From the NCBI RefSeq assembly GCF_003815675.1, contig NZ_CP033918.1, positions 3,348,001-3,412,000 of the forward strand: a stretch of 64,000 bases of DNA. The letters run 5' to 3'. The notes beneath the pieces are model-generated. The model searched no databases, was not told the DNA's origin, and was given only the letters and a program-made list of their open reading frames with translations. Numbering within the stretch: position 1 is the stretch's first letter; the number at the start of each line of letters is the position of its first letter. This document shows positions 1 through 64,000 of this stretch, one piece after another. Source of the stretch: Chryseobacterium sp. G0186 (GTDB lineage Bacteria > Bacteroidota > Bacteroidia > Flavobacteriales > Weeksellaceae). Position numbers and translations under genes: made by a program.

Positions 1-2
1 TA

Positions 3-1841
3 AGCAAAAAAAGCAAGGAAAACCTTTCATGGACAGATTATTCCAAAACAGGAATTAAATATGATGCTGCTCAGTACCATTATGCAAGTTTTAATGACTC
101 CATTAAGACCTATAATACTTTTTTTATCATTGATAATAAAGAAAAATTTCAGGAATTCATTAATTCTGTGAAGAAAAAAGGACAGGAAGTTTCTCAGAAA
201 AACAACTATTCTTACGTAGATATCAATGATGATGTTTTTGTTGCATGGAATGGAAGTCGTGCTGCTCTTAGCATGATAAGCTATACGAAACCTTATAAAG
301 ATCTTTGGGCAACAGAGGCTGTCACAGACAGTACAGCGGTTGCGGTTGTTGACAGTGTTGCGGTGGATGCTACGGATACAGCTTATACTGATGAACCGGA
401 AAAACCTTTTAATTATAAAGAGGAAATTAAGAGCCTGAAAGAAGATATTAAGTATCTGAAAGAAAGTATCAAGGATAATAACAACGAGATTGCAAGGATT
501 CAGAAAGATATCAAATACCTGCAAAAACATCATAAGTATCCGAAAGAGAAAGAAAGTGCAGAGAACCCTGAAAATGAGGAGGCAATGCCTTACGAACCTT
601 ATGAGGAAGAAAGCGATATAGCTTACAAGAAAGAACAGGATTCTATTCGCAGAGAAAACTTCAAGGTCGTTAAAAAGAATGCTGAAGACCGTTTTGATCA
701 ATATTTCAGTTCAAATTTAGAAATTGAGGTTCCTAAAGAAATGCTGGCATTCAGAGATGCTAATTCCGATGTTTTTGTTTACACAGACTATGGCAGAATT
801 GTGAATGACGGAATTTATGGAAAGATGACAAAGTTCTACAGTTATGGGCAGTTCTTCCAAAATATGTACAATTCTAACCAAGCATACAATCTGTATTTTG
901 ATAAAGATAAAGTAAGGCTGGTGAATAATTATCAGCATAAAAATACTGAAATTCAAAAGAATATCTCAAGTATTTATAAAGGGAAGAAAAACAAAAAATT
1001 GCTTGAACTTATCAATGATAAAAGTGTTGGTTACTACTCAATGAATGTAAATGGGGCGAAGTGTTTTGACGTCATGTACAACCTTCTTCAGAACTCAGGA
1101 GAGAATGAGTACAAAAAAGAAATGGAACTCATCATGGAAACCATGAAAATTGTTCTGGACGAAGAAGCCATTGCCAAAATAGCTCCAGGTAACGGAATCT
1201 TTGTTTTAAATGAATTGAAGTCTAAGAAAGTAGAGTACACGGATTACGAATACGATGCTGATTTCAATGAAAAAGAAGTGAAGAAAACCAAGGAAATTGC
1301 TGTTCCTAACTTTACTTTCGCTTTTGCAACAGATAACGAGGGCTACTGGAACCGTATTTTTGATGTGCTGACTACCAATAAAAAACTGGCTAAAAGATTT
1401 TCTAAAAAAGGAAACCTTTACACGTTTAAAGAAGAGAAAGACGGAGGATATATAGATCAATTGTTCTTTACGGTAAAAGATGGTGTGGTATATCTGATGA
1501 GTTCTGCCGATAATATTTCACCTGTCAATCAGTCTGACGTTTCCAGAAAATGGGCAAAAGATTCAGGTAAATACCCTTTATCCGGAAGATTGGATATCCA
1601 GAAACTTTTAACCGGCTTAGATAAAGAGTTTAAAAGTCCTAAAGAAAGAAAAACATTAGATGCCATCAGAAAAAATGTAGGAGAATTGTACTACAAGACT
1701 GAAGTGAAGGGAGAAAGTATTCAGACTGAAATGAATTATAATATTAAAAATTCTTCGGAGAACAGTCTGATGTATTTCTTTGATGTGTTTGAGCAGATTT
1801 TTAAAACAACAGAAAAAGAAAAGAATACACCAATTTTATAG
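3..1841 (+). CDS. DUF4836-like envelope protein, 5'-truncated by window edge
   Basis: The reading frame is open from base 3, so the true start lies outside the window; the GTG at 168 is only an internal valine codon. About 612 residues are visible. They include a highly charged Lys/Glu stretch (bases about 415-650) that should form a long coiled coil, inserted between two more globular parts. The overall pattern resembles the DUF4836 family of Bacteroidota surface or periplasmic proteins, which is recalled and not searched. The stop codon TAG is followed directly by the ATG of the next gene, and the two proteins share length class and short motifs (for example a YEYD-type stretch followed by Lys/Glu), so they are probably co-transcribed, distantly related neighbours. 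Function is unknown. Confidence is high that it codes, moderate on family. Confidence 0.75.
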   Translation, partial: SKKSKENLSWTDYSKTGIKYDAAQYHYASFNDSIKTYNTFFIIDNKEKFQEFINSVKKKGQEVSQKNNYSYVDINDDVFVAWNGSRAALSMISYTKPYKDLWATEAVTDSTAVAVVDSVAVDATDTAYTDEPEKPFNYKEEIKSLKEDIKYLKESIKDNNNEIARIQKDIKYLQKHHKYPKEKESAENPENEEAMPYEPYEEESDIAYKKEQDSIRRENFKVVKKNAEDRFDQYFSSNLEIEVPKEMLAFRDANSDVFVYTDYGRIVNDGIYGKMTKFYSYGQFFQNMYNSNQAYNLYFDKDKVRLVNNYQHKNTEIQKNISSIYKGKKNKKLLELINDKSVGYYSMNVNGAKCFDVMYNLLQNSGENEYKKEMELIMETMKIVLDEEAIAKIAPGNGIFVLNELKSKKVEYTDYEYDADFNEKEVKKTKEIAVPNFTFAFATDNEGYWNRIFDVLTTNKKLAKRFSKKGNLYTFKEEKDGGYIDQLFFTVKDGVVYLMSSADNISPVNQSDVSRKWAKDSGKYPLSGRLDIQKLLTGLDKEFKSPKERKTLDAIRKNVGELYYKTEVKGESIQTEMNYNIKNSSENSLMYFFDVFEQIFKTTEKEKNTPIL

Positions 1842-3080
1842 ATGAATAAAAAGAAGATTATTGTCCCGTTACTTTTATTGCTCACCATTGCAGTATACTT
1901 TGTGGTTTTTTATAAAAATAAGAACCTTAAGTATATTCCTGAGAACGCAGATGCAGTGGTTCTAATAGATGTAAAGAAATTAACAGGACAATACCTCTTC
2001 AGCTTAGCAACCCATCCTTCAGAGTGGTCGAGGGGGAAAGGAAAAGGTAAAAGTGCAGGTTCACTGAAAGAGGCAGGAATCAGAATTCCGGATTTTTTAC
2101 AGATCTTCCATATTAAAAATACCAAGTTTTCAGAGTGGTACAGTGTGCTGGAGCTCAAAGACCAACAGAAATTTATAGCTTTTTTAAAGCAACAAAAGTT
2201 TACAGATAAAGGAAATAATCGTTTTCAGAAAGACCAGATTTTTCTGGTGATCAATTATGGTTACTGCATTGCAGGGACTTCGGAACTGGCCTTTGAAACC
2301 ATTCAGCAGGAGCTTCTTCATGCTGCCGGAAATACTGTCCGGAATGCAGATCAGTTTATTCAGAATACAACAGGGAGTATTTCTTTCATCTCAGGACAGA
2401 AGATTCAAAATTTTTCAATTGAATTAAGTGATGATGAAATTGAAATAAAAAATAACTCAAAATTGGATTTTTTAAATTCTTTTGCGTCTAAACTTCAGAA
2501 TGAAAACCACTTTCTGAAATTGGAATTGGACAAAGAAAATATTAAAAACATCACCCGATTTTTCAATAAAGACATTGCAGATTCATCGCAGGCTGTTTCT
2601 TGTAAGGCTGCAGTTGAGCTTAAACAGGTCAATGACACCATTATCAGTTATGAATATGATGATAATTTTAATGAAATTGAAAAAAAGACCTTTCAAAAGA
2701 TCACCCAACCTAATTATGTAATTAATATCCAAAGTAATAATCCTGAAAAAACCTGGGGATATTTCCAGTCTAAAAAATGGATCAATAGCGAAAATCAATT
2801 TACAGCGATTCCTTTCCAACCCAATGAAATCATCCAAAACAATACCGGAGTTGTAATAAAATCGATCAGAGAAGTAATCTCATCCACAACCAATTTAAAT
2901 GAAAATTATATTTTCATCAGAAACAATTCACTGCTGTATTCTTCCTTAAAAACGCTGAGTAATACTGAAAAAAGAATCATTTCCGATATAGATTATGTGT
3001 TGTATGGAAACAAGTCACATGATTATTGGGTGAAAATAAAAGCCAAGAAAGGAGAATTACCCTTAATTTTGCGGTGGTAA
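1842..3080 (+). CDS. DUF4836-like membrane-anchored protein
   Basis: 412 residues. The N-terminus has Lys residues followed by a hydrophobic segment (about residues 6-24), best read as a signal anchor. It is followed by a motif of the form IPENADAVVLIDVKKL, typical of the beginning of DUF4836-type proteins, in which a short beta strand with 'P.nA..v..id..kL' opens the domain. The rest is mixed alpha/beta without recognisable catalytic residues. It starts on the base after the upstream stop codon, so translational coupling is likely. It may be a paralogue of the truncated gene before it: both contain a YEYDDNF/YEYDADF-like segment followed by a Lys-rich run. The role is unknown; envelope localisation is inferred from the N-terminus. 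Confidence 0.75.
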   Translation: MNKKKIIVPLLLLLTIAVYFVVFYKNKNLKYIPENADAVVLIDVKKLTGQYLFSLATHPSEWSRGKGKGKSAGSLKEAGIRIPDFLQIFHIKNTKFSEWYSVLELKDQQKFIAFLKQQKFTDKGNNRFQKDQIFLVINYGYCIAGTSELAFETIQQELLHAAGNTVRNADQFIQNTTGSISFISGQKIQNFSIELSDDEIEIKNNSKLDFLNSFASKLQNENHFLKLELDKENIKNITRFFNKDIADSSQAVSCKAAVELKQVNDTIISYEYDDNFNEIEKKTFQKITQPNYVINIQSNNPEKTWGYFQSKKWINSENQFTAIPFQPNEIIQNNTGVVIKSIREVISSTTNLNENYIFIRNNSLLYSSLKTLSNTEKRIISDIDYVLYGNKSHDYWVKIKAKKGELPLILRW

Positions 3081-3109
3081 CCATGGAACTGAAAAAATAA
3101 TATCTATTA

Positions 3110-3448
3110 ATGGCTCCATCAGACATTGCATTGCTCAAAACCTGTACACATTACTTTTTACATTTTGTTTTTCCAATATGTATTGCATTCGTCTTTTTTC
3201 GTAAAAATTGGAAAAAAGCGTATTTTATTATGTTGGCTACCATGCTTGTGGATTTGGACCATCTTTTTGCCAATCCTGTTTTTGATCCGTCAAGAAATAG
3301 CATAGGTTTTCATGTTTTTCATTCCTATTATGCCATTGCGGTGTATTTTTTGATGCTATTTTTCAAAGGTAATGTCAGAATTGCAGCTGTTGGACTTCTA
3401 TTTCATATGTTAACAGATTATCAGGACTTTACCTTGTGGCCTCATTAA
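3110..3448 (+). CDS. Small polytopic membrane protein (DUF6122-like)
   Basis: 112 residues, about three to four hydrophobic helices. Conserved-looking polar residues sit at the membrane edges: a His pair in the first helix (CTHYFLHF), a VDLDHLF motif near residue 47, HVFHS near residue 66 and a C-terminal HMLTDYQDF. The DLDH/HxxxD pattern recalls small integral membrane proteins related to the YdjM/DUF457 'metal-dependent hydrolase' group. I believe flavobacterial copies are named DUF6122, but that name is from memory. It lies 29 bases after the preceding gene on the same strand and may be in the same transcript. No function can be assigned. Confidence 0.7.
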   Translation: MAPSDIALLKTCTHYFLHFVFPICIAFVFFRKNWKKAYFIMLATMLVDLDHLFANPVFDPSRNSIGFHVFHSYYAIAVYFLMLFFKGNVRIAAVGLLFHMLTDYQDFTLWPH

Positions 3449-3514
3449 AATATTATTAATATTTTCTTTTGATATTTAAAAAGTTATAGATTTTTTGTAT
3501 TTTGTAGTCACTTT

Positions 3515-4585
3515 ATGAGACTTAGAGAACTTTTACATTATACTTATATTTTTCCTGTCCTTGCGGTAGGTTATTACTTTTCCGGACTAATGGGAATGGG
3601 TGTCATTTATGATATCATTGCAGGAATTTTACTTATTGGAAGCGTTTTATCGGCAGTACATCATGCTGAAGTCGTGGCTCATAAAGTTGGAGAACCTTTT
3701 GGAACCATTATTTTGGCATTGTGTATCACCATTATTGAAGTTGCGTTGATCATCTCACTGATGGTCGCCGGCGGAGATCAGGCGATCACACTGGCACGAG
3801 ATACCGTTTTTGCTGCTGTAATGCTTATCCTTAACGGAATCCTCGGAATCTGTATTTTAGTGGGAGGGGTGAAATACCATGAGCAGTTTTTTGCAAGGAC
3901 ATCTGCCACAACCTATCTGGTAAGTACTGTTTCCATCCTGGTATTGACGCTTGTTCTTCCTAATTTTACCTCAAGTGTTAATGGTCCTTTTTATAATGAA
4001 GCTCAACTTATTTTTGTTTCCATCGCCTGTCTTGTGATATATGGAGTGTTTCTGATGGTGCAAACTGTACGTCACAGAAGCTACTTCATAGTCCCGGACG
4101 AACATCCTGAAGAGCATTATATACCATCATTAACCAAAACCCTTATAAGCTTTGCTTTTTTGGTCATTTGCTTAGTTATAGTAGTTCTTATGGCAAAAGG
4201 TTTATCCGGTACCATTGAGAATCTGGTACAAAGTGCGGGAGCTCCGAAATCCCTTGTAGGGGTTATTATTGCCGCAGTTGTTCTTCTTCCGGAAGGAGTT
4301 GCTGCCATTAGAGCGGCAAGAAGTAATCAGATTCAATCCAGCTTAAATCTGGCATTAGGATCTGCACTGGCGAGTATTGGACTTACCATTCCTGCAGTAT
4401 CTGTCGTTTGTATTGTGTATGATATTCCCTTGGTTTTAGGATTAGATAAAAAAGACATCATTCTTCTTTCCCTATCCGTATTTATTGTTATGCTTTCCTT
4501 GAGCCGCGGAAAAACAAATATCCTTTACGGAACTGTTCTTTTAGTGAATCTGGCGGCATATATCTTTACGGTAATTGTTCCTTAG
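3515..4585 (+). CDS. chaA: Ca2+(Na+)/H+ antiporter, ChaA-like
   Basis: 356 residues with about ten to eleven membrane helices, the normal size for the ChaA branch of the CaCA exchanger superfamily. Both alpha repeats are visible. In the first, HHAEVVAHKVGEPFGT is followed by a helix with a conserved Glu (TIIEVALI). In the second, LPEGVAAIRAARSNQ is followed by LNLALGSALASIGLTIP. The acidic residue in each repeat (Glu of TIIEV and Glu of LPEGV) is expected to bind the cation. It is predicted to export Ca2+ or Na+ across the inner membrane in exchange for protons. It appears monocistronic, with a strong terminator 75 bases downstream of the stop. Confidence 0.88.
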   Translation: MRLRELLHYTYIFPVLAVGYYFSGLMGMGVIYDIIAGILLIGSVLSAVHHAEVVAHKVGEPFGTIILALCITIIEVALIISLMVAGGDQAITLARDTVFAAVMLILNGILGICILVGGVKYHEQFFARTSATTYLVSTVSILVLTLVLPNFTSSVNGPFYNEAQLIFVSIACLVIYGVFLMVQTVRHRSYFIVPDEHPEEHYIPSLTKTLISFAFLVICLVIVVLMAKGLSGTIENLVQSAGAPKSLVGVIIAAVVLLPEGVAAIRAARSNQIQSSLNLALGSALASIGLTIPAVSVVCIVYDIPLVLGLDKKDIILLSLSVFIVMLSLSRGKTNILYGTVLLVNLAAYIFTVIVP

Positions 4586-4654
4586 GTTAGAAATTAGAAT
4601 TTAGGCTTCTCTGTTTTGTATTCAATTGAAATAAATATATTCAAAGCTGAATAA

Positions 4655-4698
4655 ACAAAAGGATCTACAATCTTAGTTATGATTGTAGATCCTTTTTT
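4655..4698. terminator. Bidirectional intrinsic terminator between chaA and the beta-trefoil gene
   Basis: A perfect 12-bp inverted repeat, GGATCTACAATC (4661-4672) and GATTGTAGATCC (4681-4692), with an 8-base loop, has A residues on the left and six T residues on the right. It can therefore end transcription from both strands. It sits between the 3' ends of two convergent genes. Confidence 0.9.
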
Positions 4699-4718
4699 AT
4701 ATTGAGTTTATAAGATTA

Positions 4719-5132
4719 TTAGTCTTGTATTTCCCATAGTTCTCCCTCGCCTTGGTAGCCATTTTGCAACCACATTTTATCAAAAGCATGGCTAAGTGTT
4801 TTACCTACTTCTTTGCCATAGCAATTAAAAGAAACTTTGTTTGGGCTGTGTACAATCATTTCCCATTCTTCTCCCTCACCTTGGATTCCGTTTTGCAACC
4901 ATAGCTTATCGAAAGCATGGCTTAAGTATAATCCATTTTCTCGGCTGGTGCATCGTAGAGCAACTCTGTTATTTGATAATTCTTCAAGAATAAAAACTTC
5001 ACCCAATCCTTTAATACCATTCTGCAAAAAAACTTCTGCATTTCCGTGGCTTAAGAATTGTCCTTTTTCTTTTCCTTGAGCTTGTAATAATACTACTTTA
5101 GCTGTTTTTACGTTTTCTTTAATGAGTTCCAT
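4719..5132 (-). CDS. Three-repeat beta-trefoil-like protein (fascin/hisactophilin type)
   Basis: 137 residues made almost entirely of three tandem repeats with a period of about 43 residues (cores near 24-46, 67-90 and 110-133). Each carries the pattern G-x-x-L-S-H-x-x-x-x-x-x-L-Q-N-G-x-x-G-x-G-E-x-W/F. Threefold repeats of this size with a central small/His/Gly motif are characteristic of a single beta-trefoil, most like the fascin/hisactophilin and ricin-like folds. No signal peptide or membrane helix is present, so it should be cytoplasmic unless exported by another route. It stands alone: the neighbours are an ion antiporter on the opposite strand and a truncated haemoglobin 347 bases upstream. 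A ligand-binding, carbohydrate-binding or structural role is possible, but none is shown. Confidence 0.75.
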   Translation of the reverse strand: MELIKENVKTAKVVLLQAQGKEKGQFLSHGNAEVFLQNGIKGLGEVFILEELSNNRVALRCTSRENGLYLSHAFDKLWLQNGIQGEGEEWEMIVHSPNKVSFNCYGKEVGKTLSHAFDKMWLQNGYQGEGELWEIQD

Positions 5133-5479
5133 GATTTCTGATGTTTTTGTTTTCCTACTCTAATTGCTTTTCGGATACCGCAATCAAAATTGAATGATTA
5201 AGACGTCTCTGGTAATTTTGATAATGTAAAGGTAGACGTTAAAAACAATTTTTCATTCAGTAGAAATACTTAAAAATCAATAAGTTATAAAAGCAACAAA
5301 ATAGTGATATATTATTTATTTTATGATTGTTGATGCCCTTTTCCAACTTTTAATTTGAAAAGGAGTCTGTACCTGGAGTGTAAAAGCTTTAAAAATTTCA
5401 GTCGAGAAAATAAAAAATAGCGATTAGAGCAACTTAATTTATAAAATAAATAAAGCAAATCCTTAGTTAGGTAAATTTT
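5133..5479. other. Intergenic region, 347 bases, no gene seen
   Basis: A/T-rich, with stops in all frames at short intervals. It should hold the promoter of the beta-trefoil gene: a TACCTTTA element (minus strand, 5234-5227) is one base off the Bacteroidota -7 box TAnnTTTG. A short inverted repeat (CCTTTTC and GAAAAGG with a 13-base loop, about 5337-5363) is too weak to call a terminator for the haemoglobin gene. Confidence 0.5.
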
Positions 5480-5860
5480 TTACAATCTTCTGGCCAATTC
5501 CATTTTGAAGGCCATCAGTTTGGCAATATTTTCAGATTTATAAATAGCCATATCTGCATTTTCACCTACAAAATTCTCTTCAATGGTAGTGCGCCATAGT
5601 TCCAGCCATCTGTCAAAGTGCTTTTGTTCCATCGCCTGAATTTCGTTGATAGGGAAGTGGACCCCCATAGGATTGCCTTTATAGGTCATTTGGCCAAAAA
5701 GAATAGATTCCCAAAAAGAATACATCTTGGGAAGATGTTTGTCCCAGTCTACCTTGGCAATGTCATTAAAAAAGAATCCAATGGTTTCATCCTTTACTAC
5801 CTTGGTGTAAAATGAATTGACAAGATGTTCAATGTCCTCTCTTGATTCAAGCTTTTTCAT
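5480..5860 (-). CDS. Group III truncated haemoglobin
   Basis: 126 residues from the ATG at 5860, which is preferred because the upstream extension (37 more residues) does not resemble the globin family and crosses the likely promoter region. The 2-on-2 globin fold is recognisable by family motifs: FYTKV with Tyr18 (B10), MYSFW near residues 46-50, VHFPI with His68 as the likely proximal haem ligand (F8), and HFDRWLELW with Trp85 (G8), characteristic of group III. Family members such as Campylobacter Ctb bind O2 and NO and are linked to nitrosative stress or oxygen handling; that role is inferred here. It is divergently arranged with the K+ channel gene. Confidence 0.88.
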   Translation of the reverse strand: MKKLESREDIEHLVNSFYTKVVKDETIGFFFNDIAKVDWDKHLPKMYSFWESILFGQMTYKGNPMGVHFPINEIQAMEQKHFDRWLELWRTTIEENFVGENADMAIYKSENIAKLMAFKMELARRL

Positions 5861-5905
5861 AACCCAAATGTACTGCAAAATCAAATTGAATAAGTAATGA
5901 TTCGA

Positions 5906-5940
5906 TTGATAAAATTCATGAAAACAATATTTTATCTTTG
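5906..5940 (+). promoter_or_regulatory. Putative promoter of the K+ channel gene
   Basis: TATCTTTG at 5933-5940 matches the Bacteroidota -7 consensus TAnnTTTG. TTG at 5906-5908 could be the -33 element with a 24-base spacer, slightly longer than the usual 17-23. It lies 73 bases before the ATG at 6014. Confidence 0.5.
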
Positions 5941-6013
5941 TATTTGAAAATAGGGAAAGAGTGCATGACAAATTTGGTTATTGAAATTGAACATTAAAAA
6001 CAAATGAGATAAA

Positions 6014-6985
6014 ATGACAAGAGGGTTCCGTAAAAAAATCCGTCAAAAGAATACTGAAAACAGTGGTTTTGGAAACAATGCCTCAGGAAGGTTCATTAAT
6101 AAGGATGGGCTTCCAAATGTAAAGAGAACAGGGGTGAATGTTTTTAATAGATTGAGCTGGTATCATACCATGCTGAATTTATCTTCATTTCGTTTTATTT
6201 CCTATCTGGTCGTTGCCTATATACTCATTAATCTTGTATTTGCGATGATTTACTACCTTATTGGTGTAGAACATCTTACCGGAATAGATAAAAGCGATCC
6301 ATTAAATGAATTTATAGATGTATTCTTTTTCAGTTCTCAAACCTTTACTACAGTTGGATATGGGAGAATTGCTCCTGTCGGATTCATGGCGAGCTTGGTG
6401 GCCACCTTTGAGGCTTTTCTGGGATTGCTTACCTTTGCCATTGCAACAGGACTTTTTTATGGGAGGTTTTCGAGACCAAGGGCCTATTTAAGGTTTTCAG
6501 ACATAGCCGTTGTAGCCCCTTTTCAGGACTCTACAGCTTTAATGTTCAGATTGGCTCCTTACAAAAACAACGCCCTTACTGATGCCGATGTAATTGTGTC
6601 TACCGCTATTGAAGTGATTGAAAACGATATTCCAAAGAGTAATTTTTATAGGCTGGAAACTCATTTGAGTAAGATAAATACCCTGGCACTTAACTGGACT
6701 GTTGTTCATAAAATAGATGAGGGATCTCCGTTTTATGGTTTCTCTGAGGATGATTTTAAAAGTACGGATATTGAGATTATTGTTCAGGTACGTGCATTTG
6801 ATGAAGTATTTTCCAATACAGTGGTGCAGAGATCATCATATGTTACCGGAGAAATTGTTTACGGAGCAAAATTTGTCCCGATGTATTATCCCAATAAAGA
6901 TAATCTTGCCACCATTTTGGATCTGGATAAGATCAATGAATATCAGAAAGTAGAATTTCCGGTTCAGACAGGAAATAAAGAATAA
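6014..6985 (+). CDS. Inward-rectifier-type K+ channel (KirBac family)
   Basis: 323 residues. Two membrane helices (about 60-83 and 128-150) flank a pore loop with the K+ selectivity filter T113-V-G-Y-G117. The C-terminal half (about 155-310) is the immunoglobulin-like cytoplasmic domain of inward-rectifier channels, with the family-typical arrangement just after the second helix (YGRFSRPRAYLRFS). The length and order match KirBac channels. It should pass K+ across the inner membrane, gated by cytoplasmic ligands. The N-terminus is basic and Asn-rich, with no signal peptide. The stop codon TAA is followed immediately by the ATG of the YkgJ-like gene, so the two are co-transcribed. Confidence 0.92.
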   Translation: MTRGFRKKIRQKNTENSGFGNNASGRFINKDGLPNVKRTGVNVFNRLSWYHTMLNLSSFRFISYLVVAYILINLVFAMIYYLIGVEHLTGIDKSDPLNEFIDVFFFSSQTFTTVGYGRIAPVGFMASLVATFEAFLGLLTFAIATGLFYGRFSRPRAYLRFSDIAVVAPFQDSTALMFRLAPYKNNALTDADVIVSTAIEVIENDIPKSNFYRLETHLSKINTLALNWTVVHKIDEGSPFYGFSEDDFKSTDIEIIVQVRAFDEVFSNTVVQRSSYVTGEIVYGAKFVPMYYPNKDNLATILDLDKINEYQKVEFPVQTGNKE

Positions 6986-7474
6986 ATGAATTTAGATTTT
7001 TATAAAAAGCAGGCTTTACAAAAGCAAAAAGAGCATAAAAAATTTTTGGACGGACTAAAGAAGAAGCCGCCCAAGAATCTTGATTATGTGGTGCAGGAAA
7101 CCCATGATGAAGTTTTTGAAGAAGTAGACTGCTTACAATGTGCCAATTGCTGTAAAACAACAGGGCCTTTATATACTGAAAAGGACATTGAGCGTATCGC
7201 TAAACATCTGCGTATGAAATCTGCTGATTTTGAGGCCAAGTTTTTAAGAGTAGATGAAGACAACGACAAGGTTCTTCAAAATCTTCCCTGCTTTTTCCTG
7301 AATAATGATAACACATGCTCCATTTATGAGGTGAGACCAAAGGCTTGCAGAGAATATCCGCATACTGACCGTAAAAAGATTTATCAGATCAATAATTTAA
7401 TGTTAAAAAATACCATTATCTGCCCTGCTGCATTTGAGTTTGTTGAAAAAATGATGAAGAATGTAGGCAAATAA
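6986..7474 (+). CDS. YkgJ-family Cys-cluster (Zn/Fe-chelating) protein
   Basis: 162 residues with the family's metal-binding cysteines: C49-x2-C52-x2-C55-C56 (CLQCANCC), then a later CFFL...CSIY...RPKACREYP segment providing further cysteines, and a last Cys in IICPAAF. This is the UPF0153/YkgJ zinc- or iron-chelating domain of unknown reaction. The N-terminal 35 residues are strongly basic and helical. It begins on the base after the K+ channel stop, an arrangement that implies co-expression; a functional link between them is not established. Confidence 0.85.
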   Translation: MNLDFYKKQALQKQKEHKKFLDGLKKKPPKNLDYVVQETHDEVFEEVDCLQCANCCKTTGPLYTEKDIERIAKHLRMKSADFEAKFLRVDEDNDKVLQNLPCFFLNNDNTCSIYEVRPKACREYPHTDRKKIYQINNLMLKNTIICPAAFEFVEKMMKNVGK

Positions 7475-7691
7475 TCAAACCTGGTGTTTAAAATTGGTAA
7501 AAAAGCAGATGGAGCAGGTCTCCAGAACCGAAAAGGATATTTCTTCTAGCCTCTATTTCTAACATAAATGCCTACTAATCATTTTTGTAAATTCCTCTTA
7601 AAAAATGATAAAGTACGTTAAATAAGATATTTACGCATAATTTAATACACGATGCTTCGTTTAAGTTAAACAATCATTTAAATATTACATT

Positions 7692-8006
7692 ATGAAAAAG
7701 TTATTTTTAACGGCAGCGTTTACATTAGTCGGAGTAATCGCAGTATCGGCTCAAACAGAAACAAAGAAGCCCGCTGAAACTACCACTAATAACCAAACAA
7801 CAACTCAAAAGCAACAGCCGAAATCAGAAGCCACCACAGATTGGAGTACTTCTACTACAACGAATGGTCAGGCTCAAACTACCACTACAGATACTTCAAC
7901 GGCAGCTCCTGTGGCTGAAGCTACTACCAGTACCGGAACTACTACAGAGGCAACCAAGCCTGCAGAAGCAACAAAAGAAGAAAAGAAGTCTAAAAAGAAA
8001 AAGTAA
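7692..8006 (+). CDS. Small secreted Thr/Ala-rich low-complexity protein
   Basis: 104 residues. A clear signal peptide (MKKLFLTAAFTLVGVIAVSA, cleavage after Ala20) precedes a mature part made almost wholly of Thr, Ala, Gln, Glu and Lys, ending in a run of Lys. There is no fold signature. Such short repetitive exported proteins are common near the cell surface of flavobacteria, but their role is unknown. It is monocistronic, bounded by a 217-base upstream region and its own terminator. Confidence 0.7.
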   Translation: MKKLFLTAAFTLVGVIAVSAQTETKKPAETTTNNQTTTQKQQPKSEATTDWSTSTTTNGQAQTTTTDTSTAAPVAEATTSTGTTTEATKPAEATKEEKKSKKKK

Positions 8007-8030
8007 TCATACTTTAGTAACACTAGTCGC

Positions 8031-8063
8031 AATCCTGAAATCTTGTATTTCAGGATTTTTTTT
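8031..8063 (+). terminator. Intrinsic terminator after the Thr-rich gene
   Basis: An 11-bp perfect inverted repeat (AATCCTGAAAT, 8031-8041; ATTTCAGGATT, 8047-8057) with a 5-base loop is followed by a run of T. It overlaps the 3' end of the convergent DUF1801 gene. Confidence 0.88.
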
Positions 8064-8418
8064 GCTCTATTGCCAGAGCTCTGAACGTAACAATTCTGAT
8101 GATTAAATCAATAGGAAGTTTTTCATTGATAGGGAATTGAACGGCTCCTTTAGAAAACTTGTAATTTCTTTCCTTAAAATCCTTTTCAAAACTCTTAATT
8201 CCCTCAGCACCGGGATAGAATCCAATATGCTTTTTATATCCTGCAAAATATACCAGAGGCTTTCCCCAATACTTGAAGGCAGGCATCTGATATCCAATAT
8301 ATTCTTCCAGATCAGAGATTGGGGTGTGAATAGCCTTTCTTAGTTCAAGAAGCTTTCCCTGAACATCCATAGGGAACATAAGGATATATTCATCAATAGT
8401 TTTAAAGGTGTTTTCCAT
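8050..8418 (-). CDS. DUF1801 family protein (YdhG-like)
   Basis: 122 residues from the ATG at 8418. The start at 8469 is rejected because it would place a hairpin and poly-T tract inside the coding region; an ATG two codons further upstream (8424) is an alternative. The motifs MPAFKYWGKPLVYFAGYKKHIGFYP and FSKGAVQFPINEKLP (quoted in parts) are diagnostic of the DUF1801 family, small alpha/beta proteins that include YdhG and frataxin-like FrxA-type folds. A role in iron handling has been suggested for some members; nothing here shows it directly. The gene stands alone between two terminators. Confidence 0.82.
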   Translation of the reverse strand: MENTFKTIDEYILMFPMDVQGKLLELRKAIHTPISDLEEYIGYQMPAFKYWGKPLVYFAGYKKHIGFYPGAEGIKSFEKDFKERNYKFSKGAVQFPINEKLPIDLIIRIVTFRALAIEQKKS

Positions 8419-8429
8419 AATCATAAAAA

Positions 8430-8457
8430 TAAAAAAAGTGCTGCATATAGCAGCACT
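8430..8457 (-). terminator. Hairpin plus T-tract just upstream of the DUF1801 start
   Basis: Read on the minus strand, AGTGCTGC (8457-8450), a 5-base loop and GCAGCACT (8444-8437) are followed by a run of seven T, ending only about six bases before the ATG codons at 8424/8418. It has the form of an intrinsic terminator, either a second stop for gdhA transcripts or a leader attenuator for DUF1801. Confidence 0.75.
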
Positions 8458-8509
8458 TTCTCCTTTCACTTTTTACTTTTTTCCCATTATCCCGGGAACA
8501 GGCTATATC

Positions 8510-8539
8510 AAAAAAGGTCGGGATTTTCTCCCAACCTTT
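8510..8539 (-). terminator. Intrinsic terminator of gdhA
   Basis: On the minus strand an 11-bp stem with one G-U pair (8539-8529 with 8523-8513) and a 5-base loop is followed by TTTTTT. It lies 12 bases past the gdhA stop. Confidence 0.88.
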
Positions 8540-8550
8540 ATCTTTTTATG

Positions 8551-9909
8551 TTACACAACTCCTTGAGCCAACATTGCTTCTGCTACCTTTACGAAGCCGG
8601 CAATATTTGCACCTTTTACATAGTTTACATAACCGTCCTCGTCTTTTCCGTAGTCTCTACAAGCTTTGTGGATACCGATCATGATTTCCTTTAATCTTGC
8701 ATCAACCTCTTCAGAAGTCCAGTTAAGACGGATAGAGTTTTGTGTCATTTCTAATCCTGATGTTGCAACACCTCCAGCATTGGAAGCCTTACCAGGAGAG
8801 AATAATACTTTATTATCCAAGAAATAGTTGATCGCGTCTAGTGTAGAAGGCATATTTGCAGCTTCAGTTACACAGATACATCCGTTTTCAACCAATCTTC
8901 TTGCGTCATCTAAATCTAATTCATTTTGAGTTGCAGAAGGGAATGCTACGTCACACTTCACTTCCCAAGGACGTTTTCCAGCGTGGAATTCAGCAGATGG
9001 ATATTTTTTAGCATAGTCCTCAGCTCTGTTGTTACCAGAAGCTCTAAGTTCTAATAAATAATCAATTTTTTCTCCGCTGATACCATCTTTATCATAGATG
9101 TATCCATCAGGACCTGAAAGTGTTACTACTTTAGCACCAAGTTCAGTTGCCTTTTTGATAACTCCCCAAGCTACGTTTCCGAAACCTGATACCGTTACAA
9201 TTTTACCTTGGAAATTCTGTCCGATAGTTTTAAGCATTTGCTCTGCGAAATATACTACACCGTATCCTGTAGCTTCAGGACGGATTAATGAACCTCCGTA
9301 AGCAAGACCTTTTCCTGTAAGAACTCCTGTAAACTCGTTTCTGATTTTCTTATATTGTCCGAATAGGTATCCGATTTCTCTTGCTCCTACACCAATATCT
9401 CCTGCAGGTACGTCTGTTTCAGGGCCGATGTGCTTGCATAATTCTGTCATGAAAGCCTGGCAGAAACGCATTACTTCCATATCAGATTTTCCTTGTGGAT
9501 CAAAATCTGAACCTCCTTTACCACCACCCATTGGAAGAGTAGTTAAAGAGTTTTTAAACACTTGTTCAAAAGCCAAGAACTTAAGAACGGATAAGTTTAC
9601 AGTAGGGTGGAAACGGATTCCTCCTTTGTATGGTCCAATAGCAGAGTTCATTTGAATTCTGAAACCTCTGTTAACCTGAATCTCTCCTTTGTCATCAACC
9701 CATGGAACTCTGAAAATAATAATTCTTTCAGCTTCAGCCATTCTTTCAAGCAGCTTCATTCCTGTGTATTCTTTTTTAGTAGCAATGAACGGAATTACAG
9801 TTACGGCAACTTCTTTTACAGCCTGTAAGAACTCCGGTTCGTTAGGATTTTTTGCTTCAATTTTTGCAATAAACTCTTGGATTTTCTGGTCAATATTATA
9901 TTGTTCCAT
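8551..9909 (-). CDS. gdhA: NADP(H)-type glutamate dehydrogenase
   Basis: 452 residues, the standard size of hexameric bacterial glutamate dehydrogenases. It interconverts 2-oxoglutarate plus ammonium and L-glutamate in the cytoplasm, joining carbon and nitrogen metabolism. Visible landmarks are the catalytic-domain motif PMGGGKGGSDFDPQGKS with the active-site Lys, the following DVPAGDIGVGAREIGYL segment, and the Rossmann motif VSGFGNVAWG. The family-I sequence pattern suggests NADP(H) specificity. The start at 9909 gives the usual N-terminus. It is a single gene with a well-formed promoter and terminator. Confidence 0.96.
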   Translation of the reverse strand: MEQYNIDQKIQEFIAKIEAKNPNEPEFLQAVKEVAVTVIPFIATKKEYTGMKLLERMAEAERIIIFRVPWVDDKGEIQVNRGFRIQMNSAIGPYKGGIRFHPTVNLSVLKFLAFEQVFKNSLTTLPMGGGKGGSDFDPQGKSDMEVMRFCQAFMTELCKHIGPETDVPAGDIGVGAREIGYLFGQYKKIRNEFTGVLTGKGLAYGGSLIRPEATGYGVVYFAEQMLKTIGQNFQGKIVTVSGFGNVAWGVIKKATELGAKVVTLSGPDGYIYDKDGISGEKIDYLLELRASGNNRAEDYAKKYPSAEFHAGKRPWEVKCDVAFPSATQNELDLDDARRLVENGCICVTEAANMPSTLDAINYFLDNKVLFSPGKASNAGGVATSGLEMTQNSIRLNWTSEEVDARLKEIMIGIHKACRDYGKDEDGYVNYVKGANIAGFVKVAEAMLAQGVV

Positions 9910-9935
9910 ATATTAAGGTTGAATATTATTGTCAA

Positions 9936-9965
9936 CAAATTTAATTTTTTTTTCAAGATTCACAA
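9936..9965 (-). promoter_or_regulatory. Promoter of gdhA
   Basis: On the minus strand TTG (9965-9963) and TAAATTTG (9943-9936) are separated by 19 bases, an exact match to the Bacteroidota -33/-7 promoter. The predicted start of transcription is about 20 bases before the ATG. Confidence 0.72.
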
Positions 9966-10099
9966 CACTCTATTTCAACATTGTTAAAAATTAAATAATA
10001 ATGTTTCAGAATATTATTAAATTGATAATTTATTATCAAATTTTATTAAAAATGAAATGTTATGTATGAAATAATGCAATATTAAGAAATCGTTAATTC

Positions 10100-11209
10100 T
10101 TAAATTGCAATAAATTGTCTCCCGGAAAATGATTTTACTTTCCCTAAAAGTTCCAATTCTAAAATTATTGGTAAAATTTTGTGTGAAGAAGTGTCCATTT
10201 TCTGGGCTAAATCATCCAAAGTTATCTGTGGATTCTCTTGAATGGACTGATAAACAATTCTTTGATTTTCAGTGAATTGTATTAAAGTCTCACTATAGGG
10301 AAAGAGCTCTTCAATTTTTTCCTGTGGATTGTTCAATCCAAGGATATTAATCAGGTCTTTCACTGTCGAAATAGCCGTTGCTTTGTTATGGAAAATCAAT
10401 TGATTACACCCTTGGCTGTAGACATCTGTAATTTTTCCGGGAAGGGCAAAAACATCTCTGTTGTAATCATTGGCAAAGGCGGCAGTACTTACAGATCCGC
10501 CCCCAAAGCCAGTCTCTATAACGATGGTAGAAGGAGAAATTCCTGCTACAATCCTGTTTCTTTGAATAAAATTTTCCCGGTCAGGTTTTCTGGAGGAATT
10601 AAACTCAGTCAATAGAGAACCTCCGTCCTGGAGTATTTTTTCAGAAAGTTTTCTGTTTTTAGAGGGATATAAAAACTGAAATCCATGGGCAAGAACTGCT
10701 ATAGTTGGCTTTTGATTGCGGATAGATTGCTCATGGACTTCTTTATCTACTCCTAATGCCAACCCACTTACAGAGACAAATTTTGAAGACTGTGTGGCCT
10801 CAAAGAAATCTTCAATAAATTTTTGACCATAGCTTGTCATATTCCGGGTACCCACAATACTTAATTTTTGAAGAGAATCATTAATGTTTCCTTTTTGGTA
10901 GAGGATAGAGGGAGCATCAATGCATTCATTCAGAAGAGTGGGAATTTCTCCGAGATGTCTTAATCTAACCTGAATATTATTCTTTTCGCAAAACTTGAAT
11001 TCTTTTTCTGCAAATTTCAGATGCTCATCATTTCCAATGTCAGAAACGGTTTTTTGCCCCATTCCATCCAATTTTTTATATTCTTTTTTCCCTCTTTTCC
11101 ATGCTTCCTGAGCACTTCCAAAAGTTCGGACAAGTTTATGGAAGTTGATATCGCCAATCTGGCTGCATTCGCGTAGGGCGACTGCATAAAAGTGTTCTTC
11201 GGAGATCAT
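10100..11209 (-). CDS. dprA: DNA-processing protein DprA
   Basis: 369 residues. DprA binds incoming single-stranded DNA and loads RecA during natural transformation. The central Rossmann-like domain is evident (about residues 100-290): SIVGTRNMTSYG, then SVSGLALGVDKEVHE, LTEFNSSRKPDRENF, QRNRIVAG and an ETGFGGGS segment. The N-terminal 75 residues look like the helical SAM/HhH-type extension (the GMGQKTV motif), and the C-terminal 60 like the winged-helix DML1 domain. It follows the rhomboid gene by 33 bases on the same strand and is probably co-transcribed. The window contains no other competence gene. Confidence 0.93.
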   Translation of the reverse strand: MISEEHFYAVALRECSQIGDINFHKLVRTFGSAQEAWKRGKKEYKKLDGMGQKTVSDIGNDEHLKFAEKEFKFCEKNNIQVRLRHLGEIPTLLNECIDAPSILYQKGNINDSLQKLSIVGTRNMTSYGQKFIEDFFEATQSSKFVSVSGLALGVDKEVHEQSIRNQKPTIAVLAHGFQFLYPSKNRKLSEKILQDGGSLLTEFNSSRKPDRENFIQRNRIVAGISPSTIVIETGFGGGSVSTAAFANDYNRDVFALPGKITDVYSQGCNQLIFHNKATAISTVKDLINILGLNNPQEKIEELFPYSETLIQFTENQRIVYQSIQENPQITLDDLAQKMDTSSHKILPIILELELLGKVKSFSGRQFIAI

Positions 11210-11242
11210 GTGTGTTTTTTATCAAATGTAGTGAATTAAGTT

Positions 11243-12010
11243 TTATTTTCTTCTTAATTCATCCAGATGATCCCAAATATCGTCGCGCTTTTTATAAGGA
11301 AGTTCTAAGAAATCATCAGGGTGATTTTCCTTATATTCCTGCCATAGCTTATCGTCTTTTTCGCTGTAGTAATTGGGAAATTCCCAAATATATTTTTTCT
11401 TTTTCTCACCCACATTTTTAAAAATAAAGGCGATAATACTTCCCACTACTGCTCCGGAAAGGTGAGCCTGCCATGAGATTTTGCTTGGTTCCTGCATATT
11501 ATAGAAAAGTTCCTCCGGAAGCATACCCCAGATCAAACTGCCGTAATATAATACGACAAGCATTGAAATGGTTAACAGTTTCATATTCCATTTGAATACA
11601 CCACTGAAAAAGAGGAAGAAGGCAAGTACATAGACTACACCACTGGCTCCAATGGTACAGGTATACATATACTCACCGGTCATGATGTCGATAGGAGGAA
11701 GAAGCCATACCAAAAAACCAGTAGCAAGCCATCCGGTTATGAACACCTTATTGGCAACTAACGGATAGAATTGATAAAGCAGAAACATGAGAGCAGCGAT
11801 TGGAATAGAGTTTCCAATAATATGATCCATATTTCCATGCAAAAGAGGAGATGTGACTATCCCAAGCAAACCTTCCGGTACAAGAGGAATAATGGCTCCA
11901 AAGCAACTTCCAAAAAAGCCATGGGTCTGTAAAAAATATCCGAACCACATTGCAGAAAGCATCAGCAAGGGGTATATAATCGCTTTTTTGGAAATTACAT
12001 TTTTAAACAT
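11243..12010 (-). CDS. Rhomboid-family intramembrane serine protease
   Basis: 255 residues with six or so membrane helices. The rhomboid catalytic dyad is present: Ser123 in the G-A-S-G motif (TIGASGVVY) and His183 in the later helix (WQAHLSGAVVG). The upstream HGNMDHIIGN segment (residues 58-67) supplies the conserved His and Asn of the oxyanion site. It should cleave membrane-spanning segments of unknown substrates. The C-terminal 55 residues are charged and cytoplasmic. It precedes dprA by 33 bases. Confidence 0.92.
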   Translation of the reverse strand: MFKNVISKKAIIYPLLMLSAMWFGYFLQTHGFFGSCFGAIIPLVPEGLLGIVTSPLLHGNMDHIIGNSIPIAALMFLLYQFYPLVANKVFITGWLATGFLVWLLPPIDIMTGEYMYTCTIGASGVVYVLAFFLFFSGVFKWNMKLLTISMLVVLYYGSLIWGMLPEELFYNMQEPSKISWQAHLSGAVVGSIIAFIFKNVGEKKKKYIWEFPNYYSEKDDKLWQEYKENHPDDFLELPYKKRDDIWDHLDELRRK

Positions 12011-12231
12011 GAGGGTTGTACGTCAAATCAAAAGCCAAGGATAAATTTCGGAAAATTTGTCGATGAATAAGTTTTTACTCTTCTTATTTTAAGACAAAAG
12101 GTATCAATTTTAACTTTTAAGCTTATTATTTGGCATTGATTTTACTGAAGTATCTTGTTGTTAGGGGATTAAAGTTTAATGAAATCAAATACTTTAAAGC
12201 TGAAAATGACCTTTAAAAAAAATTATATTAA

Positions 12232-12239
12232 TATTTTTG
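12232..12239 (+). promoter_or_regulatory. Putative -7 element of the first DUF3078 gene
   Basis: TATTTTTG matches TAnnTTTG, 21 bases before the ATG at 12260. No TTG was found at the usual distance upstream. Confidence 0.4.
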
Positions 12240-12259
12240 CATTGAAATTATTTAGAGTA

Positions 12260-13186
12260 ATGAAGAAGTTTTTATTGATTCTTTCCTTTTTTACGGGGAT
12301 TTATGCAAGTGCACAAGAAGAATTGAAAAAAGATTCTGTGGTGGTAGACACCATAAAATCATGGTCAGTTTTAGGAAAAAATACATTGATGATTAATCAG
12401 GCAGCCTTTTCAAATTGGGTAGGAGGGGGAGCCAACAACGTAGGATGGCTTGCCGGTATCAATTACAATATTACCTATGAAAAAGATAATGATCTCTGGG
12501 AAAATATTATTATCCTTGGATATGGGCAAAATGATACTAAAGGACTTGGAATAAGAAAAACCCAGGATGTTATAAATGTTTCTACCAATTATGGGCGTAA
12601 GTTTTCCAAAAGCTGGTATTTTTCTCTGGGAACAGGATTGCAGTCTCAGTTTGCGGCAGGATATGAAGATGGAAATAATCCGGAAGCAAAAAAAATATCA
12701 AACTTTATGGCGCCAGGTTACCTAAACGTCGGGATGGGTATCACTTATAGACCAAATGATGATCTGACGGTGACTCTCCGTCCTACCAACGCCAGATGGA
12801 CTTTTGTAATGGATAAGGGGCTTCAGTTTGCCGGAAGTTATGGTTTAAAAAATGATGGAGATTCATCTTTACTACAGTTCGGTTTCCTGGGGACAGCAAC
12901 GTATAAATTGAAAATTATGGAGGATATTTATCTTACGAATACCGCATCTGTCTTTTCAAACTATTTGGATCGTCCGGATCGGTTGGCTCTTGCTTATGGT
13001 GCTATTCTGAACCTGAAGGTGAATAAGTATATTTCTTCTAATATTGCAGTAGATCTTTTGTATGATCATAATCAGATTGAAAAAACACAGTTAAAGCAAA
13101 CGTTGGGAATTGGTTTTGCCTATACTCTGGATAATGGAGTGAAGCGCTCTGACCGTAAAGACAGCCAATGGTGGATTAAAAAATAG
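12260..13186 (+). CDS. DUF3078 family outer-membrane-type protein, copy 1
   Basis: 308 residues from the ATG at 12260. This start is chosen because it gives a clean signal peptide (MKKFLLILSFFTGIYASA), while the ATG 27 codons upstream does not and would cross the promoter. The mature protein shows alternating-residue beta strands and a WxLxGxNxLxxNQAAFSNWVGGG opening typical of DUF3078 proteins, which are predicted beta-barrel-like outer-membrane proteins of Bacteroidota with no known substrate. It is a tandem duplicate of the next gene: most of the mature sequence aligns without gaps. It has its own terminator, so the two copies are separately transcribed. Confidence 0.85.
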   Translation: MKKFLLILSFFTGIYASAQEELKKDSVVVDTIKSWSVLGKNTLMINQAAFSNWVGGGANNVGWLAGINYNITYEKDNDLWENIIILGYGQNDTKGLGIRKTQDVINVSTNYGRKFSKSWYFSLGTGLQSQFAAGYEDGNNPEAKKISNFMAPGYLNVGMGITYRPNDDLTVTLRPTNARWTFVMDKGLQFAGSYGLKNDGDSSLLQFGFLGTATYKLKIMEDIYLTNTASVFSNYLDRPDRLALAYGAILNLKVNKYISSNIAVDLLYDHNQIEKTQLKQTLGIGFAYTLDNGVKRSDRKDSQWWIKK

Positions 13187-13207
13187 AATAGAGACAATAT
13201 TAATAAG

Positions 13208-13240
13208 AAAAGCACTTCGGTAATGAGGTGCTTTTTTGTT
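13208..13240 (+). terminator. Intrinsic terminator after DUF3078 copy 1
   Basis: A 10-bp stem with one G-U pair (13208-13217 and 13226-13235), with an 8-base loop, is followed by a T-rich tract. It shares its AAAGCACTT core with the terminator of the second copy. Confidence 0.85.
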
Positions 13241-13390
13241 TTTTAAATAAGAAAGTTTTAAGTTGACTTAAGTTTGATGGGTAAGTATTCTCTTTTTAAA
13301 GGCTTAGGTTCCATTATGTTATGAATATTGTTTTTTCTGTAATAAAATTCAATTTAAAGTGAATTTTACTTAGGCCTAGATTATTATTTA

Positions 13391-13398
13391 TACATTTG
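13391..13398 (+). promoter_or_regulatory. Putative -7 element of the second DUF3078 gene
   Basis: TACATTTG matches TAnnTTTG, 17 bases before the ATG at 13415. No TTG sits at the expected -33 distance. Confidence 0.45.
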
Positions 13399-13414
13399 TA
13401 GTAAATCGTTAATT

Positions 13415-14338
13415 ATGAAAAAAGTTTTATTGATCGCTTCCATCTCTTTTGGAGCTTTTGCAATGGCTCAAGAGACCAAAACTGATGCTCCTGCAACAGA
13501 TACTGTTAAAGCTTGGTCTATTCAGGGACAAAATACATTAATGCTTAACCAGGCTGCCTTTTCGAATTGGGTAGGAGGTGGAGCCAACAACGTTGGGTGG
13601 CTTGCCGGTGTCAATTATAATCTAACTTATGAAAAAGGAAAAGATCTATGGGAAAACATTATTATCCTGGGCTACGGGCAGAATAATACCCAAGGTACCG
13701 GAGTAAGAAAAACTCAGGATGTGATTAACCTTTCTACAAACTACGGTAGAGAGTTTGCTAAAAATTGGTATATCTCTGCAGGGGCGGGGCTTCAGACTCA
13801 GTTTGCTCCTGGTTATGAAGATGGAAACAATCCTGATGCGAAGAAAATCTCAAACTTTATGGCTCCCGGATACTTAAACCTGGGTGCTGGGGTTACTTAT
13901 CGTCCTAATGATAATTTTACAGTGACTTTACGTCCTGCCAATGCAAGATGGACTTTTGTCTTGGATAAAGATCTTCAAAAGGCAGGAACTTATGGATTGA
14001 AAAATGATGGTGATTCTTCTCTTTTCCAGTTCGGTTTTCTGGGAACAGCAATGTATAGGCTGAAGATTATGGAGAATATCAGTTTACTGAATACAGCGTC
14101 TGTCTTCTCAAACTACCTGGATCATCCTGATAGATTAGTTCTTGGATACAGTGGAGTTCTAAGCATGAAGATCAATAAATATATTTCTACCAATGTTACC
14201 CTGGATCTGTTGTATGACCACAACCAGATATGGAAAACACAGCTGAAACAGACATTGGGAGTTGGGCTGGCTTATAATTTCGATAACGGGAAAAAGCGTT
14301 CAGAAAATAAGGATAACCAAAGCTGGTTAAAGAAATAA
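13415..14338 (+). CDS. DUF3078 family outer-membrane-type protein, copy 2
   Basis: 307 residues with a signal peptide (MKKVLLIASISFGAFAMA). The mature part is closely similar to copy 1 along its whole length, including NQAAFSNWVGGGANNVGWLAG, GYEDGNNP, KKISNFMAPGYLN and NARWTFV, and ends in the same basic/aromatic tail (W-x-KK). Differences cluster in short stretches that may be loops (for example after the signal peptide and near residues 145-150). It is predicted to be exported to the outer membrane; the function of the family is unknown. The pair probably arose by recent tandem duplication including the 3' hairpin. Confidence 0.86.
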   Translation: MKKVLLIASISFGAFAMAQETKTDAPATDTVKAWSIQGQNTLMLNQAAFSNWVGGGANNVGWLAGVNYNLTYEKGKDLWENIIILGYGQNNTQGTGVRKTQDVINLSTNYGREFAKNWYISAGAGLQTQFAPGYEDGNNPDAKKISNFMAPGYLNLGAGVTYRPNDNFTVTLRPANARWTFVLDKDLQKAGTYGLKNDGDSSLFQFGFLGTAMYRLKIMENISLLNTASVFSNYLDHPDRLVLGYSGVLSMKINKYISTNVTLDLLYDHNQIWKTQLKQTLGVGLAYNFDNGKKRSENKDNQSWLKK

Positions 14339-14357
14339 TTTCAGTATTATAAAAATA

Positions 14358-14384
14358 AAAAGCACTTCAAAATGAAGTGCTTTT
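14358..14384. terminator. Bidirectional terminator between DUF3078 copy 2 and sufD
   Basis: A perfect 12-bp stem (AAAAGCACTTCA and TGAAGTGCTTTT) with a 3-base loop, flanked by A on one side and T on the other, lies between convergent gene ends. Confidence 0.88.
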
Positions 14385-14405
14385 GTGTATCAATATATAT
14401 AAAGA

Positions 14406-15740
14406 TTAAAATTCTATATCTACTTCTAGTTTCTCAGCCAGAAGCTTTGAAATTTTTTCTTTTAGAGGCTCAATGTCGATATTTTGCATTGCGTCATTAG
14501 CAAAAGCATATAAAAGTAATGCCTGAGCTTCTTTTTTAGAGATTCCTCTTGCTCTAAGATAGAATAAAGCATCCTCATTCAATTGGCCTACAGTACATCC
14601 GTGAGAACATTTTACATCGTCTGCAAAGATTTCCAATTGAGGTTTTGTATCAATGCTTGCCCCTTCGCTTAGCAAGACGTTGTTATTCTGCTGATAAGCA
14701 TTGGTTTTCTGAGCAATTTTATCAACAAACACCTTTCCGTTGAAAACACCGTGAGCATTTCCATCAAAAATACCTTTGTAGTTCTGGTAGCTTTCACAGT
14801 TCGGGAAGTTGTGGTGAACGGCTGTATGGTGGTCAACCAACTGATCTTTTCCGATAATGGTAATACCATTCATGAATGAATTAATATTTGATCCGTTTTG
14901 GATAAAATCAAGGTTGTTTCTTACCAGCTTACCTCCGAAAGAGAACGTATTTACAGTCGTTAAACTGTCTTTCTCCTGTCTTGCAAAGGTATTGTCAATA
15001 AGATATGAAGTATTGTTATCGTTCTGAAGTTTATGCCAATCTGCTTTTGCATTAGGATAAGTGAAGATCTCTGTCACAGAGTTTGTCAATACATAAGTAC
15101 TGTCAAAGTTATGGTGACTTTCAATGACCTCTACTTTTGCCCCTTCTTCTACGATCAATAGATTTCTTGTGTTGTAGAATACGTTTTCCTCCTGGTTCTG
15201 AGAAATGTAGAAAACATGGATTGGCTTTTCAATAACTACATTTTTAGGTACCTTCAGAAAGAAACCATATTTGCAGTAGGCAAGGTTTAAGTTCGTGAAA
15301 GCTTGCTCTTTGGAAGCAATTGTATTGAAGTATTTTTCAAACACTTCTTTATGCTTCTCATCATTCAGTGCATAATTGAATGAAAGGAATTCTACATTTT
15401 CAATAGAAACCTTTGAAAGCTCTTTGTGAAGTTTACCGTTTACAAAAACAATCCAATCAAAATTTTCTTCTCCTAAGTGCAGTTGGTCGAACTGCTCCTT
15501 GGTGATATTATGGTGCTCATTCGGAAAGAAATTATAGTTTTTCTCCGTGATCTCCTTTAGATTGGTATATTTATATTCTTCGTCTTTCTTTGTAGGAAAA
15601 CCCATGTTTTCAAACTTTTGAAGAGCAGCTTTTCTATCATCATCCAGAAATCTGTGACGAAGACTCTCCAAAAACTCATGATGGTTTTCTATAATTTGTT
15701 CTTTTAATGCCATTACTGGTATATCTGTGGTTTGCACCAT
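14406..15740 (-). CDS. sufD: Fe-S cluster assembly protein SufD
   Basis: 444 residues as drawn; a start at 15713 (MALKEQ, 435 residues) is equally possible. The upstream ATG has the A-rich leader common in this genome. SufD pairs with SufB in the SufBC2D scaffold on which Fe-S clusters are built in the cytoplasm. It is recognised by the right-handed beta-helix core with HHNFDSTYVLTN, FNGKVFVDKIAQKTNAYQQN and the C-terminal signature KCSHGCTVGQLNEDALFYLRARG. The last gene of the suf operon, it is separated from sufC by a 145-base spacer holding a degenerate palindromic repeat. Confidence 0.95.
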   Translation of the reverse strand: MVQTTDIPVMALKEQIIENHHEFLESLRHRFLDDDRKAALQKFENMGFPTKKDEEYKYTNLKEITEKNYNFFPNEHHNITKEQFDQLHLGEENFDWIVFVNGKLHKELSKVSIENVEFLSFNYALNDEKHKEVFEKYFNTIASKEQAFTNLNLAYCKYGFFLKVPKNVVIEKPIHVFYISQNQEENVFYNTRNLLIVEEGAKVEVIESHHNFDSTYVLTNSVTEIFTYPNAKADWHKLQNDNNTSYLIDNTFARQEKDSLTTVNTFSFGGKLVRNNLDFIQNGSNINSFMNGITIIGKDQLVDHHTAVHHNFPNCESYQNYKGIFDGNAHGVFNGKVFVDKIAQKTNAYQQNNNVLLSEGASIDTKPQLEIFADDVKCSHGCTVGQLNEDALFYLRARGISKKEAQALLLYAFANDAMQNIDIEPLKEKISKLLAEKLEVDIEF

Positions 15741-15769
15741 TTTTTTCTTTTTATTTGAACTAAAATATT

Positions 15770-15846
15770 GTCATTCCAAGGAATAAGGAATCCAAATTTT
15801 TAATAATTAGAGATTCTTCATTTTGTGAGGCTTCACTTAGAGTGAC
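15770..15846. repeat. Degenerate intergenic palindromic element in the sufC-sufD spacer
   Basis: The ends read GTCATTCC (15770-15777) and, inverted, AGAGTGAC (15839-15846), enclosing GGAATAAGGAATCC and AGATTCTTCATT arms. This form recalls the abundant GTCATTC...GAATGAC intergenic repeats of flavobacterial genomes. Only one copy lies in this window, so the assignment rests on recalled form. Confidence 0.5.
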
Positions 15847-15885
15847 CACGAAAAAAAATTGATCTCTGAAATAATCTTTCTCTTC

Positions 15886-16629
15886 TTAGTTAAGAAGCCA
15901 GTCGTACCCTTTTTCTTCAAGTTCTAATGCTAAAGATTTATCACCTGTTTTGATGATTTTTCCATTAGCTAAAACGTGAACGAAGTCAGGTTGAATATAG
16001 TTAAGCAATCTTTGATAGTGTGTAATCAAAAGAACTGCATTTCCTTCATTTTTAAAGTGGTTTACTCCATCTGCAACGATTCTTAAGGCATCAATATCTA
16101 ATCCTGAATCTGTTTCATCAAGAATGGCCAATTTAGGATTAAGCATCATCATCTGGAAGATCTCGTTTCTTTTCTTTTCACCTCCGGAGAATCCCTCATT
16201 CAATGATCTTGAAAGGAAATCTTTTTTAATTCCCAGTTTTTCAGATTTTTCACGGATTAATGCAAGCATTTCTTTTGCCGGCATTTCTTCCAATCCATTT
16301 GCCTTTCTTGTTTCGTTTAAAGCAGCTTTGATAAAGTTCGTTACAGAAACTCCCGGAATTTCCACTGGATATTGGAAAGAAAGGAAGATTCCTTTGTGTG
16401 CTCTGTCTTCAGGAGCATCTTCGCTGATGTCGTTTCCTTCGAAAAGGATTTCTCCACCAGTCACTTCATAATCCTCTTTTCCTGCAATTACAGAAGAAAG
16501 AGTGGACTTACCAGCTCCGTTAGGGCCCATGATAGCGTGAACTTCACCAGGCTTTATTTCAAGATTAATCCCTTTTAATATTTCTGCGCCATCTTCAATT
16601 TTGGCGTGAAGGTTTTTAATTTCTAACAT
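15886..16629 (-). CDS. sufC: Fe-S assembly ATPase SufC
   Basis: 247 residues, the usual size. It is the ABC-type ATPase that drives SufBC2D, without membrane segments. The motifs are Walker [10 protein letters not shown] (residues 35-43), the SufC-specific signature [11 protein letters not shown], Walker [13 protein letters not shown] and the switch His in [10 protein letters not shown]. It lies 18 bases downstream of the GNAT gene and belongs to the sufA-sufB-GNAT-sufC-sufD transcript. Confidence 0.97.
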
Positions 16630-16647
16630 TTTATTTGCTTAAACAAA

Positions 16648-17154
16648 TTATTTTTGAATTCTATATACTAAACTTTCAGGCTGATCTGGGACATCATTAA
16701 GCATCCCGACTTGGATCATACCTGCCTTTTCCAAAACTTTTACAGAAGCTATATTACTGGGACGGACAATAGCGAATATTTCTTCTTTATTATCTTCATT
16801 AAACCCAAAATCTATAACTTTCTTTGTGAATTCTGTGGCGTATCCTTTCCCCCATGCCTGGGAAGCAAAACGGTAGCCTAAATTCAATTTTTCTTCTTCT
16901 CCGTAGAGTTTATAGCTCAGCCCTCCAAAACCTATTATATTTTCCGGGTGTTCTTTTTCAACAATCACCCAGCTTCCAAAATTATGATTTTCCCAATGAT
17001 CTAGCATTCTGGCAAAGGTGCTTTCTGCTTTTTCAAAACTCATCGGTCCGCTTGGATTATGAATATTGGTTTGGGGGTCATGATTAATTTCAAAGAACTT
17101 TTCAAAATCCTCTTTTATAGGTCTTCTTAAAATTAATCTTTCTGTAGCTATCAT
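16648..17154 (-). CDS. GNAT acetyltransferase inserted in the suf operon (RimJ/RimL type)
   Basis: 168 residues, a full single GNAT domain: an opening ATERLILRRPIKEDFE strand, a central IGFGGLSYKL core, LGYRFASQAWGKGYATE for acetyl-CoA binding, and the late VRPSNIASVKVLEKAGM motif usual in RimJ/RimL-like enzymes. It should transfer an acetyl group from acetyl-CoA to an amine, perhaps a protein N-terminus. It sits six bases after sufB and 18 before sufC with no visible terminator, so it is co-transcribed with Fe-S assembly genes. A link to Suf is only implied by position; hitchhiking is equally possible. Confidence 0.85.
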   Translation of the reverse strand: MIATERLILRRPIKEDFEKFFEINHDPQTNIHNPSGPMSFEKAESTFARMLDHWENHNFGSWVIVEKEHPENIIGFGGLSYKLYGEEEKLNLGYRFASQAWGKGYATEFTKKVIDFGFNEDNKEEIFAIVRPSNIASVKVLEKAGMIQVGMLNDVPDQPESLVYRIQK

Positions 17155-17160
17155 ATCTTT

Positions 17161-18609
17161 TTATCCTACTGATCCTTCTAATGAAATTTCCAATAGTTTT
17201 TGTGCTTCAATAGCAAATTCCATTGGGAGTTTATTTAGAACTTCTTTACTGAATCCGTTAACGATCAAAGCAATTGCTTTTTCCGTATTGATTCCTCTCT
17301 GGTTACAGTAGAAAATCTGATCTTCTCCAATTTTTGAAGTGGTTGCTTCGTGCTCTAACTGAGCAGTTGGATCTTTAATCTCAATATAAGGGAATGTATG
17401 TGCTCCACATTCGTTACCCATCAATAAAGAGTCACACTGAGAGAAGTTTCTTGCTCCTTTTGCAGAAGGCATTACCTTTACTTGTCCTCTATATGAGTTT
17501 TGAGATTTTCCTGCAGAAATGCCTTTTGAAATGATCGTTGATCTGGTGTTTTTTCCAATGTGGATCATTTTGGTTCCTGTATCTGCATATTGGTGATTGT
17601 TGGTTACCGCGATAGAGTAGAACTCTCCGATGGCTCCGTCACCTTTAAGAATACAAGATGGATATTTCCATGTTACTGCTGAACCTGTTTCAACCTGTGT
17701 CCAGGAGATTTTTGCATTTCTTTCACAAAGACCTCTCTTCGTTACAAAGTTGAATACCCCTCCTTTTCCTTCTTCATTACCCGGGTACCAGTTCTGTACA
17801 GTGGAATATTTGATCTCAGCGTTGTCTAATGCAATTAGCTCCACAACGGCTGCGTGTAGCTGATTTTCATCTCTTGATGGAGCGGTACATCCTTCAAGGT
17901 AAGAAACATAACTTCCTTCATCTGCAATCACAAGGGTTCTTTCAAACTGTCCTGTTCCTGCCTGGTTGATACGGAAGTAAGTGGAAAGTTCCATTGGGCA
18001 TTTTACCCCTTTTGGAATATAGCAGAAACTTCCGTCAGAGAATACTGCGGAATTCAATGCTGCATAGAAGTTATCTCCTCTCGGAACTACTTTTCCAAGA
18101 TACTTTCTTACTAGGTCCGGATGGTTTTTAATAGCCTCAGAAATTGAACAGAAAATAATTCCTTTTTCTGCCAAGGTGTCCTGGAAAGTAGTTTTCACAG
18201 AAACTGAGTCTATTACGATATCTACAGCGACTCCTGAAAGTCTTTTTTGCTCCTCGATATTAATCCCTAGCTTTTCGAAGGTCTTCAACAATTCGGGATC
18301 AACCTGATCAAGGCTTTCCAGTTCAGGTTTTGATTTTGGAGCTGCGTAGTAACGAATCGCCTGAAAATCTGGTTTTTCATACTTGATATTTGCCCAGTTA
18401 GGCTCTACCATCTTTAACCAGATTCTGAAAGATTCCAAACGCCATTCTGTCATCCATTCCGGTTCCTCTTTCTTTGCAGAAATGGCACGGACGATATCTT
18501 CATTTAAACCAATTGGGAAATCTTCATAATCAATCTTGGTTTCCCAACCGAATTCATATTTTTTATTTTCTAGATCGACTCTTAAATCGTCTTCAGTATA
18601 TTTACTCAT
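17161..18609 (-). CDS. sufB: Fe-S cluster assembly protein SufB
   Basis: 482 residues, the normal length. It is the main scaffold subunit of SufBC2D. Diagnostic segments are [43 protein letters not shown], the [22 protein letters not shown] stretch and the C-terminal [23 protein letters not shown] (shown in parts). The conserved Cys of the C-terminal region and Glu in EHEATT are present. The start at 18609 follows an 83-base spacer after sufA that contains short direct repeats (AGATTTCAG, twice) but no clear terminator. Confidence 0.97.
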
Positions 18610-18692
18610 TTTTATTTTTTAGATTTCAGATTTTAGATTTCAGAGGTCAGAAATGGTCTGTACTCTGGAATCTAGTATCTTATGTCTTTTCT

Positions 18693-19022
18693 CTAAAGAC
18701 TAAATGATTCTCCACATCCACATGTTCTGGATGCGTTCGGGTTGTTGAAAACAAAGCCCTTTCCGTTCAATCCTCCTGAGTATTCAAGAGTGGTTCCTGC
18801 TAAATAGAGGATGGATTTTTTATCGATAATAATTTTAATATTATTATCTTCAAAAATCTGATCTGTGTCTGTTTTTTGGTTATCAAACTTTAAAACATAC
18901 TCTAAACCAGAGCATCCGCCGCTTTTCACCCCAACTCTTATATAATCTTCAGCAGGGTTAAAACCATCTTCCGTCATAAGTTGGATGGCTTTCTCCTTTG
19001 CATAGTCTGATACTTTTATCAT
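18693..19022 (-). CDS. sufA: A-type Fe-S carrier SufA/IscA
   Basis: 109 residues, the standard A-type carrier. The three cluster-binding cysteines are C37 (SGGCSG), C101 and C103 (RTCGCGESF). It accepts clusters from SufBC2D and passes them to target enzymes. It is the first gene of the suf operon here, divergent from the GLPGLI gene. IscA and ErpA are close relatives, and the choice of SufA follows from the operon context. Confidence 0.92.
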   Translation of the reverse strand: MIKVSDYAKEKAIQLMTEDGFNPAEDYIRVGVKSGGCSGLEYVLKFDNQKTDTDQIFEDNNIKIIIDKKSILYLAGTTLEYSGGLNGKGFVFNNPNASRTCGCGESFSL

Positions 19023-19050
19023 TGTATTTATTTAGAATGATTTAATGACG

Positions 19051-19058
19051 CAAAAATA
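19051..19058 (-). promoter_or_regulatory. Putative -7 element of the suf operon
   Basis: TATTTTTG on the minus strand (19058-19051) fits TAnnTTTG and lies 29 bases before the sufA ATG. No matching TTG was seen upstream. No IscR- or Fur-like site was recognisable by eye. Confidence 0.42.
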
Positions 19059-19122
19059 CGAACAAAAATCAGGATATAAAAATCAGCATTTTTATTTTAT
19101 CGATTTTTATCATTGATGAGTT

Positions 19123-19130
19123 TAACTTTG
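19123..19130 (+). promoter_or_regulatory. Putative -7 element of the GLPGLI gene
   Basis: TAACTTTG matches TAnnTTTG, 38 bases before the ATG at 19168. No -33 TTG at the usual spacing. Confidence 0.42.
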
Positions 19131-19167
19131 GTAATCTTTTGAAATCCAAAACATAAATTCACTTAAA

Positions 19168-20025
19168 ATGAAAAAATTAGGTATTGTCGCTCTGGCACTC
19201 TTTATACAACATGTTTCTGCACAAGCCAACCGATTTGTGTACCAGGTAACAATGAAGCCGGACGCTGAAAATAAAACTGATATTAAGACAGAAAATGCAT
19301 ATCTTGATATTTCTCAGACTCAATCAATTTTTTATTCTGAAAACAGAATTAAAAGAGATTCCATCATGCAAAAAGCTTTTCAGGGCGGCGGTGGAAGAGG
19401 AAATATCAACAGAGAGCAGATGGAAGGTTTAAGAAGCAACATCAATTATTCTGTAGAAAAAGATAAAACGAATCAAAAAACCTATTTTAAGGATCGAATA
19501 GGACGAGATATCTATTCTTATGAAGAAGACAGGCCTTTGAACTGGAAAATTTCTTCGGAAACCACAAAAATTGGGGAATATAAGGTTCAAAAGGCAGAAA
19601 CAGATTTTGCCGGAAGAAATTGGACAGCATGGTTTACTACTGATTTACCTTATCAGGATGGGCCTTACAAATTCGGAGGTCTTCCCGGCTTGATTGTAAA
19701 AGTAGAGGATGACAAAGGAGATTATTCTTTTGATCTGATGAAAAACTATAAAGTGGCTGAGCTTCCAAGTCTGAATCAGTTTGGAAACACAATAAAAGTA
19801 AAAAGGGCTGCTTATATTAAGCAACAGCAAAAATTTAGAGCTGATCCGGCTTCATTCATGAATCAGAGTGGAGGACAAGGTGGATTTTCTACCACCATGA
19901 GAATGGGAGGTGGAAGAGGCCCTGGCGGCGGAGGGAATCAGAACCCTGTCGATATGAAAAAGAGGATGGAAGAGAGGGTGAAAGAAGAAGCTAAGAAAAA
20001 CAGTAATCCCATTGAATTACAATAA
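19168..20025 (+). CDS. GLPGLI family secreted protein
   Basis: 285 residues with a signal peptide (about 1-18, ending VSA). The family name motif G171-L-P-G-L-I176 is present after a W-x-A-W-F/T segment, as in other members. These proteins are restricted to Bacteroidota, are probably periplasmic or outer-membrane associated, and have no known activity. The C-terminal third is Gly/Arg/Met rich (about residues 230-270) and then Lys/Glu rich, an unusual low-complexity tail. A further Gly-rich patch lies near residues 72-78. It is a single gene with its own terminator. Confidence 0.85.
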   Translation: MKKLGIVALALFIQHVSAQANRFVYQVTMKPDAENKTDIKTENAYLDISQTQSIFYSENRIKRDSIMQKAFQGGGGRGNINREQMEGLRSNINYSVEKDKTNQKTYFKDRIGRDIYSYEEDRPLNWKISSETTKIGEYKVQKAETDFAGRNWTAWFTTDLPYQDGPYKFGGLPGLIVKVEDDKGDYSFDLMKNYKVAELPSLNQFGNTIKVKRAAYIKQQQKFRADPASFMNQSGGQGGFSTTMRMGGGRGPGGGGNQNPVDMKKRMEERVKEEAKKNSNPIELQ

Positions 20026-20036
20026 ATGAACTACGG

Positions 20037-20064
20037 TCCTTGGTGAGATTACCAAGGATTTTTT
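20037..20064 (+). terminator. Intrinsic terminator after the GLPGLI gene
   Basis: An 8-bp perfect stem (TCCTTGGT, 20037-20044; ACCAAGGA, 20051-20058) with a 6-base loop is followed by TTTTTT. Confidence 0.85.
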
Positions 20065-20079
20065 AGTAAAAGCAACCTT

Positions 20080-22188
20080 TTAATGGAAATTAAATTCAGA
20101 TACCTTAGTGTTGCTAATAATTAAGATATCGTCTGAGATCTCTTTTAAATCTTCCAAGTAATGGCTGATGATAAGAATAGTTTTTTCGGATTTTAATTTT
20201 TTTATTAACGCGAAAATGAATATTCGGTTTTCTTTATCTAAAGAAGAAGTAGGTTCATCTAAAATTAAGAACTGGGGTTCATGGTATAAAGCCCGCATCC
20301 ATCCCAGTAGTTGTTTTTGTCCTCCCGATAAATTAATTCCTTCTTCCCCCACCAGCGTTAAAAAGCCTTGAGGTAAAGAATCTATAAACTGATCAAATCC
20401 CAGTGATAATATATTTTGTAATTGATGTTCATTCACTTTGTCGGAGAGTATGATATTATCCAATACATTTCCACTAAATAACTGGATGCTTTGTGGAACC
20501 ACACTCACAAAATTCCGCCAATTATCAATTGCAATATTATTTAAATTGATTTCCTTATTGATTACTATTTCTCCATTTTCAGCGAGAAAGTTTTTTTGTA
20601 ATATTTCGGTTAATGTTGTTTTTCCGGAACCGCTTTTTCCTAGTAGACAAGTTATATTTCCTTTTTGAAGACTAAAAGAGACTTGATTCAAAAGTCTGCT
20701 TCTCCCTTTGAATCTGAAATCAATATTGCAAAGCTCAATACATGAAATTTCTTTAATTTCTTGTCCCTCTGTTTTTTCTTTCTCCAACGAGGAATATTCA
20801 AACATTCTGTCAAAAGCTACCTTTGCTTCCTGTATCGGAATAGTGACTATAGCTAAATTTGTAATAGAAGTAAGCAATGAACTGGAAATTCCGATGATGG
20901 CCATTAGCTCACCAATTTTAATGTGATTGCTTAAAACACTGTAAGATGAAAATCCTAAAATAATAATAAGAAAAATAACCAAAACTATACCTGAGTATAA
21001 AGATATTCTCAGATTGAGTTTTCCAAGCTCAAAGATTTTGGTCTGAAAGAATCCAAAGATAGAATCATTTTTCTTTCCGAATAACTTTTGTTTTGAAAAT
21101 CCTTTAATGACCTCAATTCCCTTTATACTGTCAATATAATTAGATTCGTTGATGCTGTAGGCCTGCATCACATTTCTTTGGGCTTCAATGATTTTTTTAT
21201 TGAAACGGAAGATAATATAGAAAATTATGGGAGATATGAACAGGCATATTAAAGCAAGTTTCCAGGAATAAAAAAAGAGAAACCCAAGAGAGATCAATAG
21301 TCCTAAAACATCCACAACAGTAGAGGTAATGAGTTGCTTTATAACAGTCTGTATTCTTTGAGTATCATTAAGTCTGGCTGTAAAATCTCCGGTCTTTCGG
21401 CTATCAAAAAATATTCGTGGAAGATGAAGAAGAGCATGATAGAATTTCTTATTAACTCTTTCATTAAATGATTTGCTTTGCTTAATAATATAAAATTCCC
21501 TTAGTGCATTAATTCCTACTCTTGCAAGAAGCAAAAATCCGAGAAAGGCGATATTTAATAATAATAAAGGTGTTTTTTTTCGGGGTAAAATGTCATCTAT
21601 TAGTTTTTGTGAAAAAATAGACATTGACATTCCCAATAAGGTAAAAACAAAACCCAATAAAACGATAATATAAATAGATTCCTGATCGCCCTTAATTAGG
21701 TTTTTGATCCAGATATTTTTCTTTTTCTGCGTTGCTGTTCTTTTCTCGAACTGTTTATTAGGCGCAAGAGTAAGACATGTTTTAGTAATCCAGACTTCTT
21801 CCAAATAATCTTTTGTCCAGTATTCTAACCCTTTTGCTGGGTCTCCAATATAAAACTGATTATTTTCAAGACCATTGTAAGAATAACAAATAACATAGTG
21901 CTCAAATTTTTGATCAATAATAACATGTAAAATTACGGGCTCTCCATGTTGAATAAGTGCATCAATATCAGCCTCACACCCTTCAGCTTCAAACCCAATT
22001 TCCTGGGCACATTGATACAGACCCAATAATGTGGTCCCTGTCTTTCCAGTCCCGCTTTTTTCTCTGAGAGTTTCTAATGAAATGCTTCCTCCGTAGTATT
22101 TAACTAAAGATTGGAGGCATCCTACACCACAATCGGTAAGGTCTTTTTGAAGACAAAAAGTTTTTTGTATGAGCTTATTTTCTTTCAT
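20080..22188 (-). CDS. C39-peptidase ABC exporter for double-glycine peptides
   Basis: 702 residues in the classic three-part order. The N-terminal C39 protease domain (about 1-140) has the oxyanion Gln14, catalytic Cys20 in DCGVGCLQ, His97 in FEHYVIC and Asp116 in IGDP. A six-helix transmembrane domain (about 170-450) follows. The C-terminal ATPase has Walker A GKSGSGKT (517-524), the signature LSGGQKQ (from 620), Walker B FLILDE (640-645) and switch His676. Such exporters cut leader peptides after a Gly-Gly pair and pump the mature peptide out of the cytoplasm. It is the last gene of the peptide operon and overlaps the thioredoxin-like gene by 14 bases. No HlyD-type adaptor gene is nearby, although Gram-negative systems normally need one. 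Confidence 0.93.
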   Translation of the reverse strand: MKENKLIQKTFCLQKDLTDCGVGCLQSLVKYYGGSISLETLREKSGTGKTGTTLLGLYQCAQEIGFEAEGCEADIDALIQHGEPVILHVIIDQKFEHYVICYSYNGLENNQFYIGDPAKGLEYWTKDYLEEVWITKTCLTLAPNKQFEKRTATQKKKNIWIKNLIKGDQESIYIIVLLGFVFTLLGMSMSIFSQKLIDDILPRKKTPLLLLNIAFLGFLLLARVGINALREFYIIKQSKSFNERVNKKFYHALLHLPRIFFDSRKTGDFTARLNDTQRIQTVIKQLITSTVVDVLGLLISLGFLFFYSWKLALICLFISPIIFYIIFRFNKKIIEAQRNVMQAYSINESNYIDSIKGIEVIKGFSKQKLFGKKNDSIFGFFQTKIFELGKLNLRISLYSGIVLVIFLIIILGFSSYSVLSNHIKIGELMAIIGISSSLLTSITNLAIVTIPIQEAKVAFDRMFEYSSLEKEKTEGQEIKEISCIELCNIDFRFKGRSRLLNQVSFSLQKGNITCLLGKSGSGKTTLTEILQKNFLAENGEIVINKEINLNNIAIDNWRNFVSVVPQSIQLFSGNVLDNIILSDKVNEHQLQNILSLGFDQFIDSLPQGFLTLVGEEGINLSGGQKQLLGWMRALYHEPQFLILDEPTSSLDKENRIFIFALIKKLKSEKTILIISHYLEDLKEISDDILIISNTKVSEFNFH

Positions 22189-22705
22189 GCAAAGTGTCTA
22201 ATAGTAATTTTTCCAGTTTTATAGCTCCTGAGTTTCTTTTAATGAGATGATTATTTTGATTATAGACTAAGAAATAAGGTATAGTACTCATTCCCAGTTT
22301 TTGATAAAAAGCAGCTCTTTCATCATGACACCAGTGAATATTACTTCGTTTATCTAAGTTATACTGATGGGCAAATTCTTTTATTTCCCTTATTGGTTCA
22401 CTGGCAACCCAAATCCATTGGATATTTTGATATAGATGATAGGTTTTAGATAGGTCTTCTGCTTCTGCCTGGCAATAATGACAGGAGGGACTAAAATAAA
22501 TGAACACTTTAGTTTGAGTATTAACCAGACTTTGTGAATTAAATAATGTATTATCTATCTTTGTAAGGCTGAAAGTAGGGATGTTTTTTAATGCCTCTGT
22601 CTTTTCTTTCTTTTTTCGGAAGTTGAGTAAAAGTCCTATTATTATACTAATAGATATAACCGGAATAATTACAGCCGCTATTTTTAAGATTGTTCTGTTC
22701 TTCAT
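22175..22705 (-). CDS. Membrane-anchored thioredoxin-like protein of the peptide operon
   Basis: 176 residues from the ATG at 22705. This start is preferred over the one five codons upstream because it falls one base after the preceding gene's stop. One N-terminal membrane helix (about 8-28) is followed by a basic stretch and a TlpA/redoxin-like domain. The redox motif is C75-H-Y-C78 in YFSPSCHYCQAE, and the cis-proline loop is in MSTIPYFLVY. The catalytic domain should face the periplasm, where it could make or break disulfides. Its position between exporter and peptide genes, and the paired cysteines in both peptides, suggest that it acts on the exported peptides; that is inference. Confidence 0.85.
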   Translation of the reverse strand: MKNRTILKIAAVIIPVISISIIIGLLLNFRKKKEKTEALKNIPTFSLTKIDNTLFNSQSLVNTQTKVFIYFSPSCHYCQAEAEDLSKTYHLYQNIQWIWVASEPIREIKEFAHQYNLDKRSNIHWCHDERAAFYQKLGMSTIPYFLVYNQNNHLIKRNSGAIKLEKLLLDTLHERK

Positions 22706-22706
22706 T

Positions 22707-23351
22707 TTAAGACTGCACATTTAATATTAGAAACGAAATAACACTCGTCCAAAAAAGTAAACCTAGACCGTAAGTAAGTGTAGTGAGCACAAAAGATTTT
22801 GGAAATCCAATTTTTTTGTCAGAAAATTCCCAGATTCCCCACGCTAAAATTCCCCAATAAACCAGTTCAAAAAGATTAATTAATTGTAAAGGATAGGCAA
22901 GCCATTTTTCGGTAGAGATATATTCTTTCATATTCAAAAGAGAGATTGGATAATAGGTTTGTAGGGTTTCCATTGTATAGTCGGTTTCAATCCAGTAAAA
23001 ATGAGCAAACTTATATAGCCCAGCGATGATAAAAACAGATTCTGCCACTAGGGAAAGGGTCATAAAGTCTGAAAATTTTATATCCTCTAAACCCGGAAGA
23101 TCCAGTAGTTTGATAAAGTTCAAGCAAAAAGCAACTAAGGTAATTTTGATGCCTATAAAAATAGGGATTGTGACATAGCTTACCCACCACCATTTCTTTT
23201 GGCTTTGCATGTAATTTTGTACCACTTCATTGGGGTAGTCTTTAGCAAGGAAATCTATGATTTTTGAGCTGGTTGTTATATAGGTTTTGTCTAAGTAGGT
23301 AAGTAAAAAATAGCACACAATGATGCCTACGAAAAGTATAAGGTTTTTCAT
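22707..23351 (-). CDS. Polytopic membrane protein of the peptide operon, unknown function
   Basis: 214 residues with about five membrane helices (near 4-20, 56-82, 93-114, 152-176 and 188-211) and a conserved-looking aromatic loop (KKWWWVSYV) before the second helix. I do not recognise the family with confidence; weak Yip1-like organisation is possible. It lies one base upstream of the thioredoxin-like gene. In this position it could be an exporter accessory, an immunity protein or a regulator. No catalytic motif is visible. Confidence 0.75.
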   Translation of the reverse strand: MKNLILFVGIIVCYFLLTYLDKTYITTSSKIIDFLAKDYPNEVVQNYMQSQKKWWWVSYVTIPIFIGIKITLVAFCLNFIKLLDLPGLEDIKFSDFMTLSLVAESVFIIAGLYKFAHFYWIETDYTMETLQTYYPISLLNMKEYISTEKWLAYPLQLINLFELVYWGILAWGIWEFSDKKIGFPKSFVLTTLTYGLGLLFWTSVISFLILNVQS

Positions 23352-23482
23352 AATTTAAGAAATAGGTGAAGAGAAAATGAAAGCTCTACTTATCCTAAGG
23401 GTAAAAAGATAATAATTATTAATATTTGGAATAAGAGACAGGTTCTCCATATTCTGAAAAGGATAAGTGTCATTATTGATAA

Positions 23483-23508
23483 TAAGAGAGGTTGTTACAC
23501 CTCTCTTA
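23483..23508 (-). other. Hairpin between peptide genes and transport genes
   Basis: A perfect 10-bp inverted repeat (TAAGAGAGGT and ACCTCTCTTA) with a 6-base loop lies in the 216-base spacer between the small membrane protein gene and the polytopic gene. On the minus strand it is followed by a mainly A/T stretch (TTATTATC), not a clean T-run. It could be a partial terminator or an RNA-stabilising hairpin that keeps peptide mRNA more abundant than exporter mRNA. Confidence 0.6.
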
Positions 23509-23567
23509 CATAAAACCAATAGTAATAATATATTGTTCCTCTTTTGAAAGAAAATATAATATTTTTC

Positions 23568-23813
23568 TTACATTTTGTAAAGTATAAAGCCTAGGAAAAA
23601 TATTGAAAGACCAAAGGCGAATGAAAATGCAATATCTTTAAAAAAGGTATTTTTACTTATAACAAATGTTAGAAGACATGACATTCCAATAATAAAAAAG
23701 AATGTATAAGCCTTGAAAGATAATGCAGACATATAGTAGGCCATATATAAAACAGGAATATAAAATAGAATAATTAAATTCCTTTTCTCTTTAATTTTTA
23801 TTGAAACTGCCAT
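23568..23813 (-). CDS. Small three-helix membrane protein, candidate immunity protein
   Basis: 81 residues from the ATG at 23813 (MAVSIKIKEKRN). The earlier ATG in this frame would overlap the peptide gene and adds nothing recognisable. After a basic start there are three hydrophobic segments (about 13-31, 36-52 and 60-79). Small, basic, multi-helix membrane proteins next to bacteriocin genes are commonly immunity proteins that protect the producer. This is a positional inference, since no family is recognised. It begins 11 bases after the stop of the second peptide gene. Confidence 0.65.
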   Translation of the reverse strand: MAVSIKIKEKRNLIILFYIPVLYMAYYMSALSFKAYTFFFIIGMSCLLTFVISKNTFFKDIAFSFAFGLSIFFLGFILYKM

Positions 23814-23824
23814 CCTATTATTTT

Positions 23825-23968
23825 TTACCAAGATGCTACCCAGCAAGACCAGGCAAGATTATACCCAATCATTGGATTAATCACCGTTGCAACTATTGCT
23901 CCATTCCAACAATCTTTAGGACTTCCGCCTTTTACGGATTCCATTCTATGATTTTCTAGTTTATTCAT
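23825..23968 (-). CDS. Double-glycine-leader peptide 2 (bacteriocin-like precursor)
   Basis: 47 residues from the ATG at 23968; the frame is open further upstream but that part crosses the preceding peptide gene. The 15-residue leader MNKLENHRMESVKGG ends in Gly-Gly, the cut site of C39 exporters. The predicted core is 32 residues, hydrophobic and Trp-rich, with cysteines at core positions 5 and 27. It contains a short NGAIVATVINPMIG helix-like stretch. It lies 11 bases after peptide 1. Activity as a bacteriocin, a signal or another secreted peptide cannot be told from sequence. Confidence 0.85.
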   Translation of the reverse strand: MNKLENHRMESVKGGSPKDCWNGAIVATVINPMIGYNLAWSCWVASW

Positions 23969-23979
23969 AATAAAAAGGA

Positions 23980-24141
23980 TTACATAGCATAAAGATAACA
24001 ACCAAGTGCCCAAACTGAAGCTCCAACAGCAATTGCAGGAATAAAAGCACCAACTCCTCCAGCAATAATAGCTGTTATATTACACTGGTGAACACTTCCA
24101 CCTTGCAAATCTTCCATTTGCGAAACATTTAATTTTTTCAT
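23980..24141 (-). CDS. Double-glycine-leader peptide 1 (bacteriocin-like precursor)
   Basis: 53 residues from the ATG at 24141, chosen because it begins a typical leader: MKKLNVSQMEDLQGG, with the L/M-x-x-L pattern and terminal Gly-Gly of class II bacteriocin precursors. The predicted core has 38 residues. It is strongly hydrophobic, with GG-x-G-A-F and V-G-A-S helix-packing motifs resembling two-peptide (class IIb) bacteriocins, and cysteines at core positions 5 and 33. It is the first gene of the operon that ends with the C39 exporter. With peptide 2 it may form a two-component toxin; this is inference. Confidence 0.87.
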   Translation of the reverse strand: MKKLNVSQMEDLQGGSVHQCNITAIIAGGVGAFIPAIAVGASVWALGCYLYAM

Positions 24142-24621
24142 TTTTGATTTTTTTTGAATTTTAATAATTTTTTTTTGTCTTATAACTCTGACATAGAGTT
24201 TACCCATTTCTTGATCATATATTGTGCACTTATAATCTCCAAAGGGTGATTTGTTTTCAATATTGAATGTTTAAAATTAACAATAAATAGGATTAAATTT
24301 CGTTTTCAATATGCGATATTGTTGTATTTTTATCGTGCAATATTGTATTTTTTTAAGAATATTGATTGTGGTAGTTTTGTTGGAAATGAGATAATTCGTA
24401 AAAAAATAATTTGAGTTTATAGGTTCTCAAAAAATAAGTAAATGAAAAGCTTAGAAATATAGTAGTGTTTTCTATTGTACAAATATATTTTATCTTGCAA
24501 ATAGACTGTTTAGGAGAGTTTGTAATAATTAAAAATTGGTATTTAGTGCTTTATGAAATTGAAAATAATCTTTATCCGCTAAGAGATTGAATACATCCAA
24601 AGATGAACGAAACTAAATAAA
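24142..24621. promoter_or_regulatory. 480-base A/T-rich control region upstream of the peptide operon
   Basis: No gene is seen. Three related palindromes stand out: TCAATATTGA (24257-24266), CAATATgcgATATTG (24307-24321) and CAATATTG (24338-24345), with a further half copy at 24358-24367. They are spaced by roughly 20-50 bases, as operator sites for a dimeric regulator might be. A minus-strand TATATTTG (24487-24480) fits the -7 promoter box but lacks a TTG at the normal distance. The leader from there to the first ATG would be about 330 bases. Confidence 0.5.
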
Positions 24622-24651
24622 AACCCCCTGAAGATTATTCTTCAGGGGGTT
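24622..24651. terminator. Terminator of the zinc metallopeptidase gene
   Basis: A 12-bp perfect stem (AACCCCCTGAAG and CTTCAGGGGGTT) with a 6-base loop has T-rich flanks on both strands and lies 20 bases beyond the stop of the minus-strand gene. Confidence 0.9.
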
Positions 24652-24670
24652 GTATTTTTTAAGATAAAAT

Positions 24671-25534
24671 TTATTTCAACAGTTGATTGAAAGTATCTCC
24701 TTGTCTGATGTCTCCAGTATTGTAGCCTTTCATAAACCATTCTTTACGTTGTGCAGATGATCCGTGGGTAAAGCTTTCCTGATTAACATATCCCTGTGAT
24801 CTTTTTTGGATATTATCGTCACCTACGGCTTGCGCTGCATCTATTGCAGACTGAATATCTCCGGGTTCAAGAATATGCTTGGCATCATCTGTGCGTCTTG
24901 CCCAAACTCCTGCATAAAAATCGGCCTGTAATTCTGTAGCTACAGATACTCTGTTCATTTCAGCTTCGGAATATCTTCCGCTTCTTCTTAGGGCATCTAC
25001 TTTTTGTGTAGTACCTAATAAGGTTTGAACATGGTGACCTACTTCATGAGCAAGAACGTAGGCTACTGTAAATTCAGTGACTTTAGCCCCGAATCTCTGT
25101 TGCAGTTCATTGAAGAAGCTCATATCCATATATACTTTCTGGTCTGCAGGGCAATAAAAAGGTCCCATTGCAGACTGAGCGGTTCCACATGCGGATTGTG
25201 TTGTCTCTTCAAAAAGCACAACGGCAGGCTCTACATATTTCATCCCGTTTTCCTGAAAGACTTGATTCCAGGTCAAGGTGTTCCATTTGGCCATCATGTC
25301 TACCATGCTACCGATTTTTTTCTCATCGGCAGTAAGTTCTCTTCTTTCACCTGAACCTCCAGAAGTTTGGACGCTGCCAGAATTCAATATACCAGAAGGA
25401 TCACCTCCTAAAAAGAAAACAATTGCAGCTATAATTAAAGTTCCGAGACCACCGCCTACGATCATCCCGCCACCTCCGCCACCGGAGCCACGGCGATCTT
25501 CAACGTTTCCGCCTCTGTCGTCTGTCCATTTCAT
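24671..25534 (-). CDS. ypfJ: Neutral zinc metallopeptidase (YpfJ/KPN_02809 family)
   Basis: 287 residues. The N-terminus MKWTDDRGGNVEDRRG followed by a Gly run and one membrane helix (about 26-43) is the family hallmark. The zinc site H163-E-V-G-H167 lies in AYVLAHEVGHHVQ, and the later ELQADFYAGVWARR segment supplies the third ligand. It should be an inner-membrane-anchored protease with a periplasmic active site; substrates are unknown. It is monocistronic. Confidence 0.93.
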   Translation of the reverse strand: MKWTDDRGGNVEDRRGSGGGGGGMIVGGGLGTLIIAAIVFFLGGDPSGILNSGSVQTSGGSGERRELTADEKKIGSMVDMMAKWNTLTWNQVFQENGMKYVEPAVVLFEETTQSACGTAQSAMGPFYCPADQKVYMDMSFFNELQQRFGAKVTEFTVAYVLAHEVGHHVQTLLGTTQKVDALRRSGRYSEAEMNRVSVATELQADFYAGVWARRTDDAKHILEPGDIQSAIDAAQAVGDDNIQKRSQGYVNQESFTHGSSAQRKEWFMKGYNTGDIRQGDTFNQLLK

Positions 25535-25612
25535 GATAATAAAATTTATTGGTGAATTTAATATTTTAAGTTAATATCTGAATACATTATTTGAGGTAAA
25601 ATATTTAGATTT

Positions 25613-27691
25613 TTATCGGTTAAGTTGTTTTGTTTTCAACCAATACGATGTAGACTGGTAAGCTGAGATGGCATCATTAACCAGTTTTTGATCTGTATTT
25701 TTCAATAATTTCTCATCGTAATAAAGCTTGAATTCAGGAGCCAGCTCACTCTTTTCCAGTTCCAGAGAATATTGCTTTACTTTTTTCACAGGAGAAATAA
25801 TGGTAAGGCGTCCATCCTTAACAAATCCTAAATCCTGATAAGTAGCAATATAAGCTTTAGGCTGGAATTCTTTCTTGAAAACATCCTGACCTAAGAATTT
25901 TGACTGATAGTTGAAGTTCAGCAATCCGAAAACAGTAGGCATGATATCAATCTGTGACATCAATGTGTCAAACTTTTGAGGTTGGATGAAGCCTTCTGAA
26001 TAGATCAAGGCAGGAATTCTGTATTTGTCCATAGGAAGCTCTGTTTTTCCGGCACTGGAAGCACAGTGGTCTGCAATGATGACAAAGACTGTGTTTTTAT
26101 ACCAATCCTGCTTTTTGGCCATGTCAAAGAACAGTTTTAGAGAGTAATCCGTGTATTTCACACCTCCTTCACGGGATTTTGCAGTCCCAGGAATATCAAT
26201 TCTTCCATCGGGATAAGTAAATGGTCTGTGATTGGAAACCGTCATCCAATGGTTAAAGAATGGTTTTCCGGATTTAGCCTCGGCATTCATCACCTGAATT
26301 GCTTTTCTCGCCATATCTTCATCTGAAACACCCCAAACGTTAGCAAAAGTGATTTCTTCAGGTTTAAAGTTGTTTCTGTCTACAATTCCATAGCCATTTC
26401 CTCCGAAGAAGTCCTGCATATTATCAAAATAACTGTATCCGCCATACAGGAATTTAACATCATATCCTTTTGATTTGAAAACACTTCCTGTAGTGAATTT
26501 ATTTTTGTTGTCATTTCTTTTAATGATGCTTTCCCCAGCGGTTGGAGGAATACAAAGTGTTAAGGCTTCCAAACCACGTACAGTTCTGTTTCCGGTTGCA
26601 TAAAGGTTGGTAAACATCAATGATTTATCGGCAAGGCTGTCCAGAAAAGGAGTGATCTTCTGAGTGTTTCCATAATGTTCCATAAAATCTGCAGAAAGAC
26701 TTTCTATGGAGATCAATACTACATTTTTCTTTACCTCTGGCTGCTCAGCAATAACGTTTCTTGATAGAGACTGTTGAGGATACTGGCTTAAGAGGTTCTT
26801 TTCAGCCTCTTGCTGATTAATTTGTGAATAAAACTGGAAATAATCTAACTCATTATGGGTAAATGCCCAATAGAATTTAGGAAGTCCGTTGGCTTCAATT
26901 TCATCGGCAAAGACATTGTCTGATTTGATTTGCATTAAAGAGGGAAGAACCATTAAACTGGCTGCACATAGAACAATAAAGGATCCTAGTAAAACCATTT
27001 TCTGCTTAAAGTTGGGAAGCTCCAGCAATTCATCCTTGGTTTTTTTGTAAATAAACCAGGTAATGGCAAGGGTAACAAGCATAATGGCAGAAAATAAAGG
27101 AATAACCGGATAACTTTCCATGATGTTTCCAATCACTTCGTTGGTATAGATCAGGTAATCTACAGCGATAAAGTTATATCGTACTCCAAATTCGTTGTAA
27201 AAGAAATATTCACTTACTCCATTGAATATAATCAGAAGAACATACAATAATAAGGTGGTGAAATATAATGTGTTGCGAATTTTAATTCTTTGGGTCGGTA
27301 AGAAAAGCATCAATCCAAACAGGAATGTTTTAAGCCCTACGAAAACTAGGGCTACCTCCGTTACAGAGCCTCCGTATTGTTTAAAGATGTTGTTTGGAAC
27401 AAGCCAGATATATAAAAAGAATAGAACCAATGCTCCAAATATAATATAGCCGTAGGGTTTTTTATATTTTGAATCAGAAAGAAATAAAAAGTACAGTGCA
27501 AGAATGGCACTGGCCAGAATAAAGACAAAAATATCGTTCACCAAACCTACAAAAAGGACTTTGATGATTTCAAAAAATCCAAAGCTGGCGGTTGTAATAG
27601 GGTGAAAAAAGAATACGGTTCTTACTATCAATGAAATAATAAGATAAAAAATCCCTAAATAGAGGAACGGTTTTATTTTTTTTAAAAACAT
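25613..27691 (-). CDS. LtaS-like sulfatase-family phosphoglycerol transferase
   Basis: 692 residues from the ATG at 27691; the ORF extends 16 codons further but across the promoter box. There are five membrane helices in the first 240 residues and then an extracytoplasmic alkaline-phosphatase-like domain. Motifs match lipoteichoic acid synthase relatives: SIESLSADFMEHYG with the metal-binding Glu, the nucleophile Thr in ATGNRTVRG, and VIIADHC with the metal-binding Asp and His. In Gram-negative Bacteroidota these enzymes cannot make lipoteichoic acid, so they may decorate glycans or lipids with phosphoglycerol or a similar group. It is monocistronic. Confidence 0.9.
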   Translation of the reverse strand: MFLKKIKPFLYLGIFYLIISLIVRTVFFFHPITTASFGFFEIIKVLFVGLVNDIFVFILASAILALYFLFLSDSKYKKPYGYIIFGALVLFFLYIWLVPNNIFKQYGGSVTEVALVFVGLKTFLFGLMLFLPTQRIKIRNTLYFTTLLLYVLLIIFNGVSEYFFYNEFGVRYNFIAVDYLIYTNEVIGNIMESYPVIPLFSAIMLVTLAITWFIYKKTKDELLELPNFKQKMVLLGSFIVLCAASLMVLPSLMQIKSDNVFADEIEANGLPKFYWAFTHNELDYFQFYSQINQQEAEKNLLSQYPQQSLSRNVIAEQPEVKKNVVLISIESLSADFMEHYGNTQKITPFLDSLADKSLMFTNLYATGNRTVRGLEALTLCIPPTAGESIIKRNDNKNKFTTGSVFKSKGYDVKFLYGGYSYFDNMQDFFGGNGYGIVDRNNFKPEEITFANVWGVSDEDMARKAIQVMNAEAKSGKPFFNHWMTVSNHRPFTYPDGRIDIPGTAKSREGGVKYTDYSLKLFFDMAKKQDWYKNTVFVIIADHCASSAGKTELPMDKYRIPALIYSEGFIQPQKFDTLMSQIDIMPTVFGLLNFNYQSKFLGQDVFKKEFQPKAYIATYQDLGFVKDGRLTIISPVKKVKQYSLELEKSELAPEFKLYYDEKLLKNTDQKLVNDAISAYQSTSYWLKTKQLNR

Positions 27692-27717
27692 ATCTTGACG
27701 GTCTATAGTAGTTCTCA

Positions 27718-27725
27718 CAAAGATA
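27718..27725 (-). promoter_or_regulatory. Putative -7 element of the LtaS-like gene
   Basis: TATCTTTG on the minus strand (27725-27718), 26 bases before the ATG at 27691, fits TAnnTTTG. It overlaps the longer reading frame and so supports the shorter start. Confidence 0.5.
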
Positions 27726-27858
27726 GTTCTTGTGTACAAATTTTAATATAAAAAAATCAAAACATAGCGTTTATTAATAAGATTTTATGAGTTTTTTCAG
27801 AACAAACGATACCATCTGCGGAACCTGGTTGACTATTATCATCTATTCCAACAAAAAA

Positions 27859-27880
27859 GGACTATTAAAAAATAGTCCTT
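27859..27880 (-). terminator. Terminator of ribH
   Basis: A 9-bp stem (AGGACTATT and AATAGTCCT) with a 4-base loop is followed by T residues on the minus strand, 25 bases beyond the ribH stop. Confidence 0.85.
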
Positions 27881-27904
27881 GTATAGTGTTAAGGTTAGTA
27901 AAGG

Positions 27905-28423
27905 TTAAGAATGTCCAAAACCGATGTTTCCCTTTTTATCAGATAAGTTTTTCTTGAAATCAATCATTCTTAATGCGGTTACTGCTGCTTCCACCCCTTT
28001 GTTTCCAAGATCTCCGCCACTCCTTGCAATAGATTGCTCTTTGGTATCATCTGTTAATACACAGAAAATAGTAGGAGTATCAGTCATGATGTTGCAATCC
28101 TTTATTCCTTGAGCTACTGCTGAACAGACATAGTCAAAGTGAGGAGTTTCTCCACGGATTACGCATCCTATAGAGATTACAGCGTCATATTTTCTTTCTT
28201 TGCAAAGCTGCATGCTTGCATAGTTTAGTTCAAAGGCTCCGGGAACAGGGAAAAGTTTAATGTTTTCAGGCTTTACTCCTTCTTTCTCAAGAATTTCCAA
28301 AGCTGCATCACGAAGATTGTACGTTACAAAATCATTCCACTCAGAAAAAACAATGCCGATAGAAAAATCTTCGGCATTAGTTATATGAAGTGGCTTGTAA
28401 TCGGAAAGATTAACTGTTGCCAT
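27905..28423 (-). CDS. ribH: 6,7-dimethyl-8-ribityllumazine synthase
   Basis: 172 residues. It performs the penultimate step of riboflavin synthesis, joining the ribityl-pyrimidine with dihydroxybutanone phosphate. Family motifs are FSEWNDFVT, the central PGAFELNYA, SIGCVIRGETPHFDYVC with the substrate-binding residues, and the late LTDDTKEQSIAR. It starts three bases after the TPR protein gene and is co-transcribed with it. Other riboflavin genes are not in this window. Confidence 0.96.
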   Translation of the reverse strand: MATVNLSDYKPLHITNAEDFSIGIVFSEWNDFVTYNLRDAALEILEKEGVKPENIKLFPVPGAFELNYASMQLCKERKYDAVISIGCVIRGETPHFDYVCSAVAQGIKDCNIMTDTPTIFCVLTDDTKEQSIARSGGDLGNKGVEAAVTALRMIDFKKNLSDKKGNIGFGHS

Positions 28424-28426
28424 TTT

Positions 28427-29134
28427 TTAATAATATTTAGTCATTTCGATATAAGAATCAGACATTCCGTTGTCATAATCCTGATATTTCTCGTCAATTG
28501 CAGAGAAATATTTTTTAGCTTCAGCATTTTTCTTTAATCCTAATGCTACAATACCTGCTTTTCTTGTGAAGAAGTAAGTTGTATATGGATCATCAGAAGC
28601 TGTTGCTGCTTTTTCTAATAATGATAAAGCTTCATCATTTTTGTTCAATCCTGATTTAGCATCTGCCATAGCACCATATTTCATGGCTACTAAAGTTTTG
28701 TTATCAGAAGAGAATTTATCTAAAAGATCATAAGCTTCCTGGAATTTTCCCTCTTTGAATTTCAATAGACCCGCGTTGTAAGCAGATAGCTGCCCGATGC
28801 TAGTTCCTGAATATTCGTTAGACGTTCCAATGAAACCTGGGTTTGCAGCAGATTTTCCTCCTAAAGCTTCTTTATCTTTACCATCGGTAAGGTTTTTTTG
28901 AGCAGCAAGAAAGCTTTTTACAGCTTCAGCATTTTTAGGAGCAACTACAAATTGCTTATATCCGAAAAATCCTAAAACTCCTAAAACTAAAACTCCAAAA
29001 ACAATCCCTAAAGGTTTTGAATATTTTTCAAGAAATCTCTCAGTGTTTAAGGCCTCTCTGTCAAGGTCCTTAAAGAACTCAACCGTTTCTTTACCTTCTT
29101 GCTCATTCTGAGCATTCTTTCCCAATTTTGCCAT
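28427..29134 (-). CDS. TPR-containing membrane protein (YfgM-like)
   Basis: 235 residues. A charged cytoplasmic start (about 1-42) is followed by one membrane helix (about 43-65) and an extracytoplasmic helical domain with degenerate tetratricopeptide repeats (about 110-220), for example NAGLLKFKEGKFQEAYDLL and GAMADAKSGLNKNDEALSLLEKA. The order matches YfgM, a periplasmic chaperone-network partner of SecYEG and PpiD in Enterobacteria. The same role here is an inference. It is transcribed with ribH. Confidence 0.8.
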   Translation of the reverse strand: MAKLGKNAQNEQEGKETVEFFKDLDREALNTERFLEKYSKPLGIVFGVLVLGVLGFFGYKQFVVAPKNAEAVKSFLAAQKNLTDGKDKEALGGKSAANPGFIGTSNEYSGTSIGQLSAYNAGLLKFKEGKFQEAYDLLDKFSSDNKTLVAMKYGAMADAKSGLNKNDEALSLLEKAATASDDPYTTYFFTRKAGIVALGLKKNAEAKKYFSAIDEKYQDYDNGMSDSYIEMTKYY

Positions 29135-29155
29135 AAGTTTTTAAAAATTGAATTG

Positions 29156-29185
29156 CAAATTTAATTGTTTCTGAGAGATTTACAA
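29156..29185 (-). promoter_or_regulatory. Promoter of the TPR-ribH operon
   Basis: On the minus strand TTG (29185-29183) and TAAATTTG (29163-29156) with a 19-base spacer match the Bacteroidota promoter exactly, 21 bases before the ATG. Confidence 0.72.
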
Positions 29186-29242
29186 AATACTTTTAAAGCA
29201 TTATTCTGTAAATGTTATGAATTATCAATTGTTAATAAGAAA

Positions 29243-29273
29243 AATGCCTCGAAAACATAGTTTACGAAGCATT
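29243..29273 (-). terminator. Terminator of apt
   Basis: On the minus strand AATGCTTCG and CGAGGCATT pair (one G-U) around a 13-base loop and are followed by a T-rich run, 19 bases after the apt stop. Confidence 0.75.
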
Positions 29274-29292
29274 ATTTTTTTATTTGTATAGA

Positions 29293-29829
29293 TTAATATT
29301 CTAAAATGTGGTAGATCTCAGCACCAAACTTTTTCAGTTTTTCATCACCATTCAGACCGGTTAGCCCAATTAGGAAACTGAATTGAGAAACTGTTGCTCC
29401 CTGCTTTTCTACTAATTTAGCAGCGGCTTCGGTTGTTCCTCCTGTTGCCAGAAGATCATCATGGATCAAAACTCTTTGTCCTGGTTTTATCTGCCCTTCA
29501 CGAGTTTCGATAATGGCACTTCCATATTCCAGATCATATTTTTCTGAAATAACCGGTGGTGGAAGTTTTCCTGCTTTTCTGATTAAGATAAAGGGAACCT
29601 CCAAAGCTACAGCAATGGCAATTCCGAATAAGTAACCACGGCTTTCAATTCCGCACACTGCATCTACTTTACCTTTACTAAAAGCAGCAAGTTCTGCAAT
29701 GACATCCTCGTAAAGTTTTGGATCTAAAAAAATGGGTGAAATATCCTTAAACTGTATCCCGGGAATAGGGAAGTCTGAGATATTTTCAATTGTTTCTTCT
29801 AATTTTTTGATCAGTTCTGCTGAAGCCAT
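29293..29829 (-). CDS. apt: Adenine phosphoribosyltransferase
   Basis: 178 residues. It salvages adenine with PRPP to AMP in the cytoplasm. The PRPP-binding loop VLIHDDLLATGGTT and the FKDISPIFLDP and ESRGYLFG segments are characteristic. The ATG follows the stop codon of the upstream lipoprotein gene directly (TAA then ATG), so the two are translationally coupled. Confidence 0.96.
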   Translation of the reverse strand: MASAELIKKLEETIENISDFPIPGIQFKDISPIFLDPKLYEDVIAELAAFSKGKVDAVCGIESRGYLFGIAIAVALEVPFILIRKAGKLPPPVISEKYDLEYGSAIIETREGQIKPGQRVLIHDDLLATGGTTEAAAKLVEKQGATVSQFSFLIGLTGLNGDEKLKKFGAEIYHILEY

Positions 29830-31032
29830 TTATGGGTTTATTTTATAGCTGGAAATTTTCCAGTCTCCGTTTACATTTTTAAGTCCGAATGTTACCTTTA
29901 GGGATGTTGTTTTTCCATTTTTATCTGTTACATCGTAGGTAGCATTTACACTGGCTCCATTAGGATTGGAAGCACTCGTAGTGATGTTTTTTACACTTAC
30001 ATTCTTCACGGCACCGAAACCTGAGTTTGGATTAGAGAAAGATTCGTAGCTTCCCCAGCTTGGGTTGTTGGATGTTTCATAAGCAGCCTTTAGGTTTTGA
30101 GAGCTTACGCTGTTCAAGAACTTGCTTACTGTATTTTTAGGATCAGCAGTGGGCTGTTTTGGTGCAGCAGGTGTAGGAGTGGTGGTGGTTCCTGGTTCTG
30201 TGGTAGACGGTGTAGTTGCTGAAGGATTATTAGGATCCACTACAGCACTTGGTGCTTGTGGTACAGCCGTTGTATCCGTTTTAGGAATTGCGGGAACTTT
30301 AAGAGCTGCTGCGTTTACATCAAGCCCAATTTTTGACATTTTGAAAGTCTTCGCAGTTGTTTTTACTGAAACAGTAATATCAATTTTATTATCTACAACT
30401 TTTGAAGCCGGAATAGAGGAGAACTTAAGGTTGAATCCTTTAAAGTTGTTATCCTGCATCAGGTTTTTGGCTGTAGAAAGTCTTACTCCGTTACTGAATA
30501 CTTCTAATGTTGCTTCCAAACCGGCACCAGTAAATGATACAGGGTTTCCTGCTGCATCTACAAGTCTAGGTATGATTTGAATAGCTGTAGGAGCGCCGCT
30601 TCCATCATCTCCGGTAGGTCTTGTAATAATGCTTAATGCACCAGCTTTTACATCATTAGGATCACTTTCCTTGGCTTTATCATCTCCGAAGATATTCATT
30701 TCTCCAAGGGATGGTGGGTCTGTGCTGGCCCATTCTATGCCATTTTTCTGGGCAGTTTCATCAGCTAAGGTCATAATCTCAGGAACTTTTTTTCCGTTGA
30801 TCAGTTTTCCAAGGGCTTTTAATTCGTTTACGTCACCATCTGCCTCTACCCCAAATGTTTTAAGGATATAAAGAGCTTCATTAAACTTAATCTGCTTAAT
30901 GGTTGGTAAACTGGAAGTCATATCATTGATACTTGACTGTAGTGTTTTAGTATTCGTAGCATCTACATGATCTTTCTTACATGCTGTAAAAAGCAACAGA
31001 CTGAAAACAAGTAGAAAAGAAAACTTTTTCAT
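29830..31032 (-). CDS. Lipoprotein of unknown function with Pro/Thr linker
   Basis: 400 residues. The signal peptide ends in the lipobox LFTAC (Cys18), followed by KKDH, so it is anchored in a membrane. An N-terminal region (about 30-125) is helical, a middle region (about 130-245) beta-rich, and a Pro/Thr/Ser-rich linker (about 250-300) leads to a C-terminal domain (about 300-400) with SKFLNSVSSQNLKAAYE and W-K-I-S, resembling the DUF4878/NTF2-like fold. I do not recognise the whole protein. It is transcribed with apt, with the two genes directly abutting. Confidence 0.78.
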   Translation of the reverse strand: MKKFSFLLVFSLLLFTACKKDHVDATNTKTLQSSINDMTSSLPTIKQIKFNEALYILKTFGVEADGDVNELKALGKLINGKKVPEIMTLADETAQKNGIEWASTDPPSLGEMNIFGDDKAKESDPNDVKAGALSIITRPTGDDGSGAPTAIQIIPRLVDAAGNPVSFTGAGLEATLEVFSNGVRLSTAKNLMQDNNFKGFNLKFSSIPASKVVDNKIDITVSVKTTAKTFKMSKIGLDVNAAALKVPAIPKTDTTAVPQAPSAVVDPNNPSATTPSTTEPGTTTTPTPAAPKQPTADPKNTVSKFLNSVSSQNLKAAYETSNNPSWGSYESFSNPNSGFGAVKNVSVKNITTSASNPNGASVNATYDVTDKNGKTTSLKVTFGLKNVNGDWKISSYKINP

Positions 31033-31049
31033 TTTTATTTGGTTTGTTG

Positions 31050-31057
31050 CAAATTTA
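31050..31057 (-). promoter_or_regulatory. Putative -7 element of the lipoprotein-apt operon
   Basis: TAAATTTG on the minus strand (31057-31050) lies 17 bases before the lipoprotein ATG. No -33 TTG was found at the usual distance. Confidence 0.48.
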
Positions 31058-31082
31058 GTAAAACCTTTATTAATAGTAGATT

Positions 31083-32099
31083 TTATTTTTTGTTTTGTTT
31101 TTCCTGCAAATCACCCTTGAAAAAGCTGCTGAATATTGTTTGCATATTTGGGAATGATGGTTCTTGCCAGTATGGTGTTTTATAATTGCTGAATTCTGTG
31201 TTGAATTTTACTTTTTCTACATCATTTTCATTACTGAAGCTTATTTCCCTGGTATAAAAATTTTCATAAGATATAATCTGGTTGTAGTTTTCCTCGGTTT
31301 TGTGCTTTAGCTTTATAAAACCTATTTCATTAAATTCCAACAGATCCTTAAGTGTTTTTTTTGAATCTTTTTCGAACGCAATATTCTGTATTCCTCTCAG
31401 ATCAAAGAACCTGAAACCAAACAAGGCAAATTCTTTTTGTTGTAGGTATTCTCCGGTTACCTCTATTTCATCTTTATAGTTTCCTTTCAGTTCTTTTATT
31501 TTGATGTTTTTCCTTTTATATTCATCAAGGGTACCTACTTTTTTCATTTTTGGTAGGTCCAAAGAATTTCCATAATCCCAGCTTGCCGTTTGTTTTTTTT
31601 CTTCTTTGGGATCTATTAGTCTGTACACTCTGTATTGTTCAACACGGGTGCTTTTTAATTTTTTTGTTTTATTATCAAAAATATAAGTGATAATTCCGTC
31701 GGCATACCCATTCAACTTATTGTTGACTGTTACATAAGAGTTAAAATCTCCTTTTATCAGAATATATTTGGCCGGTTTATTATTCTTGATGATAATGGTT
31801 TCAATTTCTTTTACCTGATCATTGATTTTAATGACAGGCTGATCAAGATCTGAGTAGGATAGGGTAGCAACCGGTAAACTATTATAGACCAACTGAAACT
31901 TTTCCTGAGATGGAGTTAATGATTGTTTATCAATTTTTCCGTCAATATCTGAATAGGCGAGTATGTTGCCATCCTTTCCAAAAACGGAAACCTTGGGAAG
32001 CGGTTTATTATTTTTTTCAGAAATAAAAGTGATGGTCTGTGCATGGGTGAAAATGGTGATGAAACTGAATATTATATGGAACAGAGCAATTTTTTTCAT
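31083..32099 (-). CDS. Secreted protein with carboxypeptidase-regulatory-like N-terminal domain
   Basis: 338 residues with a signal peptide (about 1-20, ending THA). The first 90 mature residues (TFISEKNNKPLPKVSVFGKDGN, then a SDIDGKI turn) resemble the CarboxypepD_reg/CNA-B-like beta-sandwich common in Bacteroidota envelope proteins. The remaining 220 residues are beta-rich with many Lys, Tyr and Phe, and no family is recognised. A role in the periplasm or outer membrane is likely; function is unknown. It is a single gene with no clear terminator of its own. Confidence 0.7.
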   Translation of the reverse strand: MKKIALFHIIFSFITIFTHAQTITFISEKNNKPLPKVSVFGKDGNILAYSDIDGKIDKQSLTPSQEKFQLVYNSLPVATLSYSDLDQPVIKINDQVKEIETIIIKNNKPAKYILIKGDFNSYVTVNNKLNGYADGIITYIFDNKTKKLKSTRVEQYRVYRLIDPKEEKKQTASWDYGNSLDLPKMKKVGTLDEYKRKNIKIKELKGNYKDEIEVTGEYLQQKEFALFGFRFFDLRGIQNIAFEKDSKKTLKDLLEFNEIGFIKLKHKTEENYNQIISYENFYTREISFSNENDVEKVKFNTEFSNYKTPYWQEPSFPNMQTIFSSFFKGDLQEKQNKK

Positions 32100-32190
32100 A
32101 GGAATATTTTGTTATTTGGATGGGTTGTGATTTAAAAAATAGATCTATATCTTATTTTGAGTAAGCTGATTCTATATTTTGTGCATAAAA

Positions 32191-32220
32191 AAAGACTGAT
32201 TGTTTAACAATCAGTCTTTT
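32191..32220. terminator. Terminator downstream of actF
   Basis: A long, nearly perfect inverted repeat (AAAGACTGATTGTT at 32191-32204 and AACAATCAGTCTTT at 32206-32219) with A and T flanks on either side lies 25 bases after the actF stop. Confidence 0.9.
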
Positions 32221-32244
32221 AGAGTTTTATTTTGTTACAAGTCC

Positions 32245-33576
32245 TTAGAAAGGATACTCGTAAATTTCAGATTCGTGTAAGAATGGGTTTCCTGTAGGAA
32301 TTAACTTTAATTTAGATAAAGCAGTTAATACAGTAAACATAAACAATCCTGCTACAAATAATACAGCTCCTGCTATTAATAGGAATACTTCAGGAGTGTT
32401 CCAGTAAGGTCCTACCGTTCCAGGCATTACCATATTGAAATAATCTAAAAGGTGACCTAAAATAACTACTACTGCCATTGTTGTTACCACTTTATAGTTT
32501 CTCTTGATGCTGCTACTTACTAATACCAATAAAGGTAATAAGAAGTTGATGATTAGCATTGGAAGGAAAGTTGTACCATAGTGCTGGAATCTTCCGAAGA
32601 AGTAGTTAACCTCTTCCGGTACGTTTGCATACCAGTAAAGCATGAACTGTGCGAACCATGTATATGTCCAAAGCATACTTGTAGCGAAAAGGAATACTCC
32701 TAAATCGTGTAAGTGGTTGTCATTGAACTGTGGCAAGAAACCATTTTTCTTAAGATAAACACTTAATAAAATGATTACAGCAATACCACTTGAAAGGCAG
32801 CTAACCATTGAATACCAGATATACATTGTGGAATACCAGTGAGGGTCAATAGACATCAACCAGTCCCAAGCCCAAGCTGCAGAAGCAAATCCGAAGAATG
32901 CAATATATCCTACAGACCATCTGTAAAGCATTTGATACTCTACTTTTGATTTTGTATCATCTACTTTCTTAGACTGAGCTTTCAGTTTCCATGCAAAGAA
33001 TGAAGCACCTATCACATAAATAAGAGTTCTGATGGCATAGAAAGGAATATTTAAGAATCTTTTCTTTTCAAATAAAATCACATCGAAATGTGCAGAGTTT
33101 GGATCTGTTAAATCCGGATCCATCCAGTGGAATAGGTGACCTTGATGGAAAATATTCAATAGCATAATGATTACTAGAATAGCACCTCCGTAAGGGATGA
33201 AAGAAGCAATAGCTTCCATTACTCTTGTAATGATAATAGGCCATCCTGCATGTGCTGCATGTTGAATACAGTAGAAAAATAATACTGCACAACTTACTCC
33301 GAAGAAGAATACAGCTACGAAATGTATGGATGCTAAAGGCGAATTATGAACCTGCATTGTCGCGTGCTCTAAATGAGCAGAGTGATCCTGAGGTCCTACC
33401 ATTTCACTTGAGTGTGTAGGAGCAGTATGACCAGAAGCATGAACAGCCTCCATCATATGTTCTATTTTCTCAGTAGAAATTCCTTTGTTCAAAAAGAAAC
33501 CAATACCGAAAAGAACTAAACCTACAACAAGAAGTATTATAGAAGTTGATTTTAATTTTGGTGAAAAACTATACAT
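32245..33576 (-). CDS. actF: Alternative Complex III subunit ActF
   Basis: 443 residues with about ten membrane helices. It is an NrfD-like membrane subunit homologous to ActC. In ACIII, which oxidises menaquinol and reduces cytochrome c or an attached oxidase, ActC and ActF form the membrane core. The N-terminus has one helix followed by a His-rich periplasmic or cytoplasmic loop (about 40-75, with HASGHTAPTH and HSAHLEHATM) that is unusual in composition. The rest carries the family's MLWTYTWFAQFMLYWYANVPEE segment. It is the last gene of actABCDEF; no cytochrome oxidase genes follow. Confidence 0.9.
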   Translation of the reverse strand: MYSFSPKLKSTSIILLVVGLVLFGIGFFLNKGISTEKIEHMMEAVHASGHTAPTHSSEMVGPQDHSAHLEHATMQVHNSPLASIHFVAVFFFGVSCAVLFFYCIQHAAHAGWPIIITRVMEAIASFIPYGGAILVIIMLLNIFHQGHLFHWMDPDLTDPNSAHFDVILFEKKRFLNIPFYAIRTLIYVIGASFFAWKLKAQSKKVDDTKSKVEYQMLYRWSVGYIAFFGFASAAWAWDWLMSIDPHWYSTMYIWYSMVSCLSSGIAVIILLSVYLKKNGFLPQFNDNHLHDLGVFLFATSMLWTYTWFAQFMLYWYANVPEEVNYFFGRFQHYGTTFLPMLIINFLLPLLVLVSSSIKRNYKVVTTMAVVVILGHLLDYFNMVMPGTVGPYWNTPEVFLLIAGAVLFVAGLFMFTVLTALSKLKLIPTGNPFLHESEIYEYPF

Positions 33577-33584
33577 TTCTTTTC

Positions 33585-34274
33585 TTATTTTTTAGTTTCG
33601 GTAGTCGTTTCAGTTGTTGCTGGTGCCGCCGCTGTAGCTGCTGCCGGTGCTGCTGCTCCTTTTTTGAAAGCACTCATCACATACATAGCCACTCTCCATC
33701 TGTCTCCTGCGTTCAATTGTCCCGCATAAGATCCCATTGCATTTCTACCGTTTGTTAATACATAATGAACAGACCCTACAGTAAGCTCTCTGTCAGCATA
33801 GTTTGGTACTCCAGAGAATGCTCCCGTTTGTACAATTGGTCCTTGTCCATCACCTCCTGTTCCGTGACATGCAGCACAAGTGTGGTCAAACAATACTTTT
33901 CCTCTTTCAATATCCTTAGCAGCATTAGCTGGATTTAAAGGAGAACCTGTCATTTTTTTAGAAGCTTCATATCCTGCGTTGTACTCGTCAACATTCTTTG
34001 GTAATAAGCTTTCTTCAAAAACTCCATCCTTATTTTGAGCTACTGATCCTTCTACTGGAGAAAGACCTGTTGCCCCATTATTTTTAACGAAAGCAGGAAT
34101 TTCATTTTCATGATCTGAATAAGCATCCTGAGCTTTCATCAATGGATCATAAGCAACCGGAAAATACATGTCCGGAAAATATACCAATGGAGTATTCTCC
34201 TTTGGTCCGCAAGAGTTAAGTAGAACTGTTGTTAAACCTAAAACTGCTGTAATTTTTAATACATTCTTTTTCAT
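33585..34274 (-). CDS. actE: Alternative Complex III subunit ActE (monohaem cytochrome c lipoprotein)
   Basis: 229 residues. The signal peptide ends in a lipobox (LLNSC, Cys22). One c-type haem site, CAACHG in LFDHTCAACHGTGGDGQGP, is followed by a Met ligand candidate in the NGRNAMGSYAG segment. It passes electrons from ActA to the terminal acceptor. The last 30 residues are Ala/Thr repeats that look like a disordered tail. It sits eight bases before actF. Confidence 0.92.
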   Translation of the reverse strand: MKKNVLKITAVLGLTTVLLNSCGPKENTPLVYFPDMYFPVAYDPLMKAQDAYSDHENEIPAFVKNNGATGLSPVEGSVAQNKDGVFEESLLPKNVDEYNAGYEASKKMTGSPLNPANAAKDIERGKVLFDHTCAACHGTGGDGQGPIVQTGAFSGVPNYADRELTVGSVHYVLTNGRNAMGSYAGQLNAGDRWRVAMYVMSAFKKGAAAPAAATAAAPATTETTTETKK

Positions 34275-34275
34275 T

Positions 34276-34797
34276 TTAAGCGTCTTTAACAGTTATTTCT
34301 TCAACTCCAGTTTCAATAAGCAACTGCTTTACAGATTCTACATCTTCAGTTACAAATTCCATCATGAATTTATCATCAGTTGTTCTAGGATCTGGATTCT
34401 GAGCTGGAGCTCCTGGGTACATTTTGTTTCTAACCAAGAAAGTTAAAGACATCATGTGAGCTGCACAGAATACCATTAATTCGAACATTGGAACTACGAA
34501 TGCCGGCATATTGTGTGCCCAGTCAAAAGCTGGTTTACCACCAATATTCTGAGGCCAGTCATGGTTCATTACATACCAGGTTACCGTAGCACCGATAGTA
34601 ACACCATAAAGAGCATAAAGAAAAGCAGCATCAGAAATTCTTGTTTTCTTTAATCCTAAAGCTTTGTCTAGTCCGTGAACCGGAAACGGAGTATACACTT
34701 CGTTTATTGCGATTCCTTTATCGTTGAATGCCTTAACGCCGTTCATTAAATCGTCGTCGTCAGCATAAAGTCCGTATACAATTTTAGTGGTGCTCAT
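34276..34797 (-). CDS. actD: Alternative Complex III subunit ActD (DUF3341)
   Basis: 173 residues from the ATG at 34797 (MSTTKIVYGLYADDDDLM). The longer frame would begin inside actC. There are two membrane helices (about 58-78 and 99-121) between cytoplasmic parts, and the DUF3341 opening with VYTPFPVHGLD is clear. It overlaps the end of actC by 14 bases, which suggests translational coupling. Confidence 0.92.
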   Translation of the reverse strand: MSTTKIVYGLYADDDDLMNGVKAFNDKGIAINEVYTPFPVHGLDKALGLKKTRISDAAFLYALYGVTIGATVTWYVMNHDWPQNIGGKPAFDWAHNMPAFVVPMFELMVFCAAHMMSLTFLVRNKMYPGAPAQNPDPRTTDDKFMMEFVTEDVESVKQLLIETGVEEITVKDA

Positions 34798-36181
34798 CTC
34801 CTTCTTTTGCTTTATAAGTTTCACCTGAGATTTTCAAAATCGATTTTAATTCAGCCTGTGCAATTACAGGGAATGTTCTTGCATATAATAAGAATAATAC
34901 AGAGAAGAATCCGATAGTTCCTAAGTATACACCCACATCAATGATCGTTGGCTTAAACATTGTCCAAGATCCTGGTAAGTAGTCTCTAGAAAGGTTGATA
35001 ACGATGATATCAAAACGCTCAAACCACATACCGATGTTGATGATCAAAGCAATGATAAACGTTGCGATGATGTTTGTTCTTATTCTCTTGAACCAGAATA
35101 ATGCAGGGATAATCAAGTTACAGCTAATTAGTGCCCAGAAAGCCCACCAGTAAGGTCCAACAGCAGCACCTGGAGAAAGATATGTAAAGTCTTCAAATCT
35201 TGATCCTGAGTACCATCCGATGAAATATTCAGTTGCGTAAGCTACAGTTACCATACCACCAGTTAAGATGATTACGATGTTCATAATTTCAATATGATAC
35301 ATTGTAATATACTCTTCTAAGTGACAAACTTTTCTAGCAATTAACAATAGTGTTTGTACCATTGCAAATCCTGAGAAGATTGCTCCTGCAACGAAGTAAG
35401 GAGGATAGATCGTAGAGTGCCATCCTTTAATTACTGAAGTTGCGAAGTCAAAAGATACGGTAGTGTGTACTGAGAATACAAGTGGAGTTGCCAAACCTGC
35501 AAGAACCAAGGAAAGTTCTTCGAATCTTTGCCAGTGTTTTGCTTTACCACCCCAACCGAATGCTAGGAATGTATAAATTTTCTTCGTCCAAGGAGTTTTA
35601 GCTCTATCTCTGATCATTGCAAAGTCAGGGATTAATCCCATGAACCAGAATACAGTTGATACAGAGAAATACGTAGAGATCGCAAATACGTCCCAAAGTA
35701 GAGGAGAGTTGAAGTTCCCCCAAAGAGAACCGAATTGGTTTGGTAATGGGAATACCCAGTATCCAACCCAAACTCTACCCATGTGAATTACAGGGAAGAT
35801 TGCTGCCTGTACAACCGCAAAGATCGTCATCGCCTCTGCAGATCTGTTTACAGACATTCTCCATCTCTGTCTAAATAATAATAATACTGCTGAGATTAGG
35901 GTCCCGGCGTGACCGATACCTACCCACCATACGAAGTTGGTAATATCCCAACCCCAGTTAATAGTTCTGTTAAGCCCCCATGCTCCAATACCTGTTCCGA
36001 TAGTATAAGCGATACAGCCGAATCCATAGATGAATAGAACTAGTGCAGCATATAGTGAGATCCACCATAATTTACCTGCTCTTTCTTCTATAGGTCGTGC
36101 AATATCTTCTGTGATATCGTGATAAGTTTTGTGACCAATAATTAGAGGTTCCCTTATCGGAGCTTCGTAATGTCCTGACAT
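34784..36181 (-). CDS. actC: Alternative Complex III subunit ActC (NrfD-like)
   Basis: 465 residues with about ten membrane helices. It is the NrfD/PsrC family quinol-binding subunit. Conserved stretches include NFVWWVGIGHAGTLISAVL with the His of the quinol site, FPVIHMGRVWVGYW and FSVHTTVSFDFA. It works with ActB and ActF in the inner membrane to take electrons from menaquinol. Confidence 0.95.
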   Translation of the reverse strand: MSGHYEAPIREPLIIGHKTYHDITEDIARPIEERAGKLWWISLYAALVLFIYGFGCIAYTIGTGIGAWGLNRTINWGWDITNFVWWVGIGHAGTLISAVLLLFRQRWRMSVNRSAEAMTIFAVVQAAIFPVIHMGRVWVGYWVFPLPNQFGSLWGNFNSPLLWDVFAISTYFSVSTVFWFMGLIPDFAMIRDRAKTPWTKKIYTFLAFGWGGKAKHWQRFEELSLVLAGLATPLVFSVHTTVSFDFATSVIKGWHSTIYPPYFVAGAIFSGFAMVQTLLLIARKVCHLEEYITMYHIEIMNIVIILTGGMVTVAYATEYFIGWYSGSRFEDFTYLSPGAAVGPYWWAFWALISCNLIIPALFWFKRIRTNIIATFIIALIINIGMWFERFDIIVINLSRDYLPGSWTMFKPTIIDVGVYLGTIGFFSVLFLLYARTFPVIAQAELKSILKISGETYKAKEGDEHH

Positions 36182-36206
36182 TTTTTACCTATTTATTATT
36201 TAAACT

Positions 36207-39200
36207 TTATTTTTCTACTCTGTTTCTTACTTTAGTGTGATAGAACACGTTTGGTTTTGTGCCGATCTCCTCCAGTAAATAATATCTTCTGTTAGATGCA
36301 TATTGCTCTCTAATTGAAGAATCTTTGTCATTCATGTCTCCAAATGTCATTGCTCCTGTAGAACAAGCTTTAGAACAAGCAGTCTGGAATTCTCCATCCT
36401 TCACTTTTCTTCCCTCCTTCTTAGCCTCAAGAATTGTATTCTGAGTCATTTGGATACACATTGAACATTTCTCCATTACCCCTCTAGTTCTTACAACTAC
36501 ATCCGGGTTAAGTACCATTCTTCCTAAATCGTTGTTCATGTTGAAATCGAACTTGTCATTTAGGTTATACGTAAACCAGTTAAAACGTCTTACTTTGTAC
36601 GGACAGTTGTTTGCACAATATCTTGTACCGATACATCTGTTGTAAGCCATATGGTTTTGACCTTGCTTACCGTGTGAAGTAGCCGCTACGGGACATACAG
36701 TTTCACAAGGAGCGTGGTTACAGTGCTGACACATTACAGGCTGGAAGATTACATCCGGGTTGTCTGCAGGGTGGTTTAATGCACCTCCGTCTCCGAAAGC
36801 AGTACCATACAATTCTGGTACAGCCATTCCTTCTTTCAATCCTTCGTATACTTCTACTTTTTGTCTTGAAGAATAGTAACGGTCAATTCTTAACCAGTAC
36901 ATATCTCTGGACATTCTTACCTCTTCTTTACCTACTACAGGAACGTTGTTTTCAGCCTGGCAAGCAATAATACATGCTCCACAACCTGTACATGAGTTCA
37001 AGTCAATAGATAAATTGAAGTGAGGACCGTCAGTATCATCAAATGCATCCCAAAGGTCTATTTTTCTTGCTGGAAGAGCACCACTGATAGTGTGGTATTC
37101 CAAAGGCTTATTCCATCCTTTGTGCTCATCGTCAAATGGTACGTTGATGAATTCAGCTAAAGGAACTTCCTTAGCAATTTCATAACGACCCATTAGCGTG
37201 TTCTGAAGCTGAATACCAGCAAATTCGTGATCTTCACCTGTCTTTTCAATTTTAACACCAGAAAGAACAAGGTTAGAACCATCAAATAAAGGATATGCAT
37301 TTACCCCTGTATCAGCAGTTGCCCCTGAGTTTTTCTTACCATAACCAAGCGCAAGACCTACTGATCCTTCTGCTTGACCTGGCTGTACGAATACAGGAAC
37401 ATCTTTTATTGTTACTCCATTTACAGTAAGGTTTACAATTGAACCATCCAACTGCATTCTCGCGTTAAGATCGTTGTCAATTGCAAATTTCTCTGCGTCT
37501 TTTGGAGAAATTGTCAGGTAGTTATCCCAAGACATTCTTGTGATTGGATCAGGTAACTCTTGTAACCAAGGGTTGTTTGCCTGAGTACCGTCTCCCATTG
37601 CAGTCGTAGTATATAATACTAATTCTAACTCGGAAGCTTTGAAGTTTCCTAGCTCAGCAACAGCCTGTGCCGCGTTTCCACCAGCATAAGATAATGTTGT
37701 TGAGTTTGTAGAAGGGTTGATCCCGTTATACAATGCTTTGTTGAAAGAAGTACCACCTAAAAGAGAAGCTGAATTAGCTTTCAGATAATCGTAGTAGTTA
37801 TTAGCAGCATTATTTTTACCATTCTTCCATACCAATAGAGATTCTTCAATCTGTCTTGATTTGTAGATCTTCTGGATTGTAGGCTGCATTAATGAATATA
37901 CTCCTGTCTGTGGTTCGATATCTCCCCAAGACTCTAACCAGTTAGCCACTGGAATCACTGCCTTAGCAGCTTTGTACATTTCATTTTTTTTATCAGCAAC
38001 TGCAATTACATAAGGAACTTTTGATAAAGACTTCTTGAAGTCTTCTCCTTTCGGATGTGCATAGATAGGATCTACGTTGTTTGTAACTAATACACCAACT
38101 TGTCCACCATTTACCCATCCTAGGAATTCCTGGTATCTTGCACCGTTGAATTCTTTTAGGAAGTTTGCTTTACCAGTGAAAGCAACTGAACCTAATTTTT
38201 GGTTGATTAAGTGTGCTAAAACCTGTGCTCCTTTAGAACCATCAGCAAAAACAACTGCTTTGCTTCCTTTTGCTTTCAGTTCGTTTGCAATTTCAGTAGC
38301 AGTCTTATCAGAAGTACCACCCCCTACGATTGCGTTGTAAACTTCAACTAAAGTTTTGTTTACCGCACTTGGCTTTAATCTGTATCTTGAGTCAGCATTA
38401 GCACCAGTTAATGACATGTTAGATTCCACTTGAATGTGTCTCAACATGGTTGCACTTGGTTTTCTAGCGGCTGCATAAGAAGACTCTAGGCTTGAAGCGT
38501 TATAATCTCCTAAGAAATCAGCCTGGAAAGAAACTACCAATTCAGAACCCTTAAGGTCATAAACAGGTAATGCTCTTTGTCCGAATACTTCCTGAGCAGC
38601 ATCTAATCCTGCAGCATAAGGATAAGCATCGAAAGTTACCAATTCAGCTGTAGGATATTTAGCTTTGAATTCAGCGAATAACTTTTTGAAAGTTGGTGAA
38701 GCAAAAGAGTGTGATAATACCACAATCTTTTTACCTGACGCTTTAGCTTCTTCCAACCCTTTAATAACGAAACTGTCTACTTTATCGAAAGTTTCATCCT
38801 TACCATCTAGCTTAGGTTGCTTTACTTTATCATTATCATAAAGAGAAAGTACACTTGCCTGAGCTCTGGCGTTAGTTTTACCTAAATCACCACCAGCCGG
38901 GTTTGGTTCAATTTTGATGGGTCTACCTTCACGGGTTTTTACTAAAACACTAGCGAAATCGAAACCGTCAAAATATGTTGAAGCGTAATAATTAGGGACT
39001 CCCGGAATAATATCATGCGGCTTTACCACATAAGGAATCGTTTTGATTACCGGAGCTTCGCAGGCAGCCAATGTAACTGCTGCGGTAGAGAATCCTAGTA
39101 ATTTAAGGAAATCTCTTCTTGAAGTACTTGATCCGTTTGTCTCAGCATCTCCAAGGAAATCTTCTACCGGAATTTCTTCCTGAAACTCTTTCTGAGCCAG

Positions 39201-39266
39201 CTTATTATTCAAAGCTGGGTCTTTAAGTTCATGAATACTTCTGAATTGTATTTTGTTTGAAGCCAT
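36207..39266 (-). CDS. actB: Alternative Complex III subunit ActB (molybdopterin-like and Fe-S)
   Basis: 1019 residues. Residues 1-70 carry an internal Tat motif, S-R50-R51-D-F-L-K, followed by a hydrophobic stretch ending LAAC69, so export by Tat and lipid attachment are likely. The large middle part is a molybdopterin-oxidoreductase-like domain, which in ACIII has lost its cofactor. The last 250 residues form the ferredoxin-type domain with clusters bound by CTGCGACIIAC, CQHCNHAPCETVCP, CANNCPYKVRRFNW and CSMC...ACSKAC. It relays electrons from ActC towards the haems of ActA. Confidence 0.95.
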   Translation of the reverse strand: MASNKIQFRSIHELKDPALNNKLAQKEFQEEIPVEDFLGDAETNGSSTSRRDFLKLLGFSTAAVTLAACEAPVIKTIPYVVKPHDIIPGVPNYYASTYFDGFDFASVLVKTREGRPIKIEPNPAGGDLGKTNARAQASVLSLYDNDKVKQPKLDGKDETFDKVDSFVIKGLEEAKASGKKIVVLSHSFASPTFKKLFAEFKAKYPTAELVTFDAYPYAAGLDAAQEVFGQRALPVYDLKGSELVVSFQADFLGDYNASSLESSYAAARKPSATMLRHIQVESNMSLTGANADSRYRLKPSAVNKTLVEVYNAIVGGGTSDKTATEIANELKAKGSKAVVFADGSKGAQVLAHLINQKLGSVAFTGKANFLKEFNGARYQEFLGWVNGGQVGVLVTNNVDPIYAHPKGEDFKKSLSKVPYVIAVADKKNEMYKAAKAVIPVANWLESWGDIEPQTGVYSLMQPTIQKIYKSRQIEESLLVWKNGKNNAANNYYDYLKANSASLLGGTSFNKALYNGINPSTNSTTLSYAGGNAAQAVAELGNFKASELELVLYTTTAMGDGTQANNPWLQELPDPITRMSWDNYLTISPKDAEKFAIDNDLNARMQLDGSIVNLTVNGVTIKDVPVFVQPGQAEGSVGLALGYGKKNSGATADTGVNAYPLFDGSNLVLSGVKIEKTGEDHEFAGIQLQNTLMGRYEIAKEVPLAEFINVPFDDEHKGWNKPLEYHTISGALPARKIDLWDAFDDTDGPHFNLSIDLNSCTGCGACIIACQAENNVPVVGKEEVRMSRDMYWLRIDRYYSSRQKVEVYEGLKEGMAVPELYGTAFGDGGALNHPADNPDVIFQPVMCQHCNHAPCETVCPVAATSHGKQGQNHMAYNRCIGTRYCANNCPYKVRRFNWFTYNLNDKFDFNMNNDLGRMVLNPDVVVRTRGVMEKCSMCIQMTQNTILEAKKEGRKVKDGEFQTACSKACSTGAMTFGDMNDKDSSIREQYASNRRYYLLEEIGTKPNVFYHTKVRNRVEK

Positions 39267-39289
39267 TTATACTTCTAATTTTTTAGTTA

Positions 39290-40648
39290 TTAATAATGAC
39301 ATTTACCACACTCAAGACCTCCAATTGCATCTACAGTGATCTTACCTCCATCTTGTGGGTATTGTTTTTTCAACTTGTCATGTAGATTCTTGAAGTACTC
39401 TTTATTATAACCGTTGTTCATATCAACCTCAGTAGTTCTGTGGCATTCGATACACCATCCCATAGTAAAGTCGTTAGCCATTTGAACAACATTCATTGTA
39501 TCAATTTTTCCGTGACAAGCCTTACAAACAACATCAATTTTGTTGTTAGGGTTCTTTTTGTTGAAAGAATTGATGATCGCTTGTTCACCAGCAATTACGT
39601 GCTGAGAGTGGTTGAAGTAAACGAAATCTGGCATGTTGTGGATTCTTGTCCATTCAACCGGCTGTGTTTTTCCTGTATACTGTTGTTTAGCAGGATCCCA
39701 ACCTGTTGCCGCGTAGATCTTCTGGATTTCTCCATCATAGAATGCCTTATCTTTTCCTGGCTCCATGTAGTGATCTGCGTTGTATTCAGAAATTGTTCTG
39801 TGACAGTTCATACAAACGTTCATCGAAGGAATTTCAGATACCTTTCCGTATTTAGCACTAGAGTGACATAATTGACAGTCAATTTTTTGTTCTCCAGCGT
39901 GGATTTTGTGAGAGAAGTAGATAGGTTGCTCAGGCTTGTACCCTTTGTAAACACCGATCCACATTAACCAGTTCCATACTCCGTAAGCAGCTAGGATAGC
40001 AAGAACAGCTATTAATCCTTTTCCTACATAGTGGAACTTCTCATACATTTCCTTGAACGAACGAACTCTGGTTTCGTTAAGTCCTGTTAATTCTTCAGAT
40101 TGTCCTAGTTTTACTAGTTGTCTTAGTTTTACCAAGATCCAAACCAGTAAACCTGCGATAGCTAAAAGGGAAATGATTACAATGTTTGTGGTGCTTTTGT
40201 CTGCAGGTGCTGCCGCATCAGCGCCAGGTGCAGGAGTGGCTTCCGTTTTTTTCTCTTCCGGAGCCGGAGGATTAGTAGTGAAAGCTAAAATGTCGTCAAT
40301 ATCCTTATCTGTAAGATTTGGAAAGACCTGCATTTCAGTCTTATTAAACTTTTCAAAAATCTCATTGGCGTATTTGTCCCCAGAAGCTCTAAGAGCTTTG
40401 TTGTCTTTGATCCACTTGTGAAGCCAATCTTTGTCTACACCACCCTCTGTCTTTACTCGTTCTACAACCCCCTTTAATGGTGGTCCTATAACTTGTTTGT
40501 CCAGCGCGTGACATGCAGTACAATTCGCCTTGAAAAGTTTCTCTCCGTTTTTAGGATCGCCGTCTTGCCCGTAAAATGAAGCACTGGTTGATAGCAATAA
40601 GCCTATTGCGATCAACGTTTTTTTATAATGCTTTCTCCAACTAATCAT
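39290..40648 (-). CDS. actA: Alternative Complex III subunit ActA, six-haem form
   Basis: 452 residues with a signal peptide (about 1-28). There are six CxxCH haem sites. One is in an N-terminal class I cytochrome-like domain (43-47), with an Ala/Pro-rich linker and a membrane helix (153-175) after it. A second helix (208-230) is followed by a five-haem domain with sites at 258-262, 279-283, 375-379, 399-403 and 447-451. The five-haem part is the usual ActA. The extra N-terminal monohaem domain makes it a fusion-like architecture. It is the first gene of the act operon. Confidence 0.92.
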   Translation of the reverse strand: MISWRKHYKKTLIAIGLLLSTSASFYGQDGDPKNGEKLFKANCTACHALDKQVIGPPLKGVVERVKTEGGVDKDWLHKWIKDNKALRASGDKYANEIFEKFNKTEMQVFPNLTDKDIDDILAFTTNPPAPEEKKTEATPAPGADAAAPADKSTTNIVIISLLAIAGLLVWILVKLRQLVKLGQSEELTGLNETRVRSFKEMYEKFHYVGKGLIAVLAILAAYGVWNWLMWIGVYKGYKPEQPIYFSHKIHAGEQKIDCQLCHSSAKYGKVSEIPSMNVCMNCHRTISEYNADHYMEPGKDKAFYDGEIQKIYAATGWDPAKQQYTGKTQPVEWTRIHNMPDFVYFNHSQHVIAGEQAIINSFNKKNPNNKIDVVCKACHGKIDTMNVVQMANDFTMGWCIECHRTTEVDMNNGYNKEYFKNLHDKLKKQYPQDGGKITVDAIGGLECGKCHY

Positions 40649-40693
40649 TTAAATTATCTTATGTTAGTAAATTATTGAAACATATCAATTCCG

Positions 40694-40701
40694 CAAAAAT
40701 A
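40694..40701 (-). promoter_or_regulatory. Putative -7 element of the act operon
   Basis: TATTTTTG on the minus strand (40701-40694) lies 46 bases before the actA ATG. No TTG at the usual spacing. Confidence 0.42.
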
Positions 40702-40785
40702 ATATTTTTAACAGAAATTTAACGGCATATAGAAAGGGGAAAATATCATTTACGTTTAATTTGTATTGATTCTAAATAACTGGGT

Positions 40786-40816
40786 TTGGTATAGTTTTTT
40801 AATTTGTATAAATTTG
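40786..40816 (+). promoter_or_regulatory. Promoter of the SPOR-domain gene
   Basis: TTG (40786-40788) and TAAATTTG (40809-40816) separated by 20 bases match the Bacteroidota promoter exactly. The ATG is 15 bases downstream, so the leader is very short. Confidence 0.72.
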
Positions 40817-40831
40817 CGGAAACAAGTTTAA

Positions 40832-41389
40832 ATGAGAAATTTGATTAAAATATTTTCGATATTATCATTATTTAGTTTTTATAGTATTGAAGCCCAGCAG
40901 GTTGTAAAGAAAGATACCCTTTCCGGAACAGAGCTTGTCATCACGATGGATTCTAAAATAAGTGCTGCCTTGGAAGGAGTTGAAGGGAAGTGTGCAAAAG
41001 TTACCACCAATAACCCCATTAAAGATTACGGGAATAATGATGGAAATATTTCTACAGGGATTAGTACAAAACCTCCAAAGATTTATGTGCCGAATAGGGA
41101 ATTAACCAATGCCGAAATTTGTAAGAAAAATCCTCGAATTTTAGGATATAAAATTCAGATTACGACGGTGAAAAGCAACGAGGAAGCGAACGAGGTGAAA
41201 TCGTACTTCAGAAAAAGATTTCCCAACCTGAAAGTGGAAACGGATGCTTCTCTAAGACCTAACTACAAGATTCTGGTGGGAAGTTATTTTACTAAGCAGA
41301 GTGCTGCCGGTGACCTTTCAAAAATTAGAGAATACTTCAAGTCTTCAGTTCCTGTACAGTATAGAATTTTCTGTGCAGAAGCAAAGTAA
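40832..41389 (+). CDS. Secreted SPOR-domain protein
   Basis: 185 residues with a signal peptide (about 1-21). The C-terminal 80 residues (about 102-182) form a SPOR domain: GYKIQITTVKSNEEANEVKSYF, then the PNYKILVGSYFTKQSAAGDL pattern of its second half. SPOR domains bind denuded peptidoglycan glycan strands at division sites. The N-terminal part (about 22-100) is poorly conserved, with two Cys. It is likely a periplasmic cell-wall protein. Single gene, flanked by a good promoter and terminator. Confidence 0.87.
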   Translation: MRNLIKIFSILSLFSFYSIEAQQVVKKDTLSGTELVITMDSKISAALEGVEGKCAKVTTNNPIKDYGNNDGNISTGISTKPPKIYVPNRELTNAEICKKNPRILGYKIQITTVKSNEEANEVKSYFRKRFPNLKVETDASLRPNYKILVGSYFTKQSAAGDLSKIREYFKSSVPVQYRIFCAEAK

Positions 41390-41410
41390 ACCAAGGAGTT
41401 TAAACATACA

Positions 41411-41438
41411 AAAGCTGAGAATTTTCTCAGCTTTTTTT
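41411..41438. terminator. Terminator between the SPOR gene and the convergent membrane protein gene
   Basis: A 10-bp perfect stem (AAAGCTGAGA and TCTCAGCTTT) with a 4-base loop is followed by a T-run. It reaches the last bases of the opposing gene. Confidence 0.9.
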
Positions 41439-42714
41439 ATTTGTAATAGGTTTCTAAAAACCAAAAGAATTCTGACATCCGGAATAGGTTATTAGATAAC
41501 AAATAGGTAAATAATAGACCGATGATTACGGTTAAAAATGAAAGCGTTTTTGGGGATGATCTGTAGGCATAAAATAGCCATCCTATAAGCAGTGGATAGG
41601 CAAAAACAAAGTGTCCACCGTAGATGTATGAGGTATGGAGTCCAAACCTCATGACGCAATGAATAATAATGTCAACGAGAAACGAAATAGCAACGATCTG
41701 TACCCACTTGTTTTTAAAATTTTTGAAATAACTCCAACTTATCAGTATCAACAATAGGGTGATAAAAATATAGGGAAATACTGATGAATAAAGATCCATA
41801 TAAAGGCCTTTAAAATTAAAACCCTTCATATTGTGTTTGTCTGAAATGATAAAACTCGGGAAAAGAATATTACCTCCGAAAAAGAAAGAAAGAATCATAT
41901 CCCAGGTCGGCATAGATTCTACTTTGGAAAACTTTTCATACTGTTGATTGGTCTTTGAGAAAATATTCTGGTATTTAAAATCGATTCTGTTTAAATAGAG
42001 TAGAATGTAGATCACAAGAGCAATTGCCCCTCTTAAAATGGCATTTCCCAGTTTTTTCCAATCTCTGAAAAGATTTTTCTCAAAAAATACCGGAATAAAG
42101 ACCTTTACAATATTGGTGATGGTAAGCCCGCCAATCGTAATTCCTGCCAAAGAGAGTGCTGCAGCCGGAATTCTTTCTTCTTGTTTAATCTTGATGGCTG
42201 CATAGTAATTGTATAGGGAGAGGAAAAACAGGGTATAAGTGAAGTTTTCCGGGGTAAAAGAAAGAATGATATTGGTAGAGAATATTCCAAAAAAGAATGT
42301 AATCAAAAGACTAAATGCCAATGGAAGTCTGATGATATTTTTCAGGTATTTAAAAACCTGAACTACATTCAGTGTGATGATGATATTACTGAGCCATGCC
42401 AATGTAAGCCTGAATGTCATATCCATTTTTCCGCCGGAAATAAATAATGAAAATTCCCTTATCCAGTTGAAAAAGTAATAGGATAGAGGGTGTCTTTCAA
42501 AACTTCCTCCGGTCATCAGGATAGATTTATTGTCAAAGCTAAAGTAGGCGTCCCAAGGAATTCTACTGTCGAAGATGATTCTGTAATGGATCGCAATGTA
42601 TGATCCCAGGATTCCATAGCAGATGATGAAGAACAGGAAAACGGCAAGTTCAGCAGATGAGGATGGAAAAACCAGCCTTAGAAAATGAATAAATTTTGTT
42701 TTGATAAAAGACAC
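41437..42714 (-). CDS. Polytopic membrane protein (DUF6080-like, GT-C-type topology)
   Basis: 425 residues from a GTG at 42714 (MSFIKTKF). The TTG six codons upstream is rejected because it forms part of the -7 promoter box. About ten to eleven hydrophobic helices follow a basic start. The first extracytoplasmic loop carries RIPWDAYFSFDNKS and GSFERHPLSYYFFNW, reminiscent of the acidic loop of GT-C glycosyltransferases and of DUF6080 proteins, though I am unsure of the family name. It could act on lipid-linked sugars. Single gene, next to selO but with a terminator between. Confidence 0.72.
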   Translation of the reverse strand: MSFIKTKFIHFLRLVFPSSSAELAVFLFFIICYGILGSYIAIHYRIIFDSRIPWDAYFSFDNKSILMTGGSFERHPLSYYFFNWIREFSLFISGGKMDMTFRLTLAWLSNIIITLNVVQVFKYLKNIIRLPLAFSLLITFFFGIFSTNIILSFTPENFTYTLFFLSLYNYYAAIKIKQEERIPAAALSLAGITIGGLTITNIVKVFIPVFFEKNLFRDWKKLGNAILRGAIALVIYILLYLNRIDFKYQNIFSKTNQQYEKFSKVESMPTWDMILSFFFGGNILFPSFIISDKHNMKGFNFKGLYMDLYSSVFPYIFITLLLILISWSYFKNFKNKWVQIVAISFLVDIIIHCVMRFGLHTSYIYGGHFVFAYPLLIGWLFYAYRSSPKTLSFLTVIIGLLFTYLLSNNLFRMSEFFWFLETYYK

Positions 42715-42729
42715 GTGTCGTATTTTTTG

Positions 42730-42737
42730 CAAAAGTA
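42730..42737 (-). promoter_or_regulatory. -7 element of the polytopic membrane protein gene
   Basis: TACTTTTG on the minus strand (42737-42730), 15 bases before the GTG start, fits TAnnTTTG. Its last three bases are the alternative TTG codon, which argues against that start. Confidence 0.5.
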
Positions 42738-42767
42738 AAATAAAAAACCACCAAAGTTGGCGGTTTT
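42738..42767 (-). terminator. Terminator of selO
   Basis: An inverted repeat of about 10 bp with one G-U pair (42745-42754 and 42757-42766) has a T-rich flank on the minus strand, 19 bases after the selO stop. Confidence 0.75.
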
Positions 42768-42785
42768 ATAAATATTGTTATTGTG

Positions 42786-44327
42786 CTAAGAACTGCAGGA
42801 AAGAGTAGAGCATCCTGTTGTATCATCATAATTGGAAGGTCTTTTCACAGAAAATTCAGGATATATTTCTTCATAAGGGTTTTCAAGTGCATTAGTCAGT
42901 TTGTTCAGCATTTCTGTTTTACCGTTATTGATCTCTTCAATGCATTCGTATAGCAGATAATTCCGGAGTGTGAACTTAGGGTTCGATTTTCTCATCATTT
43001 GTAAAGAATCTTCTCTTGAAATGGAGTTGAGCTTTAATCGGGTTTCATAACTTTGGATGAGGTCTTTAAGCTTTCCAAGTTTTTCTTCACTTAAAACAGT
43101 GTAGGAAACATTATTGAATAGCTCTTTTAAATCGATATCTGCACTTAGTTTTTCCAGTTGGCTGAAGAATAGGGTGTAGTCAAATTCCAGCTCCTGCATC
43201 AATCCCTGCCAGTTGGTGAAAAATTCTTCATCTTCTTTTCTCAGTTCATCAAATCCGAATTTTCTGCAAAGCATGGTATCATGAGCTTCCCAAAAATAAG
43301 TTCCATATTTGTTAAGGGTATCTTCTAAAAACTTTTCATCCTTAATCAAGGCGTGGAGAGCATTGGCTAGCTGCCAAAGATTCCATTGTGATATTTGGCC
43401 TTGTTTTCCGAAAGCATATCTTCTTCCCGGAAGATCGGTAGTGTTGGGGGTGAAATTCAGGTCATATTCATCCATCATTGAGTATGGACCATAATCAATG
43501 GTTAATCCTAAAATTGACATATTATCCGTATTCATAACACCGTGTACAAACCCTACCCGGAACCATTCAACCATAAGATCTGCTGTACGGGTACAAATAT
43601 TTTCAAAAAAGTCCTTATATTTTTGAATACCTGAAGACGTAATTTCAGGGTAGTAGTTTTCGATAGTGAAATCTACAAGTTCCTGTAAGGTTTTATATTC
43701 CTGTTGGGCAGACATTAATTCAAAATGACCAAAACGTAGAAAGCTTTCAGCAGTTCTGATAACAGTTGCTCCTTTTTCCAGTTGTGGGTTCCCGTTGTAC
43801 ATTATATCACGAACGACATTTTCTCCGGTGAACGCAAGGCTTAATGCTCTTGTGGTGGGAACGCCTAAATGATACATGGCCTCACTCATCAGATACTCCC
43901 GTACAGAAGACCTCAGTACGGCTCTTCCGTCTGCATGCCTTGAATAGGGAGTGGCACCGGCACCTTTCCACTGGATTTCCGTTTTCTTTCCGGAAGAATT
44001 AATGATTTCACCGGCAAGAATAGCCCGTCCGTCCCCGAGCTGTCCCGCCCAGTTTCCAAACTGATGTCCTGCATAGGCAGTGGCGTAAGTTTGAACATTT
44101 TCAGGGAGGTTATTTCCAACCAAAAAATTCAGATCTTTTTCTTCGTACTTTCCTAAGCCTATTTCTTCTGAAAGAACTGAGTTGAATGCTATCAGCTGAG
44201 GCTGATCAAACCCGGCAGGTCTGATGGTGGAAAATAAAACCTTGGGGGTGTTTCTCTGCATGGGATTATTGGAAAAATCTCCAGGAAATTTCTTGATGAA
44301 AGGCTGTCTGATATGTTCGATATTCAT
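42786..44327 (-). CDS. selO: Protein adenylyltransferase SelO (YdiU family)
   Basis: 513 residues. SelO is a pseudokinase-fold enzyme that transfers AMP to Ser, Thr or Tyr of target proteins, often in redox stress. Family motifs include TYATAYAGHQFGNWAGQLGDGRA (quoted in parts), WKGAGATPYSRHADGRAVLRSS, the FGHFELMS region and VHGVMNTDNMSILGLTIDYGP with the catalytic Asp. The C-terminus ends CSTLSCSS, in which Cys replaces the selenocysteine of animal SelO. The ATG lies only five bases after a good -7 box, so the mRNA may be leaderless. Confidence 0.95.
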   Translation of the reverse strand: MNIEHIRQPFIKKFPGDFSNNPMQRNTPKVLFSTIRPAGFDQPQLIAFNSVLSEEIGLGKYEEKDLNFLVGNNLPENVQTYATAYAGHQFGNWAGQLGDGRAILAGEIINSSGKKTEIQWKGAGATPYSRHADGRAVLRSSVREYLMSEAMYHLGVPTTRALSLAFTGENVVRDIMYNGNPQLEKGATVIRTAESFLRFGHFELMSAQQEYKTLQELVDFTIENYYPEITSSGIQKYKDFFENICTRTADLMVEWFRVGFVHGVMNTDNMSILGLTIDYGPYSMMDEYDLNFTPNTTDLPGRRYAFGKQGQISQWNLWQLANALHALIKDEKFLEDTLNKYGTYFWEAHDTMLCRKFGFDELRKEDEEFFTNWQGLMQELEFDYTLFFSQLEKLSADIDLKELFNNVSYTVLSEEKLGKLKDLIQSYETRLKLNSISREDSLQMMRKSNPKFTLRNYLLYECIEEINNGKTEMLNKLTNALENPYEEIYPEFSVKRPSNYDDTTGCSTLSCSS

Positions 44328-44331
44328 ACTT

Positions 44332-44366
44332 CAAAGGTATTAATTATAAAAGAAAAGACCTTCCAA
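44332..44366 (-). promoter_or_regulatory. Putative promoter of selO, leaderless arrangement
   Basis: On the minus strand TACCTTTG (44339-44332) with TTG (44366-44364) 24 bases upstream. The -7 box ends four bases before the ATG, and its -33 part lies inside the PBP1A terminator. Confidence 0.45.
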
Positions 44367-44382
44367 ATTATTGAAAGGTCTT
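44355..44382 (-). terminator. Terminator of the PBP1A gene
   Basis: On the minus strand a 10-bp stem with one G-U pair (44382-44373 with 44364-44355) and an 8-base loop is followed by a T-rich tract, 21 bases beyond the stop. Confidence 0.8.
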
Positions 44383-44402
44383 ATGTATTTCTAAAAGAGA
44401 AT

Positions 44403-46781
44403 TTATTTATTAAAATCTACCTCATCGTTAGAGTGAAGGTTTTCGTTAATGTTGTCCTCTTTCTTTTCTGTAGTCTTTTTAGGAGTAGGGTCTGCAGGTT
44501 TTGGATTTTTGATCTCGTCAATGGTCTGAAGACTTCCGTCATCTCCATATCCTCCACTTAGTCCTTTAAGGTTTGAGCATCCATCTTTCCAGTCTGATGG
44601 CTTGATGAATTTGTCGTCAGGAGTAACCCCTAAGCTCTTATCTGCCCATACTTTCTTCATGAAGATGGCCCATATAGGAAGAGCCATTCTGGCCCCCTGA
44701 CCTTCTCCTGTTCCAAAGAAGTGGGTGGCTCTGTCTTCCCATCCAACCCAAGCTCCTGTTGCCAGTTTTGGGGTAATTCCCATAAACCAACCATCGGAGT
44801 TGTTCTGCGTAGTACCTGTTTTAGCTGCAATTTCAACTGCTTTTGAGATTCCTCTTCTTCCAAGTTCTCCTGATGCAGTACCATATTGTGCAACACCCTT
44901 CATCAATTCGATCATGGTGTAGGCATATAATGGGTTCATTACTTCCTTAGGTTCTACATTTACCTCCTTGATTACTCTACCGTTGGCATCTTCAATTCTC
45001 CAGATCATTTCCGGTTTATTGTGATTTCCATAGTTTGCAAAAGTACTGTAGGCACCTAGCATCTCATAAATGGTAATATCTGATGAACCTAGGGCAATTG
45101 TATTGTTTCTAGGAATATCTTCTGTTACTCCCAGATCTCTGGCAGTTTGAATAACAGCGTCAACACCTGTCATTTCAATAAGTCGTGCTGCAACAGGGTT
45201 TTGAGAATGTGCCAATCCGTCTTTCAGGGTAAGCATTCCTCCTCTTCCCGGTACATGCCATCCATTGTGGTCATAGGTTCCGTTAGAAACAGTTGAACAA
45301 GGCGTCATTCCAAGCTTCATAATAGCAGTTGCATATACGAAAGGCTTGAATGTAGATCCTACCTGTCTCTTACCTTGCTTAATGTGGTCATACTGGAAGT
45401 GCTGCCAATCAATACCACCTACCCATGCCTTGATCTCTCCGGTTCCGGGAACCATAGACATTAGACCGGCTTGTGCAATTTGTTTGTGATATCTGATAGA
45501 GTCCCAAGGTGACATTTCCACCTCTTCTTCTCCATTCCATGTGAATCTTGAAGTTTTTATTGGTTTTTTAAACTCCATCATGATAGAATCGTCAGGCATT
45601 CCATCTGCCTTAAGCAGTTTGTATCTACCGGTTCTTTTCATGGCCTGAACCATCACATCCTTAATTTGTTTATCATTAAGGTAATAGAATGGTCTGTTTT
45701 TTCTTCCTCTTTGTTCTGCGTCGAATCTTTTCTGAAGATCAGTTAAGTGCTCCTTGATAGCCTCTTCTGCATACTTCTGCATTTTAGAATCAAGAGTAAC
45801 ATAGATTTTTAACCCATCCTTATAAAGGTTCAGTTTCTTACCGGTTTCTTTCTCGTGAGCTTCAAGATATTTATCAATCTCTTTTCTCAGATAGAATTTA
45901 TAATAAGCTGAATATCCGTCTGTAATGCTTTTGATAGGATGGAAGTCTACTTCTACAGGAGTATTAATGGCCTTTTGATAGGTTTCTTCATTAATATATC
46001 CTGTTTTCTGCATTTGATCCAATACCACATTTCTTCTTTCCTTTGCTCTTTCAGGATATCTGTAAGGGTTGTTTTTTCTCGGGTTTTCAAGCATGGCAAC
46101 AAAAGTTGCTGCTTCGGGTAAGGTAAGCTCTGATGTTTTTTTATTGAAATATACTCTGGAAGCCATTTCAACACCATTGGCATTGAAAAGGAAGTCAAAT
46201 TTATTGAAGTAAAGAGTGATAATTTCTTCCTTGGTATATCTTTTTTCAAGACTTACGGCTACAACCCATTCCTTTAGTTTCTGGAATGCTCTTTCAAATT
46301 TATTTTGAGAAGCATTTCCTGTAAAAAGAAGCTTTGCCAGCTGCTGGGTGATCGTAGAACCTCCTCCACGTCCCCCTCCATAGGCAACAGCTCTGGCGAT
46401 AGAGTATAAGTCAATTCCAGAATGCTCCTTGAAACGCTCATCCTCTTTTGCCTGTAGGGCGTAGATAAGATAAGGAGGAAGATCCTTATATACAATAGGT
46501 TGGGTTTTTTCCTTTTCAAACTTACCTAGTGTAACTCCATCTGAAGAAATGATTTCAGAAGCAACGAAGATGTCTGGATTTTCAAGTTCTTTTACATCCG
46601 GCATTTCTCCAAGAAAACCTTGGGAAACAGCAAAGAAAAGTCCTGAAATTCCTAAAACTACCGCAATGAGTCCAATCCAAATAAATGAAACCCATTTTTT
46701 CCAAGAGGAGTTTTTCTTTTTTTTGGGCGGGAGAGGAAATGTTTTTCCCTTATTTCCTGCATTTTTATTGTTTTCTTCCAT
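44403..46781 (-). CDS. Class A penicillin-binding protein (PBP1A type)
   Basis: 792 residues. A cytoplasmic Lys-rich start and one membrane helix (about 30-53) precede the GT51 glycosyltransferase domain, with catalytic Glu113 in EDERFKEHSG and the GGSTITQQLAK motif (140-150). The transpeptidase domain has S476-T-F-K479, S526-Q-N and K654-T-G. It polymerises and cross-links peptidoglycan in the periplasm. The C-terminal 40 residues are a charged Pro/Lys/Glu tail. It starts six bases after gldH and ends the ricT-like/gldH operon. Confidence 0.95.
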   Translation of the reverse strand: MEENNKNAGNKGKTFPLPPKKKKNSSWKKWVSFIWIGLIAVVLGISGLFFAVSQGFLGEMPDVKELENPDIFVASEIISSDGVTLGKFEKEKTQPIVYKDLPPYLIYALQAKEDERFKEHSGIDLYSIARAVAYGGGRGGGSTITQQLAKLLFTGNASQNKFERAFQKLKEWVVAVSLEKRYTKEEIITLYFNKFDFLFNANGVEMASRVYFNKKTSELTLPEAATFVAMLENPRKNNPYRYPERAKERRNVVLDQMQKTGYINEETYQKAINTPVEVDFHPIKSITDGYSAYYKFYLRKEIDKYLEAHEKETGKKLNLYKDGLKIYVTLDSKMQKYAEEAIKEHLTDLQKRFDAEQRGRKNRPFYYLNDKQIKDVMVQAMKRTGRYKLLKADGMPDDSIMMEFKKPIKTSRFTWNGEEEVEMSPWDSIRYHKQIAQAGLMSMVPGTGEIKAWVGGIDWQHFQYDHIKQGKRQVGSTFKPFVYATAIMKLGMTPCSTVSNGTYDHNGWHVPGRGGMLTLKDGLAHSQNPVAARLIEMTGVDAVIQTARDLGVTEDIPRNNTIALGSSDITIYEMLGAYSTFANYGNHNKPEMIWRIEDANGRVIKEVNVEPKEVMNPLYAYTMIELMKGVAQYGTASGELGRRGISKAVEIAAKTGTTQNNSDGWFMGITPKLATGAWVGWEDRATHFFGTGEGQGARMALPIWAIFMKKVWADKSLGVTPDDKFIKPSDWKDGCSNLKGLSGGYGDDGSLQTIDEIKNPKPADPTPKKTTEKKEDNINENLHSNDEVDFNK

Positions 46782-46787
46782 TTATGG

Positions 46788-47255
46788 TTACGGTTTAGCC
46801 GTTTCTATTTTTATCCCAATATCCTCAATTCCCGGAAGATTATCATTTCTCATGGCCTGTATAAGACCAATTTGATATTTGCCCTTTCCTGGGAACTTAT
46901 AATTTAATTTGTACTGAAACAACGTCTCTTTTGTGTCACCAAAGCCTGTACCAAGCCATTCTCCGTTTGGTTTTGCAAGAACATAATTCAAGGTATCAGT
47001 TTCCTTTTTTTTATTCTGTAGATTGGTGAAATTCACAATAAACCTTATATTGCTGTAAGGATAATTATTGTTGTTTCTTACGACAAATATAATATTTTTA
47101 GGATTCTGCGGATCTGAAATTTCAAGATTAAATTTTTGTTCACTTTTCTTATTCCACTTATTGTTAACGGAATTCATCATAACATCTTCTCCTGAAGAAG
47201 AGGAGTTACAGCTAAAGAAAAGGATAAGTGAAAATAATCCTAAAATTTTACGCAT
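46788..47255 (-). CDS. gldH: Gliding motility lipoprotein GldH
   Basis: 155 residues from the ATG at 47255 (MRKILGLFSLILFFSC). This start gives a signal peptide and lipobox with Cys16; longer starts do not. The mature protein is beta-rich with FVVRNNNNYPYSNIRFIVNF and DTLNYVLAKPNGEWLGTGFGD, typical of GldH. In Flavobacterium, GldH is needed for gliding and for the type IX secretion machinery. The ATG overlaps the end of the preceding gene by eight bases. Confidence 0.9.
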   Translation of the reverse strand: MRKILGLFSLILFFSCNSSSSGEDVMMNSVNNKWNKKSEQKFNLEISDPQNPKNIIFVVRNNNNYPYSNIRFIVNFTNLQNKKKETDTLNYVLAKPNGEWLGTGFGDTKETLFQYKLNYKFPGKGKYQIGLIQAMRNDNLPGIEDIGIKIETAKP

Positions 47256-48639
47256 TATTATCTTTTTTTGGAGGATACTTCTTTTTAAATTTTTTCTTGT
47301 TCGGGTTGCTTTGCGGTTTTTGCTCAGCATTAGGATTGGCATCAGCTTTTACCTTTTCCTCAGGAGCTTTGTGCTGCTGTGGTCTCTGTTGTCTGGGCTG
47401 ATTTCCGGAATTTGAAGTAGGGTTTTCGTTTCTTTCAGGCCTGTCTTGTCTCTCAGGTCTGTTTTTCTTTGGCCCTTGCCCCTGTCCTTGATTGTTGTTA
47501 TTTTGCCTGTTTTGGTTATTCTGATTGTTCTTGTTTCTGTTGTTTCTGTTTTTCTTTTCAAAACGATCTACACTGTTTTCCTGAATCAGGTCAATGCTTT
47601 GGATTGAAGTTTCAGGCTCTTTCAAATCTTCTAGAGGAAGTGTTTTTTCACCTCTTTTATTTTTTGAAATCAGTTTTTTAACAAGATCAATATCAAAATC
47701 ATACCATGCCATAGAATGGTCCACATAGGCAAACCACATTTTCTTTTTGAAAACATCTATTTTAATACAGAATGCTCTTCCTTTTTCAGTGTCCAATATT
47801 GTTGAAGAAGATGGGAAGTTGCTTAATGCATCCAAATAACTGTCAAGCTCATAGTTTAGACAACATTTAAGTTTACCGCATTGTCCTGCAAGCTTTTGAG
47901 GATTGATGCTTAACTGTTGGTATCTTGCTACGTTGGTATTTACAGATCTAAAGTCTGTAAGCCATGTTGAACAGCAAAGTTCTCTTCCACAAGAACCAAT
48001 TCCACCTACCTTTGCAGCTTCCTGTCTGAACCCGATCTGTTTCATGTCAATCTTGGTTCGGAAAGAGCCTGCATATTCTTTGATCAATTGTCTGAAGTCT
48101 ACACGTGTTTCTGCAGTATAATAAAAGGTGATTTTTGAAGAATCTCCCTGATATTCTACATCAGTAACTTTCATTTCTAGGCCTAATCTTTGGGCAATTT
48201 TTCTTGCCTCAAGCTTTACGCCGTCTTCTTTTTTTCTAGCTTCCTGCCATACCTCAAGATCCTTTTGGTTGGCCTGTCTGTATATTTTAAGTGCCAATTC
48301 ATCTGAAAATTTCTTTTTCTTCATCTGAATCTTTACTAATTCTCCCGTAAGGCTTACTACGCCTACATCGTGTCCCGGACTAGATTCTACTGTAACTACA
48401 CTACCTATATGTAAAGGAATATTATTTACATTTTTATAAAACGATTTCCTGTCATTTTTAAATCTAACTTCTACAAAATCACACCTGTTTGGTGCCGGAT
48501 TATTGATGTTAGAAAGCCAGTCAAAAACACTTAATTTATAACTATTCCCGCAGGTATTTACACTTTCACAACCAGTTGCGGTTTTTTTAGGGCCGCAAGA
48601 ATGTGCAGAATCGCCGGATGTTTTGCATCCACAACTCAT
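47248..48639 (-). CDS. PSP1-domain protein, RicT/YaaT-like, with Cys-rich head and disordered tail
   Basis: 463 residues. The PSP1 domain (about 50-320) carries the RicT-type cysteine motifs GSCGRELCCSTW and QCGKLKCCLNYE, which bind [4Fe-4S] clusters in the Bacillus RicAFT complex. Residues 1-42 hold five more cysteines (MSCGCKTS, HSCG, GCES, TCGN). The last 100 residues (about 360-463) are almost only Asn, Gln, Arg, Lys and Pro, hence disordered and possibly RNA-binding. In Bacillus, RicT acts in RNA processing and development. Here it heads an operon with gldH and PBP1A, a conserved flavobacterial grouping as I recall it. Confidence 0.88.
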   Translation of the reverse strand: MSCGCKTSGDSAHSCGPKKTATGCESVNTCGNSYKLSVFDWLSNINNPAPNRCDFVEVRFKNDRKSFYKNVNNIPLHIGSVVTVESSPGHDVGVVSLTGELVKIQMKKKKFSDELALKIYRQANQKDLEVWQEARKKEDGVKLEARKIAQRLGLEMKVTDVEYQGDSSKITFYYTAETRVDFRQLIKEYAGSFRTKIDMKQIGFRQEAAKVGGIGSCGRELCCSTWLTDFRSVNTNVARYQQLSINPQKLAGQCGKLKCCLNYELDSYLDALSNFPSSSTILDTEKGRAFCIKIDVFKKKMWFAYVDHSMAWYDFDIDLVKKLISKNKRGEKTLPLEDLKEPETSIQSIDLIQENSVDRFEKKNRNNRNKNNQNNQNRQNNNNQGQGQGPKKNRPERQDRPERNENPTSNSGNQPRQQRPQQHKAPEEKVKADANPNAEQKPQSNPNKKKFKKKYPPKKDNNA

Positions 48640-49109
48640 ATTACTATTATTTATAATCTTGCAAATTTATGTTTTTTTATCTTTATGTAATTCTAAAATA
48701 CTTAAATAACCAGAATTCGGATAAAACATTTAAGAATTTTAACAGATAAGGGCATGCTTCCGATTTCGATAAAGAAGTTATATCGTGTTCAGGCAGATTG
48801 CTTTTTTTACCTTGAGAGATTTTGTAAAAAAAATGTTAAAATAAAGTTTCCATTCTTATCCGTATTAGGTTTTTCTTTATAAAAAAGGTATTGATCTAGT
48901 TTTTGTTAAACATATGTTTAATATTAAACGATAAAATATGTTATATTTCATATTTGCTATAAAGTCTTATAAATTATGGTTTTGTATGTTGTTATGTGCT
49001 AAATGTTATTTTAAACATAGTTTTCTTTTAGTATATTGTTTAAAATATTGGGAAATATTAACAGACGTATTCAAAATAATTTTATATTTGAATTATATAA
49101 TAATAGTCT
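48640..49109. promoter_or_regulatory. 470-base divergent control region between the ricT-like gene and fadL-like gene
   Basis: No gene is seen. A minus-strand TAAATTTG (48669-48662) is the likely -7 box of the ricT-like operon, and a plus-strand TATATTTG (49083-49090) that of the fadL-like gene. Two overlapping perfect palindromes, TTAAACATATGTTTAA (48906-48921) and GTTTAATATTAAAC (48916-48929), resemble a multi-half-site operator. Further TTAAAC/GTTTAAA half copies lie near 49011 and 49038. Confidence 0.5.
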
Positions 49110-50348
49110 ATGAAAAAAATATTAGTATCAACTGCTTTATTGGCGGGCGTTCTATCTTATGCCGGAGGCTTTAGGGTTTCTTTGCAAGGGGTAAAACAAT
49201 TGGCAATGGCGCATACTAGTGCTCATGCCGAAGATGCGAGTGTGACATTCTTTAACCCTGCGGGTATGTCATTCATCCCTTCCAAACTGAGTGTAGTGGC
49301 TGGAGGGTTTGCTGCAAGTAACAAGGTTACTTTTCAAAACTTGAATACTTTACAAAGTACATCAACTGATAACCCTGTAGGAACTCCTTTCTATGCTGCA
49401 ATTACTTATAGACCAATAGAAAAATTAACAGTAGGTCTTAGTGTTTCAACACCTTTTGGAAGTACCATTCAATGGCCGGAAAACTGGGAAGGTAAAGAAA
49501 TGGTTCAGAAGCTAGAACTAAAGAGTTTCTATTTCCAACCGATGGTTTCTGTGAAACTGGCTCCATGGTTAGCTTTTGGGGCAAGTTATATTTATGCAAA
49601 AGGAGTTGTAGATTGGGATAAAGCAGTAACGCAATTCGGAGGACAGGTGAATATCAATGATAAAAAAGCAAGCGGACACGGATATGGTTTCGGGTTCTAT
49701 TTCAGACCAGATCCGAAATTAGATGTGAGTATCGCATACCGTTCACCGGTAGATATGAAAGCCAAAAACGGTACAGCTACATTCCAGTTCCCGTCTCAGT
49801 CAATTTATACACAGTTGAAGCTGAATGCAGCCGGACAGGATGGATTTTCAGCAACACTTCCTTTGGTTGAAGAATATACCATTGGTTTAACGTATAAAGT
49901 TACCCCAAAATGGCAGGTTTCAGCAGACTTTAACTACCATGGATGGGAAAGATATAGTCAGCTTACGTTGGATTTCGATAATGCACCTATTGGAAATAAT
50001 CCGTCAGATCCGACTATTCTTACAAGCCCTAAGAACTTCAAAAACTCCAAAACATTCAGATTGGGGACTCAATATGCATTCACCAATAAGATTTATGGAC
50101 GTTTGGGAGCTTATTATGATGAAGCACCATATACTACGGATAACTTTATTCCGGAAACACCTTCATATGACACATACGTTATAACAGGAGGGGTAGGCTT
50201 TAAATTGAAGCAGTTCGGAATTGATGTTGCCGGAGGATATGCAATGCCTCAATCCAGAAATGTAAATAACGCAACGCTCGGTTTCTACGGACAGTCTAAG
50301 GCAACAGCGTTCTACTTGGGTCTAGGTTTATCTTATAATCCTTTTTAA
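49110..50348 (+). CDS. FadL/OmpP1-type outer membrane transporter
   Basis: 412 residues with a signal peptide (about 1-18). The mature start GGFRVSLQGVKQLAMAHTSAHAEDASVTFFNPAGM (shown in parts) is the FadL/TodX hatch-and-barrel opening, including the NPA box. The protein ends in an aromatic residue after Tyr-Asn-Pro (SYNPF), as outer-membrane barrels do. It should let long-chain fatty acids or other hydrophobic compounds cross the outer membrane. It is followed 12 bases later by a GDSL-type lipoprotein gene, so an esterase-plus-uptake pairing is plausible. Confidence 0.92.
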   Translation: MKKILVSTALLAGVLSYAGGFRVSLQGVKQLAMAHTSAHAEDASVTFFNPAGMSFIPSKLSVVAGGFAASNKVTFQNLNTLQSTSTDNPVGTPFYAAITYRPIEKLTVGLSVSTPFGSTIQWPENWEGKEMVQKLELKSFYFQPMVSVKLAPWLAFGASYIYAKGVVDWDKAVTQFGGQVNINDKKASGHGYGFGFYFRPDPKLDVSIAYRSPVDMKAKNGTATFQFPSQSIYTQLKLNAAGQDGFSATLPLVEEYTIGLTYKVTPKWQVSADFNYHGWERYSQLTLDFDNAPIGNNPSDPTILTSPKNFKNSKTFRLGTQYAFTNKIYGRLGAYYDEAPYTTDNFIPETPSYDTYVITGGVGFKLKQFGIDVAGGYAMPQSRNVNNATLGFYGQSKATAFYLGLGLSYNPF

Positions 50349-50360
50349 TTTTAGAAGACT

Positions 50361-51824
50361 ATGAAAAAAATTATAATATCGACAATTGCAGTTTCTGCAC
50401 TTCTTTTTACAGTAACAAGCTGTAATACGGATTTCGATACGGATGTAAAAGATATCCAGGTAACAAAAGGTGATGCAGATTTCACAAAATATATTTCACT
50501 GGGAAATTCACTTACTTCAGGATATCGTGATGGTGCCTTATATAGCAGCGGGCAGAGTGAGTCTTATCCAAGTATGATTGCTGGGCAAATGCAGTTCGCT
50601 GGTGGAGGAGCTTTTAAACAACCTATGATGCCTAATGATATTGGAGGTTTTACCAATTTGTTTAATCCGGTAACGGGAGATTTTGCAGGTAAATACGTGC
50701 TAAGTGTTGTAAGTGGTGCTTTAACTCCGGGGCCAACGGCTCCAGGTGCGGCATTAGATAATGTTTCTGCAGGAGGTCCTTACCAGAATATGGGAGTTCC
50801 TGGTGCAAGAGTAGCTCATTTAATCGCTCCGGGATATGGAAATCCTGCTGGTTTGGGAACTACACCCGCTACCGCTAATCCATATTTCGTAAGATTCGCA
50901 TCATCAACAACAACTTCAGTAGTAGAAGATGCATTGAAGCAGACCCCTACTTTTGTCTCTTTATGGATAGGAAACAATGATGTTTTATTATATGCAACTT
51001 CAGGAGGTGCTGATCCAAATGTTCCGATTACACCGGTAGAAGGTGCTGTAGGAGTAGGATTCAGTAATACCTATGCTTATTTAGTAGATAAATTATTCCC
51101 GGCTGGAACAACAAGAAAAGGGGTTATTGCTAACATTCCAACAGTTACTAATGTTCCTTACTTTACAAGAGTTCCTGCTATGCCTCTTACAGGTTTGACA
51201 GATGCTCAGGTAACTCAGCTGAATTTAGGATACGCACAATATAATGCAGGATTACTTCAAGCTAAGACTCTGGGAGCGATCAATGATGCAGAATATCAAA
51301 AAAGGTTAATTAAATTTACTGCAGGGGCTGTGGCTAACGGAGCTGTAATTGTAGACAAAGACTTGGTAACAGTTCCAGGGCTTCCAAAATACAGACAAAC
51401 TACAAGCAGAGATTTAATTCTTTTACCAGCAAGTAAAGTTCTTACTCCACAGGCTGGAGGAGGTACTTCTGTACCATTAGAAGATAAACTTGTCCTTACT
51501 GAAGCTGAGACTGCAAAAGTGCTTACTGCTACGGCCGGATATAATGCTGCTATTAAAAAGGCTGCAGCAGACAAAGGTCTTGCTTTTGTAGATATGGATG
51601 CTAAAATGATGGAGCTGAATTCTAAATCAGGAATTGTTTGGGATGGAGTAAAATATAATGCAACATTCGTTACAGGAGGTGCTTTCTCTTTAGATGGAGT
51701 ACACCTTACAGGACGTGGATACGGTATTGTAGCTAATGAATTTATTAAATCTATTAATGCAAAATATAAATCTACACTTCCACAGGTAGATCCAAATAAA
51801 TATTCAGGAGTTAAGTTCCCTTAA
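50361..51824 (+). CDS. SGNH/GDSL-type hydrolase lipoprotein
   Basis: 487 residues. The signal peptide ends in a lipobox (TVTSC, Cys21). Block I reads YISLGNSLTSGYRDG, with Ser as the nucleophile but Asn in place of the usual Asp of GDS. Block III is IGNND, and block V is DGVHLTGRGYGIVAN with the catalytic Asp and His. It is likely an esterase or lipase anchored in a membrane, perhaps on the cell surface. The long insertions give a larger size than minimal GDSL enzymes (about 200 residues). It shares a transcript with the FadL-type gene. Confidence 0.88.
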   Translation: MKKIIISTIAVSALLFTVTSCNTDFDTDVKDIQVTKGDADFTKYISLGNSLTSGYRDGALYSSGQSESYPSMIAGQMQFAGGGAFKQPMMPNDIGGFTNLFNPVTGDFAGKYVLSVVSGALTPGPTAPGAALDNVSAGGPYQNMGVPGARVAHLIAPGYGNPAGLGTTPATANPYFVRFASSTTTSVVEDALKQTPTFVSLWIGNNDVLLYATSGGADPNVPITPVEGAVGVGFSNTYAYLVDKLFPAGTTRKGVIANIPTVTNVPYFTRVPAMPLTGLTDAQVTQLNLGYAQYNAGLLQAKTLGAINDAEYQKRLIKFTAGAVANGAVIVDKDLVTVPGLPKYRQTTSRDLILLPASKVLTPQAGGGTSVPLEDKLVLTEAETAKVLTATAGYNAAIKKAAADKGLAFVDMDAKMMELNSKSGIVWDGVKYNATFVTGGAFSLDGVHLTGRGYGIVANEFIKSINAKYKSTLPQVDPNKYSGVKFP

Positions 51825-51847
51825 TTGCTGATAAAATAAAAACTTAG

Positions 51848-51879
51848 AAACCACAGGAGTATATCTTGTGGTTTTTTTG
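51848..51879 (+). terminator. Terminator after the GDSL lipoprotein gene
   Basis: An 8-bp stem AAACCACA (51848-51855) and TGTGGTTT (51867-51874) is followed by T residues. The T-run leads directly into the promoter of prs. Confidence 0.8.
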
Positions 51880-51880
51880 T

Positions 51881-51888
51881 TAAATTTG
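51881..51888 (+). promoter_or_regulatory. Putative -7 element of prs
   Basis: TAAATTTG at 51881-51888, 22 bases before the ATG. The preceding terminator arm occupies the usual -33 zone. Confidence 0.5.
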
Positions 51889-51910
51889 CAAAATCTTTTA
51901 AAAAGTAAAA

Positions 51911-52849
51911 ATGGCCGATCAGTTAAGTTATTTATTTTGTACAAGAACCAGCAAGGTCTTGGCAGAGAAAATTGCCCAGAATTATGGGAAAGAATTAGGG
52001 AAAATCAACTTTCAGGAGTTCAGCGACGGGGAATTTGAGCCTGTTTTGGACGAATCTGTAAGAGGAGGAAGGGTTTTCTTAATCGGATCTACGTTCCCAC
52101 CTGCAGACAATCTTTTGGAACTTCTTCTAATGATTGATGCAGCGAAAAGAGCTTCTGCAAAGAGCATTACCGTTGTAATTCCTTACTTCGGACTTGCCAG
52201 ACAGGACAGAAAAGACAAACCGAGAGCGCCGATCGGTGCCAAGTTAGTTGCAAACCTTCTTACTGCAGCAGGAGCAACAAGAGTAATGACGATGGATCTT
52301 CATGCAGATCAAATCCAAGGATTCTTCGAAATCCCGGTAGATCATCTGTATGCTTCTTCTATCTTCGTAGATTATATCAGATCTTTAAATCTTGATAACC
52401 TTACGATTGCTTCTCCGGATATGGGAGGTGCAAAAAGAGCAAAAAACTATGCTGGTCACCTAGGAGCAGAAGTAGTAATTGCTTATAAGGAAAGAAAAAA
52501 GGCAAACGTTGTAGAAGAGATGTTCCTTATTGGAGATGTAACAGGTAAAAACGTAATCCTTATTGATGACATGATTGATACTGCAGGAACGCTTTGTAAG
52601 GCTGCAGATATCTTAATTGAAAAGGGAGCAAAAACAGTAAGAGCAATGGCTACTCATGGAGTACTTTCAGGAAAGGCTTATGAGAATATTGAGAACTCAA
52701 AAATCATGGAAGTTATTGTAACTGACTCAATTCCTGTTAAAAATAATTTGTCATCTAAAATAAAAGTGCTATCTTGCGCCCCATTATTTGCAGACGTTAT
52801 GACAATGGTTCATGAGCATAAATCAATTAGCAGCAAGTTTGTTATTTAA
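51911..52849 (+). CDS. prs: Ribose-phosphate pyrophosphokinase
   Basis: 312 residues, the standard length. It makes PRPP from ribose 5-phosphate and ATP for nucleotide, His and Trp synthesis. Clear motifs are FSDGEFEP, the flexible-loop IPYFGLARQDRKDKPRAPI (quoted as one segment), the MDLHADQIQGFF site and the PRPP loop VILIDDMIDTAGTL. It is followed by the L25 gene 56 bases downstream, possibly co-transcribed. Confidence 0.97.
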   Translation: MADQLSYLFCTRTSKVLAEKIAQNYGKELGKINFQEFSDGEFEPVLDESVRGGRVFLIGSTFPPADNLLELLLMIDAAKRASAKSITVVIPYFGLARQDRKDKPRAPIGAKLVANLLTAAGATRVMTMDLHADQIQGFFEIPVDHLYASSIFVDYIRSLNLDNLTIASPDMGGAKRAKNYAGHLGAEVVIAYKERKKANVVEEMFLIGDVTGKNVILIDDMIDTAGTLCKAADILIEKGAKTVRAMATHGVLSGKAYENIENSKIMEVIVTDSIPVKNNLSSKIKVLSCAPLFADVMTMVHEHKSISSKFVI

Positions 52850-52905
52850 TTGATTTTTAGCGAATTGCAAAATAAAACTAAAATAATTTTTTAAATTTTT
52901 TATAA

Positions 52906-53547
52906 ATGAAATCTATTACAATTCAAGGTACAAAAAGAGAAAGCGTGGGCAAAAAGTCTACAAAAGCTTTACGTGATGCTGAATTAGTTCCTTGTGTTGT
53001 TTATGGAGGTGGTGCACCATTGAACTTCTCTGCTGAAGAGAGAGCTTTCAAAGGTTTAGTATACACTCCTGAAGCACACACGGTATCTATTGAAGTTGAT
53101 GGTCAAACAATTCCAGCAGTTCTTCAAGATATTCAGTTTCACCCAATTACTGACAAGATTCTTCACGCAGACTTCTATCAATTAACTGATGATAAGCCAG
53201 TTATTATGGAGGTTCCTGTAAGAATTACTGGACGTTCTAAAGGTGTTGTTGCTGGTGGTGTTTTACGTCAGTCTTTCAGAAAATTGAAAGTAAAAGCTAT
53301 TCCTGCTAACTTGCCAGACGAAATCGTTGTTGATGTTACTCCATTAAGAATTGGTAACAAACTTTATGTAGGTAGTATCAAAACAGAAGGATATTCTTTC
53401 GTACACCCTGACAATGCAGTAGTAGTTGCTGTTAAGATGTCTAGAAATGCAATGAAAGGAGGTGCAGCAATGGAAGATGATGAGGATGAAGAAGTTGCAA
53501 CTGAAGAAGGTGCAGCTCCAGAAGCAGCAGAAACTGCAGCAGAATAA
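52906..53547 (+). CDS. rplY: 50S ribosomal protein L25 (CTC form)
   Basis: 213 residues, the long CTC type. An N-terminal 5S-rRNA-binding L25 domain (about 1-90: [33 protein letters not shown]) is followed by the beta-rich TL5/CTC C-terminal domain (about 95-185). An acidic Glu/Ala tail (about 190-213) closes the protein. It stabilises 5S rRNA in the large subunit. Confidence 0.95.
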
Positions 53548-53572
53548 GAATTGCTTATTTAAACAATATAAG

Positions 53573-53600
53573 ACCTGTCAATTTATTGGCAGGTTTTTTA
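53573..53600 (+). terminator. Terminator after the L25 gene
   Basis: A 9-bp stem with one G-U pair (ACCTGTCAA, 53573-53581; TTGGCAGGT, 53586-53594) with a 4-base loop is followed by a T-run. Confidence 0.85.
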
Positions 53601-53726
53601 TTTGTAATGCAGTGAAAATATAAAATAGTAACGAAAGCTGAGAAAACAGATTGAGCCCATTGAATATTTCTATCAGCTGACAGTGATCAGCATTCAATCT
53701 GATACCTCCTTTCAGAAAAAAAGCCG

Positions 53727-53734
53727 TAAATTTG
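53727..53734 (+). promoter_or_regulatory. Putative -7 element of sufS
   Basis: TAAATTTG, 42 bases before the ATG at 53777. No TTG at the normal -33 distance. Confidence 0.42.
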
Positions 53735-53776
53735 AAGTGTTCTAAATAAGAACGTTTTAATTTAAAAAATAAATAA

Positions 53777-54997
53777 ATGTTTGACATTCAGGAAATAAGA
53801 AGCCAGTTTTCTATATTGGACAGAGAAGTGAATGGTAAACCACTGGTTTATCTTGATAATGCAGCTACATCCCAAAAGCCAAATTCGGTTTTAGAAGTCT
53901 GTCACGCATACTATACAGAGCTTAATGCCAATGTACACAGAGGAATTCATACATTAAGCCAATTGGCAACAGAAGAAATGGAACTTTCCAGAAGAAAGAT
54001 TCAGAAATTCATTAATGCTGAACATGATTTCGAAGTGATCTTCACTAAGGGAACAACAGAAGGGTTGAACCTCATCGCTTATATTTTGACTCAAAAATTG
54101 CAAAAGGATGACGAGATCATTATTTCATATTTAGAACATCACTCCAATATTGTTCCTTGGCAAATGCTTTGTGAGAGAACAGGAGCAAAGCTTAGAGTTA
54201 TTCCTATCGATGAAAATGGAATTTTGCAATTAGATTATCTAGACCAATTCTTAAGTGAAAAAACTAAGATTGTCTCTGTAAACCAGGTTTCCAATGCATT
54301 GGGAATTGTGAATCCTATTGAAGAGATTATTGCCAAAACAAGAAAGAATTCGGATGCTTATATTGTGATTGATGGTGCTCAGTCTGCTCCACATTTCAAT
54401 ATTGACGTTCAGAAGCTGGACTGTGATTTCTTTGTTTTCTCAGGTCATAAAATGTATGCTCCAATGGGAACGGGTATTTTATACGGAAAACGTGAAATAT
54501 TAGAGGCTTTGCCACCATTTCATGGTGGAGGAGAGATGATTGCTACGTGTTCTTTTGAGGGAACAACCTATGCCGGGCTTCCTTTTAAGTATGAAGCGGG
54601 AACTCCAAACGTAGGAGGGAATATAGCTTTGGGTGCAGCAGTTGATTTTATGGAAAAAGTGGGACGTGAAAATATTCAGAACCATGAAAATGCTTTATTA
54701 GAATATGCTCAAAGACATCTTTTAGAGCTAGAAGGAATCAAGATTTATGGAGAAAAAGCTAAGAGAACGGGAGTTGTATCCTTTAATCTTGAGGGAGTAG
54801 GAATATCTTCTGATGTAGGAATGATCCTGGATAAAATGGGGATTGCTGTAAGAACAGGACATCACTGTACACAGCCTATTATGAACTTCTTTAATATTGC
54901 AGGAACGGTAAGAGCAAGTTTTGCAGTGTATAATACCTTTGAAGAAATTGATATTTTAGTAGAAGGAGTTAAAAAAGCACAAAGAATGTTGAGTTAA
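53777..54997 (+). CDS. sufS: Cysteine desulfurase SufS
   Basis: 406 residues, class II desulfurase size. It removes sulfur from cysteine with pyridoxal phosphate and supplies it to SufBC2D. Visible are VYLDNAATSQKP, ANVHRGIHTLS, VIDGAQSAPH, the cofactor Lys in FVFSGHKMYAPMG and the catalytic Cys in RTGHHCTQP. The short loop around the catalytic Cys is of SufS type. It stands alone about 35 kb from sufABCD; no sufE or sufU gene is next to it. Confidence 0.95.
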   Translation: MFDIQEIRSQFSILDREVNGKPLVYLDNAATSQKPNSVLEVCHAYYTELNANVHRGIHTLSQLATEEMELSRRKIQKFINAEHDFEVIFTKGTTEGLNLIAYILTQKLQKDDEIIISYLEHHSNIVPWQMLCERTGAKLRVIPIDENGILQLDYLDQFLSEKTKIVSVNQVSNALGIVNPIEEIIAKTRKNSDAYIVIDGAQSAPHFNIDVQKLDCDFFVFSGHKMYAPMGTGILYGKREILEALPPFHGGGEMIATCSFEGTTYAGLPFKYEAGTPNVGGNIALGAAVDFMEKVGRENIQNHENALLEYAQRHLLELEGIKIYGEKAKRTGVVSFNLEGVGISSDVGMILDKMGIAVRTGHHCTQPIMNFFNIAGTVRASFAVYNTFEEIDILVEGVKKAQRMLS

Positions 54998-55023
54998 TAC
55001 TCTTAAAAAAACGAAACATATAA

Positions 55024-55051
55024 AAAGCCCTGTCAATCATGATAGGGCTTT
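55024..55051. terminator. Bidirectional terminator between sufS and hemE
   Basis: A 12-bp stem with one G-U pair (55024-55035 and 55040-55051) and a 4-base loop, with A and T flanks, lies between convergent gene ends. Confidence 0.88.
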
Positions 55052-55090
55052 GTTATTATGCTGAACTTTCAGGGTGAAAGCTAAGGGTTT

Positions 55091-56122
55091 TTAAAGATTC
55101 GGTTTCCAGTCAACAACGGCTCTAATGAATGCTTCTGCATTTTCTACAGGAACATTAGGTAGGATTCCGTGTCCAAGATTGGCGATATATCTGTCCTTTC
55201 CGAAACGGTTAATCATTTCATTTACCATTTTCTTGATGGTTTCAGGAGTTGAATGCAGTCTTGCAGGATCAAAATTTCCTTGTAATGTCATGGTGTGGTT
55301 AGTCAAGGTTCTTGCGAATTCCGGCTTAATCGTCCAGTCAACACCAAGAGCAGAAGCTTTAGACATCGTCATATCTTCCAATGCAAACCAGCATCCTTTT
55401 CCGAATACCACAACATGAGTAAGAGGGCTTAATGCTTCAACGATCTGGTTGATGTACTGCCAAGAGAATTCCTGATAATCTGTCGGAGAAAGCATTCCTC
55501 CCCAGGAATCAAAAATCTGTACGGCAGAAACTCCTTTTTCTACCTTTCTCTTTAAATAAGCAATGGTAGTATCTGTAATCTTCTGAAGTAATAAGTGAGC
55601 CGCTTCAGGCTGCTGAAAACAAAATGACTTTGCAATATCAAATGCCTTACTTCCTTTTCCTTCCACACAGTAGCAAAGAATAGTCCAAGGAGAACCGGCA
55701 AAACCGATCAATGGAATATCATTGTCTAATTTCAGAAGAGTGAGTTCAATAGCATCAAAAACGTATCCTAAAGTGTCATTCACATCTGGAGTTTCAATGT
55801 TCTGAACCTGTTCCATTGTTCTGATCGGAGTATCCAACCATGGTCCAACAGATTCTTTCATTTTGAAATCAATCCCCATTGCCTGTGGAACTACCAAAAT
55901 ATCTGAAAACAGAATAGCAGCATCCAAAGGAAATCTACGGATAGGCTGCATCGTAATTTCAGCAGCAAGTTCAGGAGTCTGACATCTTGTGAAGAAATCA
56001 TATTGATCTCTTAGGGCAATGAATTCCGGTAAATATCTTCCAGCCTGCCTCATCATCCAAACAGGAGGTCTTTCAACGGTTTCTCCGCGAAGTGCTTTTA
56101 AATATAGGTCGTTTTTTATCAT
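55091..56122 (-). CDS. hemE: Uroporphyrinogen decarboxylase
   Basis: 343 residues. It converts uroporphyrinogen III to coproporphyrinogen III. The N-terminal [16 protein letters not shown] and the [12 protein letters not shown] segments are signature sequences of the family, and the C-terminal [15 protein letters not shown] is typical. It is the last gene of the hemA-hemC-hemD-hemE set, 45 bases after hemD. Confidence 0.97.
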
Positions 56123-56167
56123 AATCTATTTAAACTAATATTACCTTCCAGTTCGGTAACAAATATT

Positions 56168-56851
56168 TTAAAATTTTCCTCCTACTTCTTTCCTGATCAG
56201 TCCAAAGATGGAAGCCAGTGTATTTTCTTCAGAAGTGAAAATTTGTTCTTGAGTGTAATTTCTCAATTCCCCGGACGTGGTTTCTCCAATCGAAAACAGT
56301 TTCATATCCTTTAAGGAATTTTGCTTTGCAAAACTACGAACTCCGCTTGGACTAAAAAATACCGCAGCATGATATTTTTCAGGTATTAAAGGATTGGTTT
56401 CCTCGGTGTTGTAGATTGTTATTTTTTTATACTTGATGTTTTGTAAAGGAAGATCCTTGTCCAATACATTAAGGGCAAGGTTTCCGCAGAAATGAAGAAA
56501 TTGTTCGTGCTGGCAATTTCCAATGATAAATCGGGATAACATTTCAGCATTTTTCAATACCTTAAATGTTCCAAATCCGTGCTTTCTTAAAGCTCTTTTA
56601 GTTTTTTCACCCACACAATAAACCTTGTTGTAGTTTTTTGCTGTAAAATCTTCATTAGGCTTAAATCGGTTCTTAAAAAAAGCAGCCACACCATTCGCGC
56701 TGGTAAAAATCAGAGAATAGTTTTTCAGATCAAAAGGGTTAATGATAATAGGCTTGGTCTTAATTACCTCAATACAATCAACCAAAATATCCTCTCCTAA
56801 TTCCTTGGATATAATAGATTGGTCTATATTTTTGGTAAATAAGATTTTCAT
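56168..56851 (-). CDS. hemD: Uroporphyrinogen-III synthase
   Basis: 227 residues. HemD closes and rearranges hydroxymethylbilane to uroporphyrinogen III. The family is poorly conserved; the call rests on two alternating alpha/beta domains, the FTSANGVAAFF and YCVGEKTKRAL segments, the second-domain FFSPSGVRSF and SIGETTSGEL motifs, and a position between hemC and hemE. Confidence 0.9.
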   Translation of the reverse strand: MKILFTKNIDQSIISKELGEDILVDCIEVIKTKPIIINPFDLKNYSLIFTSANGVAAFFKNRFKPNEDFTAKNYNKVYCVGEKTKRALRKHGFGTFKVLKNAEMLSRFIIGNCQHEQFLHFCGNLALNVLDKDLPLQNIKYKKITIYNTEETNPLIPEKYHAAVFFSPSGVRSFAKQNSLKDMKLFSIGETTSGELRNYTQEQIFTSEENTLASIFGLIRKEVGGKF

Positions 56852-56902
56852 GTTTCTGTTAAGTAAAGATGAAAGGGTAGTTAAAAAGAACTTGTAATAA
56901 CC

Positions 56903-57811
56903 CTAGATCTGGCTTTTGATTTCTGTCATCAATTCCTTTCCTCCATTCTCCAGTACCACTTTTGCGAATTTCTCTCCAAAATTTTCTGCTGGATTGTATT
57001 CAAAGTTTTCATCAATGGCAATACAGTTTTTACCATCCAGAGAACAAAGAGCTGCAGTAAAACGGATCTGATCGCCGATGATTTCTGCAAAAGCTCCGAT
57101 AGGTGCTGTACAGCCTCCTTCTAATGTGCTTAGGAAATTTCTTTCCATTTCTACACAGATTTGAGTAGGTTTATGATTGATTTGTTTTAGGATTTCATTG
57201 ATCTCCGGTTTGTGAGAATGTCCTGCCACTGCAATAACACCCTGCGATGGAGCTGAGATCATTACCGGAAGCATTTCATAATCAATGTCCATTTTCATTC
57301 TTTTGATTCCTGCCAAGGATAGAATGGTAGCGTCAAAATCTCCATCTTCAAGCTTCTGAAGACGGGTTTGAATATTTCCACGAATATCTGAGAATTCTGT
57401 GGTAGGATAATGTCTTAACCAGAATGCTCTTCTTCTCAAACTGCTTGTTGCCAACTTCAGTTCGTGAAGTTCCTTGTTTTTTGCAGATTCTTTTCTGATC
57501 AGAATGTCCTGTGGATAATCTCTTTCCAGATAGGTGATTATCTCAATATTTTGAGGTAACTGAGTAGGAACATCCTTTAGAGAGTGAACAGCAATGTCTA
57601 TTTCGTCATTCAGTAATGCGATATCAAGGTCTCTTGTAAAGACACCCGTGATTCCCAGTGAATATAAGGGCTGATTAAGATTCTTATCGCCAGAAGAAAC
57701 GATAGGAACAATCTCCGTTAAATAATTATTGTTCTGAAGGTGCCTTGCAACCTCTCTAGCCTGCCAAAGTGCAAGTGCGGAATTTCTCGTTCCGATTCTA
57801 ATGCTTTTCAT
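56903..57811 (-). CDS. hemC: Hydroxymethylbilane synthase
   Basis: 302 residues from the ATG at 57811 (MKSIRIGTRNSALALWQA), the universal start of the family; the longer frame is not conserved. It links four porphobilinogens. Motifs are VHSLKDVPTQLP, the cofactor-loop TSSLRRRAFW and the dipyrromethane-binding Cys in LEGGCTAPIGA. The start overlaps hemA by 14 bases. Confidence 0.96.
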   Translation of the reverse strand: MKSIRIGTRNSALALWQAREVARHLQNNNYLTEIVPIVSSGDKNLNQPLYSLGITGVFTRDLDIALLNDEIDIAVHSLKDVPTQLPQNIEIITYLERDYPQDILIRKESAKNKELHELKLATSSLRRRAFWLRHYPTTEFSDIRGNIQTRLQKLEDGDFDATILSLAGIKRMKMDIDYEMLPVMISAPSQGVIAVAGHSHKPEINEILKQINHKPTQICVEMERNFLSTLEGGCTAPIGAFAEIIGDQIRFTAALCSLDGKNCIAIDENFEYNPAENFGEKFAKVVLENGGKELMTEIKSQI

Positions 57812-59072
57812 TGAATTCGTTGTTTGGTTGTTCAACTAATATTTCGTGCATTAATTTACTAATTTCTTCGGCTTTTAAAGGATTGTCGATGATATATTTT
57901 GCAAAACGGTTGGTGATCTTCTGAATCATCTTATCAGAAAGTTCCATGTCTGTGATGCCTATATATTTATTCTTCTTATAGAAATTATGCATTTCATTGC
58001 GTTCCATATTCTTTAAAACCGCTTTGAAATGATGAATGTTTGGTGCTAATTTTCTTTTTTTCTCCCATTCAATGAAGTCTTTCATCAGTTCCTTAATAAT
58101 CTTTTCAGCTTTTGGAATTTCTTTTTCCCGCTGCTGGATTGTTTCCTGGATCTGCTTTGAAAGTTCATCAACGTCAATTAAAGTTACATTTTCATTTTCT
58201 GTAACATTCTTTTCAACGTTATGCGGAATAGATAAGTCAATAATCAAGGTCTCCTTTCCGTTAGGAAAATGAGATTGATTAATAATAGGGTGCTTGGCCC
58301 CGGTTGCCACAATAAGGATATCCGTGTTTTTTAATTCCTGATCAAACTCAGAATAATCAACGTGAGGAATATTATATTTCTGGGAAATCTTTTCAGCTTT
58401 CTCCTGGGTTCTGTTGGCTATTTTAATTTTCGGCTGAAAGACATGTTTTACCAGATTTTCAACGGTATTCTGTCCAATTTCACCTACTCCCAAAAGAAGA
58501 ATGTTCTTTTCGGTAATTCTTTTTTGACTGTTTAAAATATAATGTACTGCTGCATAGGAAACAGAAGCGGCTCCATTGGAAATACCGGTTTCATTCTTTA
58601 TCCTTTTTGAAATCTGAATAGCTGCATTGATGGCTCTTTCCAGATAAGGGTTAGAATTTTGTCTTTCCTTTTTAAAGCGGCTGTAAGCTTTTTTAATCTG
58701 ACCAATAATTTCAAAATCTCCGATAATCTGGCTCTCAAGGCCGGCAGCTACCCTAAAAAGATGAATCAACGCTTCTTCTTTGGTAAGAATATTGGCAAAC
58801 TGAAGGAAATCAGTAATATTGACTCCAATGGTTTTACAGTACTCTTCAGCTACTAAAAGATAATTGGGAGAAGTGGTATAGATTTCGGTCCTGTTACATG
58901 TAGAGACCACAAATGCATCCCCAAGATCTTCCTGATGGACCCGGGAAACAAAGTTCTTGATGTTTTCATCAAAGAATGCAAATTTCCCTCTCGTTTCTAC
59001 ATCGGCCTTTTCAAAGCTGATGGAAAGCACAGCAAAATTCGATGTTTGATGGATGTTGGAATACTGTAACAT
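57798..59072 (-). CDS. hemA: Glutamyl-tRNA reductase
   Basis: 424 residues from the ATG at 59072. A TTG four codons upstream is rejected because it overlaps the promoter box. It reduces glutamyl-tRNA to glutamate semialdehyde, the first step of C5 haem synthesis. The catalytic Cys lies in VVSTCNRTEIY; the NADP domain shows LLLGVGEIGQNTVENL, and a C-terminal dimerisation helix follows. It is the first gene of hemACDE. Confidence 0.96.
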   Translation of the reverse strand: MLQYSNIHQTSNFAVLSISFEKADVETRGKFAFFDENIKNFVSRVHQEDLGDAFVVSTCNRTEIYTTSPNYLLVAEEYCKTIGVNITDFLQFANILTKEEALIHLFRVAAGLESQIIGDFEIIGQIKKAYSRFKKERQNSNPYLERAINAAIQISKRIKNETGISNGAASVSYAAVHYILNSQKRITEKNILLLGVGEIGQNTVENLVKHVFQPKIKIANRTQEKAEKISQKYNIPHVDYSEFDQELKNTDILIVATGAKHPIINQSHFPNGKETLIIDLSIPHNVEKNVTENENVTLIDVDELSKQIQETIQQREKEIPKAEKIIKELMKDFIEWEKKRKLAPNIHHFKAVLKNMERNEMHNFYKKNKYIGITDMELSDKMIQKITNRFAKYIIDNPLKAEEISKLMHEILVEQPNNEFNEKH

Positions 59073-59081
59073 AAGCAGTGG

Positions 59082-59089
59082 CAAATTTA
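59082..59089 (-). promoter_or_regulatory. Putative -7 element of hemACDE
   Basis: TAAATTTG on the minus strand (59089-59082) is nine bases before the hemA ATG, so the transcript would have almost no leader. CTG, not TTG, is found 17 bases upstream. Confidence 0.45.
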
Positions 59090-59447
59090 CGCTTTTTTTA
59101 ATTAATCAGCCTCTGATAGTGTATATGATAATTATCGTAAAAAACTATGGTAGATTCTGGCTGGCAATTAAGGGCAATAGGGCAATGAAAGTGGATAAAA
59201 GGCTATTTGCCAATTTAGTCATTTGTTTTTTCTGCATTCTCTGTCTTTTTGTACTTTCCAGATTTTACATTTTTATCCTTTTAAGCTTCCATTAATTTTA
59301 GTTTAACTCAAACTCTGTAATTGTCTAAACAGAAAGTTAATAAAGAATTATAAATTTTAATAAAATTTTAACCAAATTATGTTGGCGGGAAATTTCTTTA
59401 GTAGTGTTAAATTTATATCTTTGTAAACTTAAAATCAGAAGAAAAAT
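59085..59447. other. 363-base divergent region between hemA and mreB
   Basis: It holds the hemA promoter box at one end and, at 59416-59423, TATCTTTG as the likely -7 box of mreB, 24 bases before the ATG. A short tandem GGGCAATA/GGGCAATG repeat lies near 59170-59185. A 57-codon frame (ATG near 59125) is present but has no family resemblance or start context, and I do not call it. Confidence 0.5.
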
Positions 59448-60473
59448 ATGAGTTTATTTGATATGTTTACGCAAGAAATTGCGATAGACCTAGGAACAGC
59501 TAATACCCTTATCATCCATAATAATAAAATTGTTATAGATCAACCGTCAATTGTCGCAATTGAACGTTCTACGGGTAAACCCATTGCTGTAGGTGAACAG
59601 GCTAAGCATATGCAAGGTAAAACTCATGAGGATATCAAGACGGTTCGTCCATTGAAGGATGGAGTTATTGCAGATTTCCACGCTTCTGAACACATGATTA
59701 AGGAATTCATCAAAAAGATTCCTGGAATTAAGGGTAAATTCATACAGCCTGCATTAAGAATTGTAATCTGTATTCCTTCTGGTATTACTGAAGTTGAAAA
59801 AAGAGCGGTAAGAGACTCTGCTCAAAAAGTAAACGCTAAAGAAGTGAGATTGATCTATGAACCAATGGCTGCTGCTATCGGGGTTGGGATCGATGTACAG
59901 AAGCCTGAAGGGAACATGATTATCGATATAGGTGGAGGTACTACAGAAATTGCTGTGGTAGCTTTGGGAGGTATCGTATGTGATAAATCTGTGAAAATTG
60001 CAGGAGATGTATTTACGAATGATATTGCGTATTACTTAAGAACTCACCATAACCTTTACATCGGAGAAAGAACTGCTGAAAGAATCAAAATTGAAGTAGG
60101 TTCTGCAGTTGAAGATCTTGATGTAGATATCGAGGACATTCCGGTACAAGGTAGAGACCTTATCACAGGGAAGCCTAAGGAAATTATGGTTGGATACAAA
60201 GAGATTGCACGTGCATTAGATAAATCTATCATCAGAATTGAAGATGCTGTAATGGAAACACTTTCTCTTACCCCACCAGAATTGGCTGCTGATATCTATA
60301 AGACTGGTATTTATCTAGCCGGAGGAGGTGCTTTACTAAGAGGTCTTGCAGATAGAATCCACAAAAAGACAGGTCTTCCTGTATTTGTAGCGGAAGATCC
60401 GTTAAGAGCTGTTGTTCGCGGAACTGGTATTGCCCTTAAGAATATGGATAAATTCAATTTCTTAATTAAATAA
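59448..60473 (+). CDS. mreB: Rod-shape-determining actin homologue MreB
   Basis: 341 residues. It is the cytoplasmic actin-like filament that guides lateral wall synthesis. The ATP-binding motifs are the phosphate-1 IDLGTANTLI, phosphate-2 MIIDIGGGTTEIAVV and the adenosine motif YLAGGGALLRG. It starts the mreB-mreC-mreD-mrdA-rodA operon. Confidence 0.98.
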   Translation: MSLFDMFTQEIAIDLGTANTLIIHNNKIVIDQPSIVAIERSTGKPIAVGEQAKHMQGKTHEDIKTVRPLKDGVIADFHASEHMIKEFIKKIPGIKGKFIQPALRIVICIPSGITEVEKRAVRDSAQKVNAKEVRLIYEPMAAAIGVGIDVQKPEGNMIIDIGGGTTEIAVVALGGIVCDKSVKIAGDVFTNDIAYYLRTHHNLYIGERTAERIKIEVGSAVEDLDVDIEDIPVQGRDLITGKPKEIMVGYKEIARALDKSIIRIEDAVMETLSLTPPELAADIYKTGIYLAGGGALLRGLADRIHKKTGLPVFVAEDPLRAVVRGTGIALKNMDKFNFLIK

Positions 60474-60501
60474 TTTTAACTTTTTACGACTGTATATCTG
60501 A

Positions 60502-61356
60502 ATGGGATTTTTGCTGAGATTATTTTCGAAGAACACACTTTTCGTCTTCTTTATATTCCTGCAAATTATTGCTCTGGTTCTGATATTCACCAGAAATGCC
60601 ATGCAGAGATCCTGGGTTGCCGGCCAAACGGCTGCCTTCAACTCTTGGGTTTCCGGATATATTGATGAAGGAGTTTCTTATCTGAAGCTAAAACAGATCA
60701 ATGAAGATCTTGTTGTTCAGAATAAAGCCCTGATGACTGAACTTTATGGAAAAGACGGGACGAAAAATCCTGTTTTCAAAAAAGTTCATGATACCATTGG
60801 TGGTGGGCAAATCTACACTTTTGTTGATGGGGAAATTGTATTCAACAGTATCAACAGAAGAAATAATTATTTTACCATCAACCGTGGCCGCAGAGATGGT
60901 GTATTTCCTCAAATGGGGGTAATGGCACCAAGAGGTATCGCGGGGATTGTTATCAATTCTACAGATAGCTATGCATTAGTTCAATCTGTATTAAGTGTAA
61001 ACAGAATACGAATTAATGCAGCACTGAAAAACTCCGGATATTTTGGTACCTTAACGTGGAACGGAGATAATTCTAGGGTAATGCATCTTGCAGATATTCC
61101 AAAATATGTTGCCTTAAAAATTGGAGACACTGTTGTTACAGACGGAAAGTCGGCCATTTTTCCGAAAGGAGTTACGATTGGTACTATTGCAGGATATTCA
61201 GTGGATAATAAAACCGGTTTCTGGGATATCTCAGTGGAGCTGAGTGAAAAAATGGGAGCGTTGAACAAGGTTTATGTAGTAAAGAATCTTAAAAAAGCAG
61301 AAGTGCAAAAGATTCAGGATACTATGCAGGCTGTAATAAAGAAAGAAAATGATTAG
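60502..61356 (+). CDS. mreC: Rod-shape-determining protein MreC
   Basis: 284 residues. One membrane helix (about 12-30) and a short coiled coil (about 60-82) precede the periplasmic beta domain, with NYFTINRGRRDGVFPQMGV and DTVVTDGKSAIFPKGVTIG as family landmarks. It links MreB to the wall-synthesis enzymes. It overlaps mreD by eight bases. Confidence 0.94.
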   Translation: MGFLLRLFSKNTLFVFFIFLQIIALVLIFTRNAMQRSWVAGQTAAFNSWVSGYIDEGVSYLKLKQINEDLVVQNKALMTELYGKDGTKNPVFKKVHDTIGGGQIYTFVDGEIVFNSINRRNNYFTINRGRRDGVFPQMGVMAPRGIAGIVINSTDSYALVQSVLSVNRIRINAALKNSGYFGTLTWNGDNSRVMHLADIPKYVALKIGDTVVTDGKSAIFPKGVTIGTIAGYSVDNKTGFWDISVELSEKMGALNKVYVVKNLKKAEVQKIQDTMQAVIKKEND

Positions 61357-61855
61357 CAGGACTTTATTTACTGATATATTGATCATGATTTTTCTTGTGG
61401 CATTACAGGTCTTTGTATTGAACAGGATTACCCTTTTCGGGAAATACACTCCGGTATTGTATCCCGTTTTTGTGATGTTCTATCCTTTTTTCAGAAATAA
61501 GTTTCAGTTTCTTGCATTAAGTTTTTTAATTGGTCTGGCAATAGACGGATTCCTTAATTCATGGGGGATTAATGCTTTTGCAACCACTTTGATTGCCTAT
61601 TTTAGAACATTAATATTCAGGACCTCCACAGATACTTCCACAGATTTTTTCTCTTTTCAGTCCCTTCAATGGGCGCAGTTTTTGCTGTTTTTATTTTCAA
61701 GTATTTTTCTGCATCAGCTTTTAGTACAATATATTGAATTCTTTAAGTTTAGCAGATTTTTTGAAATATTGTTTAATGTGTTGGTGACTAGTGTAATTTC
61801 ATTTATCTTTATCGTTATCTACGCATTAATATTTAAAATCAAACAAAAAGTTTGA
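61349..61855 (+). CDS. mreD: Rod-shape-determining protein MreD
   Basis: 168 residues with five to six membrane helices. The family is weakly conserved; the FLIGLAIDGFLNSWGINAFATTLIAYFR segment (in parts) and the position between mreC and mrdA give the identification. Its stop codon overlaps the TTG start of mrdA. Confidence 0.9.
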   Translation: MISRTLFTDILIMIFLVALQVFVLNRITLFGKYTPVLYPVFVMFYPFFRNKFQFLALSFLIGLAIDGFLNSWGINAFATTLIAYFRTLIFRTSTDTSTDFFSFQSLQWAQFLLFLFSSIFLHQLLVQYIEFFKFSRFFEILFNVLVTSVISFIFIVIYALIFKIKQKV

Positions 61856-63879
61856 ACACACGTTATTTAAAAATCTTTTCCATCCTTGTCGTAATCGCTC
61901 TTATTTTTGTAGCGAGGCTTGCTTATTTACAACTATTTACAGATCGTTATGCGCTGAATGCAGCCAATACCTCTATTAAAACTGAATATGTTATCCCGCA
62001 ACGTGGGGTAATTTTTGACAGGAATGGTAGAATTATGGTAGGAAACCAGCCTGCCTATGAAGTTTCCTTTACTCAGGCGTTAATGAAACCGGATTTTGAT
62101 ACATTGGGCTTCTGTAGTCTGATGAAGATCAGTAAAACTGATTTTATCAATAAAATCAATGTCATTAAAAAAGAAAAATACTATTCTAAGCTGACTCCTA
62201 TGACTTTTTTAAAGGACCTCAGCAGGGAAGATATTGCAAGGGTACAGGAAATCATTTTTAAATACCCTGCCTTTAATATTGTACAGAGACCTCAGCGTCA
62301 GTACGAAGTGTCTACTTCCGGAAACCTTCTGGGATATACTAATGAGGTAAATGATGCAGAAATCAAAAAGGATTCTACCTATTATCTTCCTGGTGATTTC
62401 ATTGGTAAAAAAGGAGTGGAGAAATCCTATGAAAAAGAACTTCGTGGCGTAAAAGGAGTGAAATATATCCAAAAAGATATCAGACTCCGAAATATTGGAT
62501 CCTATAAAAATGGTACTCTGGATAAAGATGTGATTACGGGGAAAGATATTACATTGACCATTGATTACGATCTTCAGAGAATGGCTGAAGAAATGTTGGT
62601 GAATAAGCATGGAGCCATTGTAGCAATAGACCCTAATAATGGGGAAATTCTGACGTTGGCTTCAGGTCCGGATATTGATCCTAACTTATTTACAGGTCCC
62701 AATAAATCTAAAAACCTGTATGCAATGTCAAAAGATACGCTGTATGAAAATAAGCCTACTTTTGACAGGTCTGTTCAGGCTGCCTATCCTCCGGGCTCTA
62801 CATTCAAATTGTTGACTGCCCTTGCAGGAATGCAGATGGGAGTGATGACAGAAAATACTATTTTCCCGTGTGGTGGAGGATTCTATTATAAAGGATTAAG
62901 AATTAAAGGACATGGTGGAGCAGATCCATTGATCCCCTCTATTCAGGTTTCCAGTAACTGTTATTTCTCACATGCTTATCTGGCTATTATGAATAAATAT
63001 CCTGGTGAGCCCTCCAAAGGGGTAGATGAATGGAAAAAGATCATGAATAGCTTTGGCGTTGGTGAGTTCTTAAATAATGACCTTGCTTCAGGTGCAAAAG
63101 GAAGAATTCCAAGCGGTGAGTTCTACGAAAAAAGACAAAAAAATTTAAATAAATACAGTGGTAAAAAGGATTTTAAAAACTGGGATCCTTTAGCTACAGG
63201 GGCTGTCTTCAATGGAATGGGACAGGGAGATGTGATGCTTACTCCTTTGCAGATGGCAAACTTTGTCGCTGCCATTGCCAATAAAGGCTGGTACTACACG
63301 CCTCATATTGTGAAGAGTATCGATGGGAAATCAAATCCAGATGCTAGATTCAAGGTAAAGCACAAAACACTTGTAGATACTAAATACTTTGAGCCCGTAT
63401 TGAAAGGGATGGAGGCTGTAGTGCTTAGAGGAACAGGTCGAAGTCTCAAATCGAATGATTTTACACAGCTTGCAAAAACAGGAACAGCTCAGGTTCCACA
63501 AGGAAAAGATAATTCAATCTTTGTACTGATTGCACCAGCTGATAAACCTAAAATTGTTGTAGTTGCCGTAATGGAACATGCAGGATTTGGAGCTACCTGG
63601 GCTGGGCCAGCCTGTACTGTAATTGCTGAAAAGTATATAACAGGTGACCTGAAGAGAGAAAATCTCTATAAAAAGATGACAGGAGCAAGCTTTATGCCTG
63701 AGTATAAAAGACAGTGGATTGCAGACCTGAAACGTAAGGGGCTTTATGTAGATCCTAAGCCAGATTCAATCAAGCGTAAAAAAATGCAGGACAGTCTGAA
63801 CTTTATAAAAAAACAGAAAGCCAAATTACAACAGAGAATAAACGAAGAAACTAAAAATACAAAATCTGTTAAGCAATGA
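61852..63879 (+). CDS. mrdA: Penicillin-binding protein 2 (elongasome transpeptidase)
   Basis: 675 residues. The start is a TTG at 61852, overlapping the mreD stop in a TTGA arrangement, so translation is probably coupled. One membrane helix (about 7-27), the pedestal domain and the transpeptidase domain follow, with S316-T-F-K319, S367-S-N369 and K542-T-G544. It cross-links peptidoglycan during cell elongation. The last 50 residues are Lys-rich. It overlaps rodA by four bases (ATGA). Confidence 0.95.
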   Translation: MNTRYLKIFSILVVIALIFVARLAYLQLFTDRYALNAANTSIKTEYVIPQRGVIFDRNGRIMVGNQPAYEVSFTQALMKPDFDTLGFCSLMKISKTDFINKINVIKKEKYYSKLTPMTFLKDLSREDIARVQEIIFKYPAFNIVQRPQRQYEVSTSGNLLGYTNEVNDAEIKKDSTYYLPGDFIGKKGVEKSYEKELRGVKGVKYIQKDIRLRNIGSYKNGTLDKDVITGKDITLTIDYDLQRMAEEMLVNKHGAIVAIDPNNGEILTLASGPDIDPNLFTGPNKSKNLYAMSKDTLYENKPTFDRSVQAAYPPGSTFKLLTALAGMQMGVMTENTIFPCGGGFYYKGLRIKGHGGADPLIPSIQVSSNCYFSHAYLAIMNKYPGEPSKGVDEWKKIMNSFGVGEFLNNDLASGAKGRIPSGEFYEKRQKNLNKYSGKKDFKNWDPLATGAVFNGMGQGDVMLTPLQMANFVAAIANKGWYYTPHIVKSIDGKSNPDARFKVKHKTLVDTKYFEPVLKGMEAVVLRGTGRSLKSNDFTQLAKTGTAQVPQGKDNSIFVLIAPADKPKIVVVAVMEHAGFGATWAGPACTVIAEKYITGDLKRENLYKKMTGASFMPEYKRQWIADLKRKGLYVDPKPDSIKRKKMQDSLNFIKKQKAKLQQRINEETKNTKSVKQ

Positions 63880-64000
63880 AATGGACTGAAGGAATAGATA
63901 AATTGGGCCTTGGGCTGTATTTCCTGCTTTGCATTTTTGCTATTGCAAATATCTACAGTGTTGATCAGAAACTAGGAGAAAAGCAGTTGATTTTCTTCTG
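63876..64000 (+). CDS. rodA: Cell elongation glycosyltransferase RodA, 3'-truncated by window edge
   Basis: The first 41 codons are visible. They read MKWTEGIDKLGLGLYFLLC and then FAIANIYSV, the usual RodA start with its first membrane helix. RodA is the SEDS peptidoglycan polymerase that works with PBP2. The ATGA overlap with mrdA and the operon order support the call. The rest lies outside the window. Confidence 0.88.
   Translation, partial: MKWTEGIDKLGLGLYFLLCIFAIANIYSVDQKLGEKQLIFF

Follow-up and report, generated by a model that had tools for sequence, protein, structure and literature searches.

What do the six genes make that lie on the minus strand between positions 24141 and 20080 of the window, by which we mean the whole 64,000-nucleotide stretch of Chryseobacterium sp. 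G0186 DNA analyzed here, and does this gene set belong to a system already described? The set opens with two adjacent precursors, pepA (23980..24141, 53 aa) and pepB (23825..23968, 47 aa), whose 15-residue leaders (MKKLNVSQMEDLQGG and MNKLENHRMESVKGG, respectively) end in Gly-Gly, in agreement with the 15–16 residues and Gly-Gly end typical of bacteroidetocin leaders, and precede cores of 38 and 32 residues with exactly two Cys each, invariant across five orthologs and within the bacteroidetocin norm of at least two. They are followed by TM81 (23568..23813), an 81-aa three-helix membrane protein; TM214 (22707..23351), a 214-aa membrane protein in which five long helices are predicted; a membrane-anchored redoxin with a CHYC motif (22175..22705); and PCAT (20080..22188), a 702-aa C39-peptidase ABC exporter. 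Positions, Pfam matches and motifs agree in all this with the initial annotation, which had reported the two Gly-Gly precursors, the small and the five-helix membrane proteins, the CxxC protein and the intact exporter on the same strand. The whole occupies an insertion interval (20026..24670) between genes that we take to be of GLPGLI type and a zinc metallopeptidase, which in loci without the operon are separated by 47–647 bp; they are adjacent in 26 of the 30 loci fetched, and the other four are the window itself, two loci that carry the operon and one contig end. About 30 nt ahead of the pepA start there is a diverged copy of a conserved 5' element (24170..24199, minus strand; alignment A3) that follows a genus-wide pattern.

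Where the initial annotation saw no described system, the core trio of TM214, redoxin and PCAT proved to be that of the bacteroidetocin operon. In the parts of the report by Coyne (2019, PMC6671954) available to us, that operon combines a Gly-Gly peptide gene with genes for a five-TM protein, a thiol oxidoreductase and a C39 exporter, and bacteroidetocin D is a tested toxin; we identify the peptide of the Xylanibacter oryzae operon as bacteroidetocin D by its adjacency to XylorDRAFT_0089. A profile of TM214 relatives (alignment A2) matched precisely this protein in X. oryzae DSM 17970 (2.3e-16 in the genome, 8.1e-19 in the locus), with an hhalign probability of 97.4% for TM214 against it, while the redoxin has a homolog in the same operon (E 6e-8, single comparison) and PCAT is 31% identical to its exporter over 709 columns. 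The trio is homologous to proven bacteroidetocin machinery, and the peptides and small membrane protein are a new layer on top of it. PCAT has C39 (1.8e-27), ABC_membrane and ABC_tran domains, with D19-C20-G21, H97, D116, GKSGSGK (517), LSGGQ (620) and LILDEP (641) all in place; the redoxin matches both the Redoxin and AhpC-TSA families, and its frame could be extended to 22720, but the start at 22705 (176 aa) is probably correct as it matches that of relatives. In the alignment of its relatives, TM214 has no conserved cysteine.

The TM214 gene was found in 15 of 173 genomes of the genus, and TM214, redoxin and exporter follow each other in that order in all 15 Chryseobacterium operons compared (14 fetched plus the window's own), so that the gene set is beyond chance. 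Among 36 loci of TM214 relatives, 22 have a redoxin and an exporter no more than 7 kb away, and Gly-Gly precursors were recognized by pattern in 19 of the 22.

Across the 15 operons the machinery is constant and the peptides are swapped along with the small membrane protein. The initial annotation had made its reading depend on conservation of the small genes beside the exporter; they do form mostly matched cassettes, but these are exchanged between operons. Strong matches to pepA (E<1e-25) and TM81 (E<1e-24) and the matches to pepB fall in exactly the same five of 173 genomes, and in none do just one or two of the three occur, a count that excludes an orphan second TM81 and weak matches (pepA in 11 further genomes, partial TM81 in 5). 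Two adjacent precursors are, in other words, co-inherited as a pair with one putative immunity gene. Four of the five operons of this type (type 1) group in one clade, monophyly of all five is compatible with the tree test (AU p 0.22), and the co-occurrence consequently represents few independent events. At least five peptide types recur in the genus. When cassettes were labeled by eye, 14 of 15 same-type pairs shared a small-TM family, a value reached in 0 of 100,000 shuffles, and 5 of 6 did so with the type-1 clade collapsed (4 of 100,000). Automatic clustering gave a shared TM family in 25 of 42 pairs that share a peptide family (2 of 20,000 shuffles as high) and a mismatch in the remaining 17, partly because single linkage merges Gly-rich cores. 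The match is not strict, however, since operons L096 and L104 have similar cores (E 2e-5 and 8e-12) and small TM genes with no detectable likeness (E 1.9).

That cassettes move is also indicated by the machinery tree, which rejects a single clade for three recurring cassette types, namely L092 with L098 (AU p 5e-65), L102 with L105 (0.007) and L094 with L105 (4e-4), groups based on the same by-eye labels and named after the tree was seen. The footprint of a swap is seen in L104 and L105, which are 96.6% identical over 2.0 kb up to leader codon 10 and then carry different cassettes, beyond which identity resumes at 93.8% and extends into the small TM gene of L105, present in L104 as a copy stopped at codon 9. 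In L104, one of the five type-1 operons, the cassette was swapped at the leader codons, and the membrane-protein gene left behind, of the type that was replaced, is interrupted by a stop.

TM81 itself is rare, with four proteins, itself included, found in a large protein database. One of its five carriers, G036, has the orphan second copy (L106), around which neither a machinery label (within the 14 kb fetched) nor a candidate Gly-Gly precursor by pattern was found, the only TM214, pepA and pepB matches of that genome being on a different contig. Co-inheritance with the peptides, the orphan copy and the relic of its counterpart in L104 suggest that TM81 may be a dedicated immunity protein for pepA and pepB. 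Between TM81 and TM214 lies a stem-loop (23482..23509, minus strand; 11 bp, loop of 6), which in four of the five type-1 operons starts about 59–63 nt past TM81, with variable sequence and maintained pairing, and is absent in L104. It is possible that it marks the end of the cassette transcript, even though a terminator scan did not list it.

The operon probably uses bacteroidetocin-type machinery to make a bacteriocin of two disulfide-bonded peptides, for which it would also encode a dedicated immunity protein; we infer cleavage, disulfide formation, killing, synergy and immunity to proceed as follows. The precursors would be recognized by their leaders, which the C39 domain of PCAT would remove by cleavage behind Gly-Gly, and the exporter would deliver the peptides to the periplasm, where the anchored CHYC redoxin might make or proofread one disulfide per peptide. 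TM214 could be a partner in export or maturation, given that the bacteroidetocin B producer requires its TM gene for full activity, according to the sections of the literature consulted. The mature peptides of 38 and 32 residues, with calculated monoisotopic masses of 3804.92 and 3549.67 for the forms with one disulfide, would jointly attack related Bacteroidota, and TM81, from the same cassette, would sit in the inner membrane and shield the producer. The cassette of pepA, pepB and TM81 would move between operons by recombination, the homology arms being supplied by the leader codons and by conserved DNA at the flanks, and TM214, redoxin and exporter would remain as a shared platform.

A possible reading, although one we hold tentatively, is that the two peptides are independent, each toxic alone, with TM81 conferring immunity to one or both; it coincides with our preferred explanation in all but synergy, and the likelihoods given here are not mutually exclusive. 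Three operons (L094, L099 and L103) do carry single-peptide cassettes on the same machinery, and synthetic bacteroidetocins A, C and D are active as single peptides in the available part of PMC6671954, but the pepA and pepB pair recurs in five operons, as do pairs of types 2, 3 and 4 elsewhere, as would be expected of two-component toxins. We consider it unlikely that TM81 and its counterparts are instead substrate-specific helpers of export or folding: helpers, too, would be co-inherited with their peptides, but the orphan, the relic in L104 and the extra small TM genes found between TM214 and redoxin in L092, L094, L096 and L101 suit immunity genes kept against neighbors better.

The initial annotation had left bacteriocin-like and signaling roles side by side; the former is well supported by kinship, and no positive evidence was found for the latter. 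C39 exporters export pheromones too, but it is very improbable that these peptides are signals rather than toxins, as the genes that recur around the 15 cassettes are peptides, small TM genes and the machinery trio alone (larger neighbors, compared without domain annotation, vary by site), and the machinery's kin make toxins, as far as PMC6671954 was available. A decayed or silent operon is hardly credible at all, in spite of a degenerate relative (L107) whose exporter is visible only as a 90-aa end piece, given that none of the six window genes is interrupted and the exporter retains its motifs.

Several known systems share part of this architecture, and with bacteroidetocins A–D and similar operons (class IIf; PMC6671954, as available) the shared part comprises the 15-aa Gly-Gly leader, at least two core Cys and the homologous five-TM protein, thiol oxidoreductase and exporter. 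The present operon differs from them in having two peptides where they have one, two Cys per core rather than the four of bacteroidetocins A and B, and the order peptides-TM81-TM-redoxin-exporter instead of TM-peptide-redoxin-exporter, again with respect to the sections consulted. A comparison of the pepA and pepB cores with that of bacteroidetocin D gave nothing at E≤10, and with two Cys they depart from the four-Cys pattern of bacteroidetocins A and B; weak similarity with two Cys was accepted as bacteroidetocin-like by the discoverers (PMC6671954, same part). The added TM81 gene is a further difference, as the available parts of PMC6671954 and PMC8546649 describe the tested producers as susceptible to the toxin they make and report no immunity gene, and a dedicated one is therefore not demanded by precedent. 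The consulted part of a survey of Bacteroidales peptide clusters likewise detected nothing resembling described immunity proteins (PMC10352776), and that of PMC8546649 has bacteroidetocins killing Bacteroidales, with BamA as target.

Outside this family, the class IIb bacteriocins of Gram-positive bacteria are encoded as a pair of neighboring Gly-Gly precursors with one small membrane protein after them, inherited together, and both peptides have a GxxxG motif. Our cassette is alike in arrangement and inheritance; unlike them, it has a Cys pair per peptide, near-neutral peptides, a bacteroidetocin-type TM protein with a redoxin and a Gram-negative host, and a motif check found GxxxG in neither pepA nor pepB. 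Class II microcins of Gram-negatives combine a Gly-Gly leader, a C39 exporter and a small membrane immunity protein, all of which have a counterpart here (TM81 as the candidate), but among our six genes there is no membrane-fusion protein, nor any resembling an outer-membrane partner, and TM214 and the redoxin are there instead. Caulobacter makes a comparable bacteriocin, whose proteins are named CdzC and CdzD. As described in the available part of PMC5380434, it consists of two glycine-zipper proteins in a Gram-negative host, a likeness by description, and is surface-associated and contact-dependent, whereas the system reported here is expected to be secreted.

For the Bacteroidota more generally, we lean toward the view that bacteroidetocin-type machinery is a common platform for interchangeable toxin-immunity cassettes, often two two-Cys peptides with the small membrane protein that matches them, and that recombination within the leader codons exchanges one cassette for another; judging by the literature searched, no dedicated immunity gene and no two-peptide member of the bacteroidetocin type would have been described before. 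With the cassettes, candidate immunity genes can be assigned to particular peptide sets and tested, in contrast to the self-sensitive bacteroidetocin producers of the cited parts of PMC6671954 and PMC8546649, and the swap between L104 and L105 is a natural experiment on the way in which a constant exporter can acquire a new specificity. Together, they open both self-protection and target specificity of Bacteroidota peptide toxins to direct testing.

Six genes running in the same direction on the minus strand (24141-20080) make up the operon in the window, namely those for the two Gly-Gly precursors pepA (53 aa) and pepB (47 aa), for an 81-aa three-helix membrane protein (TM81) and, after a 216-bp gap, for the machinery: a 214-aa membrane protein (TM214), a redoxin and an exporter. 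According to Pfam, the exporter contains C39, ABC membrane and ABC ATPase domains and the CHYC protein a redoxin domain; pepA, pepB, TM81 and TM214 gave no Pfam domain. No clear fold relative was found for TM214, whose best named relatives are in C. jejuense, C. oncorhynchi and C. lathyri. The G+C content of the operon is 32%, compared to 34-40% in the window's other 2-kb steps. Leader recognition, C39 cleavage, export and disulfide formation by redoxins are known for these families. By analogy, the leaders of pepA and pepB would be recognized and cut by the C39 domain before export, the redoxin would form disulfides in the peptides and, judging from the recurring pairs, pepA and pepB might act in synergy.

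The machinery is related to that of the bacteroidetocins, Gly-Gly toxins whose operon is reported to have four genes, one for the peptide itself and three for a five-TM protein, a thiol oxidoreductase and a C39 exporter (PMC6671954). In the same study, deletion of the peptide, TM or oxidoreductase gene attenuated the activity of the bacteroidetocin B producer, and neither the TM nor the oxidoreductase gene conferred immunity when expressed elsewhere (PMC6671954); BamA is named as the target of Bd-A in a separate study (PMC8546649). Kinship was tested with an alignment (A2) of 24 TM214 relatives, none picked from a known bacteroidetocin operon, which matched 17 of 393 genomes, taken from the order of one Bacteroidales locus, at E<=1e-4. 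One of these matches, in G549, is XylorDRAFT_0089, the TM protein of Xylanibacter oryzae DSM 17970; a four-Cys Gly-Gly peptide follows directly, and then a redoxin-like protein and an exporter of the C39 type. Because of its adjacency, and with no printed label, we read this peptide as XylorDRAFT_0090, which the bacteroidetocin study identifies as bacteroidetocin D (PMC6671954). The TM214 relatives match XylorDRAFT_0089 at E 2.3e-16 in the A2 search and at 97.4% by hhalign, the window redoxin matches the X. oryzae redoxin-like protein at E 6e-8, and the two exporters are 31% identical over 709 columns.

Scanning a single genome for each species yielded 36 loci with TM214 relatives, some of them cut by contig ends, and in 22 of these both redoxin and exporter lie within 7 kb of TM214. 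Gly-Gly precursors were detected by pattern in 19 of the 22, and none by pattern in L015, L017 and L025. The other 14 loci hold a redoxin only (L033), weak matches only (L026) or neither (L019 and a further 11, mostly Cytophagales). A membrane protein of ~990 aa (in some cases cut by the contig end), the start of which we take to resemble a DUF2723 protein, was also seen near the TM214 relative in 9 of the 11 loci lacking redoxin and exporter within 7 kb (L029, L032, L034-L036, L038-L042 and L044). Members of the TM214 family may thus also serve a housekeeping function. At the genus level, TM214 is present in 15 of 173 genomes, and the TM214-redoxin-exporter order is kept in all 15 operons.

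The region upstream of TM214, which carries the peptide cassettes, varies between these 15 operons. The leader pattern retrieved 29 peptides, falling into 12 families by core, and overlooked two more in L104. Each of the two families from the window, pepA and pepB, counts five members, and both are spread over one identical set of five operons. When the 173 genomes were searched directly, 5 had pepB. At E<=0.01, 10 genomes matched TM81, five of them strongly (E<1e-24) and the other five weakly and partially, and 16 matched pepA, five strongly (E<1e-25) and the remaining 11 weakly, at E 1e-6 to 4e-3. The strong sets coincide in G000, G005, G032, G036 and G197. Other operons encode different peptides followed by different small membrane proteins of 52-74 aa or 173-174 aa; if the window's cassette is called type 1, types 2-5 comprise two operons each, with a membrane-protein family specific to each type. 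A sixth peptide set, shared by L096 and L104, has similar cores (E 2e-5 and 8e-12) and small TM genes without detectable likeness (E 1.9). Its order is peptide, small TM gene, peptide (7224 and 7597 in L096, 7655 and 8028 in L104; oriented coordinates). In L092 (9291), L094 (7664), L096 (8585) and L101 (7879; oriented coordinates), TM214 and redoxin are separated by additional small membrane-protein genes that resemble a collection of orphan immunity genes.

When 17 cassettes were scored by hand, omitting these additional genes and one cassette of L098 in which the ORF that follows, of 100 aa, lacks a TM segment, 14 of 15 same-type pairs had a common TM family (reached in 0/100,000 shuffles), or 5 of 6 with the four type-1 clade members counted as one (4/100,000); the counts preceding recognition of the sixth set had been 14/14 and, with the clade collapsed, 5/5. 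Scoring by rule took the next TM ORF after each peptide and grouped families by phmmer single linkage, and covered 19 cassettes, 17 of them having a TM gene. Here 25 of 42 same-peptide-family pairs had a common TM family (2/20,000 shuffles as high), and 16 of 42 under stricter TM families (0/20,000); collapsing the clade left 21 pairs, of which 13 (1/20,000) and 7 (0/20,000), respectively, agreed. Based on both scorings, therefore, the link between peptide family and TM family is real but not strict.

A machinery tree of 1097 columns, whose tested groups were named after the tree had been seen, rejected a single clade for L092+L098 (type 2), L102+L105 (type 4) and L094+L105 (type 5). Type 3 (L100, L101) is a single clade, and the window's type as one clade was not rejected (p 0.22), the window, L093, L095 and L097 forming a supported clade. 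The DNA of L104 and L105 is 96.6% identical over 2.0 kb up to 30 bases into the first leader, beyond which L104 carries the pepA core, pepB and TM81 in the place of the two peptides that L105 has of its own; identity resumes (93.8%) at the small TM gene of L105, the L104 copy of which has a stop at codon 9, and the machineries are only 78% identical. Read from the DNA, L104 has undergone a cassette exchange.

The same GLPGLI-type and zinc-metallopeptidase genes flank the operon in the window, L093 and L095, and also in L104, with extra genes in between. The GLPGLI-type gene was matched in 60/60 genomes, and in 26 of the 30 such loci fetched it adjoins the metallopeptidase gene (24 at 47-156 bp, two at 304 and 647 bp). 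The four exceptions are the window itself, two loci that carry the operon and one that runs into a contig end. Because the flanks are adjacent in those 26 loci, the operon is an insertion of ~4.5 kb, and the remaining relatives examined have nothing inserted at this site. In G005, the window-type site is empty and the operon lies on a different contig.

A conserved 5' element, GCTGATCAGC-AAAA-CCCATGYCAGGGATTRTATGRCAAA, is located about 28-35 nt upstream of start codons (24170-24199 in the window, minus strand; around base 1500 in L168-L197). The pattern TGYCARGGRTTRTATGRCAAA, with at most one mismatch, occurs in 86 of 173 genus genomes, and its reversed control in 1 of 173. By eye, 22 of 31 sites in 30 fetched loci precede a Gly-Gly or Gly-Ala leader peptide (18 outside TM214 operons), five precede signal-peptide-like proteins, one an Ala-Gly peptide and three no clear ORF. 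The element may fold as a 5-bp stem with one covarying pair, matched nothing in Rfam at E<=1 when five loci were compared, and looks like a genus-wide regulatory element for small secreted peptides.

A degenerate operon was also seen at L107 (6132-6994), with one peptide, a 59-aa membrane protein and an exporter reduced to its last 90 aa. At six loci (L096 4868, L097 4002, L098 2747, L102 3879, L103 3972, L108 8705) a Gly-Gly peptide of 51-58 aa (KKLSLKK... then GG) is encoded next to a protein of 573-593 aa, which makes this a separate peptide system in the vicinity of the operons; of the leader type of the bacteroidetocin-type operons, L108 has a lone peptide only.

On sequence grounds, TM81 is a candidate immunity protein of pepA and pepB. 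It is co-inherited with them, its gene lies directly behind the peptides and ahead of a stem-loop that four of the five operons retain, a decayed counterpart remains in L104, and G036 has an orphan second copy, around which the 14 kb fetched contain neither machinery nor a precursor detected by pattern. Against this, known bacteroidetocin producers are reported to manage without an immunity gene (PMC6671954), and the sixth set (L096, L104) breaks the pairing rule; TM81 may instead be a helper. While the machinery is known, cassettes that combine two peptides with a candidate immunity gene, matched in most cases, are new, and the operon is of interest because such cassettes make the missing-immunity question of bacteroidetocin-type toxins simply testable.
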